A stretch of 64,000 nt of DNA from contig JAAYDF010000244.1 in NCBI GenBank assembly GCA_012729395.1, positions 1-64,000 of the forward strand. Reading direction: 5' to 3'. Below the pieces are notes generated by a model, which ran no database searches, was not told the DNA's origin, and saw nothing but the letters and a program-made list of their open reading frames with translations. The translations under genes and the position numbers were made by a program. The stretch is from Phycisphaerae bacterium. Lineage in GTDB: Bacteria > Planctomycetota > Phycisphaerae > UBA1845 > PWPN01. Shown one piece after another: positions 1 through 64,000 of the stretch. The stretch's first letter is position 1; every line of letters starts with the position of its first letter.

Positions 1-141
1 CCGCCGTTCAGTGGCAAGTTGCCAAAGGCGAAGTATCGAGGGTGGCATGGGTCGGTACTCCGACCCGTGGCCAAATGCGGACAGCCACTGGTCTGGGTAC
101 AGACCAGTGCCACCCAGTGCCCCTGAAGTTCGGATGCACCT
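1..141 (-). repeat. palindromic MITE-like element, copy A (cut by window edge)
   Basis: This stretch is nearly identical, in reverse complement, to 6240-6394, with only a handful of mismatches. It keeps the two internal hairpins: the CACTGGTCTG dyad and the GGGTCGG/CCGACCC dyad. It also keeps one terminal repeat (CGGATGCACC at 131-140). The other end lies before the window starts. No coding capacity is credible; the long plus-strand frame through it is a GC-driven shadow of the nuclease gene. It sits downstream of the nuclease stop codon. Confidence 0.8.
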
Positions 142-308
142 GGGGTCGAAATGGAGTATCAGCGGGTAATCCGCGGGCAGGCCGGCGTCATCGTGGAGAA
201 CTCGCCGCCGGCTCGGCCGCTGAGGCGGCGCGGCCAATACCCACGGCCCCACGCCGCCCGGCGATCAGAGCCAAGCCCCGGGCTAAGGACACGGGCCCAT
301 TGCCAGGG

Positions 309-2159
309 TCACGGACAGGTTATAGCCACCGACGAGTTGAGGCGGTTACGGACCGCCACGAGATCGAAAATGTTGACGCTGCCATCGGCGTTGACATCAG
401 CGCGGAAGTTGCCGGTGGCGACCGGCTGGTTAAGCGTGTTGCGCACGTGCACCAAGTCGAAGATGTTCACCATCCCGTCGCCATTCACGTCGCCCTGCAA
501 GACGGAAAAACACAACGTGTCCAGCACCGTCTGGTTGGCAACGTAGGTGCTTTCGATCCCGGCGAAGGCGACGGCAAACATGTCACCGGAAACCACACCG
601 ACCACATCTATGGTCAACTCGTTGCCCTGGATGGCCACGCCGGCAACGCTGCCACTGGTCACGATCACATCAGTCGGATCCAGCCCCCCGACGCCCTGAA
701 TCGGCTGATCGAAGGTGACTACAAGGCGAACGGAGCTGCCAGCGCGGCTTTCGATCGCGTCGGGATGGCCCCCCGTGCCCGTCCGCACATCCACATCGTA
801 CGATCCCGAGGAACCATGCGTCCGTCTCGACACCGCCCCGACAACGCTTGGCCGCTCGCAGGCGTCGCCGATCCCGTCGCCATTTGTGTCCGTCTGGTTG
901 GGGTTATACACAAACGGGCAGTTGTCGCAGTCATCGATCTTCCCGTCGCCGTCATTATCCAGCTCGCACTCGTCGGGGATGCCACTGCTGTTACAGTCGT
1001 TGTCCTCAAGCTCACATTCGTCCGGAATGCCGCTGCTGTTGCAGTCCTGGCTGGTCCCGCCCGAGATATCCAGAGCGTCGTTGACGCCGTTGTGGTTGCA
1101 GTCCGGCCAAGTAGGCACGACCAGATCCATCAGGATCGGCAAATGGTCGGCGGTGTTGGTGGGCGTGGTGTCGTCCTCCTGAAGACCGCTCGCAGCCAAG
1201 GCCGCCGTAGTCATGTTCCGGGTATTGAGCACCATGCGAGCGGCGATTGGAGCAACGCTGTCGGTGTACATGAATCGATCAAGACGGTCCGCGGGATTGG
1301 TACGATCGCTTCTCCAGGTGTTCTCATTGCTCGTGAAGGGATCAACCGGAGTGAGATCAGTCATGTCCGAGCTATCCCAATCGCCCTTGACGTCAGGGCC
1401 ATAGGTGGCCTCATCCTGGATATCACCGGTGAGCAGAGTGATCGCGGGCTGGGGGCCGGTGACCAAGTTGAAGTCGCCCAGCACAACCATCGGGGTATTG
1501 GCCGCCAGGGTGACCAAGCCGCCTGGCTGACGAACCATGCCCAACCAGGCGGCAATCGCGTCGGCGCTCCGCTGGCGGTTCGCTTGATCGCTGCTCGTTC
1601 CGCCCGCTTTGAGGTGTACGCCCAACAGATACAGGTCGGCCCGATAATGTTCATCTGGCAGGTCGGCCAGGGCGATGGTCACGCCACGAATACCCGCGGC
1701 AGGCACCGTGTCCGTCCGTCGCAGGTCCAGCGGATAGCGTGACGCCAGGACCACCCGGCTGCCTGAAGAGAGCCCCAAGTGCACCTGCCATGTGCCTTCG
1801 CTGAACGGTAAAACACTCTGTAGCCGCGAGACGATCTGACCGGCGGTCAAAGAAGAGACGATTTCCTGAAAGCAGATGATGTCTGGATCCAAAGCCGTGA
1901 GAACACGAGCAAATGCCGCATCCTTAGAAGGCTCCTTGATGAATTGCAGGTAGGTGTTGTAGCTGACGATGCGGACATCCGCGGGGTCTACCTTGGAGAA
2001 ATCGCCCGCGGCGGGGTTCCACGCCCAAGCAGTGTGCCCCGCCGGCACCAGCACAGCCGCCACCAGCCCGGCAACGAAAACGCACAGACCAGCCCCCGCC
2101 GTCGGGGTACGAATTGAAGCCTCTCCGCTGTTGCCCACCAACCACCCCTGGACCTTCAT
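309..2159 (-). CDS. secreted endonuclease/exonuclease/phosphatase-family protein with Ca-binding repeats and C-terminal dockerin-like domain
   Basis: The protein has about 616 residues. A hydrophobic signal segment lies at residues 22-45. An EEP-type hydrolase domain follows at about 60-340, with the family landmarks RIVSYNTY, CFQE, GVHLKAG, VVLGDFN and a late DHLPI. These residues normally bind metal and cleave phosphodiesters. Next come thrombospondin-type-3-like Asp/Asn-rich repeats (DCNSSGIPDECE twice, DTNGDGIGDAC), an Ig-like stretch, and two EF-hand-like dockerin repeats (GDVNGDGMVNIFD, ADVNADGSVNIFD). Such tails are frequent in exported planctomycete proteins and suggest cell-surface attachment. 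Substrate is unknown: extracellular nucleic acid or a phospho-compound are both possible. I chose the ATG at 2159 over the longer frame because the signal peptide then lies near the N-terminus. Confidence 0.85.
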   Translation of the reverse strand: MKVQGWLVGNSGEASIRTPTAGAGLCVFVAGLVAAVLVPAGHTAWAWNPAAGDFSKVDPADVRIVSYNTYLQFIKEPSKDAAFARVLTALDPDIICFQEIVSSLTAGQIVSRLQSVLPFSEGTWQVHLGLSSGSRVVLASRYPLDLRRTDTVPAAGIRGVTIALADLPDEHYRADLYLLGVHLKAGGTSSDQANRQRSADAIAAWLGMVRQPGGLVTLAANTPMVVLGDFNLVTGPQPAITLLTGDIQDEATYGPDVKGDWDSSDMTDLTPVDPFTSNENTWRSDRTNPADRLDRFMYTDSVAPIAARMVLNTRNMTTAALAASGLQEDDTTPTNTADHLPILMDLVVPTWPDCNHNGVNDALDISGGTSQDCNSSGIPDECELEDNDCNSSGIPDECELDNDGDGKIDDCDNCPFVYNPNQTDTNGDGIGDACERPSVVGAVSRRTHGSSGSYDVDVRTGTGGHPDAIESRAGSSVRLVVTFDQPIQGVGGLDPTDVIVTSGSVAGVAIQGNELTIDVVGVVSGDMFAVAFAGIESTYVANQTVLDTLCFSVLQGDVNGDGMVNIFDLVHVRNTLNQPVATGNFRADVNADGSVNIFDLVAVRNRLNSSVAITCP

Positions 2160-2428
2160 GTCTGTCGCCTCCGAGTCCCGAAAAATCATAACATCGCCGG
2201 GCGACCGGTCCCTACCAGAAACCGGTCTGTTCCAGATGTCGCAGCAGGTTGCACTACCCCGGCACTGTCTCCGCGTCCCCTCGGCATTATCCTCAAACCG
2301 CGGTGCTAAATCAAGGCAGCAAGGACACTTCCGCCACCGCGACCGCCCCCCACGCGTCCTTCAGCCTTCAGCCGCACCCCTCCTGACAGGATTCGCCCAC
2401 GCGAACCGTCTGTTAAGATGACGGAACA

Positions 2429-3019
2429 ATGGAGAAACACGGTGCCCGATCCAGCAGCCCGGCGACGGCCGACTTCGACCCGGAAATCCCGGTGGTCGAA
2501 GCCATTCGGCACGGGGACGCTTATGCCCTGGCGGAACTCATGCGGCGACAGGGCCGCTGGGTGCGCGGGGTCATCTTCGCGGTCTGCGGGCGGATGGCGG
2601 ACGTGGACGACGTGACCCAGCAGGTGTGGCTGCGGGTCTGGCAGGAGGCACCACGGCTGGCGGAACCGAGTCGCTGGCGAGCGTGGCTGTATCGCATCGC
2701 CCGCAATGCCGCCGTGGACAGCCTCCGAAGCCGGCGGCGGCAACGGACGCTGGTCGAGGCGGTCACGAGCGCGGGCCAGCTTCGTCGCCACGACGAGCCT
2801 CCCGAGACCGTGCTGGCCGGACAGGAGGAGCAGACGCTGGTGCTGGACGCGATTGCGGAGCTACCAGCGTTATACCGCGAGCCCTTCGTGCTGCGGCACC
2901 TGGAGAACTGGAGCTACGCGGAGATCGGGGGTCTGCTGGGGCTGCCGGCGGACACAGTGGAGACCCGGCTGGTGCGTGCGAGAAGAAAGCTGCGAGAGGC
3001 GCTGAAAGGCAAGACCTGA
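2429..3019 (+). CDS. ECF-type RNA polymerase sigma factor
   Basis: At 196 residues this has the size and two-domain plan of an extracytoplasmic-function sigma-70. Region 2 is seen at about residues 25-95 (ADVDDVTQQVWLRVWQ, then WRAWLYRIARNAAVD), which binds core polymerase and the -10 element. Region 4 is at about 135-190 (LPALYREPFVLRHLENWSY, then AEIGGLLGLPADTVETRLVRA), the -35-binding helix-turn-helix. The gene is followed 69 bp downstream by a small single-span membrane protein and then a PDZ protein, a common ECF/anti-sigma/target layout. The regulon and signal cannot be read from sequence. The ATG at 2418 is in another frame, so 2429 is the start. Confidence 0.93.
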   Translation: MEKHGARSSSPATADFDPEIPVVEAIRHGDAYALAELMRRQGRWVRGVIFAVCGRMADVDDVTQQVWLRVWQEAPRLAEPSRWRAWLYRIARNAAVDSLRSRRRQRTLVEAVTSAGQLRRHDEPPETVLAGQEEQTLVLDAIAELPALYREPFVLRHLENWSYAEIGGLLGLPADTVETRLVRARRKLREALKGKT

Positions 3020-3088
3020 CGCAAAATCGCCTCGCCGTGGCGGCCGGCGCGAGTTGGCTCGCGACCTCTGAAAACTGACAGGATTGCG

Positions 3089-3661
3089 ATGGACGAGCGA
3101 ACAGAACAACTCATAAACCGCAAACTCGACGGCGAGTTGACTGAGGCCGAGGTACTGGATCTCGACAAACAGCTCATCAAATCGCCGCAGGCCCGTGCCC
3201 TGCTCGCCGAGTTGGAACAGAACGACGCCGTCGCCGGCCGGGTGCTGCACGACGCCCTGGCTGGCAAGGATACCGACTGGACCACCGCCCAACCCTTGCC
3301 GGCACAACACACGGCTCGCCGATGGTCGTGGAACCGATGGCTCATCGCGGCGGCCGCCTGCGCAGCCCTTGCCGCCGGTCTGGCCCGCGTGGCAATTTGG
3401 CCCGGGTCGCAGGGACCAAATCCCGACAAACAACCGGGCATGTGGGTCGAGGGTCCCCGCAGCGAATCCGGAACGGCTCCTTCGTTGGCGGCTGACGACA
3501 CCCGAACGATGGACGCTTGGTCACACATGGAACTGCTCGATTCAGCCAAAGCCAACCCACATCGCGTGATTGGGGTCATCGATGAAGAAACGCGAAGCGT
3601 GTACCTATTGGAGGTCGAACAACCGCCGCTGCGGGTTACGCCGGTCAGCGTGACCTACTGA
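3089..3661 (+). CDS. putative membrane anti-sigma factor
   Basis: This 190-residue protein directly follows the ECF sigma gene. Its N-terminus (MDERTEQLINRKLDGELTEA) is the short helical, acidic segment that typically starts anti-sigma proteins. I see no HxxxCxxC zinc motif, so it would belong to the non-zinc type. One transmembrane segment lies near residues 85-107 (LIAAAACAALAAGLARVAIW). The rest, about 80 residues with no recognised fold, would be periplasmic. The functional call is an inference from gene order plus topology; the sequence alone is not diagnostic. Its job would be to sequester the sigma factor at the inner membrane until a signal arrives. Confidence 0.6.
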   Translation: MDERTEQLINRKLDGELTEAEVLDLDKQLIKSPQARALLAELEQNDAVAGRVLHDALAGKDTDWTTAQPLPAQHTARRWSWNRWLIAAAACAALAAGLARVAIWPGSQGPNPDKQPGMWVEGPRSESGTAPSLAADDTRTMDAWSHMELLDSAKANPHRVIGVIDEETRSVYLLEVEQPPLRVTPVSVTY

Positions 3662-3749
3662 CCCGAGACGGGCAATGCGGATTGATGAGCCACGGACTCC
3701 ATCCTGCGGCCGGTAGAAGACGCCGTACGCCGATTGAGGAGATCAAGCC

Positions 3750-5003
3750 ATGAGAACCGTCCCATCACTTGTTGCCGCGAGCGCGGCGATCTGCCTGCTC
3801 GCAAGCCCTTCAGCGTTCAGCGGTCAGCCGCTGGCCTCCCGATTACCGACGTGGATCGGCGTACAGCTTGAGCCCGTGCCTCCCCCACTCGCCAGCCAGC
3901 TCAAGCTCGCCGAGGGTCTGATGGTACGAAACCTGTTCGTGGGTAGTCCCGCGGACCAAGCGGGATTGCGGCAGTACGACGTGCTCGTGGAGGCGGATGG
4001 CGAGGCGATCAGTAGCGACGTGCGTGCCTTCTCACGCGTCGTGCAGGGCAAGAGTACGGGGGACGTTCTGGCTCTGACCCTGTACCGTGAGGGTCAGCGA
4101 ATAGCCGTCGAGATTCGGCTGGACGCCCAGCCGGAGGACTGGCCGACACAGGAGCTCAAATACGGCGAGCCGCCCATGGCCGCACCGGGACTGCACGGCC
4201 GCATTCTGCGACGCGGCCCTGGAGGCTGGGAGGTCGAGGATCTCGGCCCGCTACCGCCGGGGCCTGGCTGGACCGGTCAACTGCGACAGTATGTCGACCG
4301 GCTGTTCCCCGAGCCCGTCGAGGAGGCCGTGGAGTGCCGACGGGTGCAGAAGGATGGGAGCGTGTTGCAGGTCCGGCGCCATGCAGACGGCACCGTCGTG
4401 GTCAAAAGGTATAGGGATGCGGACGGCGAACGATCGGCCGAGGTGAAAACCTATCGTGATATCGAAGAGCTGAGAAAGGTTGATCCGGAGGCCAACGACT
4501 TGCTGGAGTCGTCGCGGCAAGAACGGGCCGTTCTCCGTCGCCCCAACCCGCGAGGGCGATGGTCCTGGCCCCCGAGACTGCCCAAACCCGACGATAGCCG
4601 CAGTTGGGATGAACTGGAGAAATCGCTCGACGAATGGCGGGCGCAGATCGACGAGTTCCGCAAGAATGCCCGGCGATGGCGAGCCGAAGCTGAAGCGGCG
4701 ATCCGCGAGGGCCAGTGGGATCAGCGCTGGCGTGAATGGTACGACCGGTTCTTCCAGGGGCCGATGGAGGAACTCGAGCTGCCAGAGGCGCCCCTGCCCG
4801 AGGAATCAGAGCCGCAACCGCAGCCCGAGACCGCGGAGCCGCCCATACGTTTCGAGCTGCACACCGACGGGCGGATCACCGTTCACCTGCGTCAGGGCAG
4901 TGCGGAGATGGTCCAGACCTATGAGTCGGAGGAGAATTTCCGTCAGGCTGCCCCTGAGCTGCACGAGTCCTACCGCCAATTGCGGGAGACTCTCATTCGC
5001 TGA
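3750..5003 (+). CDS. exported PDZ-domain protein, no protease domain
   Basis: The protein has 417 residues with a cleavable-looking signal peptide (residues 1-25, ending SAFSG). A PDZ domain covers about 33-125, with the substrate-binding-loop region at EGLMVRNLFVGSPADQAGL and the later DVLVEADGEAI. Unlike HtrA-type proteins it has no trypsin-like domain. The remainder is highly charged, Trp/Arg/Glu-rich and probably helical (residues 260-330), ending in a short beta-like segment. It lies 88 bp downstream of the anti-sigma-like gene, so it may belong to the same operon and act in envelope sensing, for example by binding exposed C-termini. That role is an inference. An AGGAG lies about 10 bases before the ATG. 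Confidence 0.7.
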   Translation: MRTVPSLVAASAAICLLASPSAFSGQPLASRLPTWIGVQLEPVPPPLASQLKLAEGLMVRNLFVGSPADQAGLRQYDVLVEADGEAISSDVRAFSRVVQGKSTGDVLALTLYREGQRIAVEIRLDAQPEDWPTQELKYGEPPMAAPGLHGRILRRGPGGWEVEDLGPLPPGPGWTGQLRQYVDRLFPEPVEEAVECRRVQKDGSVLQVRRHADGTVVVKRYRDADGERSAEVKTYRDIEELRKVDPEANDLLESSRQERAVLRRPNPRGRWSWPPRLPKPDDSRSWDELEKSLDEWRAQIDEFRKNARRWRAEAEAAIREGQWDQRWREWYDRFFQGPMEELELPEAPLPEESEPQPQPETAEPPIRFELHTDGRITVHLRQGSAEMVQTYESEENFRQAAPELHESYRQLRETLIR

Positions 5004-5187
5004 TTCATTGGGATCCACGTGAACTGCTCGAAGCCGTCCGGCGCTTCTCTGTACCCGAGTCCGCGCCGTGACTACCCCCTGTCTTGGCCGCCCGCTAAGA
5101 TACCGAGGCATAAGGATTGCGGACGGCGGGTGAGCCCAGGGTTACCCCATCCGCAAGGACAAGCGCGTGGCACCAGAGGCAAATCGC

Positions 5188-6216
5188 ATGACACCGGATC
5201 CATTCATCCTGCGGCGGGCATTCTTGAAAACAGTGGCATCCGCGGGGGCGGCAGCGATGCTAGCAGGGTGCGATCGATCTAAGCCGTCCGACGGCATGGC
5301 CAAGAAACCGGCCGACCAAGCCGCGACGCAAACCGGCGTGGACCAGAGCGAACAACTCGCGCCGACCGCCCGGCTGAAAATAGCGACGTGCACCGAGCCC
5401 TGGCGGGATCAGCCGATCGAAGATGTGATCCGGCTTGCCGGCGAGTTGGGCTTCGATGGCGTGGAACTCGCTCACTTCACCATCGCCGACGATGTGCGGG
5501 AGATATCCGCCGACCGCCGCAGAGAGATGGCTCGGGCCGCCTCCGAAGCCGGCATCGAAATCGTCGGGCTTCACTGGCTGTTCGTCTCGCCCAAGGGACT
5601 GCACCTGACCACCCCGGACGCCGAGGTTCGCCAGAAAGCGGCGGATTACATCAAGCACTTGGCGGACTTCTGCGGCGACCTCGGCGGCAGGGTGATGATC
5701 TTCGGATCACCCAAGCAGCGGAGCACCGAGCCGCCTAACACCTTCGAGGAAGGCTGGAAGCGGGCCAAGGAGGTGTTCCTGACGACCGGCGACACGCTCG
5801 CCGCCCGCGATGTCACGCTCTGTATCGAGGCCCTGGCCCCCGCGGAGACCAACTTCGTCAATACGCTCGATGAGGCGACCCGGCTGGCGGACGAGATCGG
5901 ACACCCGAACATCGACGTGATGCTCGATACCAAGGCCATGTCGTTCATGCCCGAGGGTGTGCTGACGACCATCCAGCGGTTCGGTGCACGGGCCAAGCAC
6001 TTCCACGCCAACGAGGCAGGCGGCAAAGGGGTCGGCATGCCGATCGGCCCGAATGAGCCGGCTGCCATCGACTTCAAGCAAGCCGTCGCCGCCTTGGTGG
6101 CTACCGGCTACCACCGCTGGATCTCGCTGGAGCCCTTCGATTACAGCCCTGACCCGACCACCGTCGCCCGCACCGGCCTCAAGGTCATCCAGGAGGCCCT
6201 GGCCGCCGCCGGCTGA
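5188..6216 (+). CDS. Tat/lipoprotein sugar phosphate isomerase/epimerase-like TIM-barrel protein
   Basis: About 342 residues. The N-terminus has a twin-arginine motif (RRAFLKT) followed by a hydrophobic stretch and a lipobox (LAGC), so the protein is probably exported by Tat and lipid-anchored. The body matches the xylose-isomerase-like/AP-endonuclease-2 TIM barrel: ATCTEPWRDQ, GFDGVELAHF, CIEALAP, VMLDTKAM, KHFHANE and WISLEPF hold the Glu, Asp and His residues that usually bind a divalent metal. Such proteins isomerise or epimerise keto-sugars; the exact sugar is unknown. The ATG at 5188 is preferred over the GTG at 5167 because AGAGG lies 8 bases upstream and the Tat motif is then close to the N-terminus. 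The stop is followed within 25 bp by a palindromic element. Confidence 0.85.
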   Translation: MTPDPFILRRAFLKTVASAGAAAMLAGCDRSKPSDGMAKKPADQAATQTGVDQSEQLAPTARLKIATCTEPWRDQPIEDVIRLAGELGFDGVELAHFTIADDVREISADRRREMARAASEAGIEIVGLHWLFVSPKGLHLTTPDAEVRQKAADYIKHLADFCGDLGGRVMIFGSPKQRSTEPPNTFEEGWKRAKEVFLTTGDTLAARDVTLCIEALAPAETNFVNTLDEATRLADEIGHPNIDVMLDTKAMSFMPEGVLTTIQRFGARAKHFHANEAGGKGVGMPIGPNEPAAIDFKQAVAALVATGYHRWISLEPFDYSPDPTTVARTGLKVIQEALAAAG

Positions 6217-6239
6217 TCGACACGGCCGCCCCGCAGGCG

Positions 6240-6394
6240 AAGGGGTGCATCCGAATTTCGGGGGCACTGGGTGGCACTGGTCTGTACCCAGACCAGTGGC
6301 TGTCCGCATTTGGCCACGGGTCGGAGTACCGACCCATGCCACCCTCGATACTTCGCCTTTGGCAACTTGCCACGGAACGGCGGATGCACCCCTT
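6240..6394 (+). repeat. palindromic MITE-like element, copy B (complete)
   Basis: The element is bounded by perfect 14-bp inverted repeats: AAGGGGTGCATCCG at 6240-6253 and its complement at 6381-6394. Inside are two further perfect hairpins: CACTGGTCTG/CAGACCAGTG (6275-6298) and GGGTCGG/CCGACCC (6318-6335). It encodes nothing. Copy A at 1-141 is in the opposite orientation. Terminal repeats and small size suggest a non-autonomous mobile element or a REP-type unit. No transposase is present in the window. Confidence 0.82.
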
Positions 6395-6732
6395 ATGGGC
6401 GCTCAAGCCGTTGCGGGGCTTGACATTCCGTCGTATCCCCGCTAATCAGGAGTGTTCTGCGGCGGGGGTGGGCAGGCGAAGCACGGTGAAAGATCCGCAG
6501 GCTTCTGCTGTGGCGCGAACCCAGGCCGCTTTGGTAGCGTAGCTAGCAACGACGCGGGTTGGCGAGGTCACCGTCTGGTCTTCGCAACCTTATTCTTTAC
6601 AGATAGTTATGCGTGTCGGCGCTGCTGGTGGCCGCCGCAAGGTGATCGCCTGGGCCGGATGGCGGGTGCAACCTGCTCATCGGCCGGGCCGGGCGTAAAG
6701 GTTCAGGGTCAAACTGGGGAACCGGCGACAAC
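6395..6732. other. intergenic region upstream of the ABC operon
   Basis: About 340 bp with no convincing gene. The only signal I can support is a sigma-70-like promoter at its left end (6420-6448), which would leave a long untranslated leader of roughly 280 bases before the ABC ATPase. The right part contains an AT-richer patch near 6585-6610 without clear promoter spacing. Confidence 0.5.
6420..6448 (+). promoter_or_regulatory. candidate sigma-70 promoter for the Gld-type ABC operon
   Basis: TTGACA at 6420-6425 and TAATCA at 6443-6448 are separated by 17 bp. The -35 is perfect and the -10 is moderate. It points toward the ABC ATPase gene and starts 26 bp after the palindromic element. Confidence 0.45.
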
Positions 6733-7683
6733 ATGATCACAGTCAAACAACTCACCAAGACGTACGGAGCGCACAAGGCGGTCGACAACGTCTCCTTCAG
6801 TGTCCAGAAGGGTGACATCGTCGGCTTCCTGGGGCCCAACGGGGCCGGCAAGAGCACGACGCTGCGCGTGTTGACCTGTTATCACCCCGCCACCAGCGGG
6901 ACGGCCACCGTCGCAGGGTACGACGTGCTGACCCAGTCCATGGAGGTCCGCCGCCGGATCGGCTACCTGCCCGAGAGCAACCCGCTGTATCCGGAGATGC
7001 GTGTGCGCGAGTACCTCGATTTTCGCGGCAAGCTCCGCGGTATGTCGCGCGGTGATCGGGCGGCGGCCATCAGCCGCGTCACCGAAGCTTGCTGGTTGGG
7101 CGAGTTCATCCAACGTCCGATCGGCCAGTTGTCCAAGGGCATGAAGCAGCGAGTCGGGCTGGCGGATGCCCTGCTGCATGATCCCCAGGTATTGATCCTT
7201 GACGAGCCCACGATCGGTCTGGACCCCAACCAGATCCGCAAGACTCGCCAGCTTATCGGTGATCTCGCCAAGCGGCACACGATCATCCTCAGTTCGCATA
7301 TCCTGCCGGAAGTCGAGGCGATCTGCGAACGGCTGATTATCATCGCCGGCGGCAAGATCCGGGCGAGCGGTTCGATCGGCGAGGTGCGCAATCGCATCGT
7401 CGGGGCTTCGCGGCTGATCGCGGAGATTCGCGGCCCGGTCCAGCAGGTGCAGGACGGGGTTCGCAAGATTGCCGGCGTGAAGAGCGTGGACGTGCACGCG
7501 GCCGACGGCTGGAACCGGTTGCATATCGGCAGCGACGAGGGCCGCGATGTCCGCGAGGAGATTGCCGCCTTGGCTGCCCGGAGCAACTGGGGGTTGCGGG
7601 AACTGCGGCTCGAGGTCGGCAGTCTCGAGGAGTTCTTCACGCAGATCACCGCCAAGGCGGCCGGAGCCGAGGCCGCCGAGTGA
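6733..7683 (+). CDS. ABC transporter ATP-binding protein, GldA type
   Basis: This 316-residue protein is an ABC-2-class ATPase. It shows Walker A (GPNGAGKST, about residues 36-44), the Q-loop region, a GldA-like signature (LSKGMKQRVGLA, about 134-145), Walker B (VLILDEPTIGLDP, about 154-166) and the switch His in SSHILPEVE. A C-terminal regulatory extension of about 90 residues follows. It would drive the permease encoded next. With the permease, the GldG-like protein and the DUF4340 protein it forms a four-gene system of the type annotated as gliding-motility-associated. In Planctomycetes that name is by homology only, and the cargo is unknown. Confidence 0.9.
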   Translation: MITVKQLTKTYGAHKAVDNVSFSVQKGDIVGFLGPNGAGKSTTLRVLTCYHPATSGTATVAGYDVLTQSMEVRRRIGYLPESNPLYPEMRVREYLDFRGKLRGMSRGDRAAAISRVTEACWLGEFIQRPIGQLSKGMKQRVGLADALLHDPQVLILDEPTIGLDPNQIRKTRQLIGDLAKRHTIILSSHILPEVEAICERLIIIAGGKIRASGSIGEVRNRIVGASRLIAEIRGPVQQVQDGVRKIAGVKSVDVHAADGWNRLHIGSDEGRDVREEIAALAARSNWGLRELRLEVGSLEEFFTQITAKAAGAEAAE

Positions 7684-7828
7684 CTCGCGATTTCGCCGAC
7701 GCTCTGAACGGCCCCGAAAGGCTCGTCTGGTCGGCTTGGGCGGGAAGCCTGCGGAGTATGAGATAGCGCAAGGGGCGGCCCCGAAGAAACTGGTCGCCGC
7801 GAGTTAGTCATACAGAGGTTCGAGTACC

Positions 7829-8641
7829 ATGTCATCTGAGACGCAAGCGGGAATCAAGACGGTGGGGGGCGCGGCCGCCGCGATGCGGTCGGGGCCCGAT
7901 ACAAGCACAGGGGGAGGCAGCCTGACCATGGTCTGGGCCCTCGCTCAGCGCGAGTTGGCGGCCTTGTTCTATTTGCCCATCGCCTATGTGGTTGGGGCGA
8001 TTTTCCTTGGGGTGACGGGGTGGTTCTTCATGAACGAGACCCTGGTGCCCGGGCAGGAGGCAAGCCTGCGAGCCCTGATGGAGCGTATGGCGGGCCTGCT
8101 GGTCTTCGCTCTGCCGTTGCTGACCATGCGATCCCTCGCCGACGACTACGCCAACGGCACCATCGAGACGCTGATGACCGCGCCGGTCACCGACGCCGCC
8201 GTCGTCGTGGGCAAGTTCCTGGGCGCGATGCTGTTCTACCTTGTGCTCCTGGCCGCGACGCTGTTGCATGTGGTCCTGATGGCCTCGCACGCCGCTCCCG
8301 TCGGCACGGTGGTGCTGGTCGGGTACCTGGGCATGATCCTGCTCGGCGGGTTGTTCATCGCCGTCGGGATCTTCGCGAGCAGTTGCACCCGGCACCAGCT
8401 CCTGGCCGCGATTCTGGCGATCATCATCCTGGCGATCTTCACCTTCCTGGTCGATGCCGGCGCCGAGTATGCGGGTTACGCCTGGCTCCGCAACGTGTGT
8501 GCCTATGTCAATATCTTCTGGCATTTTGCGGACTTCACCAAGGGCATCATTGATTCCAGGAGCGTCATCTTCCTCGGATCGGGCATCATCTTCTTCCTGT
8601 TCCTGGCCACGAAAGTCATGGAGTCTCGACGATGGCGGTAA
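7829..8641 (+). CDS. ABC-2 type permease, GldF-like
   Basis: A 270-residue membrane protein with about six hydrophobic spans, for example LFYLPIAYVVGAIFLGVTGWFF, LLVFALPLLTMRSLAD and LLAAILAIIILAIFTFLVDA. The RSLADDYANGTIETLMTAPV stretch is the conserved cytosolic coupling segment of this permease family. The first 30 residues are polar and Gly/Ala-rich, so a downstream start such as MVWALAQRE (near 7928) cannot be excluded. An AGAGG about 10 bases before 7829 supports the first ATG. The end overlaps the GldG-like gene by 10 bases, consistent with translational coupling. Confidence 0.88.
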   Translation: MSSETQAGIKTVGGAAAAMRSGPDTSTGGGSLTMVWALAQRELAALFYLPIAYVVGAIFLGVTGWFFMNETLVPGQEASLRALMERMAGLLVFALPLLTMRSLADDYANGTIETLMTAPVTDAAVVVGKFLGAMLFYLVLLAATLLHVVLMASHAAPVGTVVLVGYLGMILLGGLFIAVGIFASSCTRHQLLAAILAIIILAIFTFLVDAGAEYAGYAWLRNVCAYVNIFWHFADFTKGIIDSRSVIFLGSGIIFFLFLATKVMESRRWR

Positions 8642-11298
8642 AAGACGTGTCCAATCCCAGTGCGGCGAGCCGTCGCCTGTTCTTCGGAACCAACGTGGCG
8701 GTCATGGTGCTCTTGGCGGTGTTCCTGCTGGTCGCGGTCAATCTGCTGGCCCACCACAGCGGCACGCGGGCCGACCTGAGCGGCGGGCTTGCGGGGCATC
8801 GTATCTCCGATCGTACCAAGAAAGTCCTTGACCAGGCGGGCGACGACCTGAGCATCACGACGGTGTACGCCTCCGACGCCCCGGGCACCGCCCGCAAGGA
8901 GTTCTTCCCCAAGGTCCAGGATCTCTGCACCGAGATCCGCGAACACAAACGCTCCGCCACCGTGCAGCACATCCGCAGCAGCAACGACCAAGCGGAATTG
9001 CGCGACCGCATCCAGAAGAAGTTCGGGACGGCGGCGGCGCAGTACGACGAGGTCATCACCCAGGCCCAGGCGGTCTGGGGCGAGTTGGCGGAGTTGCTCC
9101 GCCCGCAGCGCGAGATGATTGCCGGGCTGCTCAACAGCGACGCCTGGCTGTCGGGCTTCTCGACGCTCGCGAACATCGCCGCCGTCCTGCAGAAAGACCT
9201 GAAGAACATCGAGGATACCCGTCGTGATGTGGATGACCTCGTCCGCGGTGAGGGTCTGCCGCGATACCAGGAAGCCAACACCAAGATTCGCGACGCCAAC
9301 AACGAGTTGAAGCGGCACTTGGAGCAGGCCCAGAACTGGCTCAAGGAGATGGACAAGCTCGTCAAAGCCCTTGGCGACCCGAGCAACGAGTTTGCCCAGA
9401 CGACTCGGCAACGCAACGCCGACTTGGCCGAACGCCTCGCCGAGCTGCGCAAGATCGCCGGCGAGCCCACCGATCCGAGCATTCCGGAGGATCCCAAGCC
9501 GACGCTCCAGGAGTTCGCCAAGGCGGCTTTGCAGCTTGCCGACTGGCTGAACGAGGAGGCCCGTCGGGTCGATACCTTCGTCGCCAGTTATCCCGCCATC
9601 CGGCAATATCCCAAGTGGCAGGTACAGCGCGGTATCTTCGTGATGGATTTGCCCATGTTGCTGACCTCCACGGCGGAGGATCTCAGCACCAGTGGCCGTG
9701 AGCTTCGCCGCATCCTGCAGGAGCCCAACATTCCGCTGGACCAGCTCCAGAACGTGGTTCGGCAGCTTCGGGGCATCGGCGTGTCGGTCGGCGAGAACCT
9801 CAAGCAGTGGAGCGATACCCTGACCGCCATCCTTGATGAGGCGGCGCGGGTCGACGATGCGTCAAAGGACTTCCTCGCCAGGGGCGGCGAGGGCGAGATC
9901 TACAGCAAACCGCTCACGCGGCTCAACGAGATCGCGACCAAGATTTCGGAATTGCCGGAACTCAAGCTCGACGAAATCGCGACCCGGCTGCGGGACGACA
10001 ACATCATCGTGGTCGAGCGCGGCGACCAGGTGAAGGTCATCACCTTCGACGAGACTTGGCCGCTCGCTGATCCGATGGGCGGCATGCGAGGTTCCGAGGA
10101 TGGGGCCACGCCGCGCGTATTCGACGGCGACACGGCGGTATCCAACGCCCTGCTGGCCATGATTGCCGACAAGCCCGTGGCGAAAGTGGTCCTGGTCACT
10201 TTCGAGGAGCAGGTGCCCCCGCAGATGCGGCAGATGCAGAGACCCATGACCGGGCCTATGCCGTTGGAGTCCATCCGCTTCCTGCGTGAGAAACTCGAAG
10301 CCATGCAGTTCAAGGTGGAAGAGTGGAACCTGGCGGAGGAGGGAGCCAAGGACCGATTGCCGACCACGGAGGAAGGCGTCCCGATCATCCATATCTTCCT
10401 GCCTCCGCCTCCGCCCCCGCCGCCGTTCATGCGTTCGGGCGAGCAGAAGACCTTCACACCGCAGGACGCCGAGATCGCACGACGGGTGCTCGGCGAGAAA
10501 GGCCGGGGGCTCTTCCTTGCTCTGTGGATGCAGCAGCCCATGCAGTTTGGCCCACCCATCGAGTACGGCTGGGGGCCCATCCTGCGGGATGACTGGGGCG
10601 TGGACGTCGATACGCAGCGACGGGTTATCCGCGGCGTGGTGGATCGCCGGGAGCCCGGCCGCTACGGGATCAACGTCGTTCAGTGGTGGTACATGCAGCT
10701 CAACAGCTTCACCGAGCACGCTATCGGCTACCCGCTGCGGGCCAGACGGATGCTTATCAAGGATGCTTGCCCGATCAACATCGCCGAGCAGGTGCCCGAG
10801 CATGTCAAGCTGCAGCCGGTGCTCGAGGCCCCCAAGGGAGCCACCGATCTCTGGGCGGAGCAGGATATCGAGCGGATCTTCATGGCGCTCCAGACCGGAG
10901 CGCGGGACGGCTCGTTCACTCGCAGTGAGCAAGCCGTAGCCCCGCCGTTCCCGGTGATTCTGTCGGGCGAGAACTCCGACAAGAACAGCAAGATCGTGGT
11001 GATGGGCAACGCGCTGTCGGTCCGCGACGACTACCTGCAGCAGCGGGTCGTGCGGTTCGGTGAGAAGGCGACCCGGCTGATGACCGACCCGCCGCCGACG
11101 GAGAATGTGGATCTCTTCGTCAATGCTTTGTACTGGCTGGCGGATCGGCCGGACCTCATTGCGGCCGGCCCGGCGGAAGTGCCAATCGTCGGCCCCATCG
11201 AGCCTGGCAGTCGCAGTTTCCTCTGGTTCATGAACTTTGCCTGGACGGCGGCCGTTGTCGGGGCTGGTGTGATCATGTGGTTTGTTCGGAGAAAATAG
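8632..11298 (+). CDS. GldG-like ABC transport auxiliary protein with long coiled-coil insertion
   Basis: The protein has 888 residues with an N-terminal transmembrane span (about 21-42, VAVMVLLAVFLLVAVNLL) and a C-terminal one (about 860-883, just before the Arg/Lys end). This is the bitopic plan of GldG-family ABC auxiliaries. The GldG-like substrate-facing part starts with the RADLSGGLAGHRIS region, and the later part (TFDETWPL, DGDTAVSNALLAMIADKPVAKV) resembles the family. Between them, about residues 110-430 are strongly helical and charged (EVITQAQAVWGELAELLRPQ, EANTKIRDANNELKRHLEQA), suggesting a long coiled coil. A proline run (PPPPPPPP) interrupts the second half. It overlaps the permease gene and probably forms part of one membrane complex. 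Confidence 0.8.
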   Translation: MAVKDVSNPSAASRRLFFGTNVAVMVLLAVFLLVAVNLLAHHSGTRADLSGGLAGHRISDRTKKVLDQAGDDLSITTVYASDAPGTARKEFFPKVQDLCTEIREHKRSATVQHIRSSNDQAELRDRIQKKFGTAAAQYDEVITQAQAVWGELAELLRPQREMIAGLLNSDAWLSGFSTLANIAAVLQKDLKNIEDTRRDVDDLVRGEGLPRYQEANTKIRDANNELKRHLEQAQNWLKEMDKLVKALGDPSNEFAQTTRQRNADLAERLAELRKIAGEPTDPSIPEDPKPTLQEFAKAALQLADWLNEEARRVDTFVASYPAIRQYPKWQVQRGIFVMDLPMLLTSTAEDLSTSGRELRRILQEPNIPLDQLQNVVRQLRGIGVSVGENLKQWSDTLTAILDEAARVDDASKDFLARGGEGEIYSKPLTRLNEIATKISELPELKLDEIATRLRDDNIIVVERGDQVKVITFDETWPLADPMGGMRGSEDGATPRVFDGDTAVSNALLAMIADKPVAKVVLVTFEEQVPPQMRQMQRPMTGPMPLESIRFLREKLEAMQFKVEEWNLAEEGAKDRLPTTEEGVPIIHIFLPPPPPPPPFMRSGEQKTFTPQDAEIARRVLGEKGRGLFLALWMQQPMQFGPPIEYGWGPILRDDWGVDVDTQRRVIRGVVDRREPGRYGINVVQWWYMQLNSFTEHAIGYPLRARRMLIKDACPINIAEQVPEHVKLQPVLEAPKGATDLWAEQDIERIFMALQTGARDGSFTRSEQAVAPPFPVILSGENSDKNSKIVVMGNALSVRDDYLQQRVVRFGEKATRLMTDPPPTENVDLFVNALYWLADRPDLIAAGPAEVPIVGPIEPGSRSFLWFMNFAWTAAVVGAGVIMWFVRRK

Positions 11299-11304
11299 GC
11301 AACC

Positions 11305-13956
11305 ATGAATACGAAAACAACCTTAGGGCTGGCTTTGGTCTGTGTCCTGGCTGGGATCATGGTCCTTGTGATCAAGCCGTGGGCGCCCAAGGTTGAGGAG
11401 GCCAAGGCCGCCGACGCCGAGAGCGCTCTGTTCGATCCCAAGCCGGAAGGCTTCGACCGCATCGAGCTCATCCGTCGCGACGGGACAACACTCGTGTTTG
11501 TCCGCTCGGCGGGTGAGGAGTGGGATATGGAGGCTCCGCTGAAGGCGCCGGCCGCTCGCTTCGAGGTCGACGCCCTGGCCGAGGCCGTCGCCGGAATCAA
11601 GTACGATCGCCAGTATTCCGAAGACAGTGCGGATCGGCCCAGCGGTGCGGTCAGCGGGCTGGATAAGCCGGTGGCTACGGTCAAGTTACTCAAGCAAGGC
11701 AAGGCCCTTGCTGAGGTGCGCGTGGGCGCGCGTGCCCCCGTGGGGACGGGCAACTTCGTTCAGCGGCCTGACTCCGCGACCATCTTCCTGGCCAAGACCG
11801 ACCTGTCGCGTCAGTTGGACAAGCGGCTGGAGAGTTACCGTGACAAGCGAGTCGTCAAGTTCAACCTCGGCGACGTTCGCCACGTCAAAGCCGAGGGCAT
11901 GCGCCATTTCGAGCTGGTTCGCAAGCCCGACGAGTCCTTTGTTCTGGAAAGCCCGCAGCGTGCCCGAGCGGACAAGAGCAAAGTGGAGGAGATGCTTCGG
12001 CCGCTGACGAACCTTTATGTCGATTCCTTCCTGGACGATGAGCCGATCTCGTATCGTCCCTACGGCCTGGAAACCCCGCGTCTGCGACTGACAGTGCAGA
12101 CGGAGGAGGCTCGGCCGGCCAAGGCTAAGCCGGGTGATCCAGACACCCAGCCGGCCGATACCCAACCCAGCGTCGAGTCTCGCACGTACGTCCTGTTGGT
12201 GGGGGGGGCGACGGATACCAAGGGCGAAGCTTACTTCGCTCGGCTGGAGTCCGCTCCGTGGGTATTCTCCATCCGCCAGAATACGCTGGACTCGCTGAGC
12301 CCCGAGGTTGCCCAATTGCGGGCCAAGGCCCTTGTGCAAGTGGACACCACGCTGGTTCGCAAGATCGAGGCACAGACGCCGGGTGGGCCGCTGGCCCTCG
12401 CGCTCGACGACAAGGGGCAATGGCGTTTCGACGATCAGACGGAAGCCGACAACACGTTCGTTTCCGACCTGCTTCAGGCGGTGCGCGATATGCAGGCCAC
12501 CGAGTTCGTCGATCCGTCCGGTACCCTGGTGATGATCGATTGGGACCGTCCGCAGGCCAAGGTCGTGTTGCACCAGACTGGCGAGTTGACGCCGGTGACG
12601 CTCTTGGTTGGACCGCCGACCGCCAGCGGGAAGATGGTCTATGTCCGCAATCCCGCCGAGGAGGGGATGGCCGCCGTCCGCGAAGAAGCTGTGGCCCAGC
12701 TTCTCCAGCCGCCGCTTGCCTACCGTACTCGGCTGGTCATGTCGTTCAAAAGCGAATTGGTCAAGGAGATCGAGATCGAGCGAGTCGCCACAACGAGTGT
12801 GCGTCTGGCCAAGAAGGGTGCGCAGTGGTTCATGAGCCAGCCCGTCGAGGCCCCCGCCGACCAGGAAGCGGTGCGGAACCTTCTTCAGGATTTCTCGTCG
12901 CTGTCGGCCAAGAGCGTAGTCGCGGCGGGTAGCAAGGCGGACGTCGGGCTTGATAAGCCGCAGGTTTCGCTGGTGTTGTGGGCTGAGCCGCCCGCGGCCG
13001 CTCCGGAGACCGCGGTGGTCGGCGAAGAACCCAAGGCTGCCGCAAGCCAACCAGCCGAGACGGCACCCGCCGCCGATAGCGAACGCGACATCAAGGTCCT
13101 GCGGGAGCTACTGGAATACCAGAAGAGCAACCCCGACGAGAACCCGCTGGCCACCCAGATGCTCGAACAGCGTCTGGCTCAGGCTGTGGCGGCTACGCAG
13201 CCGGCGGGTGCTGCGGGCACGCAGCCGACGAGCGATCCCGAACGCGACATCAAGGTCTTGCATGAGCTGCTGGAGTTCCAGAAGAAGAATCCGCAGGAGA
13301 ACCCGGTAGCCACCAAGATGCTTCACCAGCTCTTGGCTGAGCGGCAAGCCCAGACCCAGCCGGCCTCCGCTCCCGCGGCGCCGGCAGCGCCAACAGTGGC
13401 CACGCCTGTCGCTCTTCGAGTACACCTCAGTCGCAAGGACGGTACCACCTATGCTGCCTTGCCTGACAGCGACACGATCTACGTGGTCGAAGACCGCGTC
13501 TTCGATGATGCGACTGCCGAGCTGCGCGATCGTCAGGTCACTCGCTTCCAGAACGACGAGGTCGTGGAGATCGCGTTCCGCTCGCCGGATGGAACCCTCA
13601 CGCTTCGCAAGAGCGGTGATGACTGGCGGTACCTGGAGGATCCGGTTGTCCCCATCGACAAGCAGAAGGTGACCGATATCCTGACCGGATTGCGGGAGAT
13701 CAGGACGCATCGCTACGTTGATTACTCCGCGGCGGAACTCGGGCGGTATGGCTTGCTCGAGGGCACGGATCGCGTGTCGATCGGGCTTCAGGATGCTCGC
13801 CGGATCGAAGTGATCGTTTCCGCGGCCGGCCCCGAAGGCGACCCCGATCAGAGCAGGTACGCGGCCCTGGCAGGCAAGAACGAGGTCTTCCTCCTCAAGA
13901 AGGACCAGGCCGACAAGTTCCGCCAGAAGCTCGAAGACGTCGAGAAACGCAACTGA
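11305..13956 (+). CDS. DUF4340-domain membrane-anchored protein
   Basis: An 883-residue protein with an N-terminal membrane anchor (TLGLALVCVLAGIMVLVI) and repeated DUF4340-like modules. Several blocks share the pattern 'lysine/arginine, W-x-(phe/met), ... P... (A/D)...V..LL..L..L', for example EWDMEAPLKAPAARFEVDAL, QWFMSQPVEAPADQEAVRNL and DWRYLEDPVVPIDKQKVTDI. DUF4340 genes regularly follow GldG in this type of operon; their biochemical role is unknown. About residues 592-676 contain a near-perfect internal duplication (ERDIKVLRELLEYQ... and ERDIKVLHELLEFQ...) set in Ala/Pro/Gln-rich linkers. Only 6 bp separate it from the GldG-like gene, so the four genes probably make one transcript. Confidence 0.82.
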   Translation: MNTKTTLGLALVCVLAGIMVLVIKPWAPKVEEAKAADAESALFDPKPEGFDRIELIRRDGTTLVFVRSAGEEWDMEAPLKAPAARFEVDALAEAVAGIKYDRQYSEDSADRPSGAVSGLDKPVATVKLLKQGKALAEVRVGARAPVGTGNFVQRPDSATIFLAKTDLSRQLDKRLESYRDKRVVKFNLGDVRHVKAEGMRHFELVRKPDESFVLESPQRARADKSKVEEMLRPLTNLYVDSFLDDEPISYRPYGLETPRLRLTVQTEEARPAKAKPGDPDTQPADTQPSVESRTYVLLVGGATDTKGEAYFARLESAPWVFSIRQNTLDSLSPEVAQLRAKALVQVDTTLVRKIEAQTPGGPLALALDDKGQWRFDDQTEADNTFVSDLLQAVRDMQATEFVDPSGTLVMIDWDRPQAKVVLHQTGELTPVTLLVGPPTASGKMVYVRNPAEEGMAAVREEAVAQLLQPPLAYRTRLVMSFKSELVKEIEIERVATTSVRLAKKGAQWFMSQPVEAPADQEAVRNLLQDFSSLSAKSVVAAGSKADVGLDKPQVSLVLWAEPPAAAPETAVVGEEPKAAASQPAETAPAADSERDIKVLRELLEYQKSNPDENPLATQMLEQRLAQAVAATQPAGAAGTQPTSDPERDIKVLHELLEFQKKNPQENPVATKMLHQLLAERQAQTQPASAPAAPAAPTVATPVALRVHLSRKDGTTYAALPDSDTIYVVEDRVFDDATAELRDRQVTRFQNDEVVEIAFRSPDGTLTLRKSGDDWRYLEDPVVPIDKQKVTDILTGLREIRTHRYVDYSAAELGRYGLLEGTDRVSIGLQDARRIEVIVSAAGPEGDPDQSRYAALAGKNEVFLLKKDQADKFRQKLEDVEKRN

Positions 13957-14018
13957 CGCCAGAAGACAGGCAACTTGCTGCCGTTTTCTGAGACGTCGGG
14001 GGGCGGAGGATATGGCCC

Positions 14019-14306
14019 ATGGGTGAGCCGCTGCCTGCGATTCGCCGCACGGTCCTGTACAGCGGGACGGTCCAGGGTGTGGGCTTCCGCTACACGACGG
14101 AGCGGGTAGCGGCCCGCTTCTCGGTGAGCGGGTGGGTCCGTAACCTGCCCGATGGGCGGGTTGAGTTGGTCGTGGAAGGGGAGCCCGGCGAGTTGGACCG
14201 GCTTGTGGCGGCGGTAGATCGGGCGATGTATGGGTACATCCGCGGCCGGGAGGTTCGAGAGGCGCCGGCCACCGGGGAATGTGCCGGCTTTGGGATTCGA
14301 CACTGA
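14019..14306 (+). CDS. acyP: acylphosphatase
   Basis: At 95 residues this has the normal length of the family. The catalytic loop [14 protein letters not shown] (about 19-32) has the phosphate-binding Arg, and the partner Asn is in [18 protein letters not shown] (about 37-54). It hydrolyses acyl phosphates such as carbamoyl phosphate or 1,3-bisphosphoglycerate in the cytosol. The GGAGGA at 14005-14010, eight bases upstream, supports this ATG. It lies after the DUF4340 gene and just ahead of the ribosomal L35-L20 pair, whose promoter starts right at its 3' end. Confidence 0.95.
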
Positions 14307-14308
14307 GC

Positions 14309-14336
14309 TTGCATTACCCGGGCGGGTGGGTACAAT
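14309..14336 (+). promoter_or_regulatory. candidate promoter of rpmI-rplT
   Basis: TTGCAT (14309-14314), a 16-bp spacer and TACAAT (14331-14336) lie immediately after the acylphosphatase stop codon. About 100 bases of leader would precede rpmI. I saw no clear L20-binding pseudoknot in this leader. Confidence 0.5.
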
Positions 14337-14440
14337 GGCTGGATTCGCCGACTAGGGGGCAAGCGGATAGGCCGCGGGGGCCCCGTGTGCCCGCGTCCAG
14401 GGCCGGCGGACCAGGATGAGACACAACAGCGAGTGATACG

Positions 14441-14635
14441 ATGCCGAAGCAGAAAACCCACAAGGGATTGACCAAACGAGTCAAGGTGACGGGTCGAGGC
14501 AAGGTCAAGCGGCACAGGGCTTTTCGGGGCCACTTGTTGAGCAGTCGGTCGGCGAAACGTCGTCGGCGTCTGCGGCAGACGGTCTTGCTGATGCCGGCCG
14601 ATGCCCGCCGGGCCAAGGAGGCCATGGGCGAGTAG
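14441..14635 (+). CDS. rpmI: 50S ribosomal protein L35
   Basis: A 64-residue, strongly basic protein with the L35 hallmark start MPKQKTHKGLTKRVKVTGRG and the RHRAFRGHLLSSRSAKRRR core that binds 23S rRNA. Length is normal. It is paired with rplT 135 bp downstream, the standard arrangement. The usual infC partner is not next to it: acylphosphatase takes that place. Confidence 0.97.
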   Translation: MPKQKTHKGLTKRVKVTGRGKVKRHRAFRGHLLSSRSAKRRRRLRQTVLLMPADARRAKEAMGE

Positions 14636-14770
14636 CGTCGGATACCCCTCGTGGGCCGCGGGAGGGCATCAGCCTGGTTTCCCCGCGGGTGTGAAGTGAA
14701 CGTGGATTAGACGACGGACCCTGCGGCGGCCGGCTTGGCCCGACAGGGGCTGCGACAAGGAGAGACGGTC

Positions 14771-15118
14771 ATGCCGCGTGTGAGTGTTGGGGCCGCCAGG
14801 GCGAGACGGAAGCGACGAATTCGCGCCGCTACCAAGGGCTATCGGGCCTCGCGAAGCAAGCAGACGCACACCATGATGCCCGCCATCACGCGGGCAGGGG
14901 TCTACGCGTATCGCGATCGGCGGGCCCGCAAGCGCGACTTCCGCGGCCTGTGGATCACCCGGCTGACGGCGGCCTGCCGTGCGAGAGGGATCAGCTACTC
15001 GCGATTCATGAAGGCTCTCAAGCTCAAGTGCGTCGGTCTTAATCGCAAGATGCTCAGCGAATTGGCCATCGCCGACGAGGCGGCTTTCGATAAGATCGTC
15101 GCTCTGGCCCAAGCCTGA
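14771..15118 (+). CDS. rplT: 50S ribosomal protein L20
   Basis: About 115 residues. The start MPRVSVGAARARRKRRIRAA and the following KGYRASRSKQTHTMM, YAYRDRRARKRDFRGLWI and ISYSRFMKALK blocks are typical of L20, which nucleates early 50S assembly and in many bacteria represses its own operon. I chose the ATG at 14771 over the longer open frame because AAGGAG lies at 14758-14763 and the product then starts with the canonical L20 N-terminus. It converges with the glycosyltransferase gene, with only 9 bp between the two stop codons. Confidence 0.97.
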   Translation: MPRVSVGAARARRKRRIRAATKGYRASRSKQTHTMMPAITRAGVYAYRDRRARKRDFRGLWITRLTAACRARGISYSRFMKALKLKCVGLNRKMLSELAIADEAAFDKIVALAQA

Positions 15119-15127
15119 CGGCCAGAT

Positions 15128-16279
15128 TCACCCGCCCAGACGCTCGTAGAGTGCTTCCAGTTCGTCCACCATGCGCCGGTAGTCGAACCGCGCCAGGCAT
15201 AGCTCGCGGCCGGCTTGACCCATGCGCTCCCGTTCATCTGGGGCGCCGGCCAAGCGAAGCATCGCCGCCGTCAGTCCCGCGGTGTCGTTCAGTTTGACCA
15301 GCAGGCCCGTCTGCCCGGGGAGCACGACCTCCGGGGCTCCGTCGATATCGAAACTCACCACCGGCCGCTCCATCAGCAGAGATTGTACCGCCGCTCGCGG
15401 CAGCCCCTCCCACTGCGAAGCATGGACCAGCAGGTCGATCCCGTCGAGAACCTCGGGCACCGCCGAAGGGGGAATCAACCCGGTCAGGTGCACCCGCGAG
15501 CGCATACCCAGGCGTTCAAGCTGGGCCTCGTACTCCGCCCGTTGAGCCCCGTCCCCGACCCAGACGAATCGCAGCCGCGGATTCTGTCGCGCCGCTTCCG
15601 CCATCGCCGGAATGAGTTGCTCGTATCCCTTGTTGCGAAACAGCCGGGCCACCGTGCCGACCACCACCTCCGTGTCCTCGACTCCCCATCCTTGCCGCGT
15701 GGCAGCCCGCTTGGCTTGGTCGGGGGTGAACCAATCCGTACGCATCCCGGAGTAGACGGTGGTGAACTTCTCCGGTTCGGCCAGCCCGGCGATCACCGCC
15801 TGGTCTCGCAGGCCGTCCGCCACCGTCACAATGTGATCGGTGAAGCGAGCGCAGTACCGCTCCAGGAGACGGTACAGGGTACGGGTGGGCCACGGCTGTG
15901 TGCGATTGAAGCTCATGCCATGGATGGTGTGGACGATGAGCGGTACGCCGGCGTCGCGCGCGGCAAGCCGACCGATCACGCCCGCTTTGCTGCTGTGGGT
16001 GTGCACGACCTGCGGCCGAAGCTCGCCGAACACGGCGGTGAGTTCTCGCCGAGCTTGCCGATCGAGCATCGGTCGCACCGCTCGTCGCAGGCTGGGCACG
16101 ACGTGCACGTCGTATCCCCCAGCGCGGGCGGTCTCCAGGAGGCTGCCTTCCGGCCCCGATTCGGGGCCGGTGACCAGGGTCACATGGTGTCCGTGATCGT
16201 GCAGGCCGGCGCAGCTTAAATGCGTGTTCTCCTGCGCACCGCCGATGATCATGCGTGTGATGACGTGGCAGATGTTCAT
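15128..16279 (-). CDS. GT4-family glycosyltransferase
   Basis: The protein has 383 residues with the GT-B double Rossmann plan. The N-terminal half begins MNICHVITRMIIGGAQENTHL, with the acceptor-side glycine-rich loop. The C-terminal half has VGTVARLFRNKGYEQLIPAM (about 200-219) and the EX7E-like donor-binding segment at EGLPRAAVQSLLME (about 290-303). Family members transfer a sugar from an NDP-sugar in cell-surface polysaccharide or glycolipid synthesis; the donor here is unknown. Its ATG overlaps the truA stop in an ATGA junction, so it is probably translated with truA and the upstream sigma factor. Confidence 0.9.
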   Translation of the reverse strand: MNICHVITRMIIGGAQENTHLSCAGLHDHGHHVTLVTGPESGPEGSLLETARAGGYDVHVVPSLRRAVRPMLDRQARRELTAVFGELRPQVVHTHSSKAGVIGRLAARDAGVPLIVHTIHGMSFNRTQPWPTRTLYRLLERYCARFTDHIVTVADGLRDQAVIAGLAEPEKFTTVYSGMRTDWFTPDQAKRAATRQGWGVEDTEVVVGTVARLFRNKGYEQLIPAMAEAARQNPRLRFVWVGDGAQRAEYEAQLERLGMRSRVHLTGLIPPSAVPEVLDGIDLLVHASQWEGLPRAAVQSLLMERPVVSFDIDGAPEVVLPGQTGLLVKLNDTAGLTAAMLRLAGAPDERERMGQAGRELCLARFDYRRMVDELEALYERLGG

Positions 16280-17133
16280 GGCTCGCTGTCCACGGGGTGC
16301 GTTGGGTTGGCGTTGGGCAGCGGGGCAGACTCGTCGAGATTCTCTTCGACGCCCTCATGCTGCGCCTCGCGGCTTTCCAGGGCGGGCAGGTCGTAGCGTA
16401 CCCATTGCAGGCAGAGCCCCCGGGCGGGTGCGGTCGGGCCTGCTTGTGAGCGGTCGCCGCTGGCGAGGATGTCGACCACCTGCTCAGGGGGCCAGTGGCC
16501 GCGTCCGACCTCGACCAGCGTGCCCACGATGTTCCGCACTTGGTTGTAGAGGAAGCCGTTGCCTTCCACGTCGACATAGACGTGTTCGCCGTGGCGGTAT
16601 ACGTCCAGGTGAAAAATCCGCCGGACCGTGGATTGTCGGGGGCTGCCCCGGGTCGCGAACGCGGCGAAGTCATGCTCTCCGGTGAGCAGTTCGGCGGCAA
16701 CCCGCATCTTCCCGACGTCGAGCGGATGCCAGAAATGGTAGGCGTAGCGGTGTTGAAGCGTCTCGACAGGGCGGTGGTGGCTGGCGTAGATGGTGTATCG
16801 GTACAGCTTGGAGACCGCGTCGCGCGAGGCCCAGAAAGCGGGTGGAACCTCGCTGACCTGGATGATCGAGATATCCTTGGGCAGTCGGCCACCAATCGCA
16901 TGGTGGAGCCGCTCACAGGGCATCGTATGGCTGGTATGGAAGTTGGCAACCTGGCCGTGGGCGTGAACCCCTGCGTCCGTGCGACCAGACCCGACCAGCA
17001 TCACCTGGTGCCGAGCGACTCGCCGGATCGCCTGTTCCACCGTTTCCTGCACGGTCCGCAGGCCGGGCTGCGTCTGCCAGCCGTGGAAATCGGTTCCGTC
17101 GTAGGCCAGCAGCAGCCGAATGTTTCGGGGCAT
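16276..17133 (-). CDS. truA: tRNA pseudouridine(38-40) synthase
   Basis: A 285-residue protein with the TruA landmarks: the start IRLLLAYDGTDFHGWQ, the catalytic aspartate in GSGRTDAGVHAHGQVANF (about 50-67), and later QSTVRRIFHLDV and FLYNQVRNIVGTLVEVG. It isomerises uridines 38-40 in the tRNA anticodon stem. The C-terminal 30 residues are acidic and low-complexity and extend slightly beyond the family core. It follows the sigma factor with a 1-bp gap and overlaps the glycosyltransferase start by 4 bp. Confidence 0.96.
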   Translation of the reverse strand: MPRNIRLLLAYDGTDFHGWQTQPGLRTVQETVEQAIRRVARHQVMLVGSGRTDAGVHAHGQVANFHTSHTMPCERLHHAIGGRLPKDISIIQVSEVPPAFWASRDAVSKLYRYTIYASHHRPVETLQHRYAYHFWHPLDVGKMRVAAELLTGEHDFAAFATRGSPRQSTVRRIFHLDVYRHGEHVYVDVEGNGFLYNQVRNIVGTLVEVGRGHWPPEQVVDILASGDRSQAGPTAPARGLCLQWVRYDLPALESREAQHEGVEENLDESAPLPNANPTHPVDSEP

Positions 17134-17134
17134 G

Positions 17135-17917
17135 TTACGCGACCAGCTCTTCCTCGAGTTTGTCCTTGAACCGGGCCCGGAGCCGTCCGATCACGTCCTT
17201 GTGGATCTGGCTGACACGTGATTCGGACAGGTCCAGGACGACGCCGATCTCAGCCATGGTGAGATCTTCATAATAGTACAGGATCAGGACGAGTCTTTCC
17301 TCCCGGCTGAGTCCTCGGGTGATGAACTCGGTGAGCATGGTCCGGGCCATCCGCGTCGACGGGTCGGTCTGGTGAGGGTCGCCGACGTCCCAAGCCCGTT
17401 CACTGGATCGGCCGCGGCTGCCCGAGTCCCGCGGGTCCATGGCCGAGAAGTGGACCTCGCGGCCCAGTTGGGAGATCCGTGAGAGCTGGTCATAGCGGTC
17501 CTGAGACAGTCCCATGCGCTTGGCGATCTCGTCATGCATGGGTGGACGGCCCAATTCGGCATCGAGCAGTTCTCTCGCGCTCATCCGTCTCTTCTCGAAT
17601 GTGCGGACGGTTCGCGACTGAGGATCAAGGCTTCGCAGCCAGTCCATCACCGCACCGATGATGCGCTGTTGGCAGAAGGTCTCGAATTTGGCCTTGCGGA
17701 GCGGGTTGTATCCTTCCACCGCCTCGATCAGGCCGTCGTAGCCGGCACTGCAAATCTCATCGTAGCTGATCTGGGCCGGCAGCTTCCGTGACAGCCGCGC
17801 CGCCTGGATGTGCACCAGGGGGGCGTACTGCTCGACTAGAGCATTCCGGTAGACGTCTCCACGCGTCTTAAGAAACTTCTTCCACAACACATCGACGGAC
17901 TGCTTCGCTGCGTTCAT
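17135..17917 (-). CDS. sigma-70 family factor, FliA/WhiG-like
   Basis: About 260 residues with regions 2, 3 and 4: EQYAPLVHIQAARLSRKLP and FETFCQQRIIGAVMDWLRSLD (region 2), RTVRTFEKRRMSAREL and GRPPMHDEIAKRMGLSQDRY (region 3), and EERLVLILYYYEDLTMAEIG then VLDLSESRVSQIHKDVIGRL (region 4). The MDWLRSLDPQSRTVR segment is close to the FliA/WhiG group. No flagellar genes surround it here, so its regulon could be motility-related or something else. The ATG at 17917 is preferred to the open-frame start because GGGAGG lies 6 bases upstream. It heads a probable sigma-truA-glycosyltransferase transcript. Confidence 0.9.
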   Translation of the reverse strand: MNAAKQSVDVLWKKFLKTRGDVYRNALVEQYAPLVHIQAARLSRKLPAQISYDEICSAGYDGLIEAVEGYNPLRKAKFETFCQQRIIGAVMDWLRSLDPQSRTVRTFEKRRMSARELLDAELGRPPMHDEIAKRMGLSQDRYDQLSRISQLGREVHFSAMDPRDSGSRGRSSERAWDVGDPHQTDPSTRMARTMLTEFITRGLSREERLVLILYYYEDLTMAEIGVVLDLSESRVSQIHKDVIGRLRARFKDKLEEELVA

Positions 17918-18419
17918 GGCGGCCTCCCGAGAACACACCGACCAAGTGACACGCCCGACCTGTCAGGGGTCGCGGCCAGAATGTCAGGGGCATTACCCAG
18001 CGAGGAAGGGAATGCCTCCGTGCCTGAAGTCCGTATGCCTCATCCTTGAGGATACGTTGCGTGCAGGAACCCTCATCTTTCGCCCGCCATCCCCTTCGCC
18101 ACGCACACCCGCGCCTGTGGCTGCGATCGTGTCGAAGTCTTCGGATGGACCAAGCAGGCTGAACTGCACCCGATACGTCTCAAATATATAGCCAAGGACC
18201 GATAAGAGCAAATGGAAAATGCGACCTCGCCCACGTTTTTCTCTCAGATCCTTCGTCGTGCAGTTGCTAAGGCCACTTGAGCTTTTGTTTTCGGGTTTCT
18301 ACCGCCGGTGAGCTCGGGTAGTTGCCCTGGAGGCCCCCACAGACGCCTGCTCGGTGCGTCTGAGGGCTTCTCCGCAGCCGCCAAGGTGCACAATCTTTCG
18401 TTGGCGCATGAGGTTAACG
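17918..18419. other. intergenic region between kinase gene and sigma-factor gene
   Basis: About 500 bp without a gene I trust. A 72-codon minus-strand frame (17993-18211) needs a TTG start and shows no family features. The stretch around 18175-18300 is clearly AT-richer than its surroundings. On the minus strand it contains TATATA-type hexamers that might be the sigma-gene promoter, but spacing to a -35 is poor. Confidence 0.4.
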
Positions 18420-19652
18420 TCAGATCAGCAGTTGGATCAGGTTCAGGAGCAGTGACAGACCGAGCAGTGCTCCCATGATGAAGACCCAGAGCAAGGGCAC
18501 GGTCGGTGGGGGCGGTGGCGGTGGCGGCGGCGGGGGGGGCTTGGGCGTGGTGCTATCAGAGAGACGCTCGAGTAGCCCCTGATCCACGTTCTTGCGAGCT
18601 TGTAGTGGAGGTTCGCCCCGGGCAATGGATTCGAGGTCGTGAATCAGGTCGCTCATGCTTTCGTAGCGTTCCTCGGGACGTTTGCGCATCATGCGCTCGA
18701 TGACCTCGCCCACACCAGTGGACAGCGTCGGGACGAGGTGGTCCGGAGGGATGAGCGGTTCCTTGAGATGCTTGTGCATGACCGCGGCGGGCGTCTGGCC
18801 CTCGAAGGGGACGCGCCCGGTGACCATGTGGTAGAAGGTTGCGCCGAGGGAGTACATGTCCGCCCGGAAGTCGATATTCAGCTCCCCGCGGATTTGCTCG
18901 GGGCTGATGTAGTAAGGCGTACCGTAGGCCCGACCGGCCTCGTCGCGTGCCGCCTTGCGGTCGGCGGTCTCGCGAGCCAGACCCATATCCGCCAGCTTGG
19001 CGACGTTATCGCGGGTCAGCATGATGTTCTTGGGTTTGACGTCACGGTGGACAAACCCTCGAACCGAAGCGTGCTCCAAGGCCCGTGCGACCTGGATGAT
19101 GATGTCGAGGGCCTCTCGCTCGGAGTAGACTCTGTTGGCGGCCAAATCGTCGTAAACGGTTTTGCCTTCGATGAACTCCATGGCGAAGTAGTGGTAGCCG
19201 CCCGCCTCGCCGACGTCGATGGCCTGCACGATGTTATTGTGGTTGAGCCGGGCCGCCGCCCGCCCTTCCTTGTAGAAACGATCGACGAACTGGGGGTCGG
19301 CCCCGAGCTTCTTGGGCAGCACCTTCACGGCGACGATACGGTCGAGGCTCAGTTGCCGGGCCTTGAACACCGTAGCCATGGCCCCGGCGCCGATTTTCTC
19401 GAGGATCTGATACCCGGGGATCTGCTGCATCTTCTGAGCGATCGAGTCTTCCATGTCCCCACCCAATCGCTGCAACTGCGAGCGCGTGACGTAACCTTGC
19501 TTGATCAGTACTTCGCTGAGGCTGAGAAGCTTGCCCTGAGCCGCGAGAGCCTTCTGCTCGTCGAGGCAGGTATTGAGCTCCTCAACCGTCACAAGCTTCC
19601 GATCGATCGCGAGGCGACCGAGTTGAGTTTCGCTTTTGACACCATCTGCCAT
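18420..19652 (-). CDS. tail-anchored Ser/Thr protein kinase with N-terminal MshEN-like domain
   Basis: The protein has 410 residues. Residues 10-65 (LGRLAIDRKLVTVEELNTCL, then SEVLIKQGYVTRSQLQRL) match the two-half pattern of MshEN-type domains found on type II secretion/pilus ATPases. A Hanks-type kinase domain spans about 78-345: glycine loop IGAGAMATVFKA, VAVKVL lysine, catalytic loop HRDVKPKN, and APE-region SPEQIRGE. The DFG triad reads DMG. After it come a 13-residue proline run and a C-terminal hydrophobic anchor (VPLLWVFIMGALLGLSLLLNLIQLLI), leaving no extracellular sensor. Such kinases are abundant in Planctomycetes; the substrates are unknown. Signal input would have to come from the cytosolic N-terminal domain. 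Confidence 0.88.
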   Translation of the reverse strand: MADGVKSETQLGRLAIDRKLVTVEELNTCLDEQKALAAQGKLLSLSEVLIKQGYVTRSQLQRLGGDMEDSIAQKMQQIPGYQILEKIGAGAMATVFKARQLSLDRIVAVKVLPKKLGADPQFVDRFYKEGRAAARLNHNNIVQAIDVGEAGGYHYFAMEFIEGKTVYDDLAANRVYSEREALDIIIQVARALEHASVRGFVHRDVKPKNIMLTRDNVAKLADMGLARETADRKAARDEAGRAYGTPYYISPEQIRGELNIDFRADMYSLGATFYHMVTGRVPFEGQTPAAVMHKHLKEPLIPPDHLVPTLSTGVGEVIERMMRKRPEERYESMSDLIHDLESIARGEPPLQARKNVDQGLLERLSDSTTPKPPPPPPPPPPPPTVPLLWVFIMGALLGLSLLLNLIQLLI

Positions 19653-19831
19653 TATGGGTCCACTCCGCCAAGGGGAGAGGTTCCGGCCGCGATTCGGGCG
19701 CGCCGCTCCCTGGACCTCGCGGGGCGTACTTTACGCTTGCTGGGCGGCGAGTTCAACACTTTTTCGGAGCATCGGCCGCCCGACCTCCCATCCGATTATA
19801 CCCAGGCCAGTGAGCTTCTTCTCAAGCGGAG

Positions 19832-21040
19832 TTACCCCTTTGCCAAGGTTTGCAGGCATTGAGCGGCTTCGGCGAGGCCGGGCGTCGTGTCGGCCAGAGC
19901 CGATAACGCTTGCCGACAACAGGTCGCCTGTCGAATGGTAAAGGGGTACCCGGGAGACTCCTGCCAGCCCGCCAGCCGAAGTGTTTCGATGATCCGGCAA
20001 CCCAGACGCTCGAGCCCGGCCCCGGTGGCGGCACTGATGGAGAGGGCCGGTGGGCCGGCGTCGGCCGAGCCGTGGGATGGATGAGCGGGCAGGTCTGACT
20101 TGCTCCAGATCGTGAGAACCGGTGGAGCTTGCGCGTTCATCTGTGTTTCGGCGAACAGCTCCAGCGGGCCATCGGGCGGAAGAGGGGCGGACCGGTCGAT
20201 CAGGAGCAGGACCACGTCCGCGGGGGAGATCTGCTGCTGGGCGCGACGGATGGCTTCCTGTTCAAGTGGGTCTCGGGTTTGCCTGAGGCCGGCCGTGTCC
20301 ACGAAGCTGAAGGGCAGGCCGTCCACCACCGCGTGGTGTTCCGTCCAATCCCGGGTGGTGCCCGGCATGGGATGGGTGATGGCGGCGTCCCGTCTCGTCA
20401 GGTGGTTGATGAGTGTCGACTTTCCGGCATTCGGTGCGCCGAGCATGGTGACGCGGATGCCTTCCAGCAGGTAGCGCATCTTTGGGAACCATTCGCACGC
20501 GGAGCGCAGCCAGCTTTGGGCCTGGCGACCATCGCCCGCGAGGAGGTTGTGGGTCAGGGCTTCGATCTTCGCGGGCAACTGGTTCATGGCTCGGATGAGC
20601 CAAGTCGCCACGGGTCGTGTCGCGGCTTGCTGCAGGAGCAGGAGGCCTTCTCGTTCGAGGGGGGAGGCGGCGGGCCACGTGTGCGCGCTGAGATCGTTCG
20701 GCTCGACGATATGAGCGCCGGCATTCTTGAGCATCAGCAGGACGCGTTGCACGACTCGCGGGCCGCCGTGCACGTTGAGATCAACGACACATTGTCCCGT
20801 GGGCACGGACCGGACGGCGACCAAGCCCTCGTCCACGACCTCACGATGATCGATGACGCGGCAGAATTGGAGCCGCTCGGCGGCAGCGGGAGTCGGCGCG
20901 AGAGGACGGCGGGTTTCCACGAGCGGGGCGACCAGCGAAGCGGCGTTGATGCCCACTACTTGAATAACGGCGATGCCACCGGGTGTGGACGGGGTCAGAC
21001 AGGCGGCTTGGCAGGGGTTATTCGGGTGCATCGTCGTCAT
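19832..21040 (-). CDS. MnmE-like tRNA-modification GTPase, lacking the C-terminal Cys motif
   Basis: A 402-residue protein with MnmE's three-part plan. The N-terminal folate-binding-like domain has STPGGIAVIQVVG and VVDLNVHGGPRVVQRVLLML; a helical region follows; then an inserted G domain with G1 GAPNAGKSTLINHLT, G2 GTTRD and G3 DTAGLRQT. The G4 motif is WSKSD rather than NKxD. The C-terminus ends at ...QCLQTLAKG without the CxGK that active MnmE uses in wobble-uridine (cmnm5U34) modification. It is also about 50 residues shorter than typical MnmE. It could be a divergent functional enzyme or a paralogue with another role. Start codons at 21040 and 21031 both overlap coaX. Confidence 0.75.
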   Translation of the reverse strand: MTTMHPNNPCQAACLTPSTPGGIAVIQVVGINAASLVAPLVETRRPLAPTPAAAERLQFCRVIDHREVVDEGLVAVRSVPTGQCVVDLNVHGGPRVVQRVLLMLKNAGAHIVEPNDLSAHTWPAASPLEREGLLLLQQAATRPVATWLIRAMNQLPAKIEALTHNLLAGDGRQAQSWLRSACEWFPKMRYLLEGIRVTMLGAPNAGKSTLINHLTRRDAAITHPMPGTTRDWTEHHAVVDGLPFSFVDTAGLRQTRDPLEQEAIRRAQQQISPADVVLLLIDRSAPLPPDGPLELFAETQMNAQAPPVLTIWSKSDLPAHPSHGSADAGPPALSISAATGAGLERLGCRIIETLRLAGWQESPGYPFTIRQATCCRQALSALADTTPGLAEAAQCLQTLAKG

Positions 21041-21839
21041 CGCAGAGCCCGACCGCCTTGCGGTAGGCGATCACCAGTCCGTCGAGACAGAGATCGGGCA
21101 CGACGAGGTCGACGAAATCGCAGGCCGAGGCGATGGCCGCCGCGTCGCCGCCGGTGAGGACGAGGGGGGGCCATTTGCCGATCTGCGTCGCGTAGCGTTC
21201 GGCGATTTCGCGCAGGGCGCCGACCATCATGGCGTAGATGCCGTTGCGGATCGCGCTGGCGGTGTCCTTGCCCAGCGTCTCGGTCGGCGTGCCGATCTCA
21301 ACCAGCGGCAGGAGGGCGGTGTGTTCGTGGAGTGCTTGAGCCGACAAGCGCAGCCCGGGCAGGATCGTTCCGCCGAGGAAGACGTTGTTGTCGGCGACGA
21401 GGTCGATGGTGAGAGCGGTGCCGAAGTCGGCCACCACACAGGCTCCACGGACGCGGGCATAGGCCGCGGCGGCGACGCAGAGGCGGTCAGTCCCGACCTT
21501 GAGCGGGGCCGGCACGTCGGCGGTGATGGGCAAGTCAATGTCCCGACCGACCATGAGCAGCGGGGCGATGCCTTGCTCGTGGCAGGCGGCGAGAACGGCT
21601 TCGGCGACCGGCGGACAGACCGAGCTGACCACGAGTGTCCGCCGCGGGCAGGAGGCGAGCGTCTCCCAGAGTCTCCACACTTTGTGCGCGACGGCGGGCG
21701 GCTCCAGGCCGGCCAAGTGCTGTGAAGGGCTACGCACGCCGCCGGTCCAGGTGGCGAGGGCAACACGGCTGTTGCCGATGTCCATCAGAACCAAGCCGGT
21801 CGAGGCATCGGTCGGCACGCTGGTTTCAGTGCGGATCAT
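21018..21839 (-). CDS. coaX: type III pantothenate kinase
   Basis: A 273-residue member of the acetate/sugar kinase (ASKHA) fold. It has the phosphate-1 motif LVLMDIGNSRVALATW (about 17-32), the phosphate-2 motif VVADFGTALTIDLV, the substrate loop GGTILPGLRLSAQAL and the adenosine motif VLTGGDAAAI. It phosphorylates pantothenate, the first step of coenzyme A synthesis. The first 15 residues are polar and outside the fold, so a later start is possible. It overlaps obgE by 4 bp and the MnmE-like gene by about 23 bp, pointing to one operon. Confidence 0.93.
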   Translation of the reverse strand: MIRTETSVPTDASTGLVLMDIGNSRVALATWTGGVRSPSQHLAGLEPPAVAHKVWRLWETLASCPRRTLVVSSVCPPVAEAVLAACHEQGIAPLLMVGRDIDLPITADVPAPLKVGTDRLCVAAAAYARVRGACVVADFGTALTIDLVADNNVFLGGTILPGLRLSAQALHEHTALLPLVEIGTPTETLGKDTASAIRNGIYAMMVGALREIAERYATQIGKWPPLVLTGGDAAAIASACDFVDLVVPDLCLDGLVIAYRKAVGLCDDDDAPE

Positions 21840-22939
21840 GGATGGTATTCTCCAGGTGTGGCTGCTGCGGGTGGCGGATCCGTCGCGGCGGTGGGGGCGA
21901 AGGGATCGTCGATCGGCTTTTGCTGTTTGGCGATTTGTTCGGTCAGTCGAGCGTCTTCGATCATCGACCAGAGACGGCCGCCCAATCGTTCGAGCCCCGT
22001 CCCTGTGACCCCGCTGATTGCCAGGACCTCACGGCCTAGATCTTCGCGCAGGGTTTCAACCGCATCGAGCGTATCGGACAAGTCGATTTTGTTGGCCACG
22101 ATGATCTCGGGCTTGGCCGCGAGTTGGGGCGAGTACTTGTCGAGTTCCCGGCGGATGGCGTGGTAGCTTTCGGTTGGGCTGGGCTGCTCGGGCAGCGGAT
22201 GGATGTCGATCAAGTGGACGATCACTCGGGTCCGCTCGATGTGGCGGAGGAAGTCGTCGCCCAGGCCGACGCCTTCGTGAGCTCCTTCGATCAGGCCGGG
22301 GATGTCCGCCATGACGAATCGGCGGAAGCCGGGCAGCTCGACGATGCCCAGTTGCGGCTCGATGGTGGTGAATGGGTAGTCGGCGATCTTGGGCCGGGCA
22401 CGGCTCATCCTCGAGAGCAAGGTGCTCTTGCCGGCGTTGGGGAGGCCCACGAGCCCGACGTCGGCGATGAGTTTGAGCTCCATGCGCAGCCAGCGTTCCT
22501 CGGGGTCTTCGCCGGGCTGAGCGAAACGAGGCACTTGTATCCGCGAGGAGGTGAAATGCAGATTACCCTTGCCGCCGCGGCCGCCGTGAGCGATGAGGAT
22601 CTTCATGCCCGGTTGGTCGAGATCTCTGAGTAATCGTCCGGAGTCGCGATCGTAGACCAGGGTTCCTGGTGGGACGCGGACGATGCGATCTCGACCGCTC
22701 CGCCCGGTCATATTTTTGCCTTTGCCGGGCTGTCCGTTCTCGGCCATCCAATGGTGCCGGCCGGTGAGGTCCAGCAGGGTGGTCATGGACGGGTCGGCGA
22801 AGAGGTAGACGTTGCCGCCGCGCCCGCCGTCGCCGCCGTCGGGTCCGCCTTTGGGCAGGAACTTCTCCCTGCGGAAGCTGACACAGCCGCGCCCGCCCCT
22901 GCCGCCGCGGACAAAAATCTCAGCACGGTCGATGAACAT
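21836..22939 (-). CDS. obgE: Obg/CgtA GTPase
   Basis: A 367-residue protein with the glycine-rich Obg fold at residues 1-157 (GGRGGRGCVSFRREKFLPKG, GGDGGRGGNVYL, GGRGGKGN) followed by the G domain: G1 GLPNAGKSTLLS, switch DYPFTTIEPQLGIV, G3 DIPGLIEGAHEG, G4 NKID and G5 SG. The C-terminal 30 residues are Pro/Ala-rich, not a full OCT domain. Obg is an essential GTPase linked to 50S ribosome assembly and stress signalling. It heads the obgE-coaX-mnmE-like cluster. Confidence 0.96.
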   Translation of the reverse strand: MFIDRAEIFVRGGRGGRGCVSFRREKFLPKGGPDGGDGGRGGNVYLFADPSMTTLLDLTGRHHWMAENGQPGKGKNMTGRSGRDRIVRVPPGTLVYDRDSGRLLRDLDQPGMKILIAHGGRGGKGNLHFTSSRIQVPRFAQPGEDPEERWLRMELKLIADVGLVGLPNAGKSTLLSRMSRARPKIADYPFTTIEPQLGIVELPGFRRFVMADIPGLIEGAHEGVGLGDDFLRHIERTRVIVHLIDIHPLPEQPSPTESYHAIRRELDKYSPQLAAKPEIIVANKIDLSDTLDAVETLREDLGREVLAISGVTGTGLERLGGRLWSMIEDARLTEQIAKQQKPIDDPFAPTAATDPPPAAATPGEYHP

Positions 22940-23066
22940 GATCGGTTGTGTGTCCTTGCCTAGCTACCCGCCGCTTGTGGTTTTGTCCACGGCCGTATCA
23001 CGACGGCTCATCGCGAGCGGGGTATTCTAACCGATTTGTCGTTCGTCCGGCAGGGTCTGTGGAACC

Positions 23067-24480
<1,414 letters not shown>

Positions 24481-24524
24481 TCGCCGACGAACCGCAAGGG
24501 GCTTTCGCGCACGGAGGTGCGACC

Positions 24525-25142
24525 ATGGCTCACCAGGGGTTCCAGCCGCAGCCCGATGTGGGGGTGGCCCGCGCGGCGCACCCGATCATGTTCTGTGTGC
24601 TGACCGGGTTGGCGCTGTTGGTGTTTGCGCCCTGTGTGCTGGTGCCGTTGTGGTTGGAGGGTGAGCAGCTCCGGGAGCACGAGGCCGTGCTGGCGGCCGC
24701 CATTGCCCAGTTGGAGAGCCAGTCCGCCAGGAACAAGGTCCGGGCGGATGCCCTGCGGGATGATCCGCTGGTCATTGAGCGGGTTGTTCGTCGGGATCTG
24801 AATTTCCGCTCTGATTCGGAGCAGATCGTTCAGTGGCCGATGGGAGAGTTGGCCGCCGCGAAGCCCCATTTACCCCCGAACTCTGCCTATGCGGTGTCTG
24901 TTGAGGTGTCGCCGCCATCGCCGTTGGGTGAGTGGATGGCCTCGTTTGGCCGTTGGCTGCCTGCCTGGCCGTGGCGGCAACTGTTCGCCAGTTCACCCAA
25001 CCGAGAGCTTCTGCTTTTGATGGCGGGGGGCCTTTTACTGGCCGCTTTCTTTCTCTATACCCCTCCGGTTCGATGCCGGCCGGCCGCCGCGCTCGGCGCA
25101 AAAAAAGACCATCCTGGCAGCCGGTCGGGGGTCGTGGAGTAA
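24525..25142 (+). CDS. FtsB/DivIC-like septum-formation protein with two membrane spans
   Basis: About 205 residues. A first transmembrane span (FCVLTGLALLVFAPCVLVPLW region) is followed by a coiled coil (EGEQLREHEAVLAAAIAQLE) and the DPLVIERVVRRDLNFRS block. That block resembles the 'D.YIEE.AREKLG' end of FtsB/DivIC. Unlike those ~100-residue proteins there is a Pro-rich linker and a second hydrophobic span near the end (LLLLMAGGLLLAAFFLYTPP). Being next to eno also fits, since ftsB follows eno in many proteobacteria. The ATG at 24525 is preferred over an upstream GTG overlapping the eno stop because GGAGG precedes it by about 8 bases. Role in a phylum where many lineages lack FtsZ is uncertain. 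Confidence 0.6.
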   Translation: MAHQGFQPQPDVGVARAAHPIMFCVLTGLALLVFAPCVLVPLWLEGEQLREHEAVLAAAIAQLESQSARNKVRADALRDDPLVIERVVRRDLNFRSDSEQIVQWPMGELAAAKPHLPPNSAYAVSVEVSPPSPLGEWMASFGRWLPAWPWRQLFASSPNRELLLLMAGGLLLAAFFLYTPPVRCRPAAALGAKKDHPGSRSGVVE

Positions 25143-25155
25143 GCGGCCAGGATGG
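25101..25155 (-). terminator. terminator for the minus-strand acyltransferase transcript
   Basis: CCATCCTGGC (25109-25118) and GCCAGGATGG (25146-25155) are perfect inverted arms. On the minus strand the 3' arm runs into TCTTTTTTT, giving a rho-independent terminator with a long 27-base loop. It overlaps the last codons and stop of the plus-strand FtsB-like gene. Confidence 0.65.
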
Positions 25156-25284
25156 CTTGGTTCGGTTCTGATTGCTCCCCGCGAAGGGCTTGGCATCCTG
25201 CTCAGCCGTCCGCGGAGAGATGATCGCCTTCTTCTTCGTTTTGCGATCGATGGTATTGTCGGTTATTCGTGTTAATTTCGCTAT

Positions 25285-25298
25285 AGGGAACATTCCCT
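25285..25298. promoter_or_regulatory. operator-like dyad AGGGAA-N2-TTCCCT, copy 1
   Basis: AGGGAACATTCCCT has perfect 6-bp arms around CA. The same 13-mer recurs at 25454-25466. Both lie between convergent gene ends. What binds there is unknown. Confidence 0.4.
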
Positions 25299-25453
25299 TA
25301 TCTTGCTGAGAGCATGCGTTCGGCGGCATCCTCCCGGAGCGAACCTGAGTGCGCCTCGATGCTTCTGTTGTCGTAATCCATTGATTTGAAGTGTTTTAGG
25401 GGTTTGTGGCAGGCACTGGCGAAAGGTTGTCATTCGGTGCCGCTTGATTGTGT

Positions 25454-25466
25454 GGGAACATTCCCT
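25454..25466. promoter_or_regulatory. operator-like dyad GGGAA-N2-TTCCC, copy 2
   Basis: GGGAACATTCCCT, identical in its core to copy 1 at 25285-25298; the dyad centres are 168 bp apart. It lies about 60 bp beyond the 3' end of the acyltransferase gene. Confidence 0.4.
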
Positions 25467-25524
25467 ATTTCATGCCGAGCCGTCTCCAATGGCGGAAATC
25501 GGGGTGGCTCATGGGGTGGATGAC

Positions 25525-26379
25525 CTATGGTGCGGTGGCTTCCGCTGGCCCGAGGGTGCGAAACTTGCGAGCGGGCACACCCCACCAGAATTCGTTTTCG
25601 CCAACGATCGTGTTGGGCAGCAGGACGGAGCCGGCCCCGATCACCGCACCGCACTTGACGTGTACTCCGCCGAGGATCTTCACATCGCCGCCGACCACGA
25701 CGTTGTCCTCAATGATGGTCCGCTTGTAGACGACGACATCCCGCTCGACGTAGTGACCGGCGAGGGTGGCGTTGAAGCCGAGGACGACGTTGCGCCCGAT
25801 CTCGACAAGGTGCGGATCGAGGACGTATGGTTCGGTATAGAAGCATGACTGTGACCGTGGGCCGAAGAGCCGGTTCATCAGCCAGCACATCGGGGGAAGG
25901 TTGGCGACGTGCAGCACGAGAAACGCGGGGAACGGCGGGTCGAGGCGTGCTTTGGTGAGGGCACCGATGAAGCATGACCAGACGACGGGCATCGGTGGCC
26001 GCTGGCCTGGCTTGACCGAGTAGCGTCCCTCGCGCGGCGTGGGGATGAGCAGCCGTAGCACGATGAGATGGGCCACGTAGACCAGGTTATAGATCACCGC
26101 GAAGAGCGACAGCCTCATGCCCCACAGGCCGGCCGTGTCCCAGGTCATGCGCAGCGGGTCGCTCTGAGGCCAGAGGCCGAGCCGTGTGAAGGCGGACGCG
26201 GTGACGATGAATGCGTTCGACCAGATGAACAGGCGAATCAGTGCGTCCGCGAGCAGTGCGAGTCGCAGGCCCGATCGGATGTCTGGCACGGGACCGGGCC
26301 TCTCCCGGCAGGGCGATTGTGTGCTGGGATTGGCTGCGGACTCGCTTGCCGGCCGGACATCGGATTCGTTTGCCCTCAT
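25525..26379 (-). CDS. membrane-associated left-handed beta-helix acyltransferase
   Basis: About 284 residues. The N-terminal half has two to three hydrophobic spans (LALLADALIRLFIWSNAFIV, LSLFAVIYNLVYVAHLIVLRLL). The C-terminal half shows hexapeptide repeats (IIEDNVVVGGDVKILGGVHV, CGAVIGAGSVLLPNTIVGEN) forming a trimeric left-handed beta-helix, ending EFWWGVPARKFR. That plan fits CoA- or ACP-dependent O-acetyltransferases acting on surface glycans or lipids. The substrate is unknown. The start is uncertain: the open frame runs to 26445, overlapping the upstream gene, and neither ATG has a strong ribosome-binding site. It probably shares a transcript with the FAD oxidoreductase gene. Confidence 0.7.
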   Translation of the reverse strand: MRANESDVRPASESAANPSTQSPCRERPGPVPDIRSGLRLALLADALIRLFIWSNAFIVTASAFTRLGLWPQSDPLRMTWDTAGLWGMRLSLFAVIYNLVYVAHLIVLRLLIPTPREGRYSVKPGQRPPMPVVWSCFIGALTKARLDPPFPAFLVLHVANLPPMCWLMNRLFGPRSQSCFYTEPYVLDPHLVEIGRNVVLGFNATLAGHYVERDVVVYKRTIIEDNVVVGGDVKILGGVHVKCGAVIGAGSVLLPNTIVGENEFWWGVPARKFRTLGPAEATAP

Positions 26380-26413
26380 GGCCAAAGCACGATGCCACGG
26401 CGAGCCGCGGGTG

Positions 26414-27625
26414 TCAAGATGCGGCGGCGGTGGCGGCGGCCTCACCCATTGCCCAGCAGGAGCCGACCACGCGGGCGGAGGCTTGTGCCCGGGCGTCGGC
26501 GGAGAGGCACTTACCGGCGGCCCAGAGGTTGGCGATGCCGCGCACTTTCAGGGCGGCCGGCGGGATCTCATACCAGGAGTCCGGCGGCAGGTAATCGAGG
26601 GTGACGTCGCCGGCGGGGCTCCATAGCTCGATCGGCCAACAGCAACGGGCGGTGGCGGCAGGGAACCGTCGGCCGGCCCTGATGTCTTGCTCAGTGAGCG
26701 TGTAGTCGCCGACGATTCGACCGCCGTCGCGGATGCCGAGGGTACCAGCCTCCGCGCCATGTGAGTGTGCGAAGGCGGGCATCGTCTGGAGGAAGCGGAC
26801 GAGCTGATCGCGCGTTTGGTCGGCCCGGTGGTGCAGGTCGGCTTGGACACCGGTGTCGCGCCAGTCGGTCGGCAGGGGGACCGCCCACTTGATGTAGATT
26901 TCGTCCGCCTTGAGGCCGGTGTCCAGCCAGACGGTCGCGCACTCAGGAGGCAGGTCGCCCTGAGCCGCAGCCTGGCGAAGCTGCCGCACTAGGTCCAGCC
27001 CACGGGGGAATCTGAGGCAGTCGGGCACGGCCCCTCGCAGGCGGATGATGAAGCCGCCGGCCGGCAGAGCCACGGGATCGCGCACCAAGGCGTGGTTCAC
27101 CCGTCGTGCAACTTCCGCGGTGCCCGTGGCGTCGATCACGGTGGAGGGGTGGATTGCGCGCGCCCCATGAGGGGTGGCGAGATCGAGCTCGGTCAGACGA
27201 CCGTCCTGGAGGTGGACGCCCGCGATACGCGAGCTATGTACGACGGTGATCGCGGGCAGTTCGGCCAGCCACGCGTGCACCACTTGCTGGTAGACGTGGG
27301 GGTCGGTGTCGAGCACCCAGACCCTGCCGATGGGTCTTGGGCGGGTGGCTGGGTCCGCGTTCTTGAGTCGTTCGACCAGCTCGGCCGGCAATCCGTGGTT
27401 GAGAAGTCGGCCCGTGGAGTCGAACAGGCCGCCGAGCGTGTGGATCAGGGTATGGGTGACGGTGCCTCCGATCCGTTTGCGCGCCTCGACCAGCCACACC
27501 TGCCGGCCCAGCCTCGCCGCGGCAATGGCCGCAGCGATCCCCGCCGCTCCGGCCCCAGCGACGACGAGGGGGCCGGGCTCCGGGTCGGCTCGCGATGGCA
27601 TGGTGCCGCTCATGGCAGGAAGCAT
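26414..27625 (-). CDS. FAD-dependent oxidoreductase (FAD_oxidored family)
   Basis: About 403 residues with an N-terminal FAD-binding Rossmann motif (VVAGAGAAGIAAAIAAARLG, then VWLVEARKRIGGTVTH) and a second dinucleotide-contact region (VIDATGTAEVARRVNHA). The C-terminal NLWAAGKCLSADARAQASARV block is typical of family members that bind FAD across both ends. Substrate cannot be assigned. The open frame begins at a TTG inside low-complexity sequence, so I place the start at the first ATG after it (27625); ATGs at 27613 and 27601 are also possible. Confidence 0.8.
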   Translation of the reverse strand: MLPAMSGTMPSRADPEPGPLVVAGAGAAGIAAAIAAARLGRQVWLVEARKRIGGTVTHTLIHTLGGLFDSTGRLLNHGLPAELVERLKNADPATRPRPIGRVWVLDTDPHVYQQVVHAWLAELPAITVVHSSRIAGVHLQDGRLTELDLATPHGARAIHPSTVIDATGTAEVARRVNHALVRDPVALPAGGFIIRLRGAVPDCLRFPRGLDLVRQLRQAAAQGDLPPECATVWLDTGLKADEIYIKWAVPLPTDWRDTGVQADLHHRADQTRDQLVRFLQTMPAFAHSHGAEAGTLGIRDGGRIVGDYTLTEQDIRAGRRFPAATARCCWPIELWSPAGDVTLDYLPPDSWYEIPPAALKVRGIANLWAAGKCLSADARAQASARVVGSCWAMGEAAATAAAS

Positions 27626-27629
27626 AGGG

Positions 27630-27726
27630 GAAGAAGCCGGAAGGCTAAAGGCCAAAAGCTGAAGGCGAGGAGGCGCAGGGCTGTCGCACTCAGTATTCAG
27701 TACTCATCACTCAGTACCCATCACTT
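27630..27726. repeat. low-complexity intergenic repeats (AAGGC- and ACTCAGTA/ACTCATC-type)
   Basis: 27630-27670 repeats AAGGC/AAAGC-like words and 27690-27726 repeats CACTCAGTATTCAGTACTCA-like words. They sit between the two minus-strand genes. A related GAGTGATGAGTG stretch follows the HisN-like gene at 60480. They do not look coding. Confidence 0.5.
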
Positions 27727-29118
27727 CGCCAAGTAGGTGTTGATCGCGGCCGCGGTGCGTTTGCCGTCGCCCATGGCAAGGATGACGGTGGCGGCACCGC
27801 GGACGATGTCGCCGCCGGCGAAGACGCCCGGAATGCTGGTCATGTTGTTGGCGTCGATCTCGATGTAGCCCCACTTGTTGGTCTTGAGCTCGGGCGTGGT
27901 CTGAGTGATGAGCGGGTTGGCCCGGGTGCCGATGGCCTCGATGAAGACTTGGCAGGGGATCTCGAACTCGCTGCCTGCGATGGGGACGGGGGATCGTCGG
28001 CCGGAGGCGTCCGGCTCGCCAAGCTCCATTCGCTGGCAGCGGACCGCTCGGACCCATCCATCTTCGGTCCCGAGGATCTCGACCGGGCTGCAGAGCATGT
28101 CGAACACCACGCCCTCCTGCTCCGCGTGTTTGACCTCCTCGGCTCGGGCGGGCATTTCTTCCCGTGATCGGCGGTAGATCAGCGTGGCCGGGTCGGCGCC
28201 CAGGCGGCGGGCGGTGCGCACCGCGTCCATCGCCACGTTACCTCCTCCGACCACTGCGATCTGCGGTGCGCGGATGACCGGCGTATCGTTGGCCGGGAAA
28301 CGGAAGGCACCCATCAGATTGACGCGGGTCAGGTACTCGTTGGCGGAGTAGACTCCTTTGAGCTGTTCGCCGGGTATGCCCTGGAAAATGGGCAAGCCCG
28401 CCCCGTTGGCGATGAACACCGCGTGGAAACCTTCCTCGTCGAGCAGATCGCGGATGGTATAGGTCTGCCCGACGACCACGTCGCAGACGATCCGGACGCC
28501 CATGCGGCGGAGCTTATCCACCTCGGCGTCGACGATGGCCTTGGGCAGTCGAAACTCGGGGATGCCGTAGACCAGCACGCCGCCGGGCTTGTGCATGGCC
28601 TCGAATACGGTGACCTGGTGGCCTTTCTTGGCGAGTTCACCTGCGCAGGTGAGCCCGGCCGGCCCGCCACCGACGACCGCGACACGTTTTCCGGTCGAGG
28701 GCGGCGGGACGAGTTGGTCGGGGCGGTTTTCGCGTGCCCAGTCGGCGACGAAGCGTTCGAGGTATCCGACGGCGGCGGAAGTGCTCTTTTTCCCGCGGAT
28801 GCATTGGGCTTCGCACTGGATTTCCTGCGGGCAGACGCGGCCGGTGATACCGGGCAGGACGTTGCTCTCGAAGAGGATGTCCGCGGCGCGGTTGAGGTCG
28901 CCCTCGGCCACCGCCTCCATGAAGTGGGGGATGTTCACGCCCACGGGGCAGCCGGTGACGCACTTGGCATTGCGGCAGCGCAGGCATCGCTCGGCCTCAA
29001 GCCGGGCGGCCTCGGTGGCCAGCCCGAGATTGACCTCTTGGAAGTTGTGGGATCGTTCCTGCGGTTCTTGCTCGGGCATGGCCTGCCGCGGGATTTTCAT
29101 GCGGTCGGCGGTATTCAT
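27721..29118 (-). CDS. NfnB/GltD-like NADPH-dependent Fe-S flavoprotein
   Basis: About 465 residues, of the family annotated as homotetrameric glutamate synthase or NfnB/SudA. The N-terminus carries the cysteine clusters CLRCRNAKCVTGCPVGVNIP and CPQEIQCEAQCIRG for two [4Fe-4S] centres. Two Rossmann motifs follow: FAD-binding VAVVGGGPAGLTCAGELA and NADPH-binding IAVVGGGNVAMDAVRTARRLG. It ends with the GGDIVRGAATVILAMGDGKR block that holds FAD. With the co-translated NfnA-like gene it most likely forms an electron-bifurcating NADH-dependent ferredoxin:NADP+ oxidoreductase. True glutamate synthase activity is unlikely without a large subunit. The ATG at 29118 overlaps the NfnA stop (ATGA). Confidence 0.85.
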   Translation of the reverse strand: MNTADRMKIPRQAMPEQEPQERSHNFQEVNLGLATEAARLEAERCLRCRNAKCVTGCPVGVNIPHFMEAVAEGDLNRAADILFESNVLPGITGRVCPQEIQCEAQCIRGKKSTSAAVGYLERFVADWARENRPDQLVPPPSTGKRVAVVGGGPAGLTCAGELAKKGHQVTVFEAMHKPGGVLVYGIPEFRLPKAIVDAEVDKLRRMGVRIVCDVVVGQTYTIRDLLDEEGFHAVFIANGAGLPIFQGIPGEQLKGVYSANEYLTRVNLMGAFRFPANDTPVIRAPQIAVVGGGNVAMDAVRTARRLGADPATLIYRRSREEMPARAEEVKHAEQEGVVFDMLCSPVEILGTEDGWVRAVRCQRMELGEPDASGRRSPVPIAGSEFEIPCQVFIEAIGTRANPLITQTTPELKTNKWGYIEIDANNMTSIPGVFAGGDIVRGAATVILAMGDGKRTAAAINTYLAK

Positions 29119-29981
29119 TGCAGCACCGCCAATTTGCAGATATGCCCCGGGTCGGCCTGCTCGCGAAAATGATCCCACGCGACTTTCTCCTGATCGCGGT
29201 ATGCCGTCAACCGGTCGCTGAGTTCGTCGAAATTGACCTGGTGGGCGTCGAACTCCGGCCCGTGGACGCAGGCGAACATCATCTTGCCGCCCACCTGCAC
29301 CCTGCACCCGCCGCACATGCCCGTGCCGTCGACCATGATGGGGTTGAGCGAGGCGATGGTGTGGATTCCGGGGCCGCGGGTGACGTTGGCGACGGCTCGC
29401 ATCATGGGCACCGGGCCGGCGGTGAGCACCGCGTGGACCGGATTGGCGGTATCGGCGATGAGCTCTTGCAGCTTGCCGGTGACGAAGCCGTGGTATCCGT
29501 GGCTGCCGTCATCGGTGCAGGGGAGAACGGCATCACAGGTGCGGCCCAGCTCCTCTTCGAGGATGACGTAGGGTTTGCTCCGCCCGCCGATGACCGCGGT
29601 GATTCTGTTGCCGCACGCCTTGAGGCCGAGGGCCTGCGGGTAAATGACCGCCGTGCCGACACCCCCACCGACCAGCACGACGTGTCCGAAGTTCTCGATC
29701 TGGGTCGGCCTGCCGAGCGGACCGGCGATATTGGCGATGGCCTCGCCGGCCTCGAGGCGGCAGAGCCGGTCCGTGGTGGCGCCCACGACCTGCACCACCA
29801 GGGTGATTGTGCCCTCCTGAGAGTCAGAGCGGGCCACGGTCAGGGGGATACGCTCCCCGTCCTCAACGACGCGAAGGATCACGAAATGCCCCGGTCGATG
29901 GCGGGCAGCAATGCGCGGTGCATCAACCACCAGCCAGCGTACCTGGGGTGCCAGCCACTCGGCTTCACGAATCACAAACAT
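29115..29981 (-). CDS. NfnA/SudB-like FAD/NAD-binding [2Fe-2S] protein
   Basis: A 288-residue protein of the dihydroorotate-dehydrogenase electron-transfer (PyrK-like) type. The FAD domain contains RHRPGHFVILRVVEDGERIPLT-type residues (about 29-50), the NAD site GHVVLVGGGVGTAVIYPQAL, and the C-terminal [2Fe-2S] ligands in GTGMCGGCRVQVGGKMMFAC. It precedes and overlaps the NfnB-like gene, the normal order for this complex. The pair would balance NADH, NADPH and ferredoxin in the cytosol. The 4-bp overlap implies coupled translation at a 1:1 ratio. Confidence 0.88.
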   Translation of the reverse strand: MFVIREAEWLAPQVRWLVVDAPRIAARHRPGHFVILRVVEDGERIPLTVARSDSQEGTITLVVQVVGATTDRLCRLEAGEAIANIAGPLGRPTQIENFGHVVLVGGGVGTAVIYPQALGLKACGNRITAVIGGRSKPYVILEEELGRTCDAVLPCTDDGSHGYHGFVTGKLQELIADTANPVHAVLTAGPVPMMRAVANVTRGPGIHTIASLNPIMVDGTGMCGGCRVQVGGKMMFACVHGPEFDAHQVNFDELSDRLTAYRDQEKVAWDHFREQADPGHICKLAVLQ

Positions 29982-30181
29982 CAGCAGAGTTTCTCCCGAC
30001 GTACGCGGCGGATTGGGATGTCGGCCCTTGCCTCACCCGTCATTGTCCGGCGGCCGCAATCCGAAGAATCAAAGTATAGGAGCCGCGTTTAGCGAATGCA
30101 ATGCAGGACATTGCCACTATTAGCGTGTTCTAATGTCGATAACAAGCCGTGCTAATCGCGATTCTCTTGCGATGGTGCCTA

Positions 30182-30210
30182 TTACCGCTCAGCGGCGTCT
30201 GTGGTATCCT
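30182..30210 (+). promoter_or_regulatory. candidate promoter of the decayed PEP-synthase-like gene
   Basis: TTACCG (30182-30187), 17-bp spacer and TATCCT (30205-30210) lie 47 bp upstream of the relic ATG. An AGGAG at 30242-30246 would be the ribosome-binding site. The signals look intact although the gene behind them is broken. Confidence 0.4.
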
Positions 30211-30256
30211 GCATTTCGAGCGAGCGAGGGCGCTCATCAGCAGGAGAAGACAGACG

Positions 30257-31776
30257 ATGACCGGGATGCAACGCACTACCGGACTGGTTGGGCTGGATCG
30301 GGTGCTCAAAGGTCTGATTCCTGGTGACGACATTGTGGCAGGTCGACGCGGTTGCGGACTACCAGGCTTTCGTGAAGCCGTTCTGCGAATTGGCGGTCCG
30401 GACGGGCAAGCAGCTCGTGTACTTCCGGTTTGGCAAGCACGCCCCGTTGATCACCGAGGCCGACGACGCCGAGATTCACGAATTGCACCCCGAGGAGGGC
30501 TTCGAGAAGCTCATCGCCGCCATCCACAAGGTCGTCGAGGCCACTGGGCGGCGCGGGTACCACGTATTTGATTGCCTTTCTGATCTGGCGGTTGACTGGT
30601 GTAGCGACCGGATGCTCGGCAACTTCTTCATGCTCACCTGCCCGTATGTCTACGACGTGGGCGGGATCGCGTATTTCACGGTGCTCAAGAACTACCACTC
30701 GTTTCGCGCCTTCGCGTCGATTGCCGAGACGACACAGATTCTTCTGGACGTTTACCGTCACAAGAGCAGGCTGTACGTCCATCCGATCAAGGTGCAGCAG
30801 CGGCATTCGCACACCATGCACATGCTGCACGAGCTTGATAGAGACGCCTTGGTGCCGGTGACACGCAGTACGGTCATCACGGAGATTCTGACCTCGATGC
30901 CGTGGGGCGGGTCGGAGTCCGCCCGGACGCGGTTGGGTATTTGGACGCGGGCTTTCGTGCAGGCTGAGGAGGCCGTCGATCCCTCCCATCGCCGCGAGTG
31001 CTCGGTCGAGGCTGCCCGTGAGATGCCCGGGCCTTGCTGAGGATGATTATCTCGCGCGATGAGCGGGTTCTGGATTTGGCGGAGAGGTACTTCAACCTCA
31101 ACCATCTGCTGGATATCTGGCGGCGGATGATCGGGACGGGGCTCATCGGGGGCAAGTTGGTGGGCATGTTGCTGGCCCGGGCGATCCTCGAACACACGGA
31201 TAAGCGATGGAGCGAGCTGCTGGAGCCCCACGGCTCGTTCCACATTGGCTCCGACGTGTTTTATGCCTATCTCGTGCAAAACGGCTGTTGGTGGGTCCGG
31301 CAAAAGCAGCAGAACCCCGCCACGTTCCTGGAAGGGGCCGAGGATGCCCGGGGCGGTGGGGTACGACCACACCGTCGCTGGGCGTGCCGGTCTCGTTCGC
31401 GGAGATCAACAAGGTGTCGATCCTCTGCGAGATCGTGGCGATGCGCGAGGATCTCGTGCCCGACGTGTCTCTGGGCACGCACTTCTTTGATGGGTTGGTC
31501 GAGGCGGACATCTTGTATCTGGCCCTCTTCCCCGGTCGGGAGGGCAATCAGTTGAATCACGCGTTCTTCCAAGAGGCCCCCAATAAGCTCCTCGGACTGC
31601 TGCCCGACGCCGGTGCCCAGGCGGAGGTGTTGCGGGTCATTGACGCCGCCGATCTGGGCCAGGACCGGCTGATCAAGCTGAACGCCAACAACCTCAATCA
31701 GAAAGTCGTCTGCTATGTGGGCGAAAGTGCCGAGGAGCGGATCGCGGCGCCGCGACGGCGAACGCCACGGCGCTGA
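30257..31776 (+). pseudogene. decayed PEP/pyruvate-binding-domain (PEP-synthase-like) gene
   Basis: Three reading frames together recall a PEP-synthase-like protein whose N-terminal part contains GLVGLDRVLKGLIPGD. Frame one runs from the ATG at 30257 to about 30333. Frame two (about 30330-30970) continues WQVDAVADYQAFVKPFCELA to EILTSMPWGG. Frame three (31034-31350) has MIISRDERVLDLAERYF and GTGLIGGKLVGMLLARAI. A fourth segment in another frame (about 31350-31735) carries TTTPSLGVPVSFAEINKVS to NLNQKVVCYVGE, the C-terminal end. The first break looks like loss of TG from GTGTGG. The last junction (near 31350) joins the middle of the domain directly to the C-terminus, so several hundred codons are missing. 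Family identity is from recognition, not a search. Confidence 0.75.
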
Positions 31777-31979
31777 TTGTCGGCGTTTCCGCAAGGCGGT
31801 TCAGGTGGCCCGCAAAGCGGCAAGCCGACATCCAGGGTCCGATCACGTCGGCACCCGTCGTGAACAGAGCCGCGCCCGTAAGGAAGCGGTGCGTGTGCTC
31901 TCCGCTGCCTCACGATCGCGGCTCTGTCTCTCGCGATGCTGTTGACGATCGCGGCGACGAGTCTTCTCGTCGCGTTCTC

Positions 31980-33434
<1,455 letters not shown>

Positions 33435-33468
33435 TCATGCTAGGCCGGCCTTCACCAGAAGCACACGC

Positions 33469-33488
33469 TCTGTGAGGCAAGTCACAGA
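33469..33488. promoter_or_regulatory. CRP/FNR-family-like operator
   Basis: TCTGTGAGGCAAGTCACAGA is a perfect 7-bp-armed dyad containing TGTGA-N6-TCACA, the exact half-sites and spacing of the classical CRP consensus. It lies 149 bp before gdhA and 95 bp before the LysR gene. Whether this organism's CRP-family protein uses that consensus is unknown. Confidence 0.5.
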
Positions 33489-33492
33489 TGTC

Positions 33493-33541
33493 TTAGTATA
33501 ATAGATTGTGAAGATTAGTCCAGAATAAAATCACTTATACT
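33493..33541. promoter_or_regulatory. AT-rich dyad in the gdhA-lysR intergenic region
   Basis: TTAGTATAA (33493-33501) is matched by TTATACT (33535-33541) across about 33 bp of AT-rich DNA, next to the LysR-type gene. A TATAAT-like hexamer lies within the left arm. This would suit a LysR-type autoregulatory site, but I cannot define the exact box. Confidence 0.3.
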
Positions 33542-33582
33542 TAACATTAGCCGATTCTGATACTAGGGAGTAGAATGGGATC

Positions 33583-34488
33583 ATGACCCTTGAAACGCTG
33601 CGTGTATTCTGCGACGTAGTCCGCTGCCAGAGTTTCTCTCGCTGCGCGACCCTCAATCACATCACTCAGTCGGCGGTGAGCCAAGCGGTGCAGCAACTGG
33701 AGAAGCAGCTGGGGGTACAGCTCATTGACCGGACGAAGCGCCCGTTTGTTTTGACGCCCGAGGGCGAGGTGTGTTACGAGGGGCTCAAGGACGTCCTGCA
33801 GTCATACGATGGGGTCGAGGCCCGCGTCCGCTCGCTGCGCCAAGAGGTCGCCGGAGTAATTCGCGTCGCGGCGATCTACTCCGTTGGACTTCACGATATG
33901 AGTCGATGCATGCAGGAGTTCATGACCCGTTATCCCAAGGCGAAGGTGCGGCTGGCGTACCTCAGGCCGAATAAGGTGTACGACGCGGTTGTTAACGAGG
34001 AGGCGGATCTGGGCATTGTGTCCTACCCTGTGGCCAGCCGCGGGCTGACCGTGCTTTCCCTCAGGTCTGAGAGGATGGTGCTGGTTTGCCATCCGGACCA
34101 CCACCTGGCTCGTTTGAAGAAAGCGACGATCGTGCAGTTGCGGGGCGAGAACTTCGTGGCCTTCGATCACGATCTGATTATTCGCAAGGAACTTGATCGG
34201 CACCTGCGCGACAATCAGGTGGTGCTGCGGGTGGTGATGGAGTTCGACAACATCGAGACCATCAAGGAAGCCATCCAGATCGGGGCGGGGGTCAGCATTC
34301 TGCCGGAGCCGACGGTGCGTCGGGAGGTTGAGCGGGGGGCTTTGGTATCGGTACCTTTGGCCGCATCCGGGTTGTGCCGCCCGATCGGCATCATCCACCG
34401 CCAGCGGAAGCTTTTCACGCCGACCATCGCCAAGTTCGTGGAGTTGTTGCGGTCCACGCAAGGCGACGGACCAGGCCAGGAGTCATGA
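33583..34488 (+). CDS. LysR-family transcriptional regulator
   Basis: A 301-residue protein. The N-terminal winged helix-turn-helix is clear (LRVFCDVVRCQSFSRCATLN, then ITQSAVSQAVQQLEKQLG, about 5-45). The effector domain has the usual two lobes, with ADLGIVSYPV and IGAGVSILPEPTVRREVE. It is divergent from gdhA, the classical LysR/target layout, so gdhA is the first candidate target. A glutamate- or nitrogen-related effector would be an inference. The upstream region is unusually AT-rich for this genome. Confidence 0.92.
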   Translation: MTLETLRVFCDVVRCQSFSRCATLNHITQSAVSQAVQQLEKQLGVQLIDRTKRPFVLTPEGEVCYEGLKDVLQSYDGVEARVRSLRQEVAGVIRVAAIYSVGLHDMSRCMQEFMTRYPKAKVRLAYLRPNKVYDAVVNEEADLGIVSYPVASRGLTVLSLRSERMVLVCHPDHHLARLKKATIVQLRGENFVAFDHDLIIRKELDRHLRDNQVVLRVVMEFDNIETIKEAIQIGAGVSILPEPTVRREVERGALVSVPLAASGLCRPIGIIHRQRKLFTPTIAKFVELLRSTQGDGPGQES

Positions 34489-34545
34489 CCACACGCCACG
34501 AGGGCGGGGTCCCAGATGGGGGCACTGATCCCGGGCTGTTGCGTT

Positions 34546-34770
34546 TCAGCCAATGATGCCGGGCGTAATCGGGTTGAGCAGGGCGTTGCCAATGGACAGG
34601 AAGATGGCGTCGACAATGGCGGTGATCGCGCCGAGGACATTGCTCGCAACCGCCGCTTGGATGTCGCTGGTTGTGGGCAGGCAGTCCATGCCGCTGGCCG
34701 CGACAAAGGAGCCGGACCCAATGAGGTACAGCCAGTTCCGAAGTGTTACCAGACGAGGGCCAAGGCGCAT
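34546..34770 (-). CDS. small exported protein of unknown function
   Basis: A 74-residue frame with GGGAG eight to nine bases before the ATG. Residues 10-30 form a signal-like hydrophobic segment (LRNWLYLIGSGSFVAASGMD). The remainder is Ala/Ile-rich and probably one helix (IQAAVASNVLGAITAIVDAI). I do not recognise a family, though small secreted proteins of this style are common in Planctomycetes. It stands alone between lysR and gmhA. Confidence 0.5.
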   Translation of the reverse strand: MRLGPRLVTLRNWLYLIGSGSFVAASGMDCLPTTSDIQAAVASNVLGAITAIVDAIFLSIGNALLNPITPGIIG

Positions 34771-34904
34771 GGTTTGATCTCCCTAAGGCGCGGGCCGCCA
34801 AAGCCAAGGCGGAACCGCGAAATCCATAGTTCCCCATCGACCAGGCACCGGCTGGTCGTCCACGATGGCTTGAATATACGGAGGCGATCGGGAGCTGGCA
34901 AGGC

Positions 34905-35474
34905 TTATCGATTCCGGAAATGCCGCTCGACGAGACCGCAAAGCAGGTGGTAGGCAACCTGGTGGATTTCCTGGATACGGTCGCTGGCCTCATGATCGAC
35001 GCAAAAGCACAGGTTGCAGAGGGGCTTGAGTTGCCCGCCCTCGCGGCCGGTGAAACCGATAATGCGTGCTTGGCGTTCGCGAGCCGCCTGGACGGCTCGG
35101 ATCACGTTCGGCGAGTTGCCTGAGGTGGACAGGGCCCAGACCACGTCGCCAGGCCTGACCAAGCCCTCGACCTGCCTGGAGAACACCTCGTCGAAACCGT
35201 AGTCGTTGCCGATGGACAGCAGGCCGGATGTGTCCGTGGTCAAGGCGACGGCCGGCAATGCCCGGCGGTCAAGCTTGAACCGGCCGATCAGTTCGGCGGC
35301 GATGTGCTGGGCGTCGGCGGCACTCCCCCCGTTGCCGAGTATGTAGACCCGGTGGTCGGCGGCCAGGGCCTCGATCAGCAGCTGTCCGATTGCCCGCAAC
35401 AAAGGGACCTGTCCTGGGAGCCACTCGGCCAGCCGTTTGTGGTCCAGCAGGCCCGCGGTGAATGGATCATTCAT
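34905..35474 (-). CDS. gmhA: phosphoheptose isomerase (SIS domain)
   Basis: A 189-residue SIS-fold protein. The motifs VYILGNGGSAADAQHIAAEL (about 43-62), LSTSGNSPNVIRAVQAAR and the HxxxxH-like EIHQVAYHLLCGLVE match GmhA. It converts sedoheptulose 7-phosphate to D-glycero-D-manno-heptose 7-phosphate, the first step of ADP-heptose synthesis. The start codon overlaps the hldE stop (ATGA), so the two are co-translated. A separate GmhB phosphatase gene is not next to them. Confidence 0.92.
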   Translation of the reverse strand: MNDPFTAGLLDHKRLAEWLPGQVPLLRAIGQLLIEALAADHRVYILGNGGSAADAQHIAAELIGRFKLDRRALPAVALTTDTSGLLSIGNDYGFDEVFSRQVEGLVRPGDVVWALSTSGNSPNVIRAVQAARERQARIIGFTGREGGQLKPLCNLCFCVDHEASDRIQEIHQVAYHLLCGLVERHFRNR

Positions 35475-36958
35475 GACGACTTCCTTCCCTGGATGCGATT
35501 GATGATGCCGCTTGTGCTGCAGCCTTCAATCAGAGGCAAGAGGACAACTCGGCCGCCACGACTCTCCACATGCTCGCCTCCGACCACCCCGCGTTCCGCC
35601 CAGTCTTCACCTTTCACAAGGATGTCAGGGTTGAGCGTCTCGATCAGTTCTTGCGGGGTGGGCTCGTCGAAGAGCAGGACGTAATCGACGCTGTGCAGGG
35701 CGGCCAGAACCTCGGCCCGCTGGTCTTGGGGGATGATGGGGCGGTTGTCGCCTTTGCCCTGTGCCCGGACGGAAGCGTCGGAGTTCAGGCCGACCACGAC
35801 GATGTTGCCCAACTGCCGGCACTGTTCGAGAAAGCGGATGTGCCCAACGTGTAGAAGATCATAGCAGCCATTGGTGAAAACAACCGTTTCGCCGCGATTG
35901 CGTCGCAAAGCAAGCTCGGTGACAAGCTGCCGGCGATCGCGAAGCTTGCCTCCCGCCGCTCCCGCGGTCAGCCGTAGGTCGGCGATGACCTCGTCGCGGC
36001 TGACAGGTACGCAGCCGAACTTCTCGACCTCCAGCCCACCGGCGAGGTTGGTGAGCTGGGCAGCCTGTTCCCATGTGGCCCCCGCGGTTCGGGCCGCGAC
36101 GAGCATGGCCAGGACCGCGTCGCCCGCCCCGGTGTTGTCGTAGACCGCACGGGGCCGCGTGGGGACGTGCACCGGCGGTTTGCCTCGCATGGCCAGGAGG
36201 CAGCCCTCCCGGTCCAACGTGACCAACAGGCCGGTCAACTCGCATTGCTCCAAGAGGCGGGGGGCCTCGGCCTCGATGGTCGCCAAGCTTCTGTCGGCGC
36301 ACCCGGTCGCCAGCTGGAATTCGGTGCGGTTGGGGGTCAGCATGGTTGCCCCGCGATAGCGGGAGTAGTCGCTGAGTCGGGCAGGGTCACCGAAGACCGG
36401 TTTGCCAGCCTTGTTCGCCGCCCGAATGATGGTCTGGCAGAACTTGTCGCTGAGCAGGCCCTTGCCGTAATCCTCCAAGCAGACGGCCGCGACATCCGCA
36501 ATCGTTGCCAGGGCGAGGCTTTCCAGGCGTTGGGCGTCTTCCGGGGACAACGGTCGCACAACTTCCTCGTCCACCCGGATCAACTGCTGCCGGTGCCGGT
36601 GCTGAGCCAAGCCGACGAATCGTGTCTTGGTTGTGGTGGGGCGGTCGTGCACGGATAGGATGGCTCGGGTGACCACCCCTTGAGTTTCGAGCAGGGCCCG
36701 CAGCCGGTGTCCGGTATCGTCCAGCCCGACGACGCCGCAGCACATCACCGCGATGCCCAGCTCGCGCAGGTTGGTCGCCACGCTGCCCGCACCGCCGACC
36801 CGTTCTTCCTCGCTCCGCTTGCACAGCACGGCCACCGGGGCCTCGGGGCTGATGCGCTCGGCGTCTCCGTAGACGTATCGATCGAGGATGAGGTCGCCGA
36901 CCAGCAGGACACGCTGGCCTTCGAAAGACTCCAGAACTCGGATTAAGTCAGTGAACAA
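35471..36958 (-). CDS. hldE: bifunctional heptose 7-phosphate kinase / heptose 1-phosphate adenylyltransferase
   Basis: The 495-residue length fits the two-domain HldE. The N-terminal ribokinase-type domain (1-330) has VLLVGDLILDRYVYGD and the anion-hole/catalytic block DNTGAGDAVLAML. The C-terminal nucleotidyltransferase (about 350-480) has VFTNGCYDLLHVGHIRFLEQ and later LVKGEDW. It phosphorylates heptose 7-phosphate and later adenylates heptose 1-phosphate for lipopolysaccharide-type surface glycans. The start codon is TTG (36958), supported by GGAGG ten bases upstream. Confidence 0.95.
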   Translation of the reverse strand: MFTDLIRVLESFEGQRVLLVGDLILDRYVYGDAERISPEAPVAVLCKRSEEERVGGAGSVATNLRELGIAVMCCGVVGLDDTGHRLRALLETQGVVTRAILSVHDRPTTTKTRFVGLAQHRHRQQLIRVDEEVVRPLSPEDAQRLESLALATIADVAAVCLEDYGKGLLSDKFCQTIIRAANKAGKPVFGDPARLSDYSRYRGATMLTPNRTEFQLATGCADRSLATIEAEAPRLLEQCELTGLLVTLDREGCLLAMRGKPPVHVPTRPRAVYDNTGAGDAVLAMLVAARTAGATWEQAAQLTNLAGGLEVEKFGCVPVSRDEVIADLRLTAGAAGGKLRDRRQLVTELALRRNRGETVVFTNGCYDLLHVGHIRFLEQCRQLGNIVVVGLNSDASVRAQGKGDNRPIIPQDQRAEVLAALHSVDYVLLFDEPTPQELIETLNPDILVKGEDWAERGVVGGEHVESRGGRVVLLPLIEGCSTSGIINRIQGRKSS

Positions 36959-37354
36959 GCGGGTAATACCTCCAAGGGGGCCGGCAAGACGCTTACCCGC
37001 TCTCGATTCGCGAGGTCGCTGGCCCGGGTTTCGTTCCGCACACCCGGCGGGTACGGCGGGTGGCCATGGTATGCAACGCGTTCGGCAGCGTCAATCAATC
37101 GCCCCGGACGATCACCCAGCACATTCCGGATCGGTGCAATGGGCTGCTGTCCGGGCATGGGAGAACGGCCGCGGGTCGCCCCTGGGAGCGGGTTTCCCGC
37201 GATGACCGCCTTGTGCCTGCACCCAAGGAGCGCATCAGATTCGCTCCCGCCGCGCTCGGATGGGACGCCGGTGCTTGACGGTCCCCATGGGTCACGATAA
37301 CCTTCCCCCTCGACTGTTCATTGAGCCTCACGCGCATGATAAGGGAGGCGAGTC
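36959..37354. other. intergenic region between hldE and the permease gene
   Basis: About 395 bp between divergent genes. It should hold both promoters, but no convincing -35/-10 pair stands out. The minus-strand 37095-37337 frame lacks any recognisable feature and is not called. Confidence 0.4.
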
Positions 37355-39319
37355 GTGTCCAATCCAGCCCCCGTAACCACTGAAGCTTTGGCCGCTCGCC
37401 TGGATAAACTGTACGAGTTCGAACGCGAGCCCGTCACCCAGGACAAGCTTCATAGCGGTAGACGTTTCGCGGGCTTATTTGCCGGCGAGCACGTGGCCGC
37501 CACCGAGTTTGTCATCGGGGCCTTGTTCGTGCAATGGGGAGCCAGTGCCAGCGACCTGATCTGGGGCTTGGTGCTCGGCAACCTGCTGGCCGTCCTTTCC
37601 TGGGCGTTTATCTGCGCACCGATCGCCGTGCGGACCCGCATTACCCTCTACTGGTATGCCCGCCGCATCATCGGCCCCGGGCTGACCGTGATCTACAATA
37701 TCGTCAACGCCATGCTGTACTGTTGCCTCGCGGCGGCGATGATCGGGGTGTCCGGATCGGCGGTCATCATGGCGCTCAACAAGATCCCCATGATCCCGTA
37801 CATCAAGCATCCCGAGATGACCGATGTGTTGCCCAACAGCGTCGGGTGGGTGCTCGTCGTGTTGGGGGTCGGGGCGGTCGTGGTCCTGCTGGCCATCCTG
37901 GGCTTCAAGAAGCTCAGCCAGTTTTCCTCCGTGTGCTCACCCTGGATGTTCCTGATTTTCATCGCCGGGGCGGTGGCGTCGCTGCCCAAGCTGGGCGAGT
38001 TCAACAGTGCCGCCGACCTCTGGCGAATCGCGGAGACGAGCATCTGGAAGGGCGAACCGCAGAAACGAGAGCTATGTCGGCTGGAGCATTCGGCCGTCGA
38101 CCCCGCCGCCGCGGATTTCGCTGCCAGCCTGGGTAGCGCGATCGAGAAGCAGGCACCCGGCAAGGTTGATCCCGCCGCGATGGAACTGGCCACGTCCTCG
38201 CCGGAGGGCGATCGGTGGGAGCTCAAGAGCAAGGGGACGACCTTTCTCGCTCAGAGGGAGGCCGGCGGCCTGGTGGTCTACGAGTTGATGGAGAAACTGG
38301 GCTTCTGGCATATCGTGTTCTTCGGGTGGTTCTGCAACCTGGCGATGCACGTCGGATTGTCCGACATGGCCTTGTTCCGTTATGCCCGCAAGTGGTATTA
38401 CGGTTTCTACTCGGCGCTTGGCATGTACCTGGGGCACTTCTTGGCGTGGATTTGCGCGGGTGTCATGGGCGCGGCCGTCGCCGCCGGGTTGAATCCCGGC
38501 GAGATGGCCGACACCGCCGCCGGCGCCGCGGGTGTGCTCGCCGTGCTCATCGCCGGCTGGACCACCGCCAATCCGACCATCTATCGTGCCGGCCTGGCTT
38601 TGCAGATCGTGACGCCCAACTGGCCGCGCTGGAAGGTGACTTTCGCCGCGGGTGCCATCACCACCGTGGCGGGCTTCTTCCCCGCCATCTTCATGAAACT
38701 GCTGGATTTCGTCGCCATCTATGGCTTGACCCTGATGCCCATCGGTGCGGTGATCGTTGTCGAGCACTGGTTCTTTCCCAAGCTCGGGCTGCGGCAGTAC
38801 TGGGCGGATAAACGCAAGATGCTGTTCAACCCGGCGGCCCTGATTAGCTGGGCGGCGGTGCTGGTGATCTGTTTCCCGATCGAGCAGTTTACCGGCGGGG
38901 CGCTGCGCTCGCCGATGGCGATCCTCGGCGTGCACCTGTTCTACCGCTGGTTGCCGGGCTGGTTTATAGCCGCGATTCTCTACATCGTGCTGGCGGCGGC
39001 TATGGGGGCTAAGGCGGTCGCGGGCGAAGTGGTGGAGCAGCCGGTCGATAGCAGGGGCACGGGCGGAGCATCCGCTCCACCAGAGAAGGGCCTTTCCGCC
39101 CTCGGGCCAACAGCCTGGTTGGCGGGCGCCGTGGCCTTGCTGGCCCTGGCCTTCTGCATCGTTTTGCCTCTCCTCGTCTTCCTGGGCGGGTCGGACCCGC
39201 AAGTCTATGACGCGAACATGGCCATTTACAAGAAGTGCCTCATGGTGGCCACGGTCGTCTACTTCATCGCGGCGATCGTCTGGGCTGGCGAACGCGAGAA
39301 GCTTCAGCCCGCCGAGTAG
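37355..39319 (+). CDS. NCS1-type permease (purine/cytosine transporter-like) with a large soluble insertion
   Basis: A 654-residue membrane protein with about 12 spans. The N-terminal region (RRFAGLFAGEHVAATEFVIG, then LILGNLLAVLSWAFICAPIAV-type segments) and WTTANPTIYRAGLALQIVTP resemble NCS1 nucleobase:cation symporters. About residues 225-310 are an insertion of hydrophilic sequence (from LEHSAVDPAAADFAASLGSA to STPEGDRWELKSKGTT-like text) not expected in the family. A second Pro/Gly-rich loop near residue 568 coincides with a short palindrome in the DNA. The start is GTG, with GGGAGG eight bases before it. Substrate assignment beyond a nucleobase-like compound is a guess. Confidence 0.72.
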   Translation: MSNPAPVTTEALAARLDKLYEFEREPVTQDKLHSGRRFAGLFAGEHVAATEFVIGALFVQWGASASDLIWGLVLGNLLAVLSWAFICAPIAVRTRITLYWYARRIIGPGLTVIYNIVNAMLYCCLAAAMIGVSGSAVIMALNKIPMIPYIKHPEMTDVLPNSVGWVLVVLGVGAVVVLLAILGFKKLSQFSSVCSPWMFLIFIAGAVASLPKLGEFNSAADLWRIAETSIWKGEPQKRELCRLEHSAVDPAAADFAASLGSAIEKQAPGKVDPAAMELATSSPEGDRWELKSKGTTFLAQREAGGLVVYELMEKLGFWHIVFFGWFCNLAMHVGLSDMALFRYARKWYYGFYSALGMYLGHFLAWICAGVMGAAVAAGLNPGEMADTAAGAAGVLAVLIAGWTTANPTIYRAGLALQIVTPNWPRWKVTFAAGAITTVAGFFPAIFMKLLDFVAIYGLTLMPIGAVIVVEHWFFPKLGLRQYWADKRKMLFNPAALISWAAVLVICFPIEQFTGGALRSPMAILGVHLFYRWLPGWFIAAILYIVLAAAMGAKAVAGEVVEQPVDSRGTGGASAPPEKGLSALGPTAWLAGAVALLALAFCIVLPLLVFLGGSDPQVYDANMAIYKKCLMVATVVYFIAAIVWAGEREKLQPAE

Positions 39320-39340
39320 AGGCGGCATTCCGCGTCTACT

Positions 39341-39800
39341 CCCAGAGCAACGAGCCCGGAGCGCCGCCAACGAGCCCGAAGCGCAAGCGCCGGGAGTAGA
39401 AGAGCGTCAGCGACGTGCGCCCCAACGAGCCCGGAGCGCGAGCGACGGGGCGGTGGAGCGTAAGCGACGTACACCAACGAGCCTGCAGTGCCAATAACCA
39501 GCCCGAAGCACAAGCGCCGGGAATGGAAGAGCGTCAGCGACGTGCGCCAACGAGCCCGGAGCGCGAGCGACGGGGCGGTGGAGCGTAAGCGACGTACACA
39601 CCCAAGCGTCCTATCGTTAATGCCGGAACTTGTACGTCGCTGACGCTCCGCGGTCCCATCGCTTGCGCTCGGGGCTCGTTGGGGCGCATCGCTTGCGCTC
39701 GGGGCTCGTTGGCGGCGCATCGCTTGCGCGCGGGGCTCGCTGGAACGCGTCTCTTACTCCGCAAGCTCGCTGGGGCGCGTTGCCGGTGTTGGGGGCTGGT
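39341..39800. repeat. cluster of planctomycete-type AACGAGCCCGRAGCGC repeats, direct and inverted
   Basis: Copies of AACGAGCCCGGAGCGCGAGC and GGAGCGTAAGCGACGTACA recur here. A unit of about 100 bp is tandemly duplicated (roughly 39374-39475 and 39503-39600). After 39630 the same words appear in inverted order (TGTACGTCGCTGACGCTCC, CTTGCGCTCGGGGCTCGTTGG three times), so the cluster can fold back on itself. Similar words are widely dispersed between genes of Rhodopirellula-type genomes. No open frame here is credible. Confidence 0.75.
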
Positions 39801-41048
39801 TTACCGCTTCTTGCGCGGCCCCTTGCGGCCGGACGTGGTCCGTTCGACCAGATTGGTGATCTTGGTCGGCAGGCTAAACAGCCGAATGAACCCCGTGGCG
39901 TCCGTCGAGTCGTACTCGTCGCCCATGGTGAAGCTCGCCAGATCGGGCATGTACAGCGTCTTGGGGCTCTTGGCCCCGACCACGCGGCAGTTGCCCTTGT
40001 AGAGCTTGACCCGGACCGTGCCGGTGACGTTCCGTGTCGTCGCGTTGAAGAAGGCATCGAGAGCCTGCCGCAATGGCGAGTACCACAGGCCGTAGTAGAC
40101 CAGCTCGGCGTAACGCAGGGCGACCATCTGCTTGTAGTGGAAGGTCTCGCGGTCGAGGCAGATGTTCTCCAGGGCCTCGCGGGCGGCATAGAGGATCGTG
40201 CCGGCCGGCGTCTCGTACACCCCGCGCGATTTCATGCCTACCAGTCGATTCTCGACCAGGTCGATTTGCCCGATCGCGTGTCGCCCGCCGAGGGCGTTGA
40301 GCTTGGCGATGATGCCTACGCCGTCCATACGCCGACCGTCGACCGCTACGGGCACGCCGGCCTCGAATTCGATCTCGACGTACGCACCGCGGTTGGGGGC
40401 CTTCTCGATCGGCACACTCAGCACCAGCATCTCATCCCGCGGCTCGTTCCAAGTCGATTCCAGCTCCGCCCCTTCGTGGCTCAGGTGCCACATGTTGCGG
40501 TCCCGCGAGTAGATCTTCTTCTTGGTCTGGTCGACGGGGATCTTGCGGGCCTTGGCGTACTCGATGGCCGCCTCGCGGCTACGCAGCTCGAATCGCGGAT
40601 CCTTCCACGGAGCGATGATCTTCAGCGTCGGGTCCAGGGCCATGTAGGTCACCTCGAACCGCACTTGGTCGTTGCCCTTGCCGGTCGCCCCGTGGGCCAC
40701 GGCGTCCGCTCCGTACTCGTGGGCGATCCGCACCTGCTCCTTGGCGATCAGCGGCCGGGCGATGGATGTGCCCAGAAGGTACTTGCCCTCGTAGACCGCG
40801 CCGCTCTTGAGCATCGGCCAGAGGAAGTCCTCGACCAGTTCCGCCCGCAGGTCGCCCACCACGCAGGCGCTCGCCCCGCTGGCCAGGGCTTTCTTCTTGA
40901 TCGACTTCAGCTCGTCACCCTGGCCCAGCTCGGCCGCGAAGGCGATCACCTCGCAGCCGTACGTCTCGCGGATCCACGGCAAAATCACGCTCGTGTCCAA
41001 CCCGCCGGAGTAAGCGAGCACAACTTTCTTGGGGGCTTTGCCTGCCAT
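39801..41048 (-). CDS. argG: argininosuccinate synthase
   Basis: About 415 residues, normal for ArgG. It condenses citrulline and aspartate with ATP in arginine synthesis. Landmarks are the PP-loop [19 protein letters not shown] (about 9-27), the citrulline/ATP region [20 protein letters not shown], and [19 protein letters not shown] chose the ATG at 41048 (MAGKAPKK) because GAGGA lies about ten bases upstream and the product starts at the PP-loop. The open frame extends 157 codons upstream with no family similarity. The 3' end runs straight into the repeat cluster. Confidence 0.96.
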
Positions 41049-41367
41049 GTTCAATGTTCCTCGATTCTGGTTACCTTCCAAATCAAGCTCAGCATTATCC
41101 GGACCGCTGGTCGGCTTGTCCAGCGGGGTGAACAGTCGCGTCCGATCTGCTTTTGTGACGATATCGACTGCAGAGGGCCCGACACCCCGCCGCTGGAGGA
41201 CGAGGAAATGTTCTGGGCTGCCGACCTCCTCCACCTGGTCGGGGAACGCTGACTCGCGGAACGGTTCGAGGTCCGGAAACGCGTGCATCCTTCGTTGCTG
41301 ACCCGGGTCTCTGGCAATCGCGGTGACTGCCGGGTAAGATTCAAGGGTGCTTGAATCGAGGTGCTCT

Positions 41368-41577
41368 ATGGAAGTTGGCGGCACGATCAAGGGCGGTGTT
41401 GTGGTGCTGGACGCTCCACTGGAGGCCCCGGATGGGACACGAGTCAAGGTTGAGGTTGTCGACGGCGACGAGACTCCGGGCGAGTGGGTAAAGGCCTTTG
41501 CCGGCTGTGTTGAAGACATGCCCGAAGACTCATCTGTGAACTATCACCGTACTCTTTATGGGAACCGCGAACGATGA
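41368..41577 (+). CDS. AF2212/VapB-like antitoxin
   Basis: About 69 residues starting [20 protein letters not shown], then [11 protein letters not shown]. This short beta-rich pattern is typical of AF2212-like antitoxins. The rest is acidic. It directly precedes and overlaps a PIN-domain gene (ATGA), the standard toxin-antitoxin order. It would bind and inhibit the PIN ribonuclease and probably repress the pair. Confidence 0.72.
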
Positions 41578-41978
41578 GCCGCCGGCTGGCCGACGCCGCG
41601 TTGTTCATCGCGGTCCTCAATCGACGTGATCGGTTCCATTCCTGGGCATCCGAGTACTACCTTCGTACGCATGACCATCTGCTGGTCCCTTTTCCGGTGC
41701 TCGTTGAGGTTGGGAATTACTTCAGTGAGAGCGCCCGCCGTGATCGGGTGATCTCTTTCCTGCGGCAGGTTCGGAACGATGTGCGAGTCACCTGTGTGGG
41801 GCTGGACGCTGAGTTGATGAGTGAGGGCATGGACCTGTATGCCGCCCGGTCGGATCAGGAGTGGGGCCTCACTGATTGTATCTCGTTTGTGCTGATGAAA
41901 AAAGCTGGCATCCAGGAGGCCGTGACGACCGACCATCACTTCGAGCAGGCGGGGTTCATGATTCTGATGAAGGGCTGA
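41574..41978 (+). CDS. PIN-domain toxin (VapC-like)
   Basis: A 134-residue PIN protein. The metal-binding acidic residues are visible: D in RRLADAALFIAVLNRRD, E in PVLVEVGNYF, and D in GLTDCISFVLMKKAG near residue 100. The final TTDHHFEQAGF is the usual family ending. VapC-type PIN proteins cut RNA, often tRNA or rRNA. It is translationally coupled to the upstream antitoxin. No mobile element adjoins the pair. Confidence 0.85.
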   Translation: MSRRLADAALFIAVLNRRDRFHSWASEYYLRTHDHLLVPFPVLVEVGNYFSESARRDRVISFLRQVRNDVRVTCVGLDAELMSEGMDLYAARSDQEWGLTDCISFVLMKKAGIQEAVTTDHHFEQAGFMILMKG

Positions 41979-42074
41979 ATCGCAGGTGTCGGGCTAGCCG
42001 TCCTCATGCTCCACTGTGGCTGCCGGCGGTTTGCCTTATCCACCAGGCCAGCACAGGGGCATCGTCGCGGCGGG

Positions 42075-42473
42075 TCACGATGCGCGAGCCCGGACCTCTT
42101 CTAGCCTCAGGGTGACCGATGGGTCCGGCCCGGTGTCGTTGAAGCGAACGTGCAGGAAGCATTTGGCGACCCTGATTTGTAGTTCGATGCGGCCGTCCCG
42201 GGGCTGAGGGAAGTGCACCGGGTCGAGTCCGGCCATCACCTTGAGGCGGTTCACGACCCTTTGGATGGGCGGCTGTTCGTCGAGGTCGTAGTGGGGTACT
42301 TCGGGCAGCGGCTCGGATGGCCTCAGAACGCAAGGGTGTCTGTCGCCGTCGTACAGGTGGAGGATGAGGCAATTGACGTAGATCTTGGTCGGATTGGTTT
42401 CAACGAGAAGGCCGAATTCCTTCCAGTTGATCTCGCGTTCGTCCAAGGCATTTCGGCGTCCAAACGGCCACAT
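42075..42473 (-). CDS. short protein resembling the pre-ATPase subdomain of GspE/PilB ATPases
   Basis: About 132 residues. The segment QRVVNRLKVMAGLDPVHFPQ, then PRDGRIELQIRVAKCFLHVRF closely recalls the 'SRIKVMAGLDIAERRLPQDGRI ... RVS' block that precedes Walker A in type II secretion/type IV pilus ATPases. No Walker A or B follows, so it cannot be an ATPase. The start at 42473 has a perfect GGAGG seven bases upstream, which argues it is translated rather than a shadow. Function is unknown; a binding or regulatory module is possible. Confidence 0.5.
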   Translation of the reverse strand: MWPFGRRNALDEREINWKEFGLLVETNPTKIYVNCLILHLYDGDRHPCVLRPSEPLPEVPHYDLDEQPPIQRVVNRLKVMAGLDPVHFPQPRDGRIELQIRVAKCFLHVRFNDTGPDPSVTLRLEEVRARAS

Positions 42474-42642
42474 CACTGCACCTCCGATGCCTCCCTCCAG
42501 ATTCTACCCCGCTTGATGTTGGGATTCCAGCCTGCCGGATCATCTCCTGCTGAAGGAAGTCGTACATGGGCACCAGCAGGGGGGCCATGTGGTCGTAGGC
42601 TTCGGCCATCTGGAGGAAACGTTGTCGATCTGCGGCATCCAT
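42400..42642 (-). CDS. probable truncated SAM-methyltransferase N-terminus
   Basis: The first 38 residues (MDAADRQRFLQMAEAYDHMA, then PLLVPMYDFLQQEMIRQAG) look like the start of small SAM-dependent methyltransferases, but the GxGxG motif that should follow is absent. After residue 40 the frame becomes low-complexity and overlaps the 42075-42473 gene in another frame. AGGAG lies seven bases before the ATG. It may be a remnant, or a genuine short helical peptide. Confidence 0.35.
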   Translation of the reverse strand: MDAADRQRFLQMAEAYDHMAPLLVPMYDFLQQEMIRQAGIPTSSGVESGGRHRRCSDVAVWTPKCLGRTRDQLEGIRPSR

Positions 42643-42688
42643 ACTGAGACTCCTGACTCCAGTGTGAATGGGGAAGGCATGTGGCCGC

Positions 42689-44374
42689 TCAATGCTGCAG
42701 CCGTTCGAGCATGATGCTGCGGATCAGATCCGTCGGCGCGGGCTGGCCGGTCCATCGCTGGAATTGGGCCGCCGCCTGGCCGACGAACATGGCCACGCCG
42801 TCCACTGTGCGACAGTTATGGTCACGGGCTTGCTGAAGCAGACGCGTCTCCATGGGGTTGTAGATCGTCTCGAACACGACCGTTGTCGGCGGCAGGTCGA
42901 ACGTCGGCAGGGGGGTCTCGTCGGCGTTCGGCCACATGCCGATACTGGTGCATTGCACGACGACGTTGGCTTGGATGGCCGAGCGTGCTTCCCAAGGGAG
43001 GGCGGAGGCGCCGAACTCCGCGGCCAGTTGCTCCGCTTTGGCCAACGTGCGGTTGTAGATGGTGACCCGGCAGCCGGCGTCGATCAGGCCGGCCACGATG
43101 GCCCGGCTCGCGCCGCCGGCGCCCAACACCGCCGCCGACAAACCGCGCAGCCCCTCGGGCCCACGCTCCATGCCCGCACACAAAGCGTCCATCGCTCCGC
43201 GGTAGTCGGTGTTGTGCGCGGCCAAAGAGCCGCGGGCTTCAGCCCGCGCGGTCTTTCCGTGGTGTGTGGCGTTTTCATCGCGAGGGGCGCCGCGCGGGCT
43301 GAAGCCCGCGGCTCCTTGGTCATCCGGCGCGGGCTCGATCGCGAGTGTGTTTGCCGCCCCGATGCGGGCGGCAAGCGGCTCGATGTGGCCGGCGCGCTCG
43401 GCCACGTAGCGCAGCAGGTTCTGCTTGTGCGGGATGGTCACACTGCAGCCGGACAGGCCAAGCCACGGCCGGGCCAGGCAGCCGTCGATGAACGCCGCGA
43501 AGTCGGCATAGTCCGGCTCGACGCGAAGTGGCAGATACACGCCGTCATACCCGATCGCATCGAACGCGGCATTCATGATTGCCGGACTCATCGAGTGAGC
43601 CACCGGGCAGCCGATCACGCCGTACACCCTGGTGTCCGGCCGCAACGCATCCCAACGGTAGAGCGAGCGCATCTGCTTGATGGCAGGTTGCCCGGGGGCG
43701 GATTCCTTGCCCGTATCCAGGGCGGCAAAGGTCAGCAGCCCGCCCACCTTACCGGCCAGTACACGGGTGATCACACCCGCCTCGCCCATGGACAAACCGA
43801 TAGCGGGGCCGGTGCGAGCGGACTCCCGCAGGGCATCGAGCATACGCAGGGCATCAGTGATGCGGTTCGCCTTGCAGGCGAGTTTGACCACGTGGGCCGG
43901 CTCGTTCCGCAGCTCGGCGAAGATCGCATCGAGGTTGGCGGGCGTCTCCGTGAAGTTATGCTTCGAGAGGATGAGCCGGCAGCGCGGCCTCTCCGCACCG
44001 GTATCGACCCTGCAGACCCGCCCGATCGCCTGCCGGAGCTGGGCAGAGCGCTTCCACGCATGGTACTCGACGTCGATGTAGTCCGCGCCCGCCTCGCCGG
44101 CGGCCACCAGCAGAGCAATCCTTTGCGTTTCCTCGCCATGCCACTGCCCGCCCTCCTCGGCGATCCTGCATGTGGCGATCGTCTGCCCTCCGGCCTGGCG
44201 AGCCTGTTCGACCAGCCGGCACACCATGTGAGCGTCCGACCGCTCGAGGTAATCAAGCCGTAGCTCGATCATTCCCGCATTCGCTCGCTTGGCGGACTGG
44301 ATGTCGGCGAAGGCCTGATCCTCCGCTCGGGCCGTCACTGGAACGCAGAGCATGGTCCGCTTCTCACTCATCAT
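42689..44374 (-). CDS. aroDE: fused 3-dehydroquinate dehydratase / shikimate dehydrogenase
   Basis: A 561-residue two-domain shikimate-pathway enzyme. The type I AroD part (1-230) has MIELRLDYLERSD, catalytic His in LILSKHNFTETP and Schiff-base Lys in HVVKLACKANRITDAL. The AroE part (about 247-555) has GVIGCPVAHSMSPAIMNAAF, VTIPHKQ with the catalytic Lys, IGAANTL, NTDYRGAMDAL and the NADP loop AVLGAGGASRAI. Between NTL and NTD are 43 residues instead of about 10-12. The extra residues come from a 98-bp palindromic repeat (43222-43319) that keeps the frame open. AroD-AroE fusions occur in several phyla. Expression is probably separate from leuA, since another copy of the repeat lies between them. 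Confidence 0.93.
   Translation of the reverse strand: MMSEKRTMLCVPVTARAEDQAFADIQSAKRANAGMIELRLDYLERSDAHMVCRLVEQARQAGGQTIATCRIAEEGGQWHGEETQRIALLVAAGEAGADYIDVEYHAWKRSAQLRQAIGRVCRVDTGAERPRCRLILSKHNFTETPANLDAIFAELRNEPAHVVKLACKANRITDALRMLDALRESARTGPAIGLSMGEAGVITRVLAGKVGGLLTFAALDTGKESAPGQPAIKQMRSLYRWDALRPDTRVYGVIGCPVAHSMSPAIMNAAFDAIGYDGVYLPLRVEPDYADFAAFIDGCLARPWLGLSGCSVTIPHKQNLLRYVAERAGHIEPLAARIGAANTLAIEPAPDDQGAAGFSPRGAPRDENATHHGKTARAEARGSLAAHNTDYRGAMDALCAGMERGPEGLRGLSAAVLGAGGASRAIVAGLIDAGCRVTIYNRTLAKAEQLAAEFGASALPWEARSAIQANVVVQCTSIGMWPNADETPLPTFDLPPTTVVFETIYNPMETRLLQQARDHNCRTVDGVAMFVGQAAAQFQRWTGQPAPTDLIRSIMLERLQH
43222..43319. repeat. 98-bp palindromic element inserted inside aroDE
   Basis: GAGCCGCGGGCTTCAGCCCG (within 43227-43251) and its exact complement (43290-43314) are 25-bp arms separated by 38 bp. 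With the flanking CCAA/TTGG they extend to 30-bp arms with one mismatch. The same family occurs at 44388-44485 outside the gene. Each arm is itself nearly palindromic (GCGGGCTTCAGCCCGC). Confidence 0.85.
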
Positions 44375-44387
44375 GACTGATTCCAGA

Positions 44388-44485
44388 CAACGAGCCGCGG
44401 GCCTCAGCCCGAGCGGGGCTTATGCGTTGAGCAAACGTTCATTCCCATCCCGGCACTGCGCGGGCTGAAGCCCGCGGCTCGTTGG
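44388..44485. repeat. 98-bp palindromic element, intergenic copy
   Basis: CAACGAGCCGCGGGCCTCAG at the left and GGCTGAAGCCCGCGGCTCGT at the right mirror the element found within aroDE, and the total length is the same. The inner spacer differs. It lies between leuA and aroDE. A partial extra arm (CTCGCGGTCCGTTGG) follows. Confidence 0.8.
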
Positions 44486-44536
44486 TGCTGCAAGGCAAAG
44501 CTCGCGGTCCGTTGGCGGTGCAGCCCGAAAACCGCC

Positions 44537-46123
44537 TCATACCTTGCCTTCAGTCGCGGTCTTGGCCGGACTGTCCGCGGCTCGGATCACCCGGTTGATC
44601 GCGTTGAGGAAGGCGATCACGCTGGCCTCGATGACGTCGGTCGATCGCCCGCGTCCGCGGAACGACCGGCCGCTGGCCACCAGCTCCAACTGCACTTCGC
44701 CCTGGGCATCCCGTCCGCCGGTCAGAGCCCGAAGGTCATATTCGCGCAGCACCGCGTCAACCTTGGTCAGGCGAAGGATGCAGGTGAAGGCGGCGTCGAC
44801 CGGTCCGTCACCCGTCGCCGCGTCAATCGCGATCTCGCCGTTCTGCCGATTTCTCAGCTTCACCGTGGCCGTGGGCAAAACACCCGTGCCGCCCGTTGTC
44901 TGCAGCGCTTCGAGATCCCACGTGCGCGCATTCCGCGATTCGTCCAGAATCTGGCCCACGATCGCTTCGAGATCCTCGTCGAAGACCTCCTTCTTGCGGT
45001 CAGCCAGTTGCTTGAACTGCTCGAAGACCTGGTCCAGCCGCTGGTCATCAAGCTGGTGGCCCAACTGCGACAAGCGATCCTGGAGCGCATGTCGGCCGGA
45101 GTGTTTGCCCAGCACCAGCTTCGACGCGGGGATACCCACATCCTCGGGCCTCATGATCTCGTACGTCTCACGGTGGGCGAGCATGCCGTGTTGATGGATG
45201 CCTGCCTCATGGGCAAAGGCGTTCTCACCGACGATCGCCTTGTTGCGTTGGACCTTGATGCCCGTCAACGTGCTGACCAGCCGCGAGACCGGGTAGATCC
45301 GTCGTGTGTTGATGCGCGTGCCGCACTTGTACACGTCCGCCCGGGTGTGCAGGGCCATCACCACCTCTTCGAGGCTGGCATTACCCGCCCGCTCGCCCAG
45401 GCCGTTGATCGTGCACTCGACCTGCCGGGCACCGGCCTTGACCGCCGCCAGCGAGTTGGCGACGGCCAAACCGAGGTCATTGTGGCAATGCACGCTGATT
45501 ACCGCCTGCCCGATATTCGCTACCGTCGCGAACAGGTGTCGGATGATCTCCTCGAAATGGTCGGGCGTCGAGTAGCCCACCGTGTCGGGGATATTGACCG
45601 TCGTGGCCCCCGCGTCGATCACCGCCTGCACCACCTCGGTCAGGAAGGGCAGCTCTGTTCGCGAAGCATCCTCGGGCGAGAACTCCACGTCAGAAACGAG
45701 ACTGCGGGCCAGCTTCACTCCCTCGACGCTCATCTTGATGATTTCCTTCTCCGCACGCTTGAGCTTGTACTGCCGATGAATAGCGGAGGTCGCGCAGAAT
45801 ACATGGATTCGCGGCGACACCGCTTCCTTGAGGGCCTCCGCGGCGCGCACGATGTCCTTCTCGGTGCAGCGAGCCAAGCCCGCGACGGTGCATTCGCGGA
45901 CCAAGCCGGCCACTTGCCGAACCGCCTCGAAATCGTCCGACGAGGTGATGGGGAATCCCGCCTCAATGACGTCGACTTTGAGCAGCTCGAGCTGTCGGGC
46001 AATCTCCAACTTCTCGGCGGTGTTCAGCGACGCGCCGGGAGACTGTTCCCCGTCCCGCAGGGTGGTGTCAAAAATCCGGATCATCGGTTGATCCGCCGTC
46101 GAACCTTGCTCGCTGGTGCTCAT
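44537..46123 (-). CDS. leuA: 2-isopropylmalate synthase
   Basis: A 528-residue enzyme of leucine synthesis that condenses acetyl-CoA and 2-oxoisovalerate. The catalytic TIM barrel (1-300) has the signatures [35 protein letters not shown] and the metal-binding His pair. Then comes [16 protein letters not shown]. The C-terminal regulatory domain (about 390-520) ends with [18 protein letters not shown] and would sense leucine. The ATG at 46123 has GGAGG nine bases upstream. A leader peptide, terminator and promoter precede it (46217-46422), pointing to ribosome-mediated attenuation by leucine supply. Confidence 0.97.
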
Positions 46124-46216
46124 GAGTTCGTGCCTCCTGTGTCCACTGGGCGATTAAGTTAGCCGACGGCCCGGCCCATGGCCAGCGCCCGCCCGCCCAT
46201 CTCGCCGCCCAACAAC

Positions 46217-46249
46217 AAAAAAAGCCCCACGCGGTCTCGCGTAGGGCTT
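46217..46249 (-). terminator. leuA attenuator terminator
   Basis: On the minus strand, a 12-bp stem (AAGCCCTACGCG against CGCGTGGGGCTT) closes an AGAC loop and is followed by seven T residues. It lies about 94 bp before the leuA ATG, in its leader. The 5' arm can alternatively pair with GCGTGGGG at 46291-46298, just after the leader peptide's Leu codons. Confidence 0.8.
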
Positions 46250-46275
46250 CTCGTGTCAGCTTTCTTCTCAGGCGA

Positions 46276-46386
46276 TCAGCCGGCCGAGATCCCCACGCAC
46301 GCACGCAAAAGCAGCAGCCCGAGCGTCATCAGCCCGGCCGGCTCGCGGGTGCACGGGGTCTCAACTGAAGCCTTCTTTGATCGCAT
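46276..46386 (-). CDS. leuA leader peptide, leucine-rich (36 aa)
   Basis: A 36-codon frame from an ATG at 46386 to TGA at 46276, too short for routine gene calling. Leu codons are CTG, CTC, then CTG-CTG-CTT-TTG in a row (residues 19, 22 and 24-27), so six of 36 residues are Leu and four are consecutive. The ATG sits seven bases after the -10 box, so the message probably starts at the ATG and is leaderless. The segment GCGTGGGG following the Leu run competes with the terminator's 3' arm. Slow decoding at the Leu run would free that segment and block termination. Confidence 0.75.
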   Translation of the reverse strand: MRSKKASVETPCTREPAGLMTLGLLLLRACVGISAG

Positions 46387-46393
46387 GGCAGAG

Positions 46394-46422
46394 ATTCTAT
46401 CGGTCGCAAAACGGCTTGTCAA
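46394..46422 (-). promoter_or_regulatory. leuA sigma-70 promoter
   Basis: TTGACA (46417-46422) and TAGAAT (46394-46399) on the minus strand, with the ideal 17-bp spacer. The predicted transcription start coincides with the leader-peptide ATG at 46386. Confidence 0.8.
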
Positions 46423-46433
46423 CAGGTTTTCTC

Positions 46434-46450
46434 CCCGCCTTCGCGGCGGG
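46434..46450 (-). terminator. weak hairpin downstream of ribF
   Basis: CCCGCC-TTCGC-GGCGGG forms a GC-rich hairpin between the ribF stop and the leuA promoter. It has only a short A-rich tail on the minus strand, so termination is uncertain. Confidence 0.3.
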
Positions 46451-46593
46451 TGCGCGACTCGCTGGGAACCGAGTCAACTCATCGATGCAGAACCGAGCCA
46501 ACTTGTTGGTGGACGTGTCCAGGAGTGGGGGACGAACAGCAACGAGTGGCCTCGGTCCTGGCCCGACGGCAGGCCCAGGAACCTGATGCCCGA

Positions 46594-47532
46594 TTACCCC
46601 CGGCTCCCCAACAGCTCGCGCGTCTGGGCGACGTCCAGAGCGATCTGCTCGCGAAGTGCGTCAATCGTGCGGAAATGCTCCTGCGGCCGGAGCCATTCGA
46701 TCAGTTCCAGACGAATCGGCTCGCCGTACAGATCCCCTTCATAATCCAGCAGGTGGGCCTCGATGGTCAGATTACTGCCCTCGAAAGTCGGTGTCCGTCC
46801 GATGCTCACGGCAGTCCGCATGCGGTGGGTGCCGCTCTCGGCCAGGCCGGCGTACACCCCCTCGGCCGGCATGAGCTGCCGACCCAAACGAATGTTCGCC
46901 GTCGGAAAACCCAACTCACGCCCGCGGCCCGCTCCATGCTCCACCGTCCCGAGAAGGGAATAAGGTCTTCCCAGGCACAACGCCGCTTGGTCCACCGTTC
47001 CGCTTCGCAGAAGCTGCCGGATCAAGGAACTCGAGATCACCGTGTCCGGGTGCCCACCCAACCCTACGCGTACCGGCTCGACGATCTCCACGTCGAAGCT
47101 ATTGCGGCAACCCGCCGCCACCAGCGTCTGAACAGTGCCTTCCCGCTTGTGGCCAAAACCGAACGATGCTCCCTCCACCACCGCGATCGGCTGATACTTG
47201 GCCATGATCACGAAGGTGATGAACTCTTCGGCGCTCATCGCCAGGAACTCCGGGCGGCTGCGGACCACCACCGCGATGTCTACGCCCGCATGACGCAACC
47301 AGTGCAGCTTCTCAGGCAGGGGGGTCAGCACGGGCGGTACATGGTCCGGCGTGAGTACGCTCAACGGATGAGGGTCGAAGGTCATGGCCACCAGTTGCGT
47401 CCGGCCCTCATCAGCCCGACGCCGCCCCGCCGCCAGGATCGTCTGGTGACCGCGGTGCACACCGTCAAAGTTGCCGATGCTCAGCACCACATCCGAAAGC
47501 TGCAACGATTCCCAAGCTTGTATGACTTGCAT
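46594..47532 (-). CDS. ribF: bifunctional riboflavin kinase / FAD synthetase
   Basis: A 312-residue protein of standard RibF size. The N-terminal nucleotidyltransferase has LSIGNFDGVHRGHQTIL (about 17-33), FDPHPLSVLTP and a late TVISSSLIRQLLRSG. The C-terminal riboflavin kinase has GRGRELGFPTANIRL with the PTAN motif and the catalytic Glu in FEGSNLTIEAHLLDYEGDLY. It converts riboflavin to FMN and then FAD. It is upstream of, and in the same direction as, leuA. The leuA promoter and attenuator lie between, so co-transcription is not required. Confidence 0.95.
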   Translation of the reverse strand: MQVIQAWESLQLSDVVLSIGNFDGVHRGHQTILAAGRRRADEGRTQLVAMTFDPHPLSVLTPDHVPPVLTPLPEKLHWLRHAGVDIAVVVRSRPEFLAMSAEEFITFVIMAKYQPIAVVEGASFGFGHKREGTVQTLVAAGCRNSFDVEIVEPVRVGLGGHPDTVISSSLIRQLLRSGTVDQAALCLGRPYSLLGTVEHGAGRGRELGFPTANIRLGRQLMPAEGVYAGLAESGTHRMRTAVSIGRTPTFEGSNLTIEAHLLDYEGDLYGEPIRLELIEWLRPQEHFRTIDALREQIALDVAQTRELLGSRG

Positions 47533-47580
47533 GACGCCTTGATGCCCTACGCACTTCTAACCATGTCGCCATACCGATCG

Positions 47581-47694
47581 TTGGACCAAGCGAACTTGTT
47601 CGTGTCGGACCGAGCGAACCTGCTCACGTCGGACCAAGCGAACTTGTTCACGTCGGCGAACCTGTTCACGTCGGACCAAGCGAACTTGTTCGTG
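47581..47694. repeat. 24-bp intergenic tandem repeat of hairpin units
   Basis: Five units: four of 24 bp (47581, 47605, 47629, 47671) and one shortened to 18 bp (47653). The consensus is TCGGACCAAGCGAACTTGTT followed by CACG. Each unit holds the mini-dyad CGAAC-TT-GTTCG or a close variant. They lie between the ribF start and the end of the glycosidase gene. Confidence 0.85.
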
Positions 47695-47704
47695 GTTTGA
47701 CCTG

Positions 47705-49147
47705 TCAAGGTGTTTTCCTTCCCGCCGCCAACTCGGCCAAGTAGCGGTTGCCGGTCAACGAGCTGGTCAGCAACGCTTTGCGATCGAACTCGAACGCCGC
47801 CAGATCGGTGGGAAACGGGTTTGACGCCGGGCGTTGCGTCAACACCCGACGGGCAAACTCGCCGTACATCCTCCCCCACGGCTTGAGCTGCAAGTCCTCT
47901 GTCCACAGTCCGCTCCATCGCGTCAGATCCCGACTGCTCGGCGTGTCCGCGAATGCCCAGTGCAGCCATCCGCAGACCCGGCCCTCGGATACCTCCAGCA
48001 GCTTCGCGCACCACCGCGCCTGCTCCTCCGGCGACTGCTCCGGCATGACCACCCGATTATCCACCCGCAGCTCGCCGCCCCCATACCAGGCAAACTCGCC
48101 GATCATCAGCGGCTTACCGACACTGAATTCGTGCAGGACGGTCTCGAGGTAGAGTGCATTGGTCTCCACTCCACGCATCCCGTCGATTGGGGTCGGGTGT
48201 GCCAGAGGGTAGAAGTGAAAGGTCAGGAAATCCAAGTGCTTCTTGTCGGCCTGTCGCGTGAACCCGGCGTAATGCGACAGCCCCGGCAGGTACGTCGCGG
48301 ACGCCCACTGGATATGGCCCACAGTGATCAGGTGGTTGCGGTCCCGCGAGCGGATCGCGCGACACATCCGAGCCATCCATTCTTCGCCGACCGTCTCCCG
48401 AAACCGTTGGTAGTCGTATAGCCGGGTGTCATTGAGAGCGGACTTGGCGGAAGGAACTCGCACCGTCCCCAAAACCTTCACCTCGTCGACCGAGCAGCCC
48501 CACGCCTCGGCGATCCGGGCGTCCGCCCCGTATTCCTTGCTCAGCCAAGCGTTCCACTTCGTACGCATCGCCTGCGTGCTCCACTGTACCGTGGGCTCGT
48601 TCAGCAAATCGTACGCCAGGATGCCTGGCTCATCCTTGAACCGTTCCGCGAATGCCGACCACCATTTCTCATCCGCCGCCAGGACAGCCTCGTCCGCAAA
48701 GGCGTCCGCGTCACGTCGCCACTCGGGCACGCCCTCCCAATGATCCGGTCCCGCCGGGATGACATACAGCTCACGTTCGCGACACAGGGCCAGAAACTCC
48801 CGAAACCGTTCCACTCCCCCGGCATGCAGTTGGCCCGGCTCGCGGTGGAAAGCGTCCAACGTCAGGAACACACGCACCGTGTTGAATCCCTGCTTCTTGA
48901 TCAGATCGAGGTGTTGGCGGATGGTCGTCGCGTCGAACTGCTGCCACAGCTTCGGTGCCCACCCCATGTGTGGGCCGAAGTAATTGAGCCCCACGGCCAC
49001 GAACGGCCTCTCCGCCCCTCGTGCCCGCAGTGAGCCGGGATTCTGGGAATCAGCTTCGATGAATGGCGGCTCGGAAGCCAGCAACGACACCGCCGATACT
49101 GCCGACACAAACACCAGGAACACAAAGGCACGAAATCTCTCGTGCAT
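47705..49147 (-). CDS. secreted clan GH-A glycoside hydrolase (GH5-like, beta-mannanase/cellulase type)
   Basis: About 480 residues. Residues 1-26 are a signal peptide (FVFLVFVSAVSAVSLLAS). The catalytic barrel shows the clan GH-A landmarks: NYFGPHMGWAPK, FNTVRVFL, acid/base Glu in LAYDLLNEPTVQW, FHFYPLAH and nucleophile Glu in KPLMIGEFAWYGG. It ends with GWLHWAFADTPSS. It probably hydrolyses beta-linked polysaccharide outside the cytosol; which glycan (mannan, cellulose or other) cannot be read. The start at 49147 puts the signal peptide at the N-terminus; the longer frame would add ten residues ahead of it. Confidence 0.85.
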   Translation of the reverse strand: MHERFRAFVFLVFVSAVSAVSLLASEPPFIEADSQNPGSLRARGAERPFVAVGLNYFGPHMGWAPKLWQQFDATTIRQHLDLIKKQGFNTVRVFLTLDAFHREPGQLHAGGVERFREFLALCRERELYVIPAGPDHWEGVPEWRRDADAFADEAVLAADEKWWSAFAERFKDEPGILAYDLLNEPTVQWSTQAMRTKWNAWLSKEYGADARIAEAWGCSVDEVKVLGTVRVPSAKSALNDTRLYDYQRFRETVGEEWMARMCRAIRSRDRNHLITVGHIQWASATYLPGLSHYAGFTRQADKKHLDFLTFHFYPLAHPTPIDGMRGVETNALYLETVLHEFSVGKPLMIGEFAWYGGGELRVDNRVVMPEQSPEEQARWCAKLLEVSEGRVCGWLHWAFADTPSSRDLTRWSGLWTEDLQLKPWGRMYGEFARRVLTQRPASNPFPTDLAAFEFDRKALLTSSLTGNRYLAELAAGRKTP

Positions 49148-49399
49148 AGTGGCACCAACCCATGCACCCATGGCCATCCTCCCTCGCTGGGTTGCCGGTA
49201 TCTTATCCGTGTTGACTGGCTGATGGTATCCGCGTTGGTCGTCCGCCCGGCAGAACCCGGACAGGGGACGGGTCTTGTCGGTACCGTCGCGGGGCTTGAC
49301 GACCGGCGGAAGGGTACATATCGCGAGCGACTGTTGCCAGGGGCGTGCCGCTTCGCGGTCCCGATGTGAACGCCGGCCGCCACACCCGGCCTGCGGCGC

Positions 49400-50929
49400 T
49401 CAACTCTGCACGACAGGCAGGGCGATCGTTCGTTTTGGGGGGGCCGCGGCGGGACGTCCCACGGGTAGAAACATATCGCGCACCTTGCGGCTGGTGACTG
49501 CCGGCTCGCGCAGCAGCTTCTTGAGCCCCGCCGCCAGGAATCGCACCGGCCGCCGCATGGCCGTCTGCCGATAGAAACGCGCCTGTGCCGCCCGGGTCAT
49601 CTCACCGAGCTCCTCAGCCGTCCAGTCGGGTGTGCTGATGATCGGCCGGCCCACGCGAAGCTGCGTGTAGTCGACCGGTGCCGACAGCATGCCCGCGTCC
49701 ACGCACTGCTGAAACAAGGCGGTGCCGGGGTACGGCGTCGCGGTGAAGAAGCATGCTTGATCCACGCCCATGTTCATCGCAAACTCGAACGTCCTCTCGA
49801 TGTCGGCCTTGGTCTCGCCGGGGAAGCCAACCACAAAGAAGGCCGACACCCCCATCCCCAGTTTGCGGCAGGCGTTCACGATGGGAGGAACGCGCTGCAG
49901 ATCCAGCGGCTTGTTGATGATCTTCTTGAGCACCTCTTGGCTGCCCGACTCCACCGCAATCGTGATGTGGTAACAGCCCGCCCGCCGCATCAGCTCGATC
50001 AGATGCTCATTCAACGCCCAGATGGCCACGCCATTGGGCGTCGTCCAGGTGAGCTCGAGCCGCCGGTCGATGATGGTTTGGCAGATCTCCGTCATACGCG
50101 GCTTGTGCATCGTCAGGTTGTCATCTTCAAACTGGATCTCGCGCACGCCGTAGTTGTCAATCAGGTGCTCGATTTCCTCGATGACCCGTCCCGTGCTGTG
50201 CCAGCGGAACTTGCGGCCCCACACGGTGTGAATGCTGCAGAAGCTGCACCGGGCCGGGCAGCCGCGCGAGGTGATCATGTTCGTGCACGGGTGACGCTTG
50301 ACGTAAGCACCATGCGGCGAGCGGTAGCGGAAGTAGCGGTCCATCGGCAGTAGATGCCGGGCCGGCAGCGGCAGGGCGTCGAGGTCCGCCAGGTACTCGC
50401 TGACCCTGTGCACCTCGACTCCACCGTCGGCGCGGAAGGCTAGGCCGGCCGGATCCGTCGGCCGATCCTGGCCGCGCTCCAACGCTTCGACCAGCCGCAA
50501 GATGGTCAGTTCCCCCTCGCCGACCGCCGCGAAGTCTACCGCCGGGTCCGCCAACACCTCCTCCGGGACCGCCGACGGATGCGCCCCGCCCATCACTGTG
50601 CGGATGCCCGGATTCGTTTCCTTGGCCAGACGGCACACATCGTGGGCTGCCACTGACTGAGCTGAGAACAGGCACGACACGCCCACCAGGCTTGGCCGAA
50701 AGTCATCAATTCGCCGGGCCAGATCGTTGCCGTCCAGCCCATGCCGGCGCCGGCCGTCAGGCCGGGGCACCACGCGGCGGAAGTCCTCCACCACGCAGTC
50801 AATAATCCGCACCTCGTGCCCCGCTCGTTCCAGCACCGCCGCGATGTAGCCAAGACCCAACGGCGGCATCGCCTGCCGTTCGTCATCCGCGTGCAGATCG
50901 TACGGCGGCTGGATCAGCAAAACCCGCAT
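49400..50929 (-). CDS. B12-binding-domain radical SAM protein
   Basis: About 509 residues. The N-terminal cobalamin-binding-like Rossmann domain starts MRVLLIQPPYDLHADDERQA and has VMGGAHPSAVPEEVLADPAV. The radical SAM core (about 190-400) has the cysteine triad CPARCSFCS for the [4Fe-4S] cluster, then EIQFEDDNLTMHKPRM and ESGSQEVLKKIINK. No B12-ligating DxHxxG is seen in the first domain. Such proteins methylate or rearrange hopanoids, bacteriochlorins, phosphonates or antibiotics; the substrate is unknown. The ATG at 50929 is used because upstream open frame is not part of the fold. Confidence 0.83.
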   Translation of the reverse strand: MRVLLIQPPYDLHADDERQAMPPLGLGYIAAVLERAGHEVRIIDCVVEDFRRVVPRPDGRRRHGLDGNDLARRIDDFRPSLVGVSCLFSAQSVAAHDVCRLAKETNPGIRTVMGGAHPSAVPEEVLADPAVDFAAVGEGELTILRLVEALERGQDRPTDPAGLAFRADGGVEVHRVSEYLADLDALPLPARHLLPMDRYFRYRSPHGAYVKRHPCTNMITSRGCPARCSFCSIHTVWGRKFRWHSTGRVIEEIEHLIDNYGVREIQFEDDNLTMHKPRMTEICQTIIDRRLELTWTTPNGVAIWALNEHLIELMRRAGCYHITIAVESGSQEVLKKIINKPLDLQRVPPIVNACRKLGMGVSAFFVVGFPGETKADIERTFEFAMNMGVDQACFFTATPYPGTALFQQCVDAGMLSAPVDYTQLRVGRPIISTPDWTAEELGEMTRAAQARFYRQTAMRRPVRFLAAGLKKLLREPAVTSRKVRDMFLPVGRPAAAPPKRTIALPVVQS

Positions 50930-51096
50930 ACACGCTCCCGAAGACCCTATGGCGTCGGCGTCCCGCCTCCCGGTCCGCTTCTTCCTGTGGTTATCGGCTG
51001 TACGACGAGGCAACTGAATCATCGCCACCTGCTCGCAAGTCGGCCACAGCCCGGGCCCCGAACCACCGCACCAGCGGAGAAGCCCACAGACGCGCA

Positions 51097-51128
51097 AAAG
51101 AAAGCCCAGAGACCATGGTCCCTGGGCT
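51097..51128 (-). terminator. terminator downstream of the 41-residue membrane protein gene
   Basis: On the minus strand AGCCCAGGGACC-AT-GGTCTCTGGGCT is followed by TTCTTTT. The one imperfect pair is a G-U wobble on this strand but an A-C clash on the other, so it acts for minus-strand transcripts. It lies about 120 bp after the small gene's stop codon. Confidence 0.7.
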
Positions 51129-51245
51129 GACGGCTCAGTCTATTCGTAGCGCCCAAGCCCCGGTAGGTGAATCGCCATCGGAACACGTCCGATAACACCT
51201 GCCGGGCCTCACGCCTGTCTCAAGCGCGTGTCGCTGGCTTGCCGG

Positions 51246-51371
51246 TCACATCTGCTTCTTGCGCATCTGCTGGTACACCACGATCAGGACGATCAGGACG
51301 ACCACCAGAATCCACTGCCACCATACCAGACCCAGAAAAGCCAGCGCTGATGTTTGGGGGAGGATTTCCAT
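51246..51371 (-). CDS. 41-residue single-span membrane protein
   Basis: A 42-codon frame, too short for routine gene calling, with GAGGAG eight bases before the ATG. It has a short N-terminus (MEILPQTSALAFLG), one long hydrophobic helix (about 15-33: VWWQWILVVVLIVLIVVYQQ) and a basic tail (MRKKQM), so positive-inside topology puts the C-terminus in the cytosol. A terminator follows. I do not recognise a family. Short single-span proteins of this type often modulate larger membrane complexes. It stands alone between the radical SAM and HemW-like genes. Confidence 0.6.
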   Translation of the reverse strand: MEILPQTSALAFLGLVWWQWILVVVLIVLIVVYQQMRKKQM

Positions 51372-51885
51372 CTTGTACACTCCTCAAAGCTGACGGGTAA
51401 ACGGCGGCCAGTACAAGTCGGCTGCCTTGACTCGTTCAGGTCACTGAAGCGGTCGTCCGCGCCTGGACAGCTCCGGAGCCCGAACCACAAGTTATTAGGA
51501 CCGAACCCCTCGCGAATGTCAAGCCCCCTGATCCGTCGTAACCATCCCTTGTTCCCATCTCCGACCGGCAATCGCGAATCCGAACCATCGAGTCTGTCCG
51601 TTCAAACCTGCCCTCCCAAATCTGTCCTCCCGAATCTGTGCCCGCGAGTCTGTCCTTTCGAATCTGTCCTGTCGAATCTCAGATCTCAGATCTCGAATCT
51701 CGAATCTCGAATCTCGAATCTCGAATCTCAGATCTCAGATCTCCAATCTCAGATCTCCAATCCGCCAACCACCACGCTTTCGATAGCGGTCACCTCATCG
51801 CACCCGAAACTCCCCTGGACCCGCGTCCACGGCTCGACTGCGGCAGCGGAGGATCCGTCCTCCTTCGGCGCCGGCAGAGTAAAAC
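51372..51885. other. intergenic region rich in simple repeats
   Basis: About 510 bp upstream of the small membrane-protein gene and beyond the HemW-like stop. 51587-51674 repeats TCTGTCCTNNCGAATC-like words and 51670-51770 repeats ATCTCGA and ATCTCAG heptamers. Open frames through it translate to heptad-like ISNLESQ runs and are not genes. Confidence 0.6.
51587..51770. repeat. ATCTCGA/ATCTCAG simple-sequence repeat
   Basis: A first block of about 14-bp words (CTGTCCTCCCGAAT and relatives) passes into a tight heptanucleotide array in which AATCTCG occurs at least five times in a row, then AATCTCAGATCTC variants. Confidence 0.8.
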
Positions 51886-53037
51886 TCATCCGCCCTCCTT
51901 CGACTCCGGCAGAAGAAAATCCGCCATCACGCGGTCGGCGACCAGGCGGCCGCGGGTGGTCAAGGCGATCCGCTCGCCGTCCTTCTCCAGCAGCCCGGTC
52001 GCCACATGTTGCTCGATCACTCCGCCGAACAACTCGTGCGGGTCGAACCCCGTGGCCGTCCGGAACCGCCCACGGTCAATCCCCTCGACCAGCCGCAGCA
52101 TGAGCATGGCGGTCTCGCCTGCCCGGGCCCGCTCGCCAAGAGTCTCGCTCTCGGACACCGGCGACAGCTCCGCCCGCACTCGCCGCACGTACTCCGCCCA
52201 GTCCGGCACGTTACGCCGCCGCGTTCCCGCCACGTAGCTCACCGCTGACGGGCCCACGCCGACCGTCGGTTGATTCTGCCAGTAAAGCAGATTGTGCAGA
52301 CAGCGAGCACCTGGCCGGGCGAAGTTGCTGATCTCGTATTGCTCGAAACCAACCCTCGCCAGGTAAGCGATACCCTGCTCGTACAGGCTGGCCTCCAGAT
52401 CCTCATCCGCGGCCGTGACTTCCCCCCGTCGCAGACGCTCGTACAGCGGTGTGCCCGGCTCGTACGTCAGTCCGTAGCAGGCCAGATGGTCTGGTCCCAG
52501 CCCAATGGCCGACTCCAGCGAACGTTGCCAGCTCACCGGCGTCTGCCCCGGAATGCCGAAGATCAGGTCCAGGCTGAAGTGCTCGAAGCCGGTCTGCCGC
52601 ACGATTTCCGCTGACAACGCGATCTGATCGGGGCGGTGGATCCGGTCCAGCCGCTCCAACTCGTCCGCGTCGAATGACTGTGCGCCGATACTGACCCGGG
52701 TGACCCCATGGCTTCTCAGGATCTCTGCTCGCTGGATGTCGAGTGTTCCCGGGTTGGCCTCGACGGTGAACTCGACCACTCGGTCCCGGCCTGCAATATC
52801 TCCCAAGGTTCGCATCAGACGCATCAGATCCTCGCAGGGCAGAGAGGTCGGTGTGCCTCCCCCCACGAAAATCGTCTCGACGTGAATCGCCGCGGCATCC
52901 GCGACCTGGTTCAGCTCGGCGACCAGCGCATCAACCAGCGGCCCGGTCATCGAGCTGTCCGGCACGAGTGAGTAGAAATCGCAGTACCCGCACTTGCGCG
53001 GACAGAAGGGAACGTGTACGTAAAGGCCGGCCCTCAT
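51886..53037 (-). CDS. hemW: HemW-like radical SAM protein
   Basis: About 383 residues of the HemN/HemW family. The start MRAGLYVHVPFCPRKCGYCD holds the CX3CX2C radical SAM cluster. Further blocks are TIFVGGGTPTSLPCEDLMRL, VTRVSIGAQSFDADELERLD and SLDLIFGIPGQTPVSWQRSL. It ends in a winged helix. HemW binds haem and acts as a chaperone-like protein; true coproporphyrinogen oxidases (HemN) carry an extra N-terminal motif not seen here. The ATG at 53037 has GGAG six bases upstream; the longer frame begins with unrelated residues. It diverges from the amidotransferase-like gene at 53207. Confidence 0.88.
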   Translation of the reverse strand: MRAGLYVHVPFCPRKCGYCDFYSLVPDSSMTGPLVDALVAELNQVADAAAIHVETIFVGGGTPTSLPCEDLMRLMRTLGDIAGRDRVVEFTVEANPGTLDIQRAEILRSHGVTRVSIGAQSFDADELERLDRIHRPDQIALSAEIVRQTGFEHFSLDLIFGIPGQTPVSWQRSLESAIGLGPDHLACYGLTYEPGTPLYERLRRGEVTAADEDLEASLYEQGIAYLARVGFEQYEISNFARPGARCLHNLLYWQNQPTVGVGPSAVSYVAGTRRRNVPDWAEYVRRVRAELSPVSESETLGERARAGETAMLMLRLVEGIDRGRFRTATGFDPHELFGGVIEQHVATGLLEKDGERIALTTRGRLVADRVMADFLLPESKEGG

Positions 53038-53206
53038 CACACTCCATGATAGCACGGGTTGGCGTCGGCAGCGCTCGTCGTTATGATGCCCAGCCGGCAA
53101 CCACGAGTGCGTGACCCCTCGTCGCGCGGAACGCGGGTGGGAGGCATCCGGCCGGTGGACGGGAGGGGCTCTCGCCGTAAGTTGGCTTGTCGAGGATGGT
53201 CAGAGC

Positions 53207-53941
53207 ATGCGGCCGCGAATCGGTATCACTTGCAGTTATCAAATCACCCGGGCGGACAACGGCTATGAATGGCCTCGTCTCGCCCTTGACGCCCGGTTTT
53301 GCGACGCGGTCTATCGGGCCGGCGGCCTCCCGGTGATCATTCCACCGGCTCCCGATCCGGCCGACCTGGAGTTGATTCTGGAGCCGCTGGCTGGAGTCAT
53401 TCTCACCGGTGGCCCCGATGTGCCCTCCGAACGCTACGGCATGCCCCCACACCCGGAGACCAAGCCCTTTCACCCGCGACGCGATGCCAGTGATTTCACC
53501 GTCGCCGCGTTCGCCGATCGTCGTGAGCTGCCGGTGTTGGCCATTTGCTGCGGCATCCAGGAATGGAATGTCCACCGCGGGGGCACGCTCCATCCTCACC
53601 TGCCCGATTGCGACTGGCAGCCCCGGGTCGTCCACCGCGATAGCGACACCTTCGCCGCTCATCCGGTGCGGCTGGCCGAGGGCAGTCTGGTTCATCGGAT
53701 CGTTGCGGTCAACCCGCTCGCCGTCAATAGCTCCCATCACCAGGGCCTCGACCGGCTGGGCGAGAACCTCGTGCCCACCGCCTGGTCGGAGGACGGCTTG
53801 GTCGAAGCCGTTGAAGATCCTCGCCGTCCGTTCTGCCTCGGCGTTCAATGGCACCCGGAAGACATGCCCGATGATCCTCTCCAGCAAAAGCTTCTCGCCG
53901 CTCTGGTGATCGCCGCCCGGTCAGCTTGCGATCGCTCGTAG
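53207..53941 (+). CDS. class I glutamine amidotransferase-like gamma-glutamyl hydrolase (peptidase C26/PuuD-like)
   Basis: About 244 residues. The catalytic triad is visible: nucleophile Cys in PVLAICCGIQEWNV, His in GVQWHPEDMP with the adjacent Glu. SSHHQGLDRLG and GVILTGGPDVPSERYG are further family segments. It probably cleaves gamma-glutamyl amides, e.g. gamma-glutamyl-GABA or related compounds. No amine-metabolism genes adjoin it, so the physiological substrate is open. The ATG at 53207 is the family start; the 32 extra upstream codons are not similar to anything. Confidence 0.85.
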   Translation: MRPRIGITCSYQITRADNGYEWPRLALDARFCDAVYRAGGLPVIIPPAPDPADLELILEPLAGVILTGGPDVPSERYGMPPHPETKPFHPRRDASDFTVAAFADRRELPVLAICCGIQEWNVHRGGTLHPHLPDCDWQPRVVHRDSDTFAAHPVRLAEGSLVHRIVAVNPLAVNSSHHQGLDRLGENLVPTAWSEDGLVEAVEDPRRPFCLGVQWHPEDMPDDPLQQKLLAALVIAARSACDRS

Positions 53942-54080
53942 CAGTCGCCCCGTGGAGTGGCCCTGCCCCGCGTTTCTCGCGGCGAAGGCTGCGATGTAGT
54001 CCGCCGCTCTTCGCGAGGAAGGAAGCTTGCATGGTGCGAGCCGTAACGCGGTTCCTCGTATTGTGGCGTGTTTGCGGCCC

Positions 54081-54321
54081 CGAACCGCGACGCGGTTCCA
54101 GAGCACAGCCCGGGGTCGCGCAGCGCACCCCGGGATTTATGCCAACAGGCACAGACCAACCCCGAAGGGGTTGCATACGTGATGATGCTCGGGGGTAAAG
54201 AACGGTAAAAGGTTCGAGGCTACATATGAAACCCTTTCAGGGTGTGTTGTATCGCGGTTGGCCTCGTGCCCCAGGGTGCGCTGCGCGACCCTGGGCTGTG
54301 TTATCGAACGCCTTCGGCGTT
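54081..54321. repeat. cluster of about six short hairpins (planctomycete-type intergenic repeat)
   Basis: In order: GAACCGCG/CGCGGTTC (54082-54098), CCCGGGGT/ACCCCGGG (54109-54134), AACCCC-GAA-GGGGTT (54158-54172), ACCCT/AGGGT near 54231-54243, CCAGGGT/ACCCTGG (54271-54294), and AACGCC-TTC-GGCGTT (54307-54321). The outer members of the set mirror one another. The rest of the 53942-54477 gap shows no gene. Confidence 0.7.
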
Positions 54322-54477
54322 GTGTGCATCGCGTACCGGGGACGCTCAATACGGACCGGGGGCGCTCGAAAGAATGGAACCACTGGTGGACATATGGCTG
54401 GCTGGCTGAGCGGGCGCTCAACGCATACAGAGGCGGGCGACGCTGCGAAGCATCGCTGTCATATCAGCCCTTAGCCT

Positions 54478-56265
54478 TCATCCTTCAACTTCCGGCATCG
54501 CCGGTGCCTGCAACTCGGACTCCGGTCGCCCCGTCGGTTCGAGCGGGCCAAACGCGTCCTCGACATCCGGCTCTTCCCATCGCACCTCCGCGTTGATTGC
54601 CTGCTTGGCTGACAGCCGGTACATCAACTCCAGGATGAACGCATAATCCAACTCGAGACCTTCGATCTTGCCGCTCCGATCGCGGGCCAGGTTTTGCCCG
54701 AGGAATCGGATCAGCGGTGGGACACCCATTGGAGCTTTCAGCGGGCCGAGGGTCACCGTGCCGCTCGGATCTTTCCGCAGGATGGTGACCACTCCATCGC
54801 CCGCGCTCGCCGACAGAGTGATCGGTTTGCCGGCCTCGTGGTACAGCAGCGGTGGCCTGCAGACCATGCGATCGCCACCGATCAACGCGATTCGTCGAAT
54901 CTCAGTCCGCCGGGCGTAGATTAACGGCGTTCCATTGCTCGGGACCAACTCTAACAGGAAGTTCTCAGGGTCGCGGCCCACGACGGTCTGTATGATCGGA
55001 CGTGGATCGACCTCGCGCAGGGCCTCGTAAGCGAGAATCCGAATGCGCGGCTCATCTGAGTCCAACAACTCGCGCAACGCGATTCCCGCCCGGTGTCGAC
55101 GACCGCTTCGACCTAGTTCGCGAACGGCTTGCCGCCGAAACGGACTGTCCGGGTCTCGTGCGTGCCGGATGATCACCTCGATTGCCAGATCATCTCCCAG
55201 GCGCAGTCCGGTTCGGGCTGCGTAGAAGTTCACTGGCCGCCGGCCATGCGTGTACAGCGGTTGCAGCATGGCCACCGTGGATACACCGATGCCCTCCAGG
55301 GCCAGGCTGACTTCATGAAGCGGGGCTTCCGGCCGCGTCAGTTCGCCCACCAGAGTCTTCGCGCGATCTTCGATCTCCATCGGCGACGTCGTCAGCGGTA
55401 GGTACAGGATACCTTCCAGAAACCGCCCCACGTCGCTACGATTCGCCGGCGGAACCTGGATCACAACCGTACTCGGGTTCACAGCGTCAGCCACCTTGCT
55501 TTCGTTGGGGAACCGGCGATTGATGGCGTCCATCACTTGGCGGACTGTCGCATAGGATTCCACTACCGCCATCAGGCTCAGCTTTCGCTCTGTCATGTTC
55601 ATCCCGCCGCCGATCACCGTTCCTTCCCGCGGATTGATGGTCGTTGCGGCTGAGCCGCCGGTCGCAAAGGGGTTGGTGAAGATGGGCCCCCGAGCACGAG
55701 CGCAAGTCGTGCCCGCCAGAGTCTCTGTCGGACCTCCGTCTCGATAGATCTTCAGGTCGCAGGGCAAAAGGTATCCCCCGCTAAGCGATTGCGTGTCGGG
55801 ATCCACCGCCTGGACCGTCACGTCGAACGTCCGCTGCCCCGCCGCCCCGGGCGGAACCTCCCCGTCTACCACCACCACCGCCGTGTCCAGGCTGGCAATG
55901 ATCTTCGAGATGGGTACGTCCTCCCTGCGCGAATCGGTTCGCGTCGGCCGCTCTCGCAGGATCTGCTTCTCCAGGTACTCCCGCACGCTCGGGGGACAAT
56001 TGCGGCTGCCCTGGCCCGCAAGTCGTGTCACCACTCCGTAGCCCCGCACTCGGAGCGATCGTCCACCCTGCACATACGTAGCCGAGCTGATCGTTCCTCG
56101 TGTGGCCTCCGTGACCGTCAGACGCAACGCGTCCTCGTCCTCCGTGAGGGTTCCCTCCGGACGCGCCGCGCTACGCTCGGACATGTCCCAATCCGAGCAG
56201 CCAGCCAGCAAAACAATGAGGATCAAAGCCGGTCCAAGAAGTCGGCGTGTATCGCGGCGAGTCAT
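54478..56265 (-). CDS. FlgI (flagellar P-ring)-like lipoprotein with HEAT-like repeats
   Basis: About 595 residues. A lipoprotein signal is visible (RLLGPALILIVLLAGCS). The region at about 70-240 resembles FlgI: LRVRGYGVVTRLAGQGS, DTAVVVVDGEVPPGAAGQRTFDVTV, SLSGGYLLPCDL. About 370-430 has helical HEAT-like repeats (PFRRQAVRELGRSG, DSDEPRIRILAYEALREVD). FlgI itself is a ~370-residue periplasmic protein without a lipid anchor or HEAT repeats. No flagellar genes adjoin it, so it may form a ring or scaffold for another envelope machine. The ATG at 56265 has GGAGG about ten bases upstream. Confidence 0.6.
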   Translation of the reverse strand: MTRRDTRRLLGPALILIVLLAGCSDWDMSERSAARPEGTLTEDEDALRLTVTEATRGTISSATYVQGGRSLRVRGYGVVTRLAGQGSRNCPPSVREYLEKQILRERPTRTDSRREDVPISKIIASLDTAVVVVDGEVPPGAAGQRTFDVTVQAVDPDTQSLSGGYLLPCDLKIYRDGGPTETLAGTTCARARGPIFTNPFATGGSAATTINPREGTVIGGGMNMTERKLSLMAVVESYATVRQVMDAINRRFPNESKVADAVNPSTVVIQVPPANRSDVGRFLEGILYLPLTTSPMEIEDRAKTLVGELTRPEAPLHEVSLALEGIGVSTVAMLQPLYTHGRRPVNFYAARTGLRLGDDLAIEVIIRHARDPDSPFRRQAVRELGRSGRRHRAGIALRELLDSDEPRIRILAYEALREVDPRPIIQTVVGRDPENFLLELVPSNGTPLIYARRTEIRRIALIGGDRMVCRPPLLYHEAGKPITLSASAGDGVVTILRKDPSGTVTLGPLKAPMGVPPLIRFLGQNLARDRSGKIEGLELDYAFILELMYRLSAKQAINAEVRWEEPDVEDAFGPLEPTGRPESELQAPAMPEVEG

Positions 56266-56460
56266 CAGGGCGAGGCCTCCGGACTGTAGAAGCAGGCGGG
56301 GAAAGGCCGGGTGTGTCATTGATTCAGCCACTCACGGCCTCGCGCAACCGATATCGGGCGAGTGCCCACATATTTCCATCGTATCCCGTCCGGTTGTCCC
56401 AGCCTTGGATCTTCAGGGTAATGCGGCGAGTACAATCTTGTCCAGTCGCTCGCGGGATTG

Positions 56461-57351
56461 TCACGAGTCTGGGAAGTATCGGCCCACAAGCGGCCTGAGC
56501 GTCTCTACCAACCCCGGATCGACCATGGACTTGTCCGACCAGATCCCCATGGCCAGCGCGTTCTCATAGGGCCAGGGGGCGGGCAGTGCCTCGGCCAGCA
56601 TGGGGATCGCCACTCGCATCAGACTGATTGCCCGCGCCGTCACCGCGTTCAGGTTGTCCACAATCTCCTGCAGTAATGCTTGGCGGGTCTTCCCCGGGTC
56701 GTGAGGCCTCCAGCAGTCGTAGTCCGTGGGCAGGGCGATCAGTGCGTAGCTGATTTCCGCCTCCCGTGCCAGCTTCGCCTCCGGCATGCAAGTCATGCCG
56801 ATCAGATCCCCGCCCCAGCTTCGGTGCATCTTCGCCTCGGCTACGGTCGAGAACTGTGGACCCTCCATGCAAACATAGGTTCCTCTCGTGTGCACCTTCC
56901 CATCCGCCTGTTCGCCCGCTCGAATCAGCAAATCGCGCAGCTTCGGGCAGAACGGCTCCGAGAACTCCACATGAGCCACCAAGCCTTGGTCAAAGAATGT
57001 TCCCGCCCGACGGTAGGTCCGGTCAATGACTTGGTCGCAGATGACCAGGTCGCGAGGTGCGATTTCCTCACGCAGGCTGCCGGTAGCTCCGCTGGCCAGG
57101 ATGTGCGTCACTCCGAGTTTCTTCATCGCGAAGATATTGGCCCGGTAGGGGACGGCCGATGGGCTGAGGAGATGGCCGGGCCCGTGCCGTGACAGAAACG
57201 CCACGTCCACACCCTGCCAATTGGCAACGAGCACCGGTCCGCTGGGTGGGCCGAATGGCGTCTCAACGACTACCTCTCTCCCACCGACCTCCGCAGCCAG
57301 AACTTGGCCGACGCCGGTTCCGCCTACAATGCCGATCCGAACTCCCTGCAC
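56461..57351 (-). CDS. mtnP: S-methyl-5'-thioadenosine phosphorylase family protein
   Basis: A 296-residue PNP/MTAP-family protein. Landmarks: RIGIVGGTGVGQVL, FLSRHGPGHLLSPSAVPYRA, then NIFAMKKLGVTHILASGATG (about 75-94), CMEGPQFSTVAEAKMHRSWG (substrate and phosphate region) and GMTCMPEAKLAREAEISYAL. It phosphorolyses methylthioadenosine, salvaging adenine and methylthioribose 1-phosphate. Related enzymes accept adenosine or inosine instead, so specificity is by family only. The start is GTG (57351), with GGAGGAGG seven bases upstream. Confidence 0.9.
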   Translation of the reverse strand: MQGVRIGIVGGTGVGQVLAAEVGGREVVVETPFGPPSGPVLVANWQGVDVAFLSRHGPGHLLSPSAVPYRANIFAMKKLGVTHILASGATGSLREEIAPRDLVICDQVIDRTYRRAGTFFDQGLVAHVEFSEPFCPKLRDLLIRAGEQADGKVHTRGTYVCMEGPQFSTVAEAKMHRSWGGDLIGMTCMPEAKLAREAEISYALIALPTDYDCWRPHDPGKTRQALLQEIVDNLNAVTARAISLMRVAIPMLAEALPAPWPYENALAMGIWSDKSMVDPGLVETLRPLVGRYFPDS

Positions 57352-57450
57352 GAGTCAACCTCCTCCCTGGTTTGCACCGCGGTCCGCGTGACTGAAGCAG
57401 GGGGCATTCTCTCCGATCCCCGCCACGGGAGCCAGCCCAGGTTTCTATGC

Positions 57451-57484
57451 TTGCCGGAGAATAGTTGAGACGATAGAATAGTTG
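57451..57484 (+). promoter_or_regulatory. MarR-gene promoter with overlapping direct repeats
   Basis: TTGCCG (57451-57456), 17-bp spacer and TAGAAT (57474-57479). GAATAGTTG occurs twice, 17 bp apart (57459-57467 and 57476-57484), one copy overlapping the -10. This suits autoregulation by the MarR-like protein encoded 122 bp downstream. Confidence 0.45.
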
Positions 57485-57605
57485 TTGATCAGGTAATTAT
57501 TCTGGAGCCGCAAGGGGATACGCGCGGTTGGCAGGTTCCAGTGCGGCTGGGGGCGAAGTGGGAACCACGTAGGGCAGGACGCTGAATTCCTGGAGGAAGA
57601 AGAGA

Positions 57606-58079
57606 GTGTCTGACTTAACACAAGCTCAGCAACTACAAGAATTTGCCGACGAGATCTTCGAGGTCAGCAAGACATCCTGGGCGATCCAGAGTCGAGCCAA
57701 GGCCAAAGGCCATGTGGAGATCACCGAGACCGAGTTTCTGGCCCTGGACGTCCTCGTGAGGGCCAGCCGTTCCTTGCATGTAGGCGAGATCCAACGAGAG
57801 TTGGGCATCTTGCCCGCCCAGATGTCCCGCGTGATCAGGTCACTCGAACACAAGGGTGAAAAGCCCTTGGTCAAATGCCAGATCAATCCGGAGGACAAGA
57901 GGAAGATTGACGTCGAGTTGACGGCGGTTGGCAAGGAAACGCATCGGGCCTATCGGCAGTGGAAACTGGGGACTATCCAGGAAATGATGCTGACGCTCAG
58001 CGAGCAGGACCGAAACGAGTTGGTCCGAATCCTCCGGCTGATTCGTGCTGGAGCTTCTAAGGCTTTTCATGACAAGTGA
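57606..58079 (+). CDS. MarR-like winged-helix regulator
   Basis: A 157-residue helical protein. The middle (EFLALDVLVRASRSLHVGEI, then ILPAQMSRVIRSLE) is a winged helix-turn-helix; the DKRKIDVELTAVGKETHRAY stretch is the wing plus next helix. Helices at both ends would form the dimer interface. The start is GTG, with GGAGGAAGAAG upstream. Effector and targets are unknown. Its own upstream direct repeats and the GCCAAC-N9-GTTGGC dyad downstream are natural candidate sites. The following exported Tyr/Pro-rich gene could be regulated by it. Confidence 0.72.
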   Translation: MSDLTQAQQLQEFADEIFEVSKTSWAIQSRAKAKGHVEITETEFLALDVLVRASRSLHVGEIQRELGILPAQMSRVIRSLEHKGEKPLVKCQINPEDKRKIDVELTAVGKETHRAYRQWKLGTIQEMMLTLSEQDRNELVRILRLIRAGASKAFHDK

Positions 58080-58122
58080 TTATGGGGGGACGAAAAAAAT
58101 GTGATGTTTTTAGTACCGCGGC

Positions 58123-58143
58123 GCCAACTTTTTCTCGGTTGGC
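58123..58143. promoter_or_regulatory. dyad upstream of the Tyr/Pro-rich protein gene
   Basis: GCCAAC-N9-GTTGGC lies 58 bp before the ATG of 58201-58539 and 44 bp after the MarR-like gene. A regulator site or a short leader hairpin are both possible. Confidence 0.35.
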
Positions 58144-58200
58144 ATTGTCTAAGATACTGAACCGACCCGCAGGGGGCCGGCAGATTGAAGGAGCACAAGT

Positions 58201-58539
58201 ATGTTCGCTTCGCGCAAAACCTGGGTTGTGGCAGGGTTGGTCGTAGGCGGATTACTCCTGGGGTGGGGGGCCGATCAAGCAAGCGCCCAATACTACTCGG
58301 TTTACAGATACTACTCTCCGGCTCCGGTCTACTATGCTCCGGCACCGGTGTACTATGCCCCTCCGCCCGTGGTTGTTGCCCCGGCACCGGTGTACTACGC
58401 ACCACCGGCCGTTGTGTACAGCCCGCCGGTGCGTACGGTGTCTTTCGGCTTCGGCTACAGCAGTGGTCGGCACTATCACCATCGCCGCAGCTATTCGCCG
58501 GCGCGATCATGGGGTTTCGGGTTCGGTTTCGGTCGGTGA
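58201..58539 (+). CDS. small exported Tyr/Pro-rich repeat protein
   Basis: A 112-residue protein. A signal peptide occupies residues 1-28 (WVVAGLVVGGLLLGWGADQA). The mature part repeats YYAPAPV/YYAPPPV four times, then has PPVRTVSFGFGYSSG, a His/Arg-rich patch (GRHYHHRRSY) and a Gly/Phe end (GFGFGFGR). No enzyme fold is visible. Comparable planctomycete proteins are thought to be envelope or extracellular components, but function is not known. A strong terminator follows at 58612. Confidence 0.65.
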   Translation: MFASRKTWVVAGLVVGGLLLGWGADQASAQYYSVYRYYSPAPVYYAPAPVYYAPPPVVVAPAPVYYAPPAVVYSPPVRTVSFGFGYSSGRHYHHRRSYSPARSWGFGFGFGR

Positions 58540-58611
58540 CTGACCGGGGGCTGCTGCGGGGATCGGGCGGGAGTCACAGTTTTCTGACGTAGGCGGTGGA
58601 GTCTACGCGGC

Positions 58612-58645
58612 ATCACGCCGGGTGCGGCGCCCGGCGTGATTTTTT
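58612..58645 (+). terminator. rho-independent terminator after the Tyr/Pro-rich gene
   Basis: ATCACGCCGGG (58612-58622) pairs with CCCGGCGTGAT (58630-58640) over a 7-base loop, followed by TTTTT. The stem is 11 perfect base pairs. Confidence 0.85.
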
Positions 58646-58654
58646 GCGCTCACA

Positions 58655-58766
58655 GGAAAAGGGTGTCAGGATGATTTTTCGGCGGTTGAACCAGGGGTTC
58701 AACCGCCGAAAAATCATCCTGACACCCTTTTTCCTCCGAAAAATCATCCTGACACCCTTTTTCCTC
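58655..58766. repeat. 79-bp near-perfect palindrome plus repeated arm
   Basis: Two 38-bp arms meet around AGG at 58693-58695: GGAAAAGGGTGTCAGGATGA... on the left and its complement on the right, differing by one T. The right arm's end (CGAAAAATCATCCTGACACC and T-rich tail) is repeated directly at 58737-58766. GGTGTCAGGA words of this sort are known from REP-like dispersed repeats. The cluster separates the plus-strand Tyr/Pro-rich gene from the minus-strand rpsD. Confidence 0.85.
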
Positions 58767-58780
58767 TTCTGTGGGATTGA

Positions 58781-59389
58781 CTAGCGGGTGTAGAACTCGA
58801 TGACAGCGCTGAACTCGACCTCGAAGGGCAGACGGATGTCCTCGGGGGTGGGCAGGCGCAGGACTTGTCCTTCGACCTTGTTCATGTCGGCGCTGAGCCA
58901 AGCGGGGAGGGCGGCCTCTGAGCCGCTCTCGGTGCAGGCCTTGACATATGGCTTGCTGCTGTCCTTGACGGAGATCAGGTCGCCGGTGCTGACGGTGAAA
59001 CCGGGTCGGTCGACGCGACGGCCGTTCACGAGGAAGTGGCCGTGGGCGACCATCTGGCGAGCCTGCCAGATGGTGCGTGCCCAGCCGAGTCGGCGGATGA
59101 CGTTGTCGAGCCGGGTCTCGAGGATGATCTGCAAGGCCTCGGGGGTGTTAGTTTTGGACTTGGACGCCTTGTCCATGTAGCGTCGCAATTGGGTGTTGCG
59201 GATGTTGTAGTAAGCGGCGAGCTTCTGCTTTTCGAGAAGCTGTCGGCCGTACAGAGTACGTCGGGCGGGCCGGAAGCCGTGCATGCCCGGGCGGGTGGTG
59301 CGCTGGAGGTTGAGGTGCTTGGGAGTTTCCGCGACGGGGACGCCGAGGCTGCGACTCAAGCGAACTTTCGGTCCGCAGTAATTGCCCAT
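58781..59389 (-). CDS. rpsD: 30S ribosomal protein S4
   Basis: About 202 residues. The start MGNYCGPKVRLSRSLGVPVA is close to the S4 N-terminus. The RNA-binding S4 domain contains RLDNVIRRLGWARTIWQARQ and the following HGHFLVNGRRVDRPGFTV. It is a primary 16S rRNA-binding protein of the small subunit. Here it stands alone rather than with rpsM/rpsK/rpoA. I chose the ATG at 59389; the open frame runs 192 codons further without S4 similarity. AGGAG lies about eleven bases upstream. Confidence 0.96.
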   Translation of the reverse strand: MGNYCGPKVRLSRSLGVPVAETPKHLNLQRTTRPGMHGFRPARRTLYGRQLLEKQKLAAYYNIRNTQLRRYMDKASKSKTNTPEALQIILETRLDNVIRRLGWARTIWQARQMVAHGHFLVNGRRVDRPGFTVSTGDLISVKDSSKPYVKACTESGSEAALPAWLSADMNKVEGQVLRLPTPEDIRLPFEVEFSAVIEFYTR

Positions 59390-59687
59390 GGGTAAGGCTG
59401 CTCCTGTCTGAGGTCTATGTTGTCCGACGGTCTCATTCCGAACGACTAGCGGCCGGCGCATGTCAACAGCGCGGGCCTGGCCCTGCCTGGGCCGACTAGA
59501 ACAGGGCAGTTTACGGTCTCGGCGGCCCAGGGTCAAGGGGGCGCTTTCTGCGGATTGTTGGGTTGGCGTGTCAGGGAGGAGTGCGAGCTCCGGGTGGGGA
59601 TGGGCGGGCTGAGTATGGCTCTGGCGGCCGGGCTCGGGCTCGGTGATGATGGCTGGTTTGTGCGGTGAAATGCGTGGAGGTTGATCG
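59390..59687. other. divergent intergenic region between rpsD and the HisN-like gene
   Basis: About 300 bp. On the minus strand a TTGACA occurs near 59462-59467, a possible rpsD -35, but I cannot find a matching -10 at normal spacing. No gene or repeat is evident in the rest. Confidence 0.3.
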
Positions 59688-60482
59688 ATGGCAGGAGATG
59701 ACGTGAAGGCACGGCTTGGCGTGGCGGTGGAGGCTGCCCGGCAGGCGGGGCGTGTGACGCTGAAGTACTTTCGGCAGTCGGATCTGGCGGTGGAGCGGAA
59801 GCCGGATGGTACGCCGGTGACGGTCGCGGACCGGTTGGCCGAGGAACTGCTTCGCGGCGAGATCGAGCGGGCCTTTCCGGAGGATGCGATTCGGGGTGAG
59901 GAATGGCCTGATCGGCCTGGGGACTCGGGTTTCCAATGGTATCTTGACCCGATCGATGGGACCAAGTCGTTCGTTCATGGTGTTCCGCTTTATGGGACGT
60001 TGGTGGGGGTGGAGTACGGTGGGCGGTGCGTGCTCGGCGTGGTCGTGCTGCCGGCGTTGGGGGAGTACATCTACGCGGCGCGGGGGCATGGGGCGTGGCA
60101 TGTTTGCGGCGAATCTTCGCCGTGCCGAGCCCGGGTATCGGAGGTGGGTCGGCTGGATGACAGTTTGTTCTGTTTCACCTCGGTGAGCGAGTTCCACAAA
60201 CGTGGACGTGAGGCGAGCTTCGAGATCCTGCGGTCAGGGTGCCGGCTTGCGCGAGGGTGGGGGGATTGTTATGGGTACGTGTTGGTAGCGACGGGCCGAG
60301 CGGAGGTGATGGTGGATCCCGTGCTGAGCGTCTGGGACATGGCGGCTCTGCCGGCTATCCTCGAGGAGGCGGGCGGGACGTTTACCGACTGGCAGGGCAA
60401 CGCGACGATCCACGGCGGCGACGGGGTGGGGACCAACGGCAAGGTGTTCGGGCAGGTAATGTCGGTGACCAGGGGGAGGTGA
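59688..60482 (+). CDS. inositol-monophosphatase-family phosphatase (HisN-type histidinol phosphatase likely)
   Basis: A 264-residue protein of the IMPase superfamily. Metal-binding acidic motifs are visible: Glu pair in IRGEEWPDRPG (about 69-79), WYLDPIDGTKSFVHGVPLYG (about 85-104) and DPVLSVWDMAALPAILEEAG (about 206-225). The GTKSFVHG wording is more like HisN-type histidinol phosphatases than inositol monophosphatase, but other phosphomonoester substrates are possible. GGAGG lies seven bases before the ATG. No his genes adjoin it. Confidence 0.82.
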   Translation: MAGDDVKARLGVAVEAARQAGRVTLKYFRQSDLAVERKPDGTPVTVADRLAEELLRGEIERAFPEDAIRGEEWPDRPGDSGFQWYLDPIDGTKSFVHGVPLYGTLVGVEYGGRCVLGVVVLPALGEYIYAARGHGAWHVCGESSPCRARVSEVGRLDDSLFCFTSVSEFHKRGREASFEILRSGCRLARGWGDCYGYVLVATGRAEVMVDPVLSVWDMAALPAILEEAGGTFTDWQGNATIHGGDGVGTNGKVFGQVMSVTRGR

Positions 60483-60590
60483 GTGATGAGTGCTGAGTGA
60501 TGGGGGGGCAGCTGCGGATGACGATACACTGAGCCGCGGACGCGAGTCCGCGGGTGTGGAAGGAGTCGATGCGGCGGGTGCGGGGGACGA

Positions 60591-61727
60591 TCAGGTTTTG
60601 AGCAGCTTGGCGCTTTTGAGGAGCAGTTCTTCGGTTTTCTCCCATCCCAGGCATGCGTCGGTGATAGACACGCCGTAGCGTAATTGTGAGCGGTCGGGCA
60701 CGAAGGGCTGGTTGCCCTCGGCCAGGTTGCTTTCGAGCATAAACCCGATGATTGCGGGATTGCCTTGGGCGTGTCGTTCAAGAACGCTGCGGCAGACGGT
60801 TTCCTGGTTGCGGAACTGTTTGCTGGAGTTGGCGTGGCTGCAGTCGATCATGACCATTGCGGGCAAGCCTGCGCGGCGCAGCGCGTCGAGGGCTTGGCCG
60901 ACGGCGGCATCGTCGTAATTGGGGCCGGTTCTTCCTCCACGGAGAATCATATGTCCCCAGCGGTTGCCTCGGGTGTGGATGATGGCAGTTCGGCCCGCCT
61001 CATCGATGCCGAGGAAGCTATGCGGATGGCGGGCGGACTGCATGGCGTCGATCGCGATTTGGAAGTTGCCTTCGGTGGAGTTTTTGAAGCCGACGGGCAT
61101 GGACAGGCCGCTGGCCATTTGGCGGTGAGTCTGAGATTCGGTGGTGCGGGCGCCGAGTGAGGCCCAGCTAATCAGGTCGGCGATATACTGTGGGGTGATG
61201 GGGTCGAGCATTTCGGTGGCGGTGGGCAGGCCCATGCCGGCGATGGTGAGCAGAAGCTGCCGGGCGATGCGGATGCCGGTTTCCATGGCGAAGGATCCGT
61301 CGAGATAGGGATCGTTGATCAGGCCTTTCCAGCCGATGGTGGTTCTCGGTTTCTCGAAGTAGACGCGCATGACGACCAAGAGTCGATCGGCGACGCGGCG
61401 ACTGAGGTTGAGGAGCCGCTCGGCGTACTCGATGGCTCCCTTCTCGTCATGGATGGAGCATGGCCCGACGACGGCGAGGAGACGGTGGTCGAAGCCGCCC
61501 AGGATGCGGTGGATGGCGTCGCGGCTCTCGACAATGCAGCGGTGGGCTGGGGGGGTGATGGGGAGATCCTGGCAGATTTGCCGCGGGCTGACCAGGGGGA
61601 GGGTTTCGACGACGTTCAGGTCGCTGGTGCGTTTTGGGGCGGACCAGCCGCCGAGGGGCTGGTCGTGGTCTTCATCCGGGTCGGGGGATGCCCAACCGCC
61701 GTTTCCGCTGGAATGACCTTCACTCAT
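60591..61727 (-). CDS. aroF: class I 3-deoxy-D-arabino-heptulosonate 7-phosphate synthase
   Basis: A 378-residue DAHP synthase. It condenses PEP and erythrose 4-phosphate at the entry of the shikimate pathway, feeding the AroDE fusion elsewhere in the window. Landmarks: LAVVGPCSIHDEKGAIEYAE, RVYFEKPRTTIGWKGLINDP, TTESQTHRQMASGLSMPVGF, KNSTEGNFQIAIDAM and the metal-binding VMIDCSHANSSKQ. The first 35 residues are a polar Gly/Ser/Trp-rich extension. Which aromatic amino acid inhibits it cannot be told, so the letter of the gene symbol is arbitrary among aroF/G/H. Confidence 0.94.
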   Translation of the reverse strand: MSEGHSSGNGGWASPDPDEDHDQPLGGWSAPKRTSDLNVVETLPLVSPRQICQDLPITPPAHRCIVESRDAIHRILGGFDHRLLAVVGPCSIHDEKGAIEYAERLLNLSRRVADRLLVVMRVYFEKPRTTIGWKGLINDPYLDGSFAMETGIRIARQLLLTIAGMGLPTATEMLDPITPQYIADLISWASLGARTTESQTHRQMASGLSMPVGFKNSTEGNFQIAIDAMQSARHPHSFLGIDEAGRTAIIHTRGNRWGHMILRGGRTGPNYDDAAVGQALDALRRAGLPAMVMIDCSHANSSKQFRNQETVCRSVLERHAQGNPAIIGFMLESNLAEGNQPFVPDRSQLRYGVSITDACLGWEKTEELLLKSAKLLKT

Positions 61728-62059
61728 GACCTGGGTTTTTCCGACACGGGTCGGCCGCCACTACCGTCGATTGCCATGGGGCGGCCTTTGCATGGCCTGC
61801 GCGTTTGCAGGGGACTGGTTTGATGATAGAGTCCGAGCTGGCCAATCGCAACCGAAGGCGAGGCATGGCGCACGTTCTGCTTGGCGGGGTGTTGTCCGGC
61901 GGATAGCTGGGGCTTGCCTGGCGAGCCGTGAGGCGAGTTGCCCTTCGGCTGGGTTTGACCCCGAAGACGCTTGGCCCGTATAATACGGGGTCGATGGGCG
62001 GTGCTCCGCCCGACAGCCAGCCGCGTGCCGAGCCGAAACGCGAGCAGGAGTACAGAACG
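61728..62059. other. divergent intergenic region between DAHP synthase and tatA-like gene
   Basis: About 330 bp. The only clear signal is the plus-strand promoter at 61955-61984, which points to the tatA-like gene. The left part, which should hold the DAHP synthase promoter, shows nothing I can support. Confidence 0.4.
61955..61984 (+). promoter_or_regulatory. sigma-70 promoter of the tatA-like gene
   Basis: TTGACC (61955-61960), 18-bp spacer and a perfect TATAAT (61979-61984), 75 bp upstream of the tatA-like ATG. Confidence 0.65.
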
Positions 62060-62347
62060 ATGTTTCAGATACCGGTCAACGTGGCTTTCATCGGTCTTCC
62101 GGGCGGGTCCGAATGGATCGTCTTGTTGATCTTCGGTCTGCTGATCTTCGGCAAGCGTTTGCCGGACGTTGGCAAGTCGCTGGGTCGCAGCATTGTCGAG
62201 TTCAAGAAGGGACTCAAGGGTATCGAGGACGACATCGAGAAGGCTGTCGAGCATGACCAGAAGGACATGCTGCCGCCCCCTGAGACTCCCAAGCGGACCG
62301 AGACTTCCGAGCCGGTCGCCCACACGAATTCGGGAACCTCCCACTGA
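62060..62347 (+). CDS. tatA: TatA/TatE-type twin-arginine translocase subunit
   Basis: About 95 residues. One N-terminal transmembrane helix (SEWIVLLIFGLLIFGKRLPD, about 14-33) with the FG-(K)RLP hinge is followed by an amphipathic helix (VGKSLGRSIVEFKKGLKGIE) and an acidic/Pro-rich tail. This is the TatA plan, forming the pore for folded proteins with twin-arginine signals. Two such substrates are encoded here: the isomerase at 5188 and the Gfo/Idh protein just downstream. The ATG at 62060 has GGAG about nine bases upstream; the longer frame only adds non-family residues. TatB cannot be strictly excluded. Confidence 0.88.
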   Translation: MFQIPVNVAFIGLPGGSEWIVLLIFGLLIFGKRLPDVGKSLGRSIVEFKKGLKGIEDDIEKAVEHDQKDMLPPPETPKRTETSEPVAHTNSGTSH

Positions 62348-62762
62348 CTTAGTCGCTCTGACCGATGTGGGATCACAAGCGTGCTCGGGTCCGCGTGGTC
62401 TTCTGACCGAGGTTGGAGGCTGCGGTGTGGTGTGGGCGCGGTGTTCTTGCGCGGCGATGGACTCCATACCGGAGGCTCTTGCCGCGGTCCTTTCTGGTGG
62501 TGATCTGCCCGTCTGGCGAAGCAGCGAAATCAGCGATAGCCTCATGTGACAGGGTTGCTCTGTGCCGGCCGCCGTCGCCAGGGTGGGTTGTGCCTTGGGT
62601 GGATTGGGCGACCGCTGGGGAGGCGCGGGAGCTGCAGCCTCCAGCCGCCACCATGAAGCGCGAGTCAGCGTTGTCCTTTCTGCCCGGTAGTCCGGAGAGC
62701 GTCCGGATGGAGCTCAGAGAATCCGTACATGGATCGGCGTTGTTCGCCGGAAGGAGAGATTG
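62348..62762. other. intergenic region before the Gfo/Idh gene
   Basis: About 415 bp with no supported gene, repeat or terminator. An AAGGAGAGA at its right end is the ribosome-binding site of the next gene. Confidence 0.4.
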
Positions 62763-64000
62763 ATGACTCAGGAGAACGAACGTCGTGCGTCGCGTCGCGA
62801 GTTCCTCAGCACCTCGGGCCGCATTGCCGCCGCGTCGGCCCTTGGTCTGGTGGCGGTTCCTGCCGTTCATGCCGCGGAGAACAACACGATCAAAGTTGCT
62901 TTGATTGGCTGCGGCGGGCGTGGTACGGGGGCTGCGATTAACGCTTTGTCGACCCAGAGCGGCCCGACGGAGCTGGTGGCGATGGCGGATGTGTTTCAAC
63001 ATCGTCTTGATGGGAGCCTGAAAGCGCTTGCAGATCGCTTTGGCAGGCAGGTCAATGTGCCCCGAGACCGGCAGTTTATCGGGTTCGACGCTTACAGGAA
63101 GGCAATCGACTGTCTTGACGGCTCGGGAGTGGTTTTGCTTGCCACGCCGCCGGGTTTCAGGCCGTTGCACATTGAGTACGCGGTCGCGCGGAATTGTCAC
63201 GCGTTCCTGGAGAAGGCCCACGCGGTCGACGGCCCCGGGATTCGACGGGTGCTCAAGGCGGGGGAAGAGGCGGGCAGGAAGAACCTGAAGATCGCCGGTG
63301 GATTGATGAGCAGGCACTACTCCCCGCTTGTTGAGGCGATTGCCCGGATTCACGAGGGTCTCATCGGTGATGTCATCACCTGCTGGGCATACCGCGAGCA
63401 TGGCCCGGTTGGTTTCGCGCCGAAGCCGGCCGATTCCGGTGAGATGGCCCATCAGATCCGCAATTTCCACAACTTCAACTGGCTGGGCGGCAGCTTCATT
63501 CTGGATTGGCTGATTCACAATATCGACATCTGCTGCTGGGCGAAGAGCGCGTGGCCGGTTTCGGCTCAAGGGCAGGGTGGTCGGCAGGTGCGTACTGTGC
63601 CGGACCAGATGTTCGACCACTATGCGGTGGAGTATTCATTCGCTGACGGGACGCGGATGTTCGCTCAGGCTCGGCACATGCCGAACTGCTGGGGTTTCTG
63701 GGGCGATGTGATCCATGGGACGAAGGGCAGTGCCGTGCTGGGCGAAGGGATCCCGGATCCGCTGATCTACAAGGGGCACAAACAGACGGAGGCGAACATC
63801 ATCTGGCGTTATGAGCGGGAGAAGGGCGACCCGTACCAGGTCGAGCACGATCGTTTGTTCGAGGCGATCCGGGCGAACAAGGTCTACAGCGAGACGGAGC
63901 GATCGGCATATGCTTCGTTGGCCGGGATCCTCGGGCGAATGGCCGCTGAGTCGGGCCAAGAGGTCACCTGGGAGCAGGCGATGAACTCCGATCTTGTGCT
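62763..64000 (+). CDS. Tat-exported Gfo/Idh/MocA family oxidoreductase (3' end outside window)
   Basis: At least 412 residues, without a stop before the window ends. The N-terminus is a twin-arginine signal (ASRREFLSTSGRIAAASALG). The NAD(P)-binding Rossmann motif is IKVALIGCGGRGTGAAINAL (about 43-62). CHAFLEKAHAVDGPGIRRVL replaces the family EKP with EKA, and GLMSRHYSPL follows. The C-terminal alpha/beta domain contains HNFNWLGGSFILDWLIHNID with the catalytic-region Asp/His. Such exported planctomycete proteins act on sugars or their derivatives; substrate unknown. AAGGAG seven bases upstream supports the ATG. Confidence 0.88.
   Translation, partial: MTQENERRASRREFLSTSGRIAAASALGLVAVPAVHAAENNTIKVALIGCGGRGTGAAINALSTQSGPTELVAMADVFQHRLDGSLKALADRFGRQVNVPRDRQFIGFDAYRKAIDCLDGSGVVLLATPPGFRPLHIEYAVARNCHAFLEKAHAVDGPGIRRVLKAGEEAGRKNLKIAGGLMSRHYSPLVEAIARIHEGLIGDVITCWAYREHGPVGFAPKPADSGEMAHQIRNFHNFNWLGGSFILDWLIHNIDICCWAKSAWPVSAQGQGGRQVRTVPDQMFDHYAVEYSFADGTRMFAQARHMPNCWGFWGDVIHGTKGSAVLGEGIPDPLIYKGHKQTEANIIWRYEREKGDPYQVEHDRLFEAIRANKVYSETERSAYASLAGILGRMAAESGQEVTWEQAMNSDLV

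Follow-up and report, generated by a model that had tools for sequence, protein, structure and literature searches.

The 98-bp palindrome located inside the aroDE gene of this Phycisphaerae bacterium is very probably a REPIN that was mobilised by a REP-associated tyrosine transposase (RAYT) of the HUH, Y1 type encoded in frame in purH, the copies that survive in genes being those that lie in frame and in tolerant loops. A REPIN would here consist of two REP hairpins in inverted orientation, non-autonomous and moved by such an enzyme. The cognate RAYT is the one inside purH, with identical REPs at both of its ends; copies of the REPIN would land in single-stranded DNA, and within genes only those combining a preserved reading frame with a tolerant loop would persist. 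The features concerned are listed in Table 1.

Table 1 Features of the aroDE palindrome and its surroundings (positions refer to the window, i.e., the whole 64,000-nt stretch of DNA that was analysed)
Feature	Position	Strand	Description
Left REP	43222..43252	+	31 nt; the REP next to the purH-borne RAYT in this genome has the identical sequence
Right REP (inverse)	43290..43319	-	One mismatch relative to the left arm
REPIN	43222..43319	.	CCAANGAG-CCGCGGGCTTCAGCCCGCG-CGG ... inverse; ~38-nt spacer; aroDE codons ~352-385
aroDE	42689..44374	-	3-Dehydroquinate dehydratase I/shikimate dehydrogenase fusion, 561 aa, frame open across the insert
Second REPIN copy, same family	44387..44485	.	Shortly upstream of the aroDE start, with leuA on the other side

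The palindrome separates the GAANTL block of shikimate dehydrogenase from the NTDYRG block, and domains were recognised on both sides of it using Pfam and NCBIfam (DHquinase I, SDH N-terminal, and SDH C-terminal). An earlier note on this DNA had described a 98-bp palindrome with 25-bp perfect arms and a reading frame that stays open through it, and both descriptions were confirmed: the 30-nt arms (43222-43251 and 43290-43319) show 97 % complementarity, with a single mismatch and perfect pairing of the 25 inner bases, and folding of the palindrome as DNA gave -45.7 kcal/mol against a shuffle mean of -23.4 (z -9.1), with none of 200 shuffles being as good. The gap of 43 residues between the two blocks was also found as described, but the expected 10-12 residues had to be adjusted to 10-18 in relatives of the same family and about 10-11 in most of the wider order. 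Likewise, the figure of about 32 extra residues was corrected to a net gain of ~25-33 in the AroDE loop; the whole 98 bp is not divisible by three, the conserved CAA...TTG unit (43223-43318) measures 96 bp, and the junctions are approximate. The peptide encoded by the insert is QGAAGFSPRGAP...KTARAEARGSL. The only AroE homologue found in the genome is aroDE itself, two further matches consisting of the REP-encoded peptide alone. Exposure of the loop was judged from homology, since the AlphaFold model of the AroE half, with a mean pLDDT of 43, was unusable for this purpose.

As an RNA hairpin, the palindrome folds at -73.5 kcal/mol (z -9.5). A scan against Rfam returned no family at the gathering score; the matches seen (miRNA hairpins and the nadA riboswitch) were far under their gathering scores and were set aside as hairpin noise. 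The very stable RNA fold, together with the second REPIN copy directly upstream of aroDE, could point to a hairpin in the mRNA that regulates aroDE, for instance by delaying ribosomes as they pass from the AroD half to the AroE half, in which case the peptide would be incidental. This is unlikely, as copies are dispersed among unrelated genes, relatives do without the aroDE copy, and no Rfam family was recognised.

The site in aroE is empty in all 11 same-family relatives with an alignable aroDE; their loops are short, and none carries a long unrelated loop at this place, which was the comparison proposed in the earlier note. The closest relatives are only ~64 % identical in AroDE, a distance at which neither the ends of the element nor the absence of a target duplication can be fixed.

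The second check proposed there, a search for the repeat elsewhere in the genome (5.74 Mb, 370 contigs, 99.6 % complete), revealed an abundant family that is also present inside other genes: 96 alignments were obtained at ~45 sites, and the palindromic core 16-mer has 45 exact copies, compared with 0 occurrences of a reversed-pattern control. From the aligned copies, the REP unit reads (C)CAANGAG-CCGCGGGCTTCAGCCCGCG-CGG(T) and is found singly or as inverted doublets, with mostly 65-66 nt between REP starts at many sites. Its conserved tag is CAANGAG (NGAG) and not GTAG. About half of the copies look intergenic. The unit is free of stop codons in five of its six frames, so that a REP can persist as a translated linker peptide.

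One REP copy is also carried by a set of paralogous repeat-protein genes (L040, L041, L044, L046, L056, L064, L065, L069, and L076). In this family, the REP is translated as QGAAGFSPRGPSDGATAGIHGAGGIGGLLAVEA or near variants at most loci, and it seems to have been copied along with the gene.

Other palindromic sequences are present in the window. An array of another palindromic family (CCAACGAGCCCGGAGCGCGAGCGACGGG) occupies positions 39348-39803, and the same repeats flank a stand-alone Y1 transposase (G000:C199; L034). At 58657-58762, a 36-bp perfect palindrome is accompanied by a third half-copy (AAAAGGGTGTCAGGATGATTTTTCGGCGG), and near-identical AAAAGGGTGTCAGGATGATTTTTCGGCGG-type sequence brackets the Y1 gene G000:C260 (L029) as inverted repeats of 22 bp. 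Positions 1-140 and 6244-6383 form a 140-bp inverted repeat, 98 % complementary and 6.1 kb apart, which possibly represents the ends of a larger mobile element. Yet another hairpin family is represented by a 52-nt inverted repeat, 81 % complementary, at 54083-54321.

The genome encodes 11 Y1 transposases, and the REP of the aroDE palindrome flanks exactly one of them. This RAYT (G000:C317; L071/L107) is an in-frame part of an 844-aa ORF of which both ends are PurH. Two REPs are located on one side of it and one on the other, all with 0 mismatches, and the exact inverted repeat around it measures 31 nt and has the same sequence as the left arm in aroDE. Several of the other Y1 genes have palindromes of their own, and none were seen around the rest. 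The corresponding site in purH holds an ordinary short loop in nine relatives of the same family (slightly longer in G002) and a REP-like remnant in G010; it was unreadable across in two draft genomes, G004 and G012. Across 61 genomes, at least 17 REP copies were counted in 7 of the 10 with a RAYT of the same lineage (lineage A) and in 3 of the 51 without it (Fisher p 3e-5); G023, G024, and G027 have many REPs despite having no lineage-A RAYT. We infer from these observations that the purH-borne RAYT moved the REPIN.

The palindrome had initially been likened to the elements of Rickettsia. The part of that comparison concerning a mobile palindrome inserted in frame as added peptide holds, while the RPE label gives way to that of a REPIN with its RAYT, which fits better. 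A palindrome of the RPE type would belong to a family specialised for in-frame insertion and spread by some other route without a RAYT; it would have the same outcome, namely in-frame palindromes of ~30 residues in many unrelated enzymes, and some RPEs have been grouped with REPs (Di Nocera 2013; PMC3733652). Such an origin is nevertheless very improbable in a genome with a RAYT that has identical REPs, with REP number tracking the lineage-A RAYT across genomes and about half of the copies apparently lying between genes. The element is best explained as a REPIN (REP doublet) rather than as a Rickettsia RPE because the RAYT can be pointed out, as can its REPs, which are identical over 31 nt.

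The aroDE copy is not the only one in a reading frame. In this genome, in-frame REPs or REPINs were observed in IleRS, ValRS, UvrA, CarB (at two places), and an amidohydrolase, flanked by recognised domains. In NadC (L068), a REP is in frame close to the N-terminus, so the true start of this protein may be downstream. The candidate UvrA site L053:4792 was a chance match with four mismatches and was dropped from the in-frame list. When codon usage was scanned at 46 sites, none had same-strand coding on both sides in different frames; as the scan was partly trained on the same genes, it supports selection for frame rather than proving it. Taken together, the empty sites, the dispersed family, and the other in-frame copies support the reading that a mobile palindrome was inserted in frame as added peptide. 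An assembly error or a chance palindrome would be in keeping with the draft state of the source genome, with its 370 contigs, and with the position of some REP copies near contig ends. It is hardly credible for aroDE, where the copy lies deep within an 80-kb contig with its frame intact and, the nearest other copy being 83 % identical, is not a mis-joined duplicate; moreover, independent genomes have the same in-frame pattern.

In relatives of the same family, IleRS, ValRS, and CarB are without these doublets. The same loops differ in length among them and often hold other palindromes: IleRS carries this REP once in G001, a palindrome of the CCGGC..GCCGG family in G011, and another large palindrome in G009, and CarB of G008 contains the same REP as this genome. 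Such hypervariable loops, with different palindrome families in different genera, could mean that REPs were co-opted as loop-building material and that the added peptide is adaptive through loop diversification, and the AroE of G012, with its own REP insert nearby (of the different CCGGC..GCCGG-type family, ~15 residues downstream of the NTD motif), would agree with this. However, the REP peptide varies with the reading frame (GAAGFSPRG, EPRASARAV, SRGLQPARS), which suggests tolerance and not a selected sequence and makes an adaptive role improbable. AroDE, with its domains intact, presumably works with the insert.

RAYTs inside enzymes were found well beyond this genome when 114 genomes of the order were searched. 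Each of the 15 closest matches of lineage A, including the RAYT described here, belongs to an ORF of 424-1561 aa. With lineage B, which occupies the same loop of PurH in G047, 37 matches were obtained with E values no worse than ~1e-25, and all of their ORFs are 481-1647 aa long. Free RAYTs measure ~155-250 aa; outside the order, a sample of the phylum yielded 24 matches, of which 21 were in ORFs of at most 350 aa, the three long-ORF exceptions lying in two ValRS genes and one BREX-2 PglX. At least three RAYT lineages are in frame inside ORFs of PurH, IleRS, ValRS, AlaRS, LeuRS, and GcvP. PurH hosts 21 of these loci (7 of lineage A and 14 of lineage B) in the same loop, before KHTNACG; the other hosts recognised using Pfam and NCBIfam are IleRS (two recurrent positions), ValRS, AlaRS, LeuRS, GcvP, and MmeI. 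Lineage-A RAYTs in PurH, ValRS, and LeuRS are accompanied by REPs of the aroDE family or by variants in which the palindrome is preserved, and no such REPs were found with the MmeI- and MutS-linked ones. The MutS-linked RAYT (L177) was not counted as an intragenic case, as it sits upstream of the MutS domains. No intein or splicing (Hint) domain was detected in the RAYT-bearing ORFs at E 1e-3, and no group I or II intron was detected by Rfam at the gathering threshold in four RAYT-bearing loci; the insert in aroDE is therefore expected to be translated.

Some loci have unusual architectures. The AlaRS ORF at L175:1780-6837 (G025) is 1686 aa long and carries two Y1 transposase domains in frame. 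In the PurH loops of L155, L156, and L162, long tandem peptide repeats (such as DHRRDACATPGEE and AELRATESGD) adjoin the RAYT and are apparently expanded repeat-encoded sequence. The BREX-2 PglX methyltransferase ORF with an embedded Y1 transposase domain (L249:299-5140; G404, of the same phylum but outside the order) encodes 1614 aa.

In a tree of lineage-B RAYTs, the host enzyme or site changes 6 times (minimum 5; shuffled mean 12.2; none of 200 shuffles as low), and bacterial families are mixed, with 9 changes. In the tree of lineage-A and AlaRS RAYTs, the host changes 9 times (minimum 7; shuffled mean 22.9) and the family 16 times, five shuffles of the family labels giving 18-21. On these sequence trees, RAYTs sort by host enzyme and not by bacterial family. 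In a PurH tree from which the insert was omitted, the insert state changes at least 12 times; many branches are weak, and strict vertical inheritance of the purH inserts does not appear favoured. Site fidelity and patchy presence are characteristic of homing elements such as inteins. RAYTs of this order stand about an even chance of living in an intein-like manner without splicing: they would reside in frame in fixed loops of PurH, IleRS, ValRS, AlaRS, LeuRS, and GcvP, be transcribed and translated together with their hosts, move between genomes while keeping to their host site, and seed the loops of other enzymes with REPINs like that in aroDE. Old RAYT insertions followed by many losses and gene transfer may also account for the site-faithful, patchy pattern.

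REPs were named for being extragenic. Here, they are parts of core-enzyme ORFs, in which they would be translated, and the RAYTs serving them are embedded in essential genes. Expression of the host enzyme would then also express the transposase, and loss of the RAYT would have to preserve the frame. If true, this would let a transposon persist where the genome is compact, would make the loops of conserved enzymes vary in length, and would offer a ready system in which to study RAYT target choice. Many annotated core enzymes of the phylum may carry unrecognised transposase domains.

The anatomy of REPINs as inverted REP doublets was defined previously (PMC3116915). The system described here resembles known REPINs and RAYTs in its inverted doublet, its dispersed copies, and a Y1 HUH transposase that has these REPs on its flanks (PMC3116915, PMC8266576). 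REPs of SBW25 are nearly all extragenic and RAYT-linked REPs mostly carry a GTAG tag (PMC3116915, PMC8266576), whereas the present REPs have an NGAG tag, several of their copies are inside open frames, and the RAYT itself is in frame in purH. Intragenic REPs of the GTAG/CGTC type, including those of O. terrae, occur as in-frame monomers or dimers of 20-30 residues in genes that include uvrA and tRNA synthetases (PMC3733652). They share with the present ones the in-frame position of REP monomers or dimers within real genes; intragenic REPs are already known, and the aroDE insert, taken by itself, belongs with these. No mention was found in that paper of whole RAYT genes in host ORFs or of RAYTs recurrently occupying one protein loop, and a literature search of incomplete coverage gave no account of RAYTs inside essential-enzyme ORFs. 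What appears to be new is that the cognate RAYT resides within purH and that essential enzymes repeatedly house RAYTs, of which no earlier account was found.

With the Rickettsia RPEs, compared here by structure, the aroDE insert shares an in-frame palindrome that adds peptide to an ORF, function being suggested in our case by the intact domains; it differs from them in that a cognate RAYT and a REP doublet structure were identified. TnpA-Y1 transposases of class 3 are rare, occur mainly in Planctomycetes, and have a median length of 178 aa, an HuH motif of NHVH, W[TA], and REP-like flanks with a CnGA foot (PMC6006769). The lineage-A RAYT resembles this class, although its domain lies within enzyme ORFs of 844-1561 aa and the Y motif fits in part only. 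Inteins and IStrons are likewise mobile elements that are retained in conserved genes and are faithful to their insertion site; unlike these, the elements described here contain no detected splicing domain or group I intron and are apparently simply translated as part of their host enzymes.

Follow-up and report, generated by a model that had tools for sequence, protein, structure and literature searches.

The leuA gene of the window, by which is meant the whole 64,000-nucleotide stretch of DNA analysed here, lies on the minus strand at 44537–46123. The source genome is a 5.7-Mb fragmented assembly of 370 contigs. The gene encodes a 2-isopropylmalate synthase of 528 amino acids, recognised by a match to NF002086 of 764 bits (cut-off 532) and also by TIGR00973, and is preceded by an AGGAGG Shine-Dalgarno sequence at 46133–46138 (-). 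Its upstream neighbour on the same strand is ribF (46594–47532). Read along the minus strand, the space between the two genes holds (i) a promoter match, with the -35 hexamer TTGACA at 46417–46422 and the -10 hexamer TAGAAT at 46394–46399, set 17 nt apart and agreeing with the consensus at 11 of 12 positions, (ii) a leader open reading frame of 36 codons, MRSKKASVETPCTREPAGLMTLGLLLLRACVGISAG, at 46276–46386, running from an ATG at 46386 to a UGA at 46278–46276, and (iii) an intrinsic terminator at 46217–46252, made of a hairpin (46252–46219) and seven T (46223–46217). The ATG stands 7 nt past the -10 hexamer, and from this distance transcription is predicted to start at the A of the ATG or one base before it (46386–46387). 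Six leucines, four of them consecutive, occur in the leader peptide; the control codons (46306–46332) are a CTG at 46332, a CTC at 46323 and then the run CTG CTG CTT TTG at 46317–46306.

Four segments of the leader could take part in alternative pairings. Region 1 (AGTTGAGACCCCGTGCACCCGCG, about 46344–46366) is predicted by folding to be able to sequester region 2 in a 1:2 hairpin when the leader carries no ribosome. Region 2 (GCGTGGGG, 46291–46298) is the putative antiterminator partner of region 3 (CCCTACGC, 46239–46246), which is also the 5′ arm of the terminator, and region 4 (GCGTGGGG, 46225–46232) forms the terminator 3′ arm. The promoter, the ATG seven nucleotides on, the Leu-rich frame with its stop and the terminator had all been proposed in an earlier note, and each lies where that note placed it. 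Its 2:3 pairing of 8 bp with one G-U came out identically on recomputation, the region-2 word does recur in the terminator 3′ arm, and the 12-bp stem with seven T that it described matches the consensus stem of related genomes (12 bp, -22.3 kcal/mol), the window's own stem having 15 pairs. The 1:2 hairpin is an additional element that the earlier note lacked.

Several features of the surroundings can be recorded on their own account. About 160 nt after leuA lies a gene for a fused type I dehydroquinase / shikimate dehydrogenase (42689–44374, -), with no terminator found between the two, so that an attenuator ahead of leuA may also affect this gene of the aromatic pathway. In its shikimate dehydrogenase half an in-frame insert (about GFSPRGAPRDENATHHGKTARAEARGSLAAH) breaks the family match in two and looks like a dispersed coding repeat. 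Short tandem repeats lie between genes at 47579–47691 and 51608–51762, with a 24-nt unit in about five copies, a 14-nt unit in about five copies and a 7/21-nt unit (AATCTCA) in about 12 copies. A strong terminator-like hairpin of 11 pairs with a T-rich tail (51128–51103, -) sits just upstream of a B12-type radical SAM gene at 51097; it either closes the preceding gene or is a further premature terminator.

The whole arrangement is retained in relatives. Within the GTDB family of the window it is present in 11/11 genomes whose sequence ahead of leuA could be read, a sample that includes G002, read through CP070790.1. In all 11 the -35 hexamer is TTGACA or TTGACG, the promoter spacer is 17–18 nt, and ATG, Leu run and stop lie in one frame; the leader peptides have 30–38 amino acids with 6–10 Leu. 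The stop falls exactly 12 nt beyond region 2 in 10 of the 11, the exception being G001, where a TAG lies inside region 2. Three of the 12 pairs in the family's consensus terminator show compensatory changes. An alignment of Leu run, stop position and alternative pairing across leuA relatives, which the earlier note had proposed as a check, thus finds them conserved in the family. No fitting attenuator was found upstream of ilvB or trpE in the same family. Most of the family have the fused aroD-aroE gene next after leuA (loci L054, L058, L059 and L009–L012, besides the window), whereas ribF adjoins leuA only in the window, as judged by tblastn of the relatives' flanks, some of which are short, so that this search is not exhaustive. 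Because the attenuator and mostly aroDE are kept and ribF is not detected, the attenuator belongs to leuA and not to the upstream gene.

Across the phylum, 191 leuA upstream regions from 38 families, sampled from the order, the class and the phylum, were scanned for a terminator with the end of a short open reading frame within 110 nt upstream, the frame having a stretch of 10 codons with five or more of a single amino acid. A Leu run with a terminator was found in 88 of the 191, against 5 for Ala, 5 for Ser, 3 for Arg and 0–2 for each other amino acid. With a terminator energy cut of -12 kcal/mol, 84/191 remain, in 18/38 families; these are counts of sampled genomes, not of independent events. 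By family, the element occurs in 15/15 regions of f39, 11/11 of f1, 14/17 of f110, 3/3 of f11 and 7/11 of f12. By this filter it is absent from 20 of the 38 sampled families, among them f57, f24, f61, f85 and two of the window's own order, f3 and f7. A further 15 regions have a Leu-rich short frame that fails the terminator filter, compared with a single region for each of Ala, Ser, Gly and Ile, which makes the phylum count a lower bound. The fixed register of ATG, Leu run, region 2 and stop in 11/11 family members, joined to this Leu-specific enrichment, sets the element beyond chance, and a leucine attenuator of leuA is apparently widespread in Planctomycetota, as far as sequence can tell. 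A covariance model built from 13 order-level leaders and run against 392 phylum genomes gave, outside the window, only G298 as a clear leuA case; the other low-E matches inspected did not lie upstream of leuA, and many were isolated terminator hairpins, since the pairing words differ between families.

Some observations made along the way stand apart from this count. In families f13, f14 and f117, Leu-rich short frames, mostly ending in ...LLLLR[PLR], occur about 115–165 nt before leuA with no accepted terminator (loci L150, L155, L156, L173, L193, L092, L094, L099 and L104); they may represent a second kind of leucine leader that is weaker, Rho-dependent or translational. A transfer of the element to Actinomycetes was considered and rejected, the pattern matches carrying that name corresponding to contigs of G507 and G521, which are placed in the window's class. 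The matches come from two public MAGs titled 'Actinomycetes bacterium' (CSMAG_1421 and CSMAG_2756), which carry the planctomycete leuA attenuator; their titles are probably misassigned.

The words of regions 2 and 3 change together from family to family. They read GCGTAGGG/CCCTACGC in f1, GGATAGGG/CCCTGTCC in f11 and f12, GGTCTTAGG/CCCTGAGACC in f39 and TCGTAGGG/CCCTGCGA in f110 and f112. At the middle positions of the 2:3 helix, GC, AT, TA and CG pairs are found in different loci, in a position-wise table that is drawn from the best duplexes and hence biased towards pairing. A fairer control is a rank test, in which region 2 of a locus is better matched by the region 3 of that locus than by those of other loci: the median rank over loci is 0.13 where 0.5 is expected, and over family medians it is 0.11 (Wilcoxon p = 1.4e-4, 18 families). 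Regions 2 and 3 fit each other poorly in f119 and in part of f110. Co-variation at the sequence level therefore supports a predicted 2:3 antiterminator that is mutually exclusive with the terminator.

Folding calculations, which are thermodynamic for the 1:2, 2:3 and 3:4 pairings alike and do not establish kinetics, give the window's leader three states: (i) with no ribosome, region 1 is predicted to sequester region 2 in a duplex of -30.0 kcal/mol (shuffle p 0.007), with 8/8 region-2 nucleotides paired upstream, and the terminator forms, (ii) with a ribosome at the first Leu codon of the run and region 4 yet to be made, a long 2:3 hairpin of -30.6 kcal/mol forms, and (iii) with a ribosome at the stop, the terminator alone is left, at -25.7 kcal/mol. 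Among the 11 family members the 1:2 duplex is better than shuffles (p < 0.05) in six; in all 11, 6–8 of the 8 region-2 nucleotides pair upstream in the ribosome-free fold, and all eight 2:3 pairs form in the nascent RNA when the ribosome is stalled. The terminator is the more stable structure at equilibrium, so the switch would rely on kinetics. The modelled folds make up the classical three-way set of an attenuator.

The position of the ribosome was modelled as a footprint that reaches 16 nt upstream and 12 nt downstream from the codon in the A site, dimensions assumed from other bacteria. With this footprint, across the 11 family members, 0–1 nt of the 2:3 segment is covered at most core Leu codons, 1–10 nt at the last Leu codon and 6–15 nt at the stop. 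Rarer Leu codons are enriched in the leaders, CTT for example at 0.19 vs 0.07 (pooled test p = 0.007).

Taken together, the conserved anatomy, the specificity for Leu, the co-varying 2:3:4 words and the modelled ribosome geometry support the reading already offered in the earlier note, that the element acts as a ribosome-mediated attenuator. It is very probably a device that adjusts leuA to the available charged Leu-tRNA, with a leader likely to be translated from a leaderless transcript. For the start of transcription, leaderless initiation, stalling and the dependence on leucine, we infer the following course. Transcription would begin at or beside the AUG at 46386, and a ribosome would load directly on this 5′ AUG. 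When leucine is short, the ribosome would stall in the CTG-CTG-CTT-TTG run and leave region 2, about 10 nt ahead, free to pair with nascent region 3; the terminator would then be blocked and leuA transcribed. When leucine is plentiful, the ribosome would run on to the UGA, 12 nt beyond region 2, where it would cover much of that region, so that region 3 would pair with region 4 and transcription would end before leuA. On a leader that carries no ribosome, region 1 would sequester region 2 and termination would win here too.

The step that bears most discussion is initiation. Every one of the 11 family members has its ATG 7 or 8 nt past the -10 hexamer. Streptomyces transcripts have on average 6.3 nt between the -10 and their start (PMC8079986); the 5′ UTR is therefore predicted to be 0–1 nt long, with no room for a Shine-Dalgarno sequence. 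That of leuA itself is strong. Among Leu leaders with a recognisable promoter throughout the phylum, 32 have an in-frame ATG at 6–10 nt past the -10, against a single ATG in the two other frames combined. The distance from promoter to ATG is bimodal phylum-wide, and about half of the leaders look leaderless; in the second mode the ATG lies at 15–61 nt, in many cases with AAGG, GGAG or GAGG before it.

This second mode lends some substance to the alternative that the attenuator is the same but its leader is not leaderless, being transcribed from a start further upstream or read through from ribF, with initiation by another route. The corresponding leaders of related families do have 5′ UTRs of 15–60 nt, which in several cases include a Shine-Dalgarno motif (G045 and G044, which are of the window's own order, and members of f111, f115 and f39), ribF lies upstream on the same strand and a read-through transcript from it would not be leaderless, and the leader promoter is a consensus match with a predicted start. 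Against this stand the near-consensus -10 with its closely following ATG in every family member, the one-sided frame count and, for read-through, the failure to see ribF upstream of leuA in the relatives' flanks that were searched. This alternative is accordingly judged unlikely. A leaderless leader, which the earlier note had called probable, gains from the conserved distance and from the in-frame ATG peak, and on these sequence grounds it is the probable state in the window's family as well as in several others.

Both modes of start occur within each of f39, f110, f112 and f115, so that initiation has probably shifted between them on more than one occasion while the switch stayed conserved. 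The account that we lean towards, with some reserve, is of an old planctomycete leuA attenuator whose leader went back and forth repeatedly between Shine-Dalgarno-led and leaderless forms while the switch was kept, such that whole families sense leucine through a ribosome on a 5′-terminal AUG. The source genome itself contains 14 sites of the form TTGACA-16..18-TANNNT-6..8-ATG and none of the reversed pattern; only that of leuA is an attenuator. Others, judged from their translations, precede an apparent DNA polymerase I, anthranilate synthase component II and several small HTH regulators, and some of the regulator sites adjoin recombinase-like genes. With several of the 14 before clear genes and none for the reversed pattern, leaderless starts are plausible in this genome generally, and leaderless mRNAs may be one of its regular features.

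A different kind of RNA sensor might also use the terminator, such as a T-box, a riboswitch or a protein-bound leader like the actinobacterial LEU element, whose conserved pseudoknot lies ahead of leuA; in other phyla both this pseudoknot and T-boxes do precede amino-acid genes (PMC1262725). In the window, however, no Rfam family reaches its gathering score, and among permissive matches (E up to 10) nothing relevant appears and there is no T-box or riboswitch, the best weak match being NsiR1 (20.4 bits vs 39) on the terminator hairpin. Conservation lies in the Leu codons, region 2, the stop and the terminator and not in an aptamer-like core, and a sensor of this kind is highly improbable. Least credible of all, to the point of being negligible, is that the hairpin ends the upstream gene or a small RNA and that the Leu-rich frame is incidental: there is a strong terminator between ribF and leuA, and termination within the leader would yield a short RNA comparable to rnTrpL of S. 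meliloti (PMC7298713), but the promoter sits after ribF and ahead of the hairpin, relatives do not keep ribF beside leuA in the flanks searched, the enrichment is specific to Leu (88 vs at most 5 for other residues), and the spacing of ATG, Leu run, region 2 and stop is fixed.

Ribosome-mediated attenuation of leuA, the preferred reading, would extend control of amino-acid genes by leader peptides to Planctomycetota, where it would be common rather than a curiosity. Attenuation requires transcription coupled to translation, and the organisation of the planctomycete cell has long been debated. A working attenuator, if the reading is true, would be evidence of such coupling in planctomycetes. 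Leaderless and Shine-Dalgarno-led versions of one element also provide a natural series for studying what a leaderless start does to the timing of attenuation.

A statement of 2010 had it that leader-peptide systems were known from Proteobacteria and Actinobacteria only, to which a case from Firmicutes was then added (PMC2965389); in PMC4833913 Planctomycetes are mentioned only in statistics on the spacing of leader and gene. No description of a planctomycete leucine attenuator or leader peptide was found in Rfam or in the literature searched, consisting mostly of papers available without subscription, and the element is likely to be new to the literature. The earlier note's view that no planctomycete case had been described thus holds as far as this search goes; the case is not an isolated one, the element occurring in at least 18 of the 38 sampled families. 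Its further view, that a leaderless start is unusual, needs qualifying, since leaderless attenuator peptides have been reported in Streptomyces lividans (PMC8079986) and Sinorhizobium meliloti (PMC7298713). Such peptides are already known, and the planctomycete element adds an apparently phylum-wide case.

The closest functional counterpart is the leuL-leuABCD attenuator of Enterobacteria, reported to be the principal control of the leu operon in S. Typhimurium (Searles 1983, as cited in PMC7298713). The two share a leader with a Leu run, alternative pairings with an intrinsic terminator and control of leuA; the planctomycete element differs in showing no Rfam-level similarity, in its probably leaderless leader and in its phylum. 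S. lividans has leaderless leaders leuL1 before leuA, leuL2 before leuS, trpL before trpE and ilvL before ilvB (PMC8079986), and Leu-rich leader peptides, leaderless there and probably so in planctomycetes, are common to both groups. The S. lividans cases before leuS, trpE and ilvB have terminators (PMC8079986), whereas the Streptomyces leuA leader has no typical one, in contrast with the complete and conserved terminator/antiterminator set of planctomycetes; in the work discussed in PMC1262725, codon changes did not support a classical attenuation mechanism for Streptomyces leuA and ilvB. The trpL of S. meliloti, an alphaproteobacterium, whose rnTrpL begins with the trpL ATG (PMC7298713), places a leaderless frame in a terminator-based, ribosome-mediated attenuator, as the planctomycete element probably does, but it senses Trp where the planctomycete leader would sense Leu. 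Mycobacterial cysteine-rich uORFs (PMC4633059) resemble the planctomycete leader in standing before a biosynthetic operon and being rich in the amino acid of its pathway, and leaderless transcripts are common in mycobacteria; they concern a different amino acid, and no conserved intrinsic terminator is reported upstream of the mycobacterial cys operons (PMC1262725), whereas the planctomycete leader ends in one.
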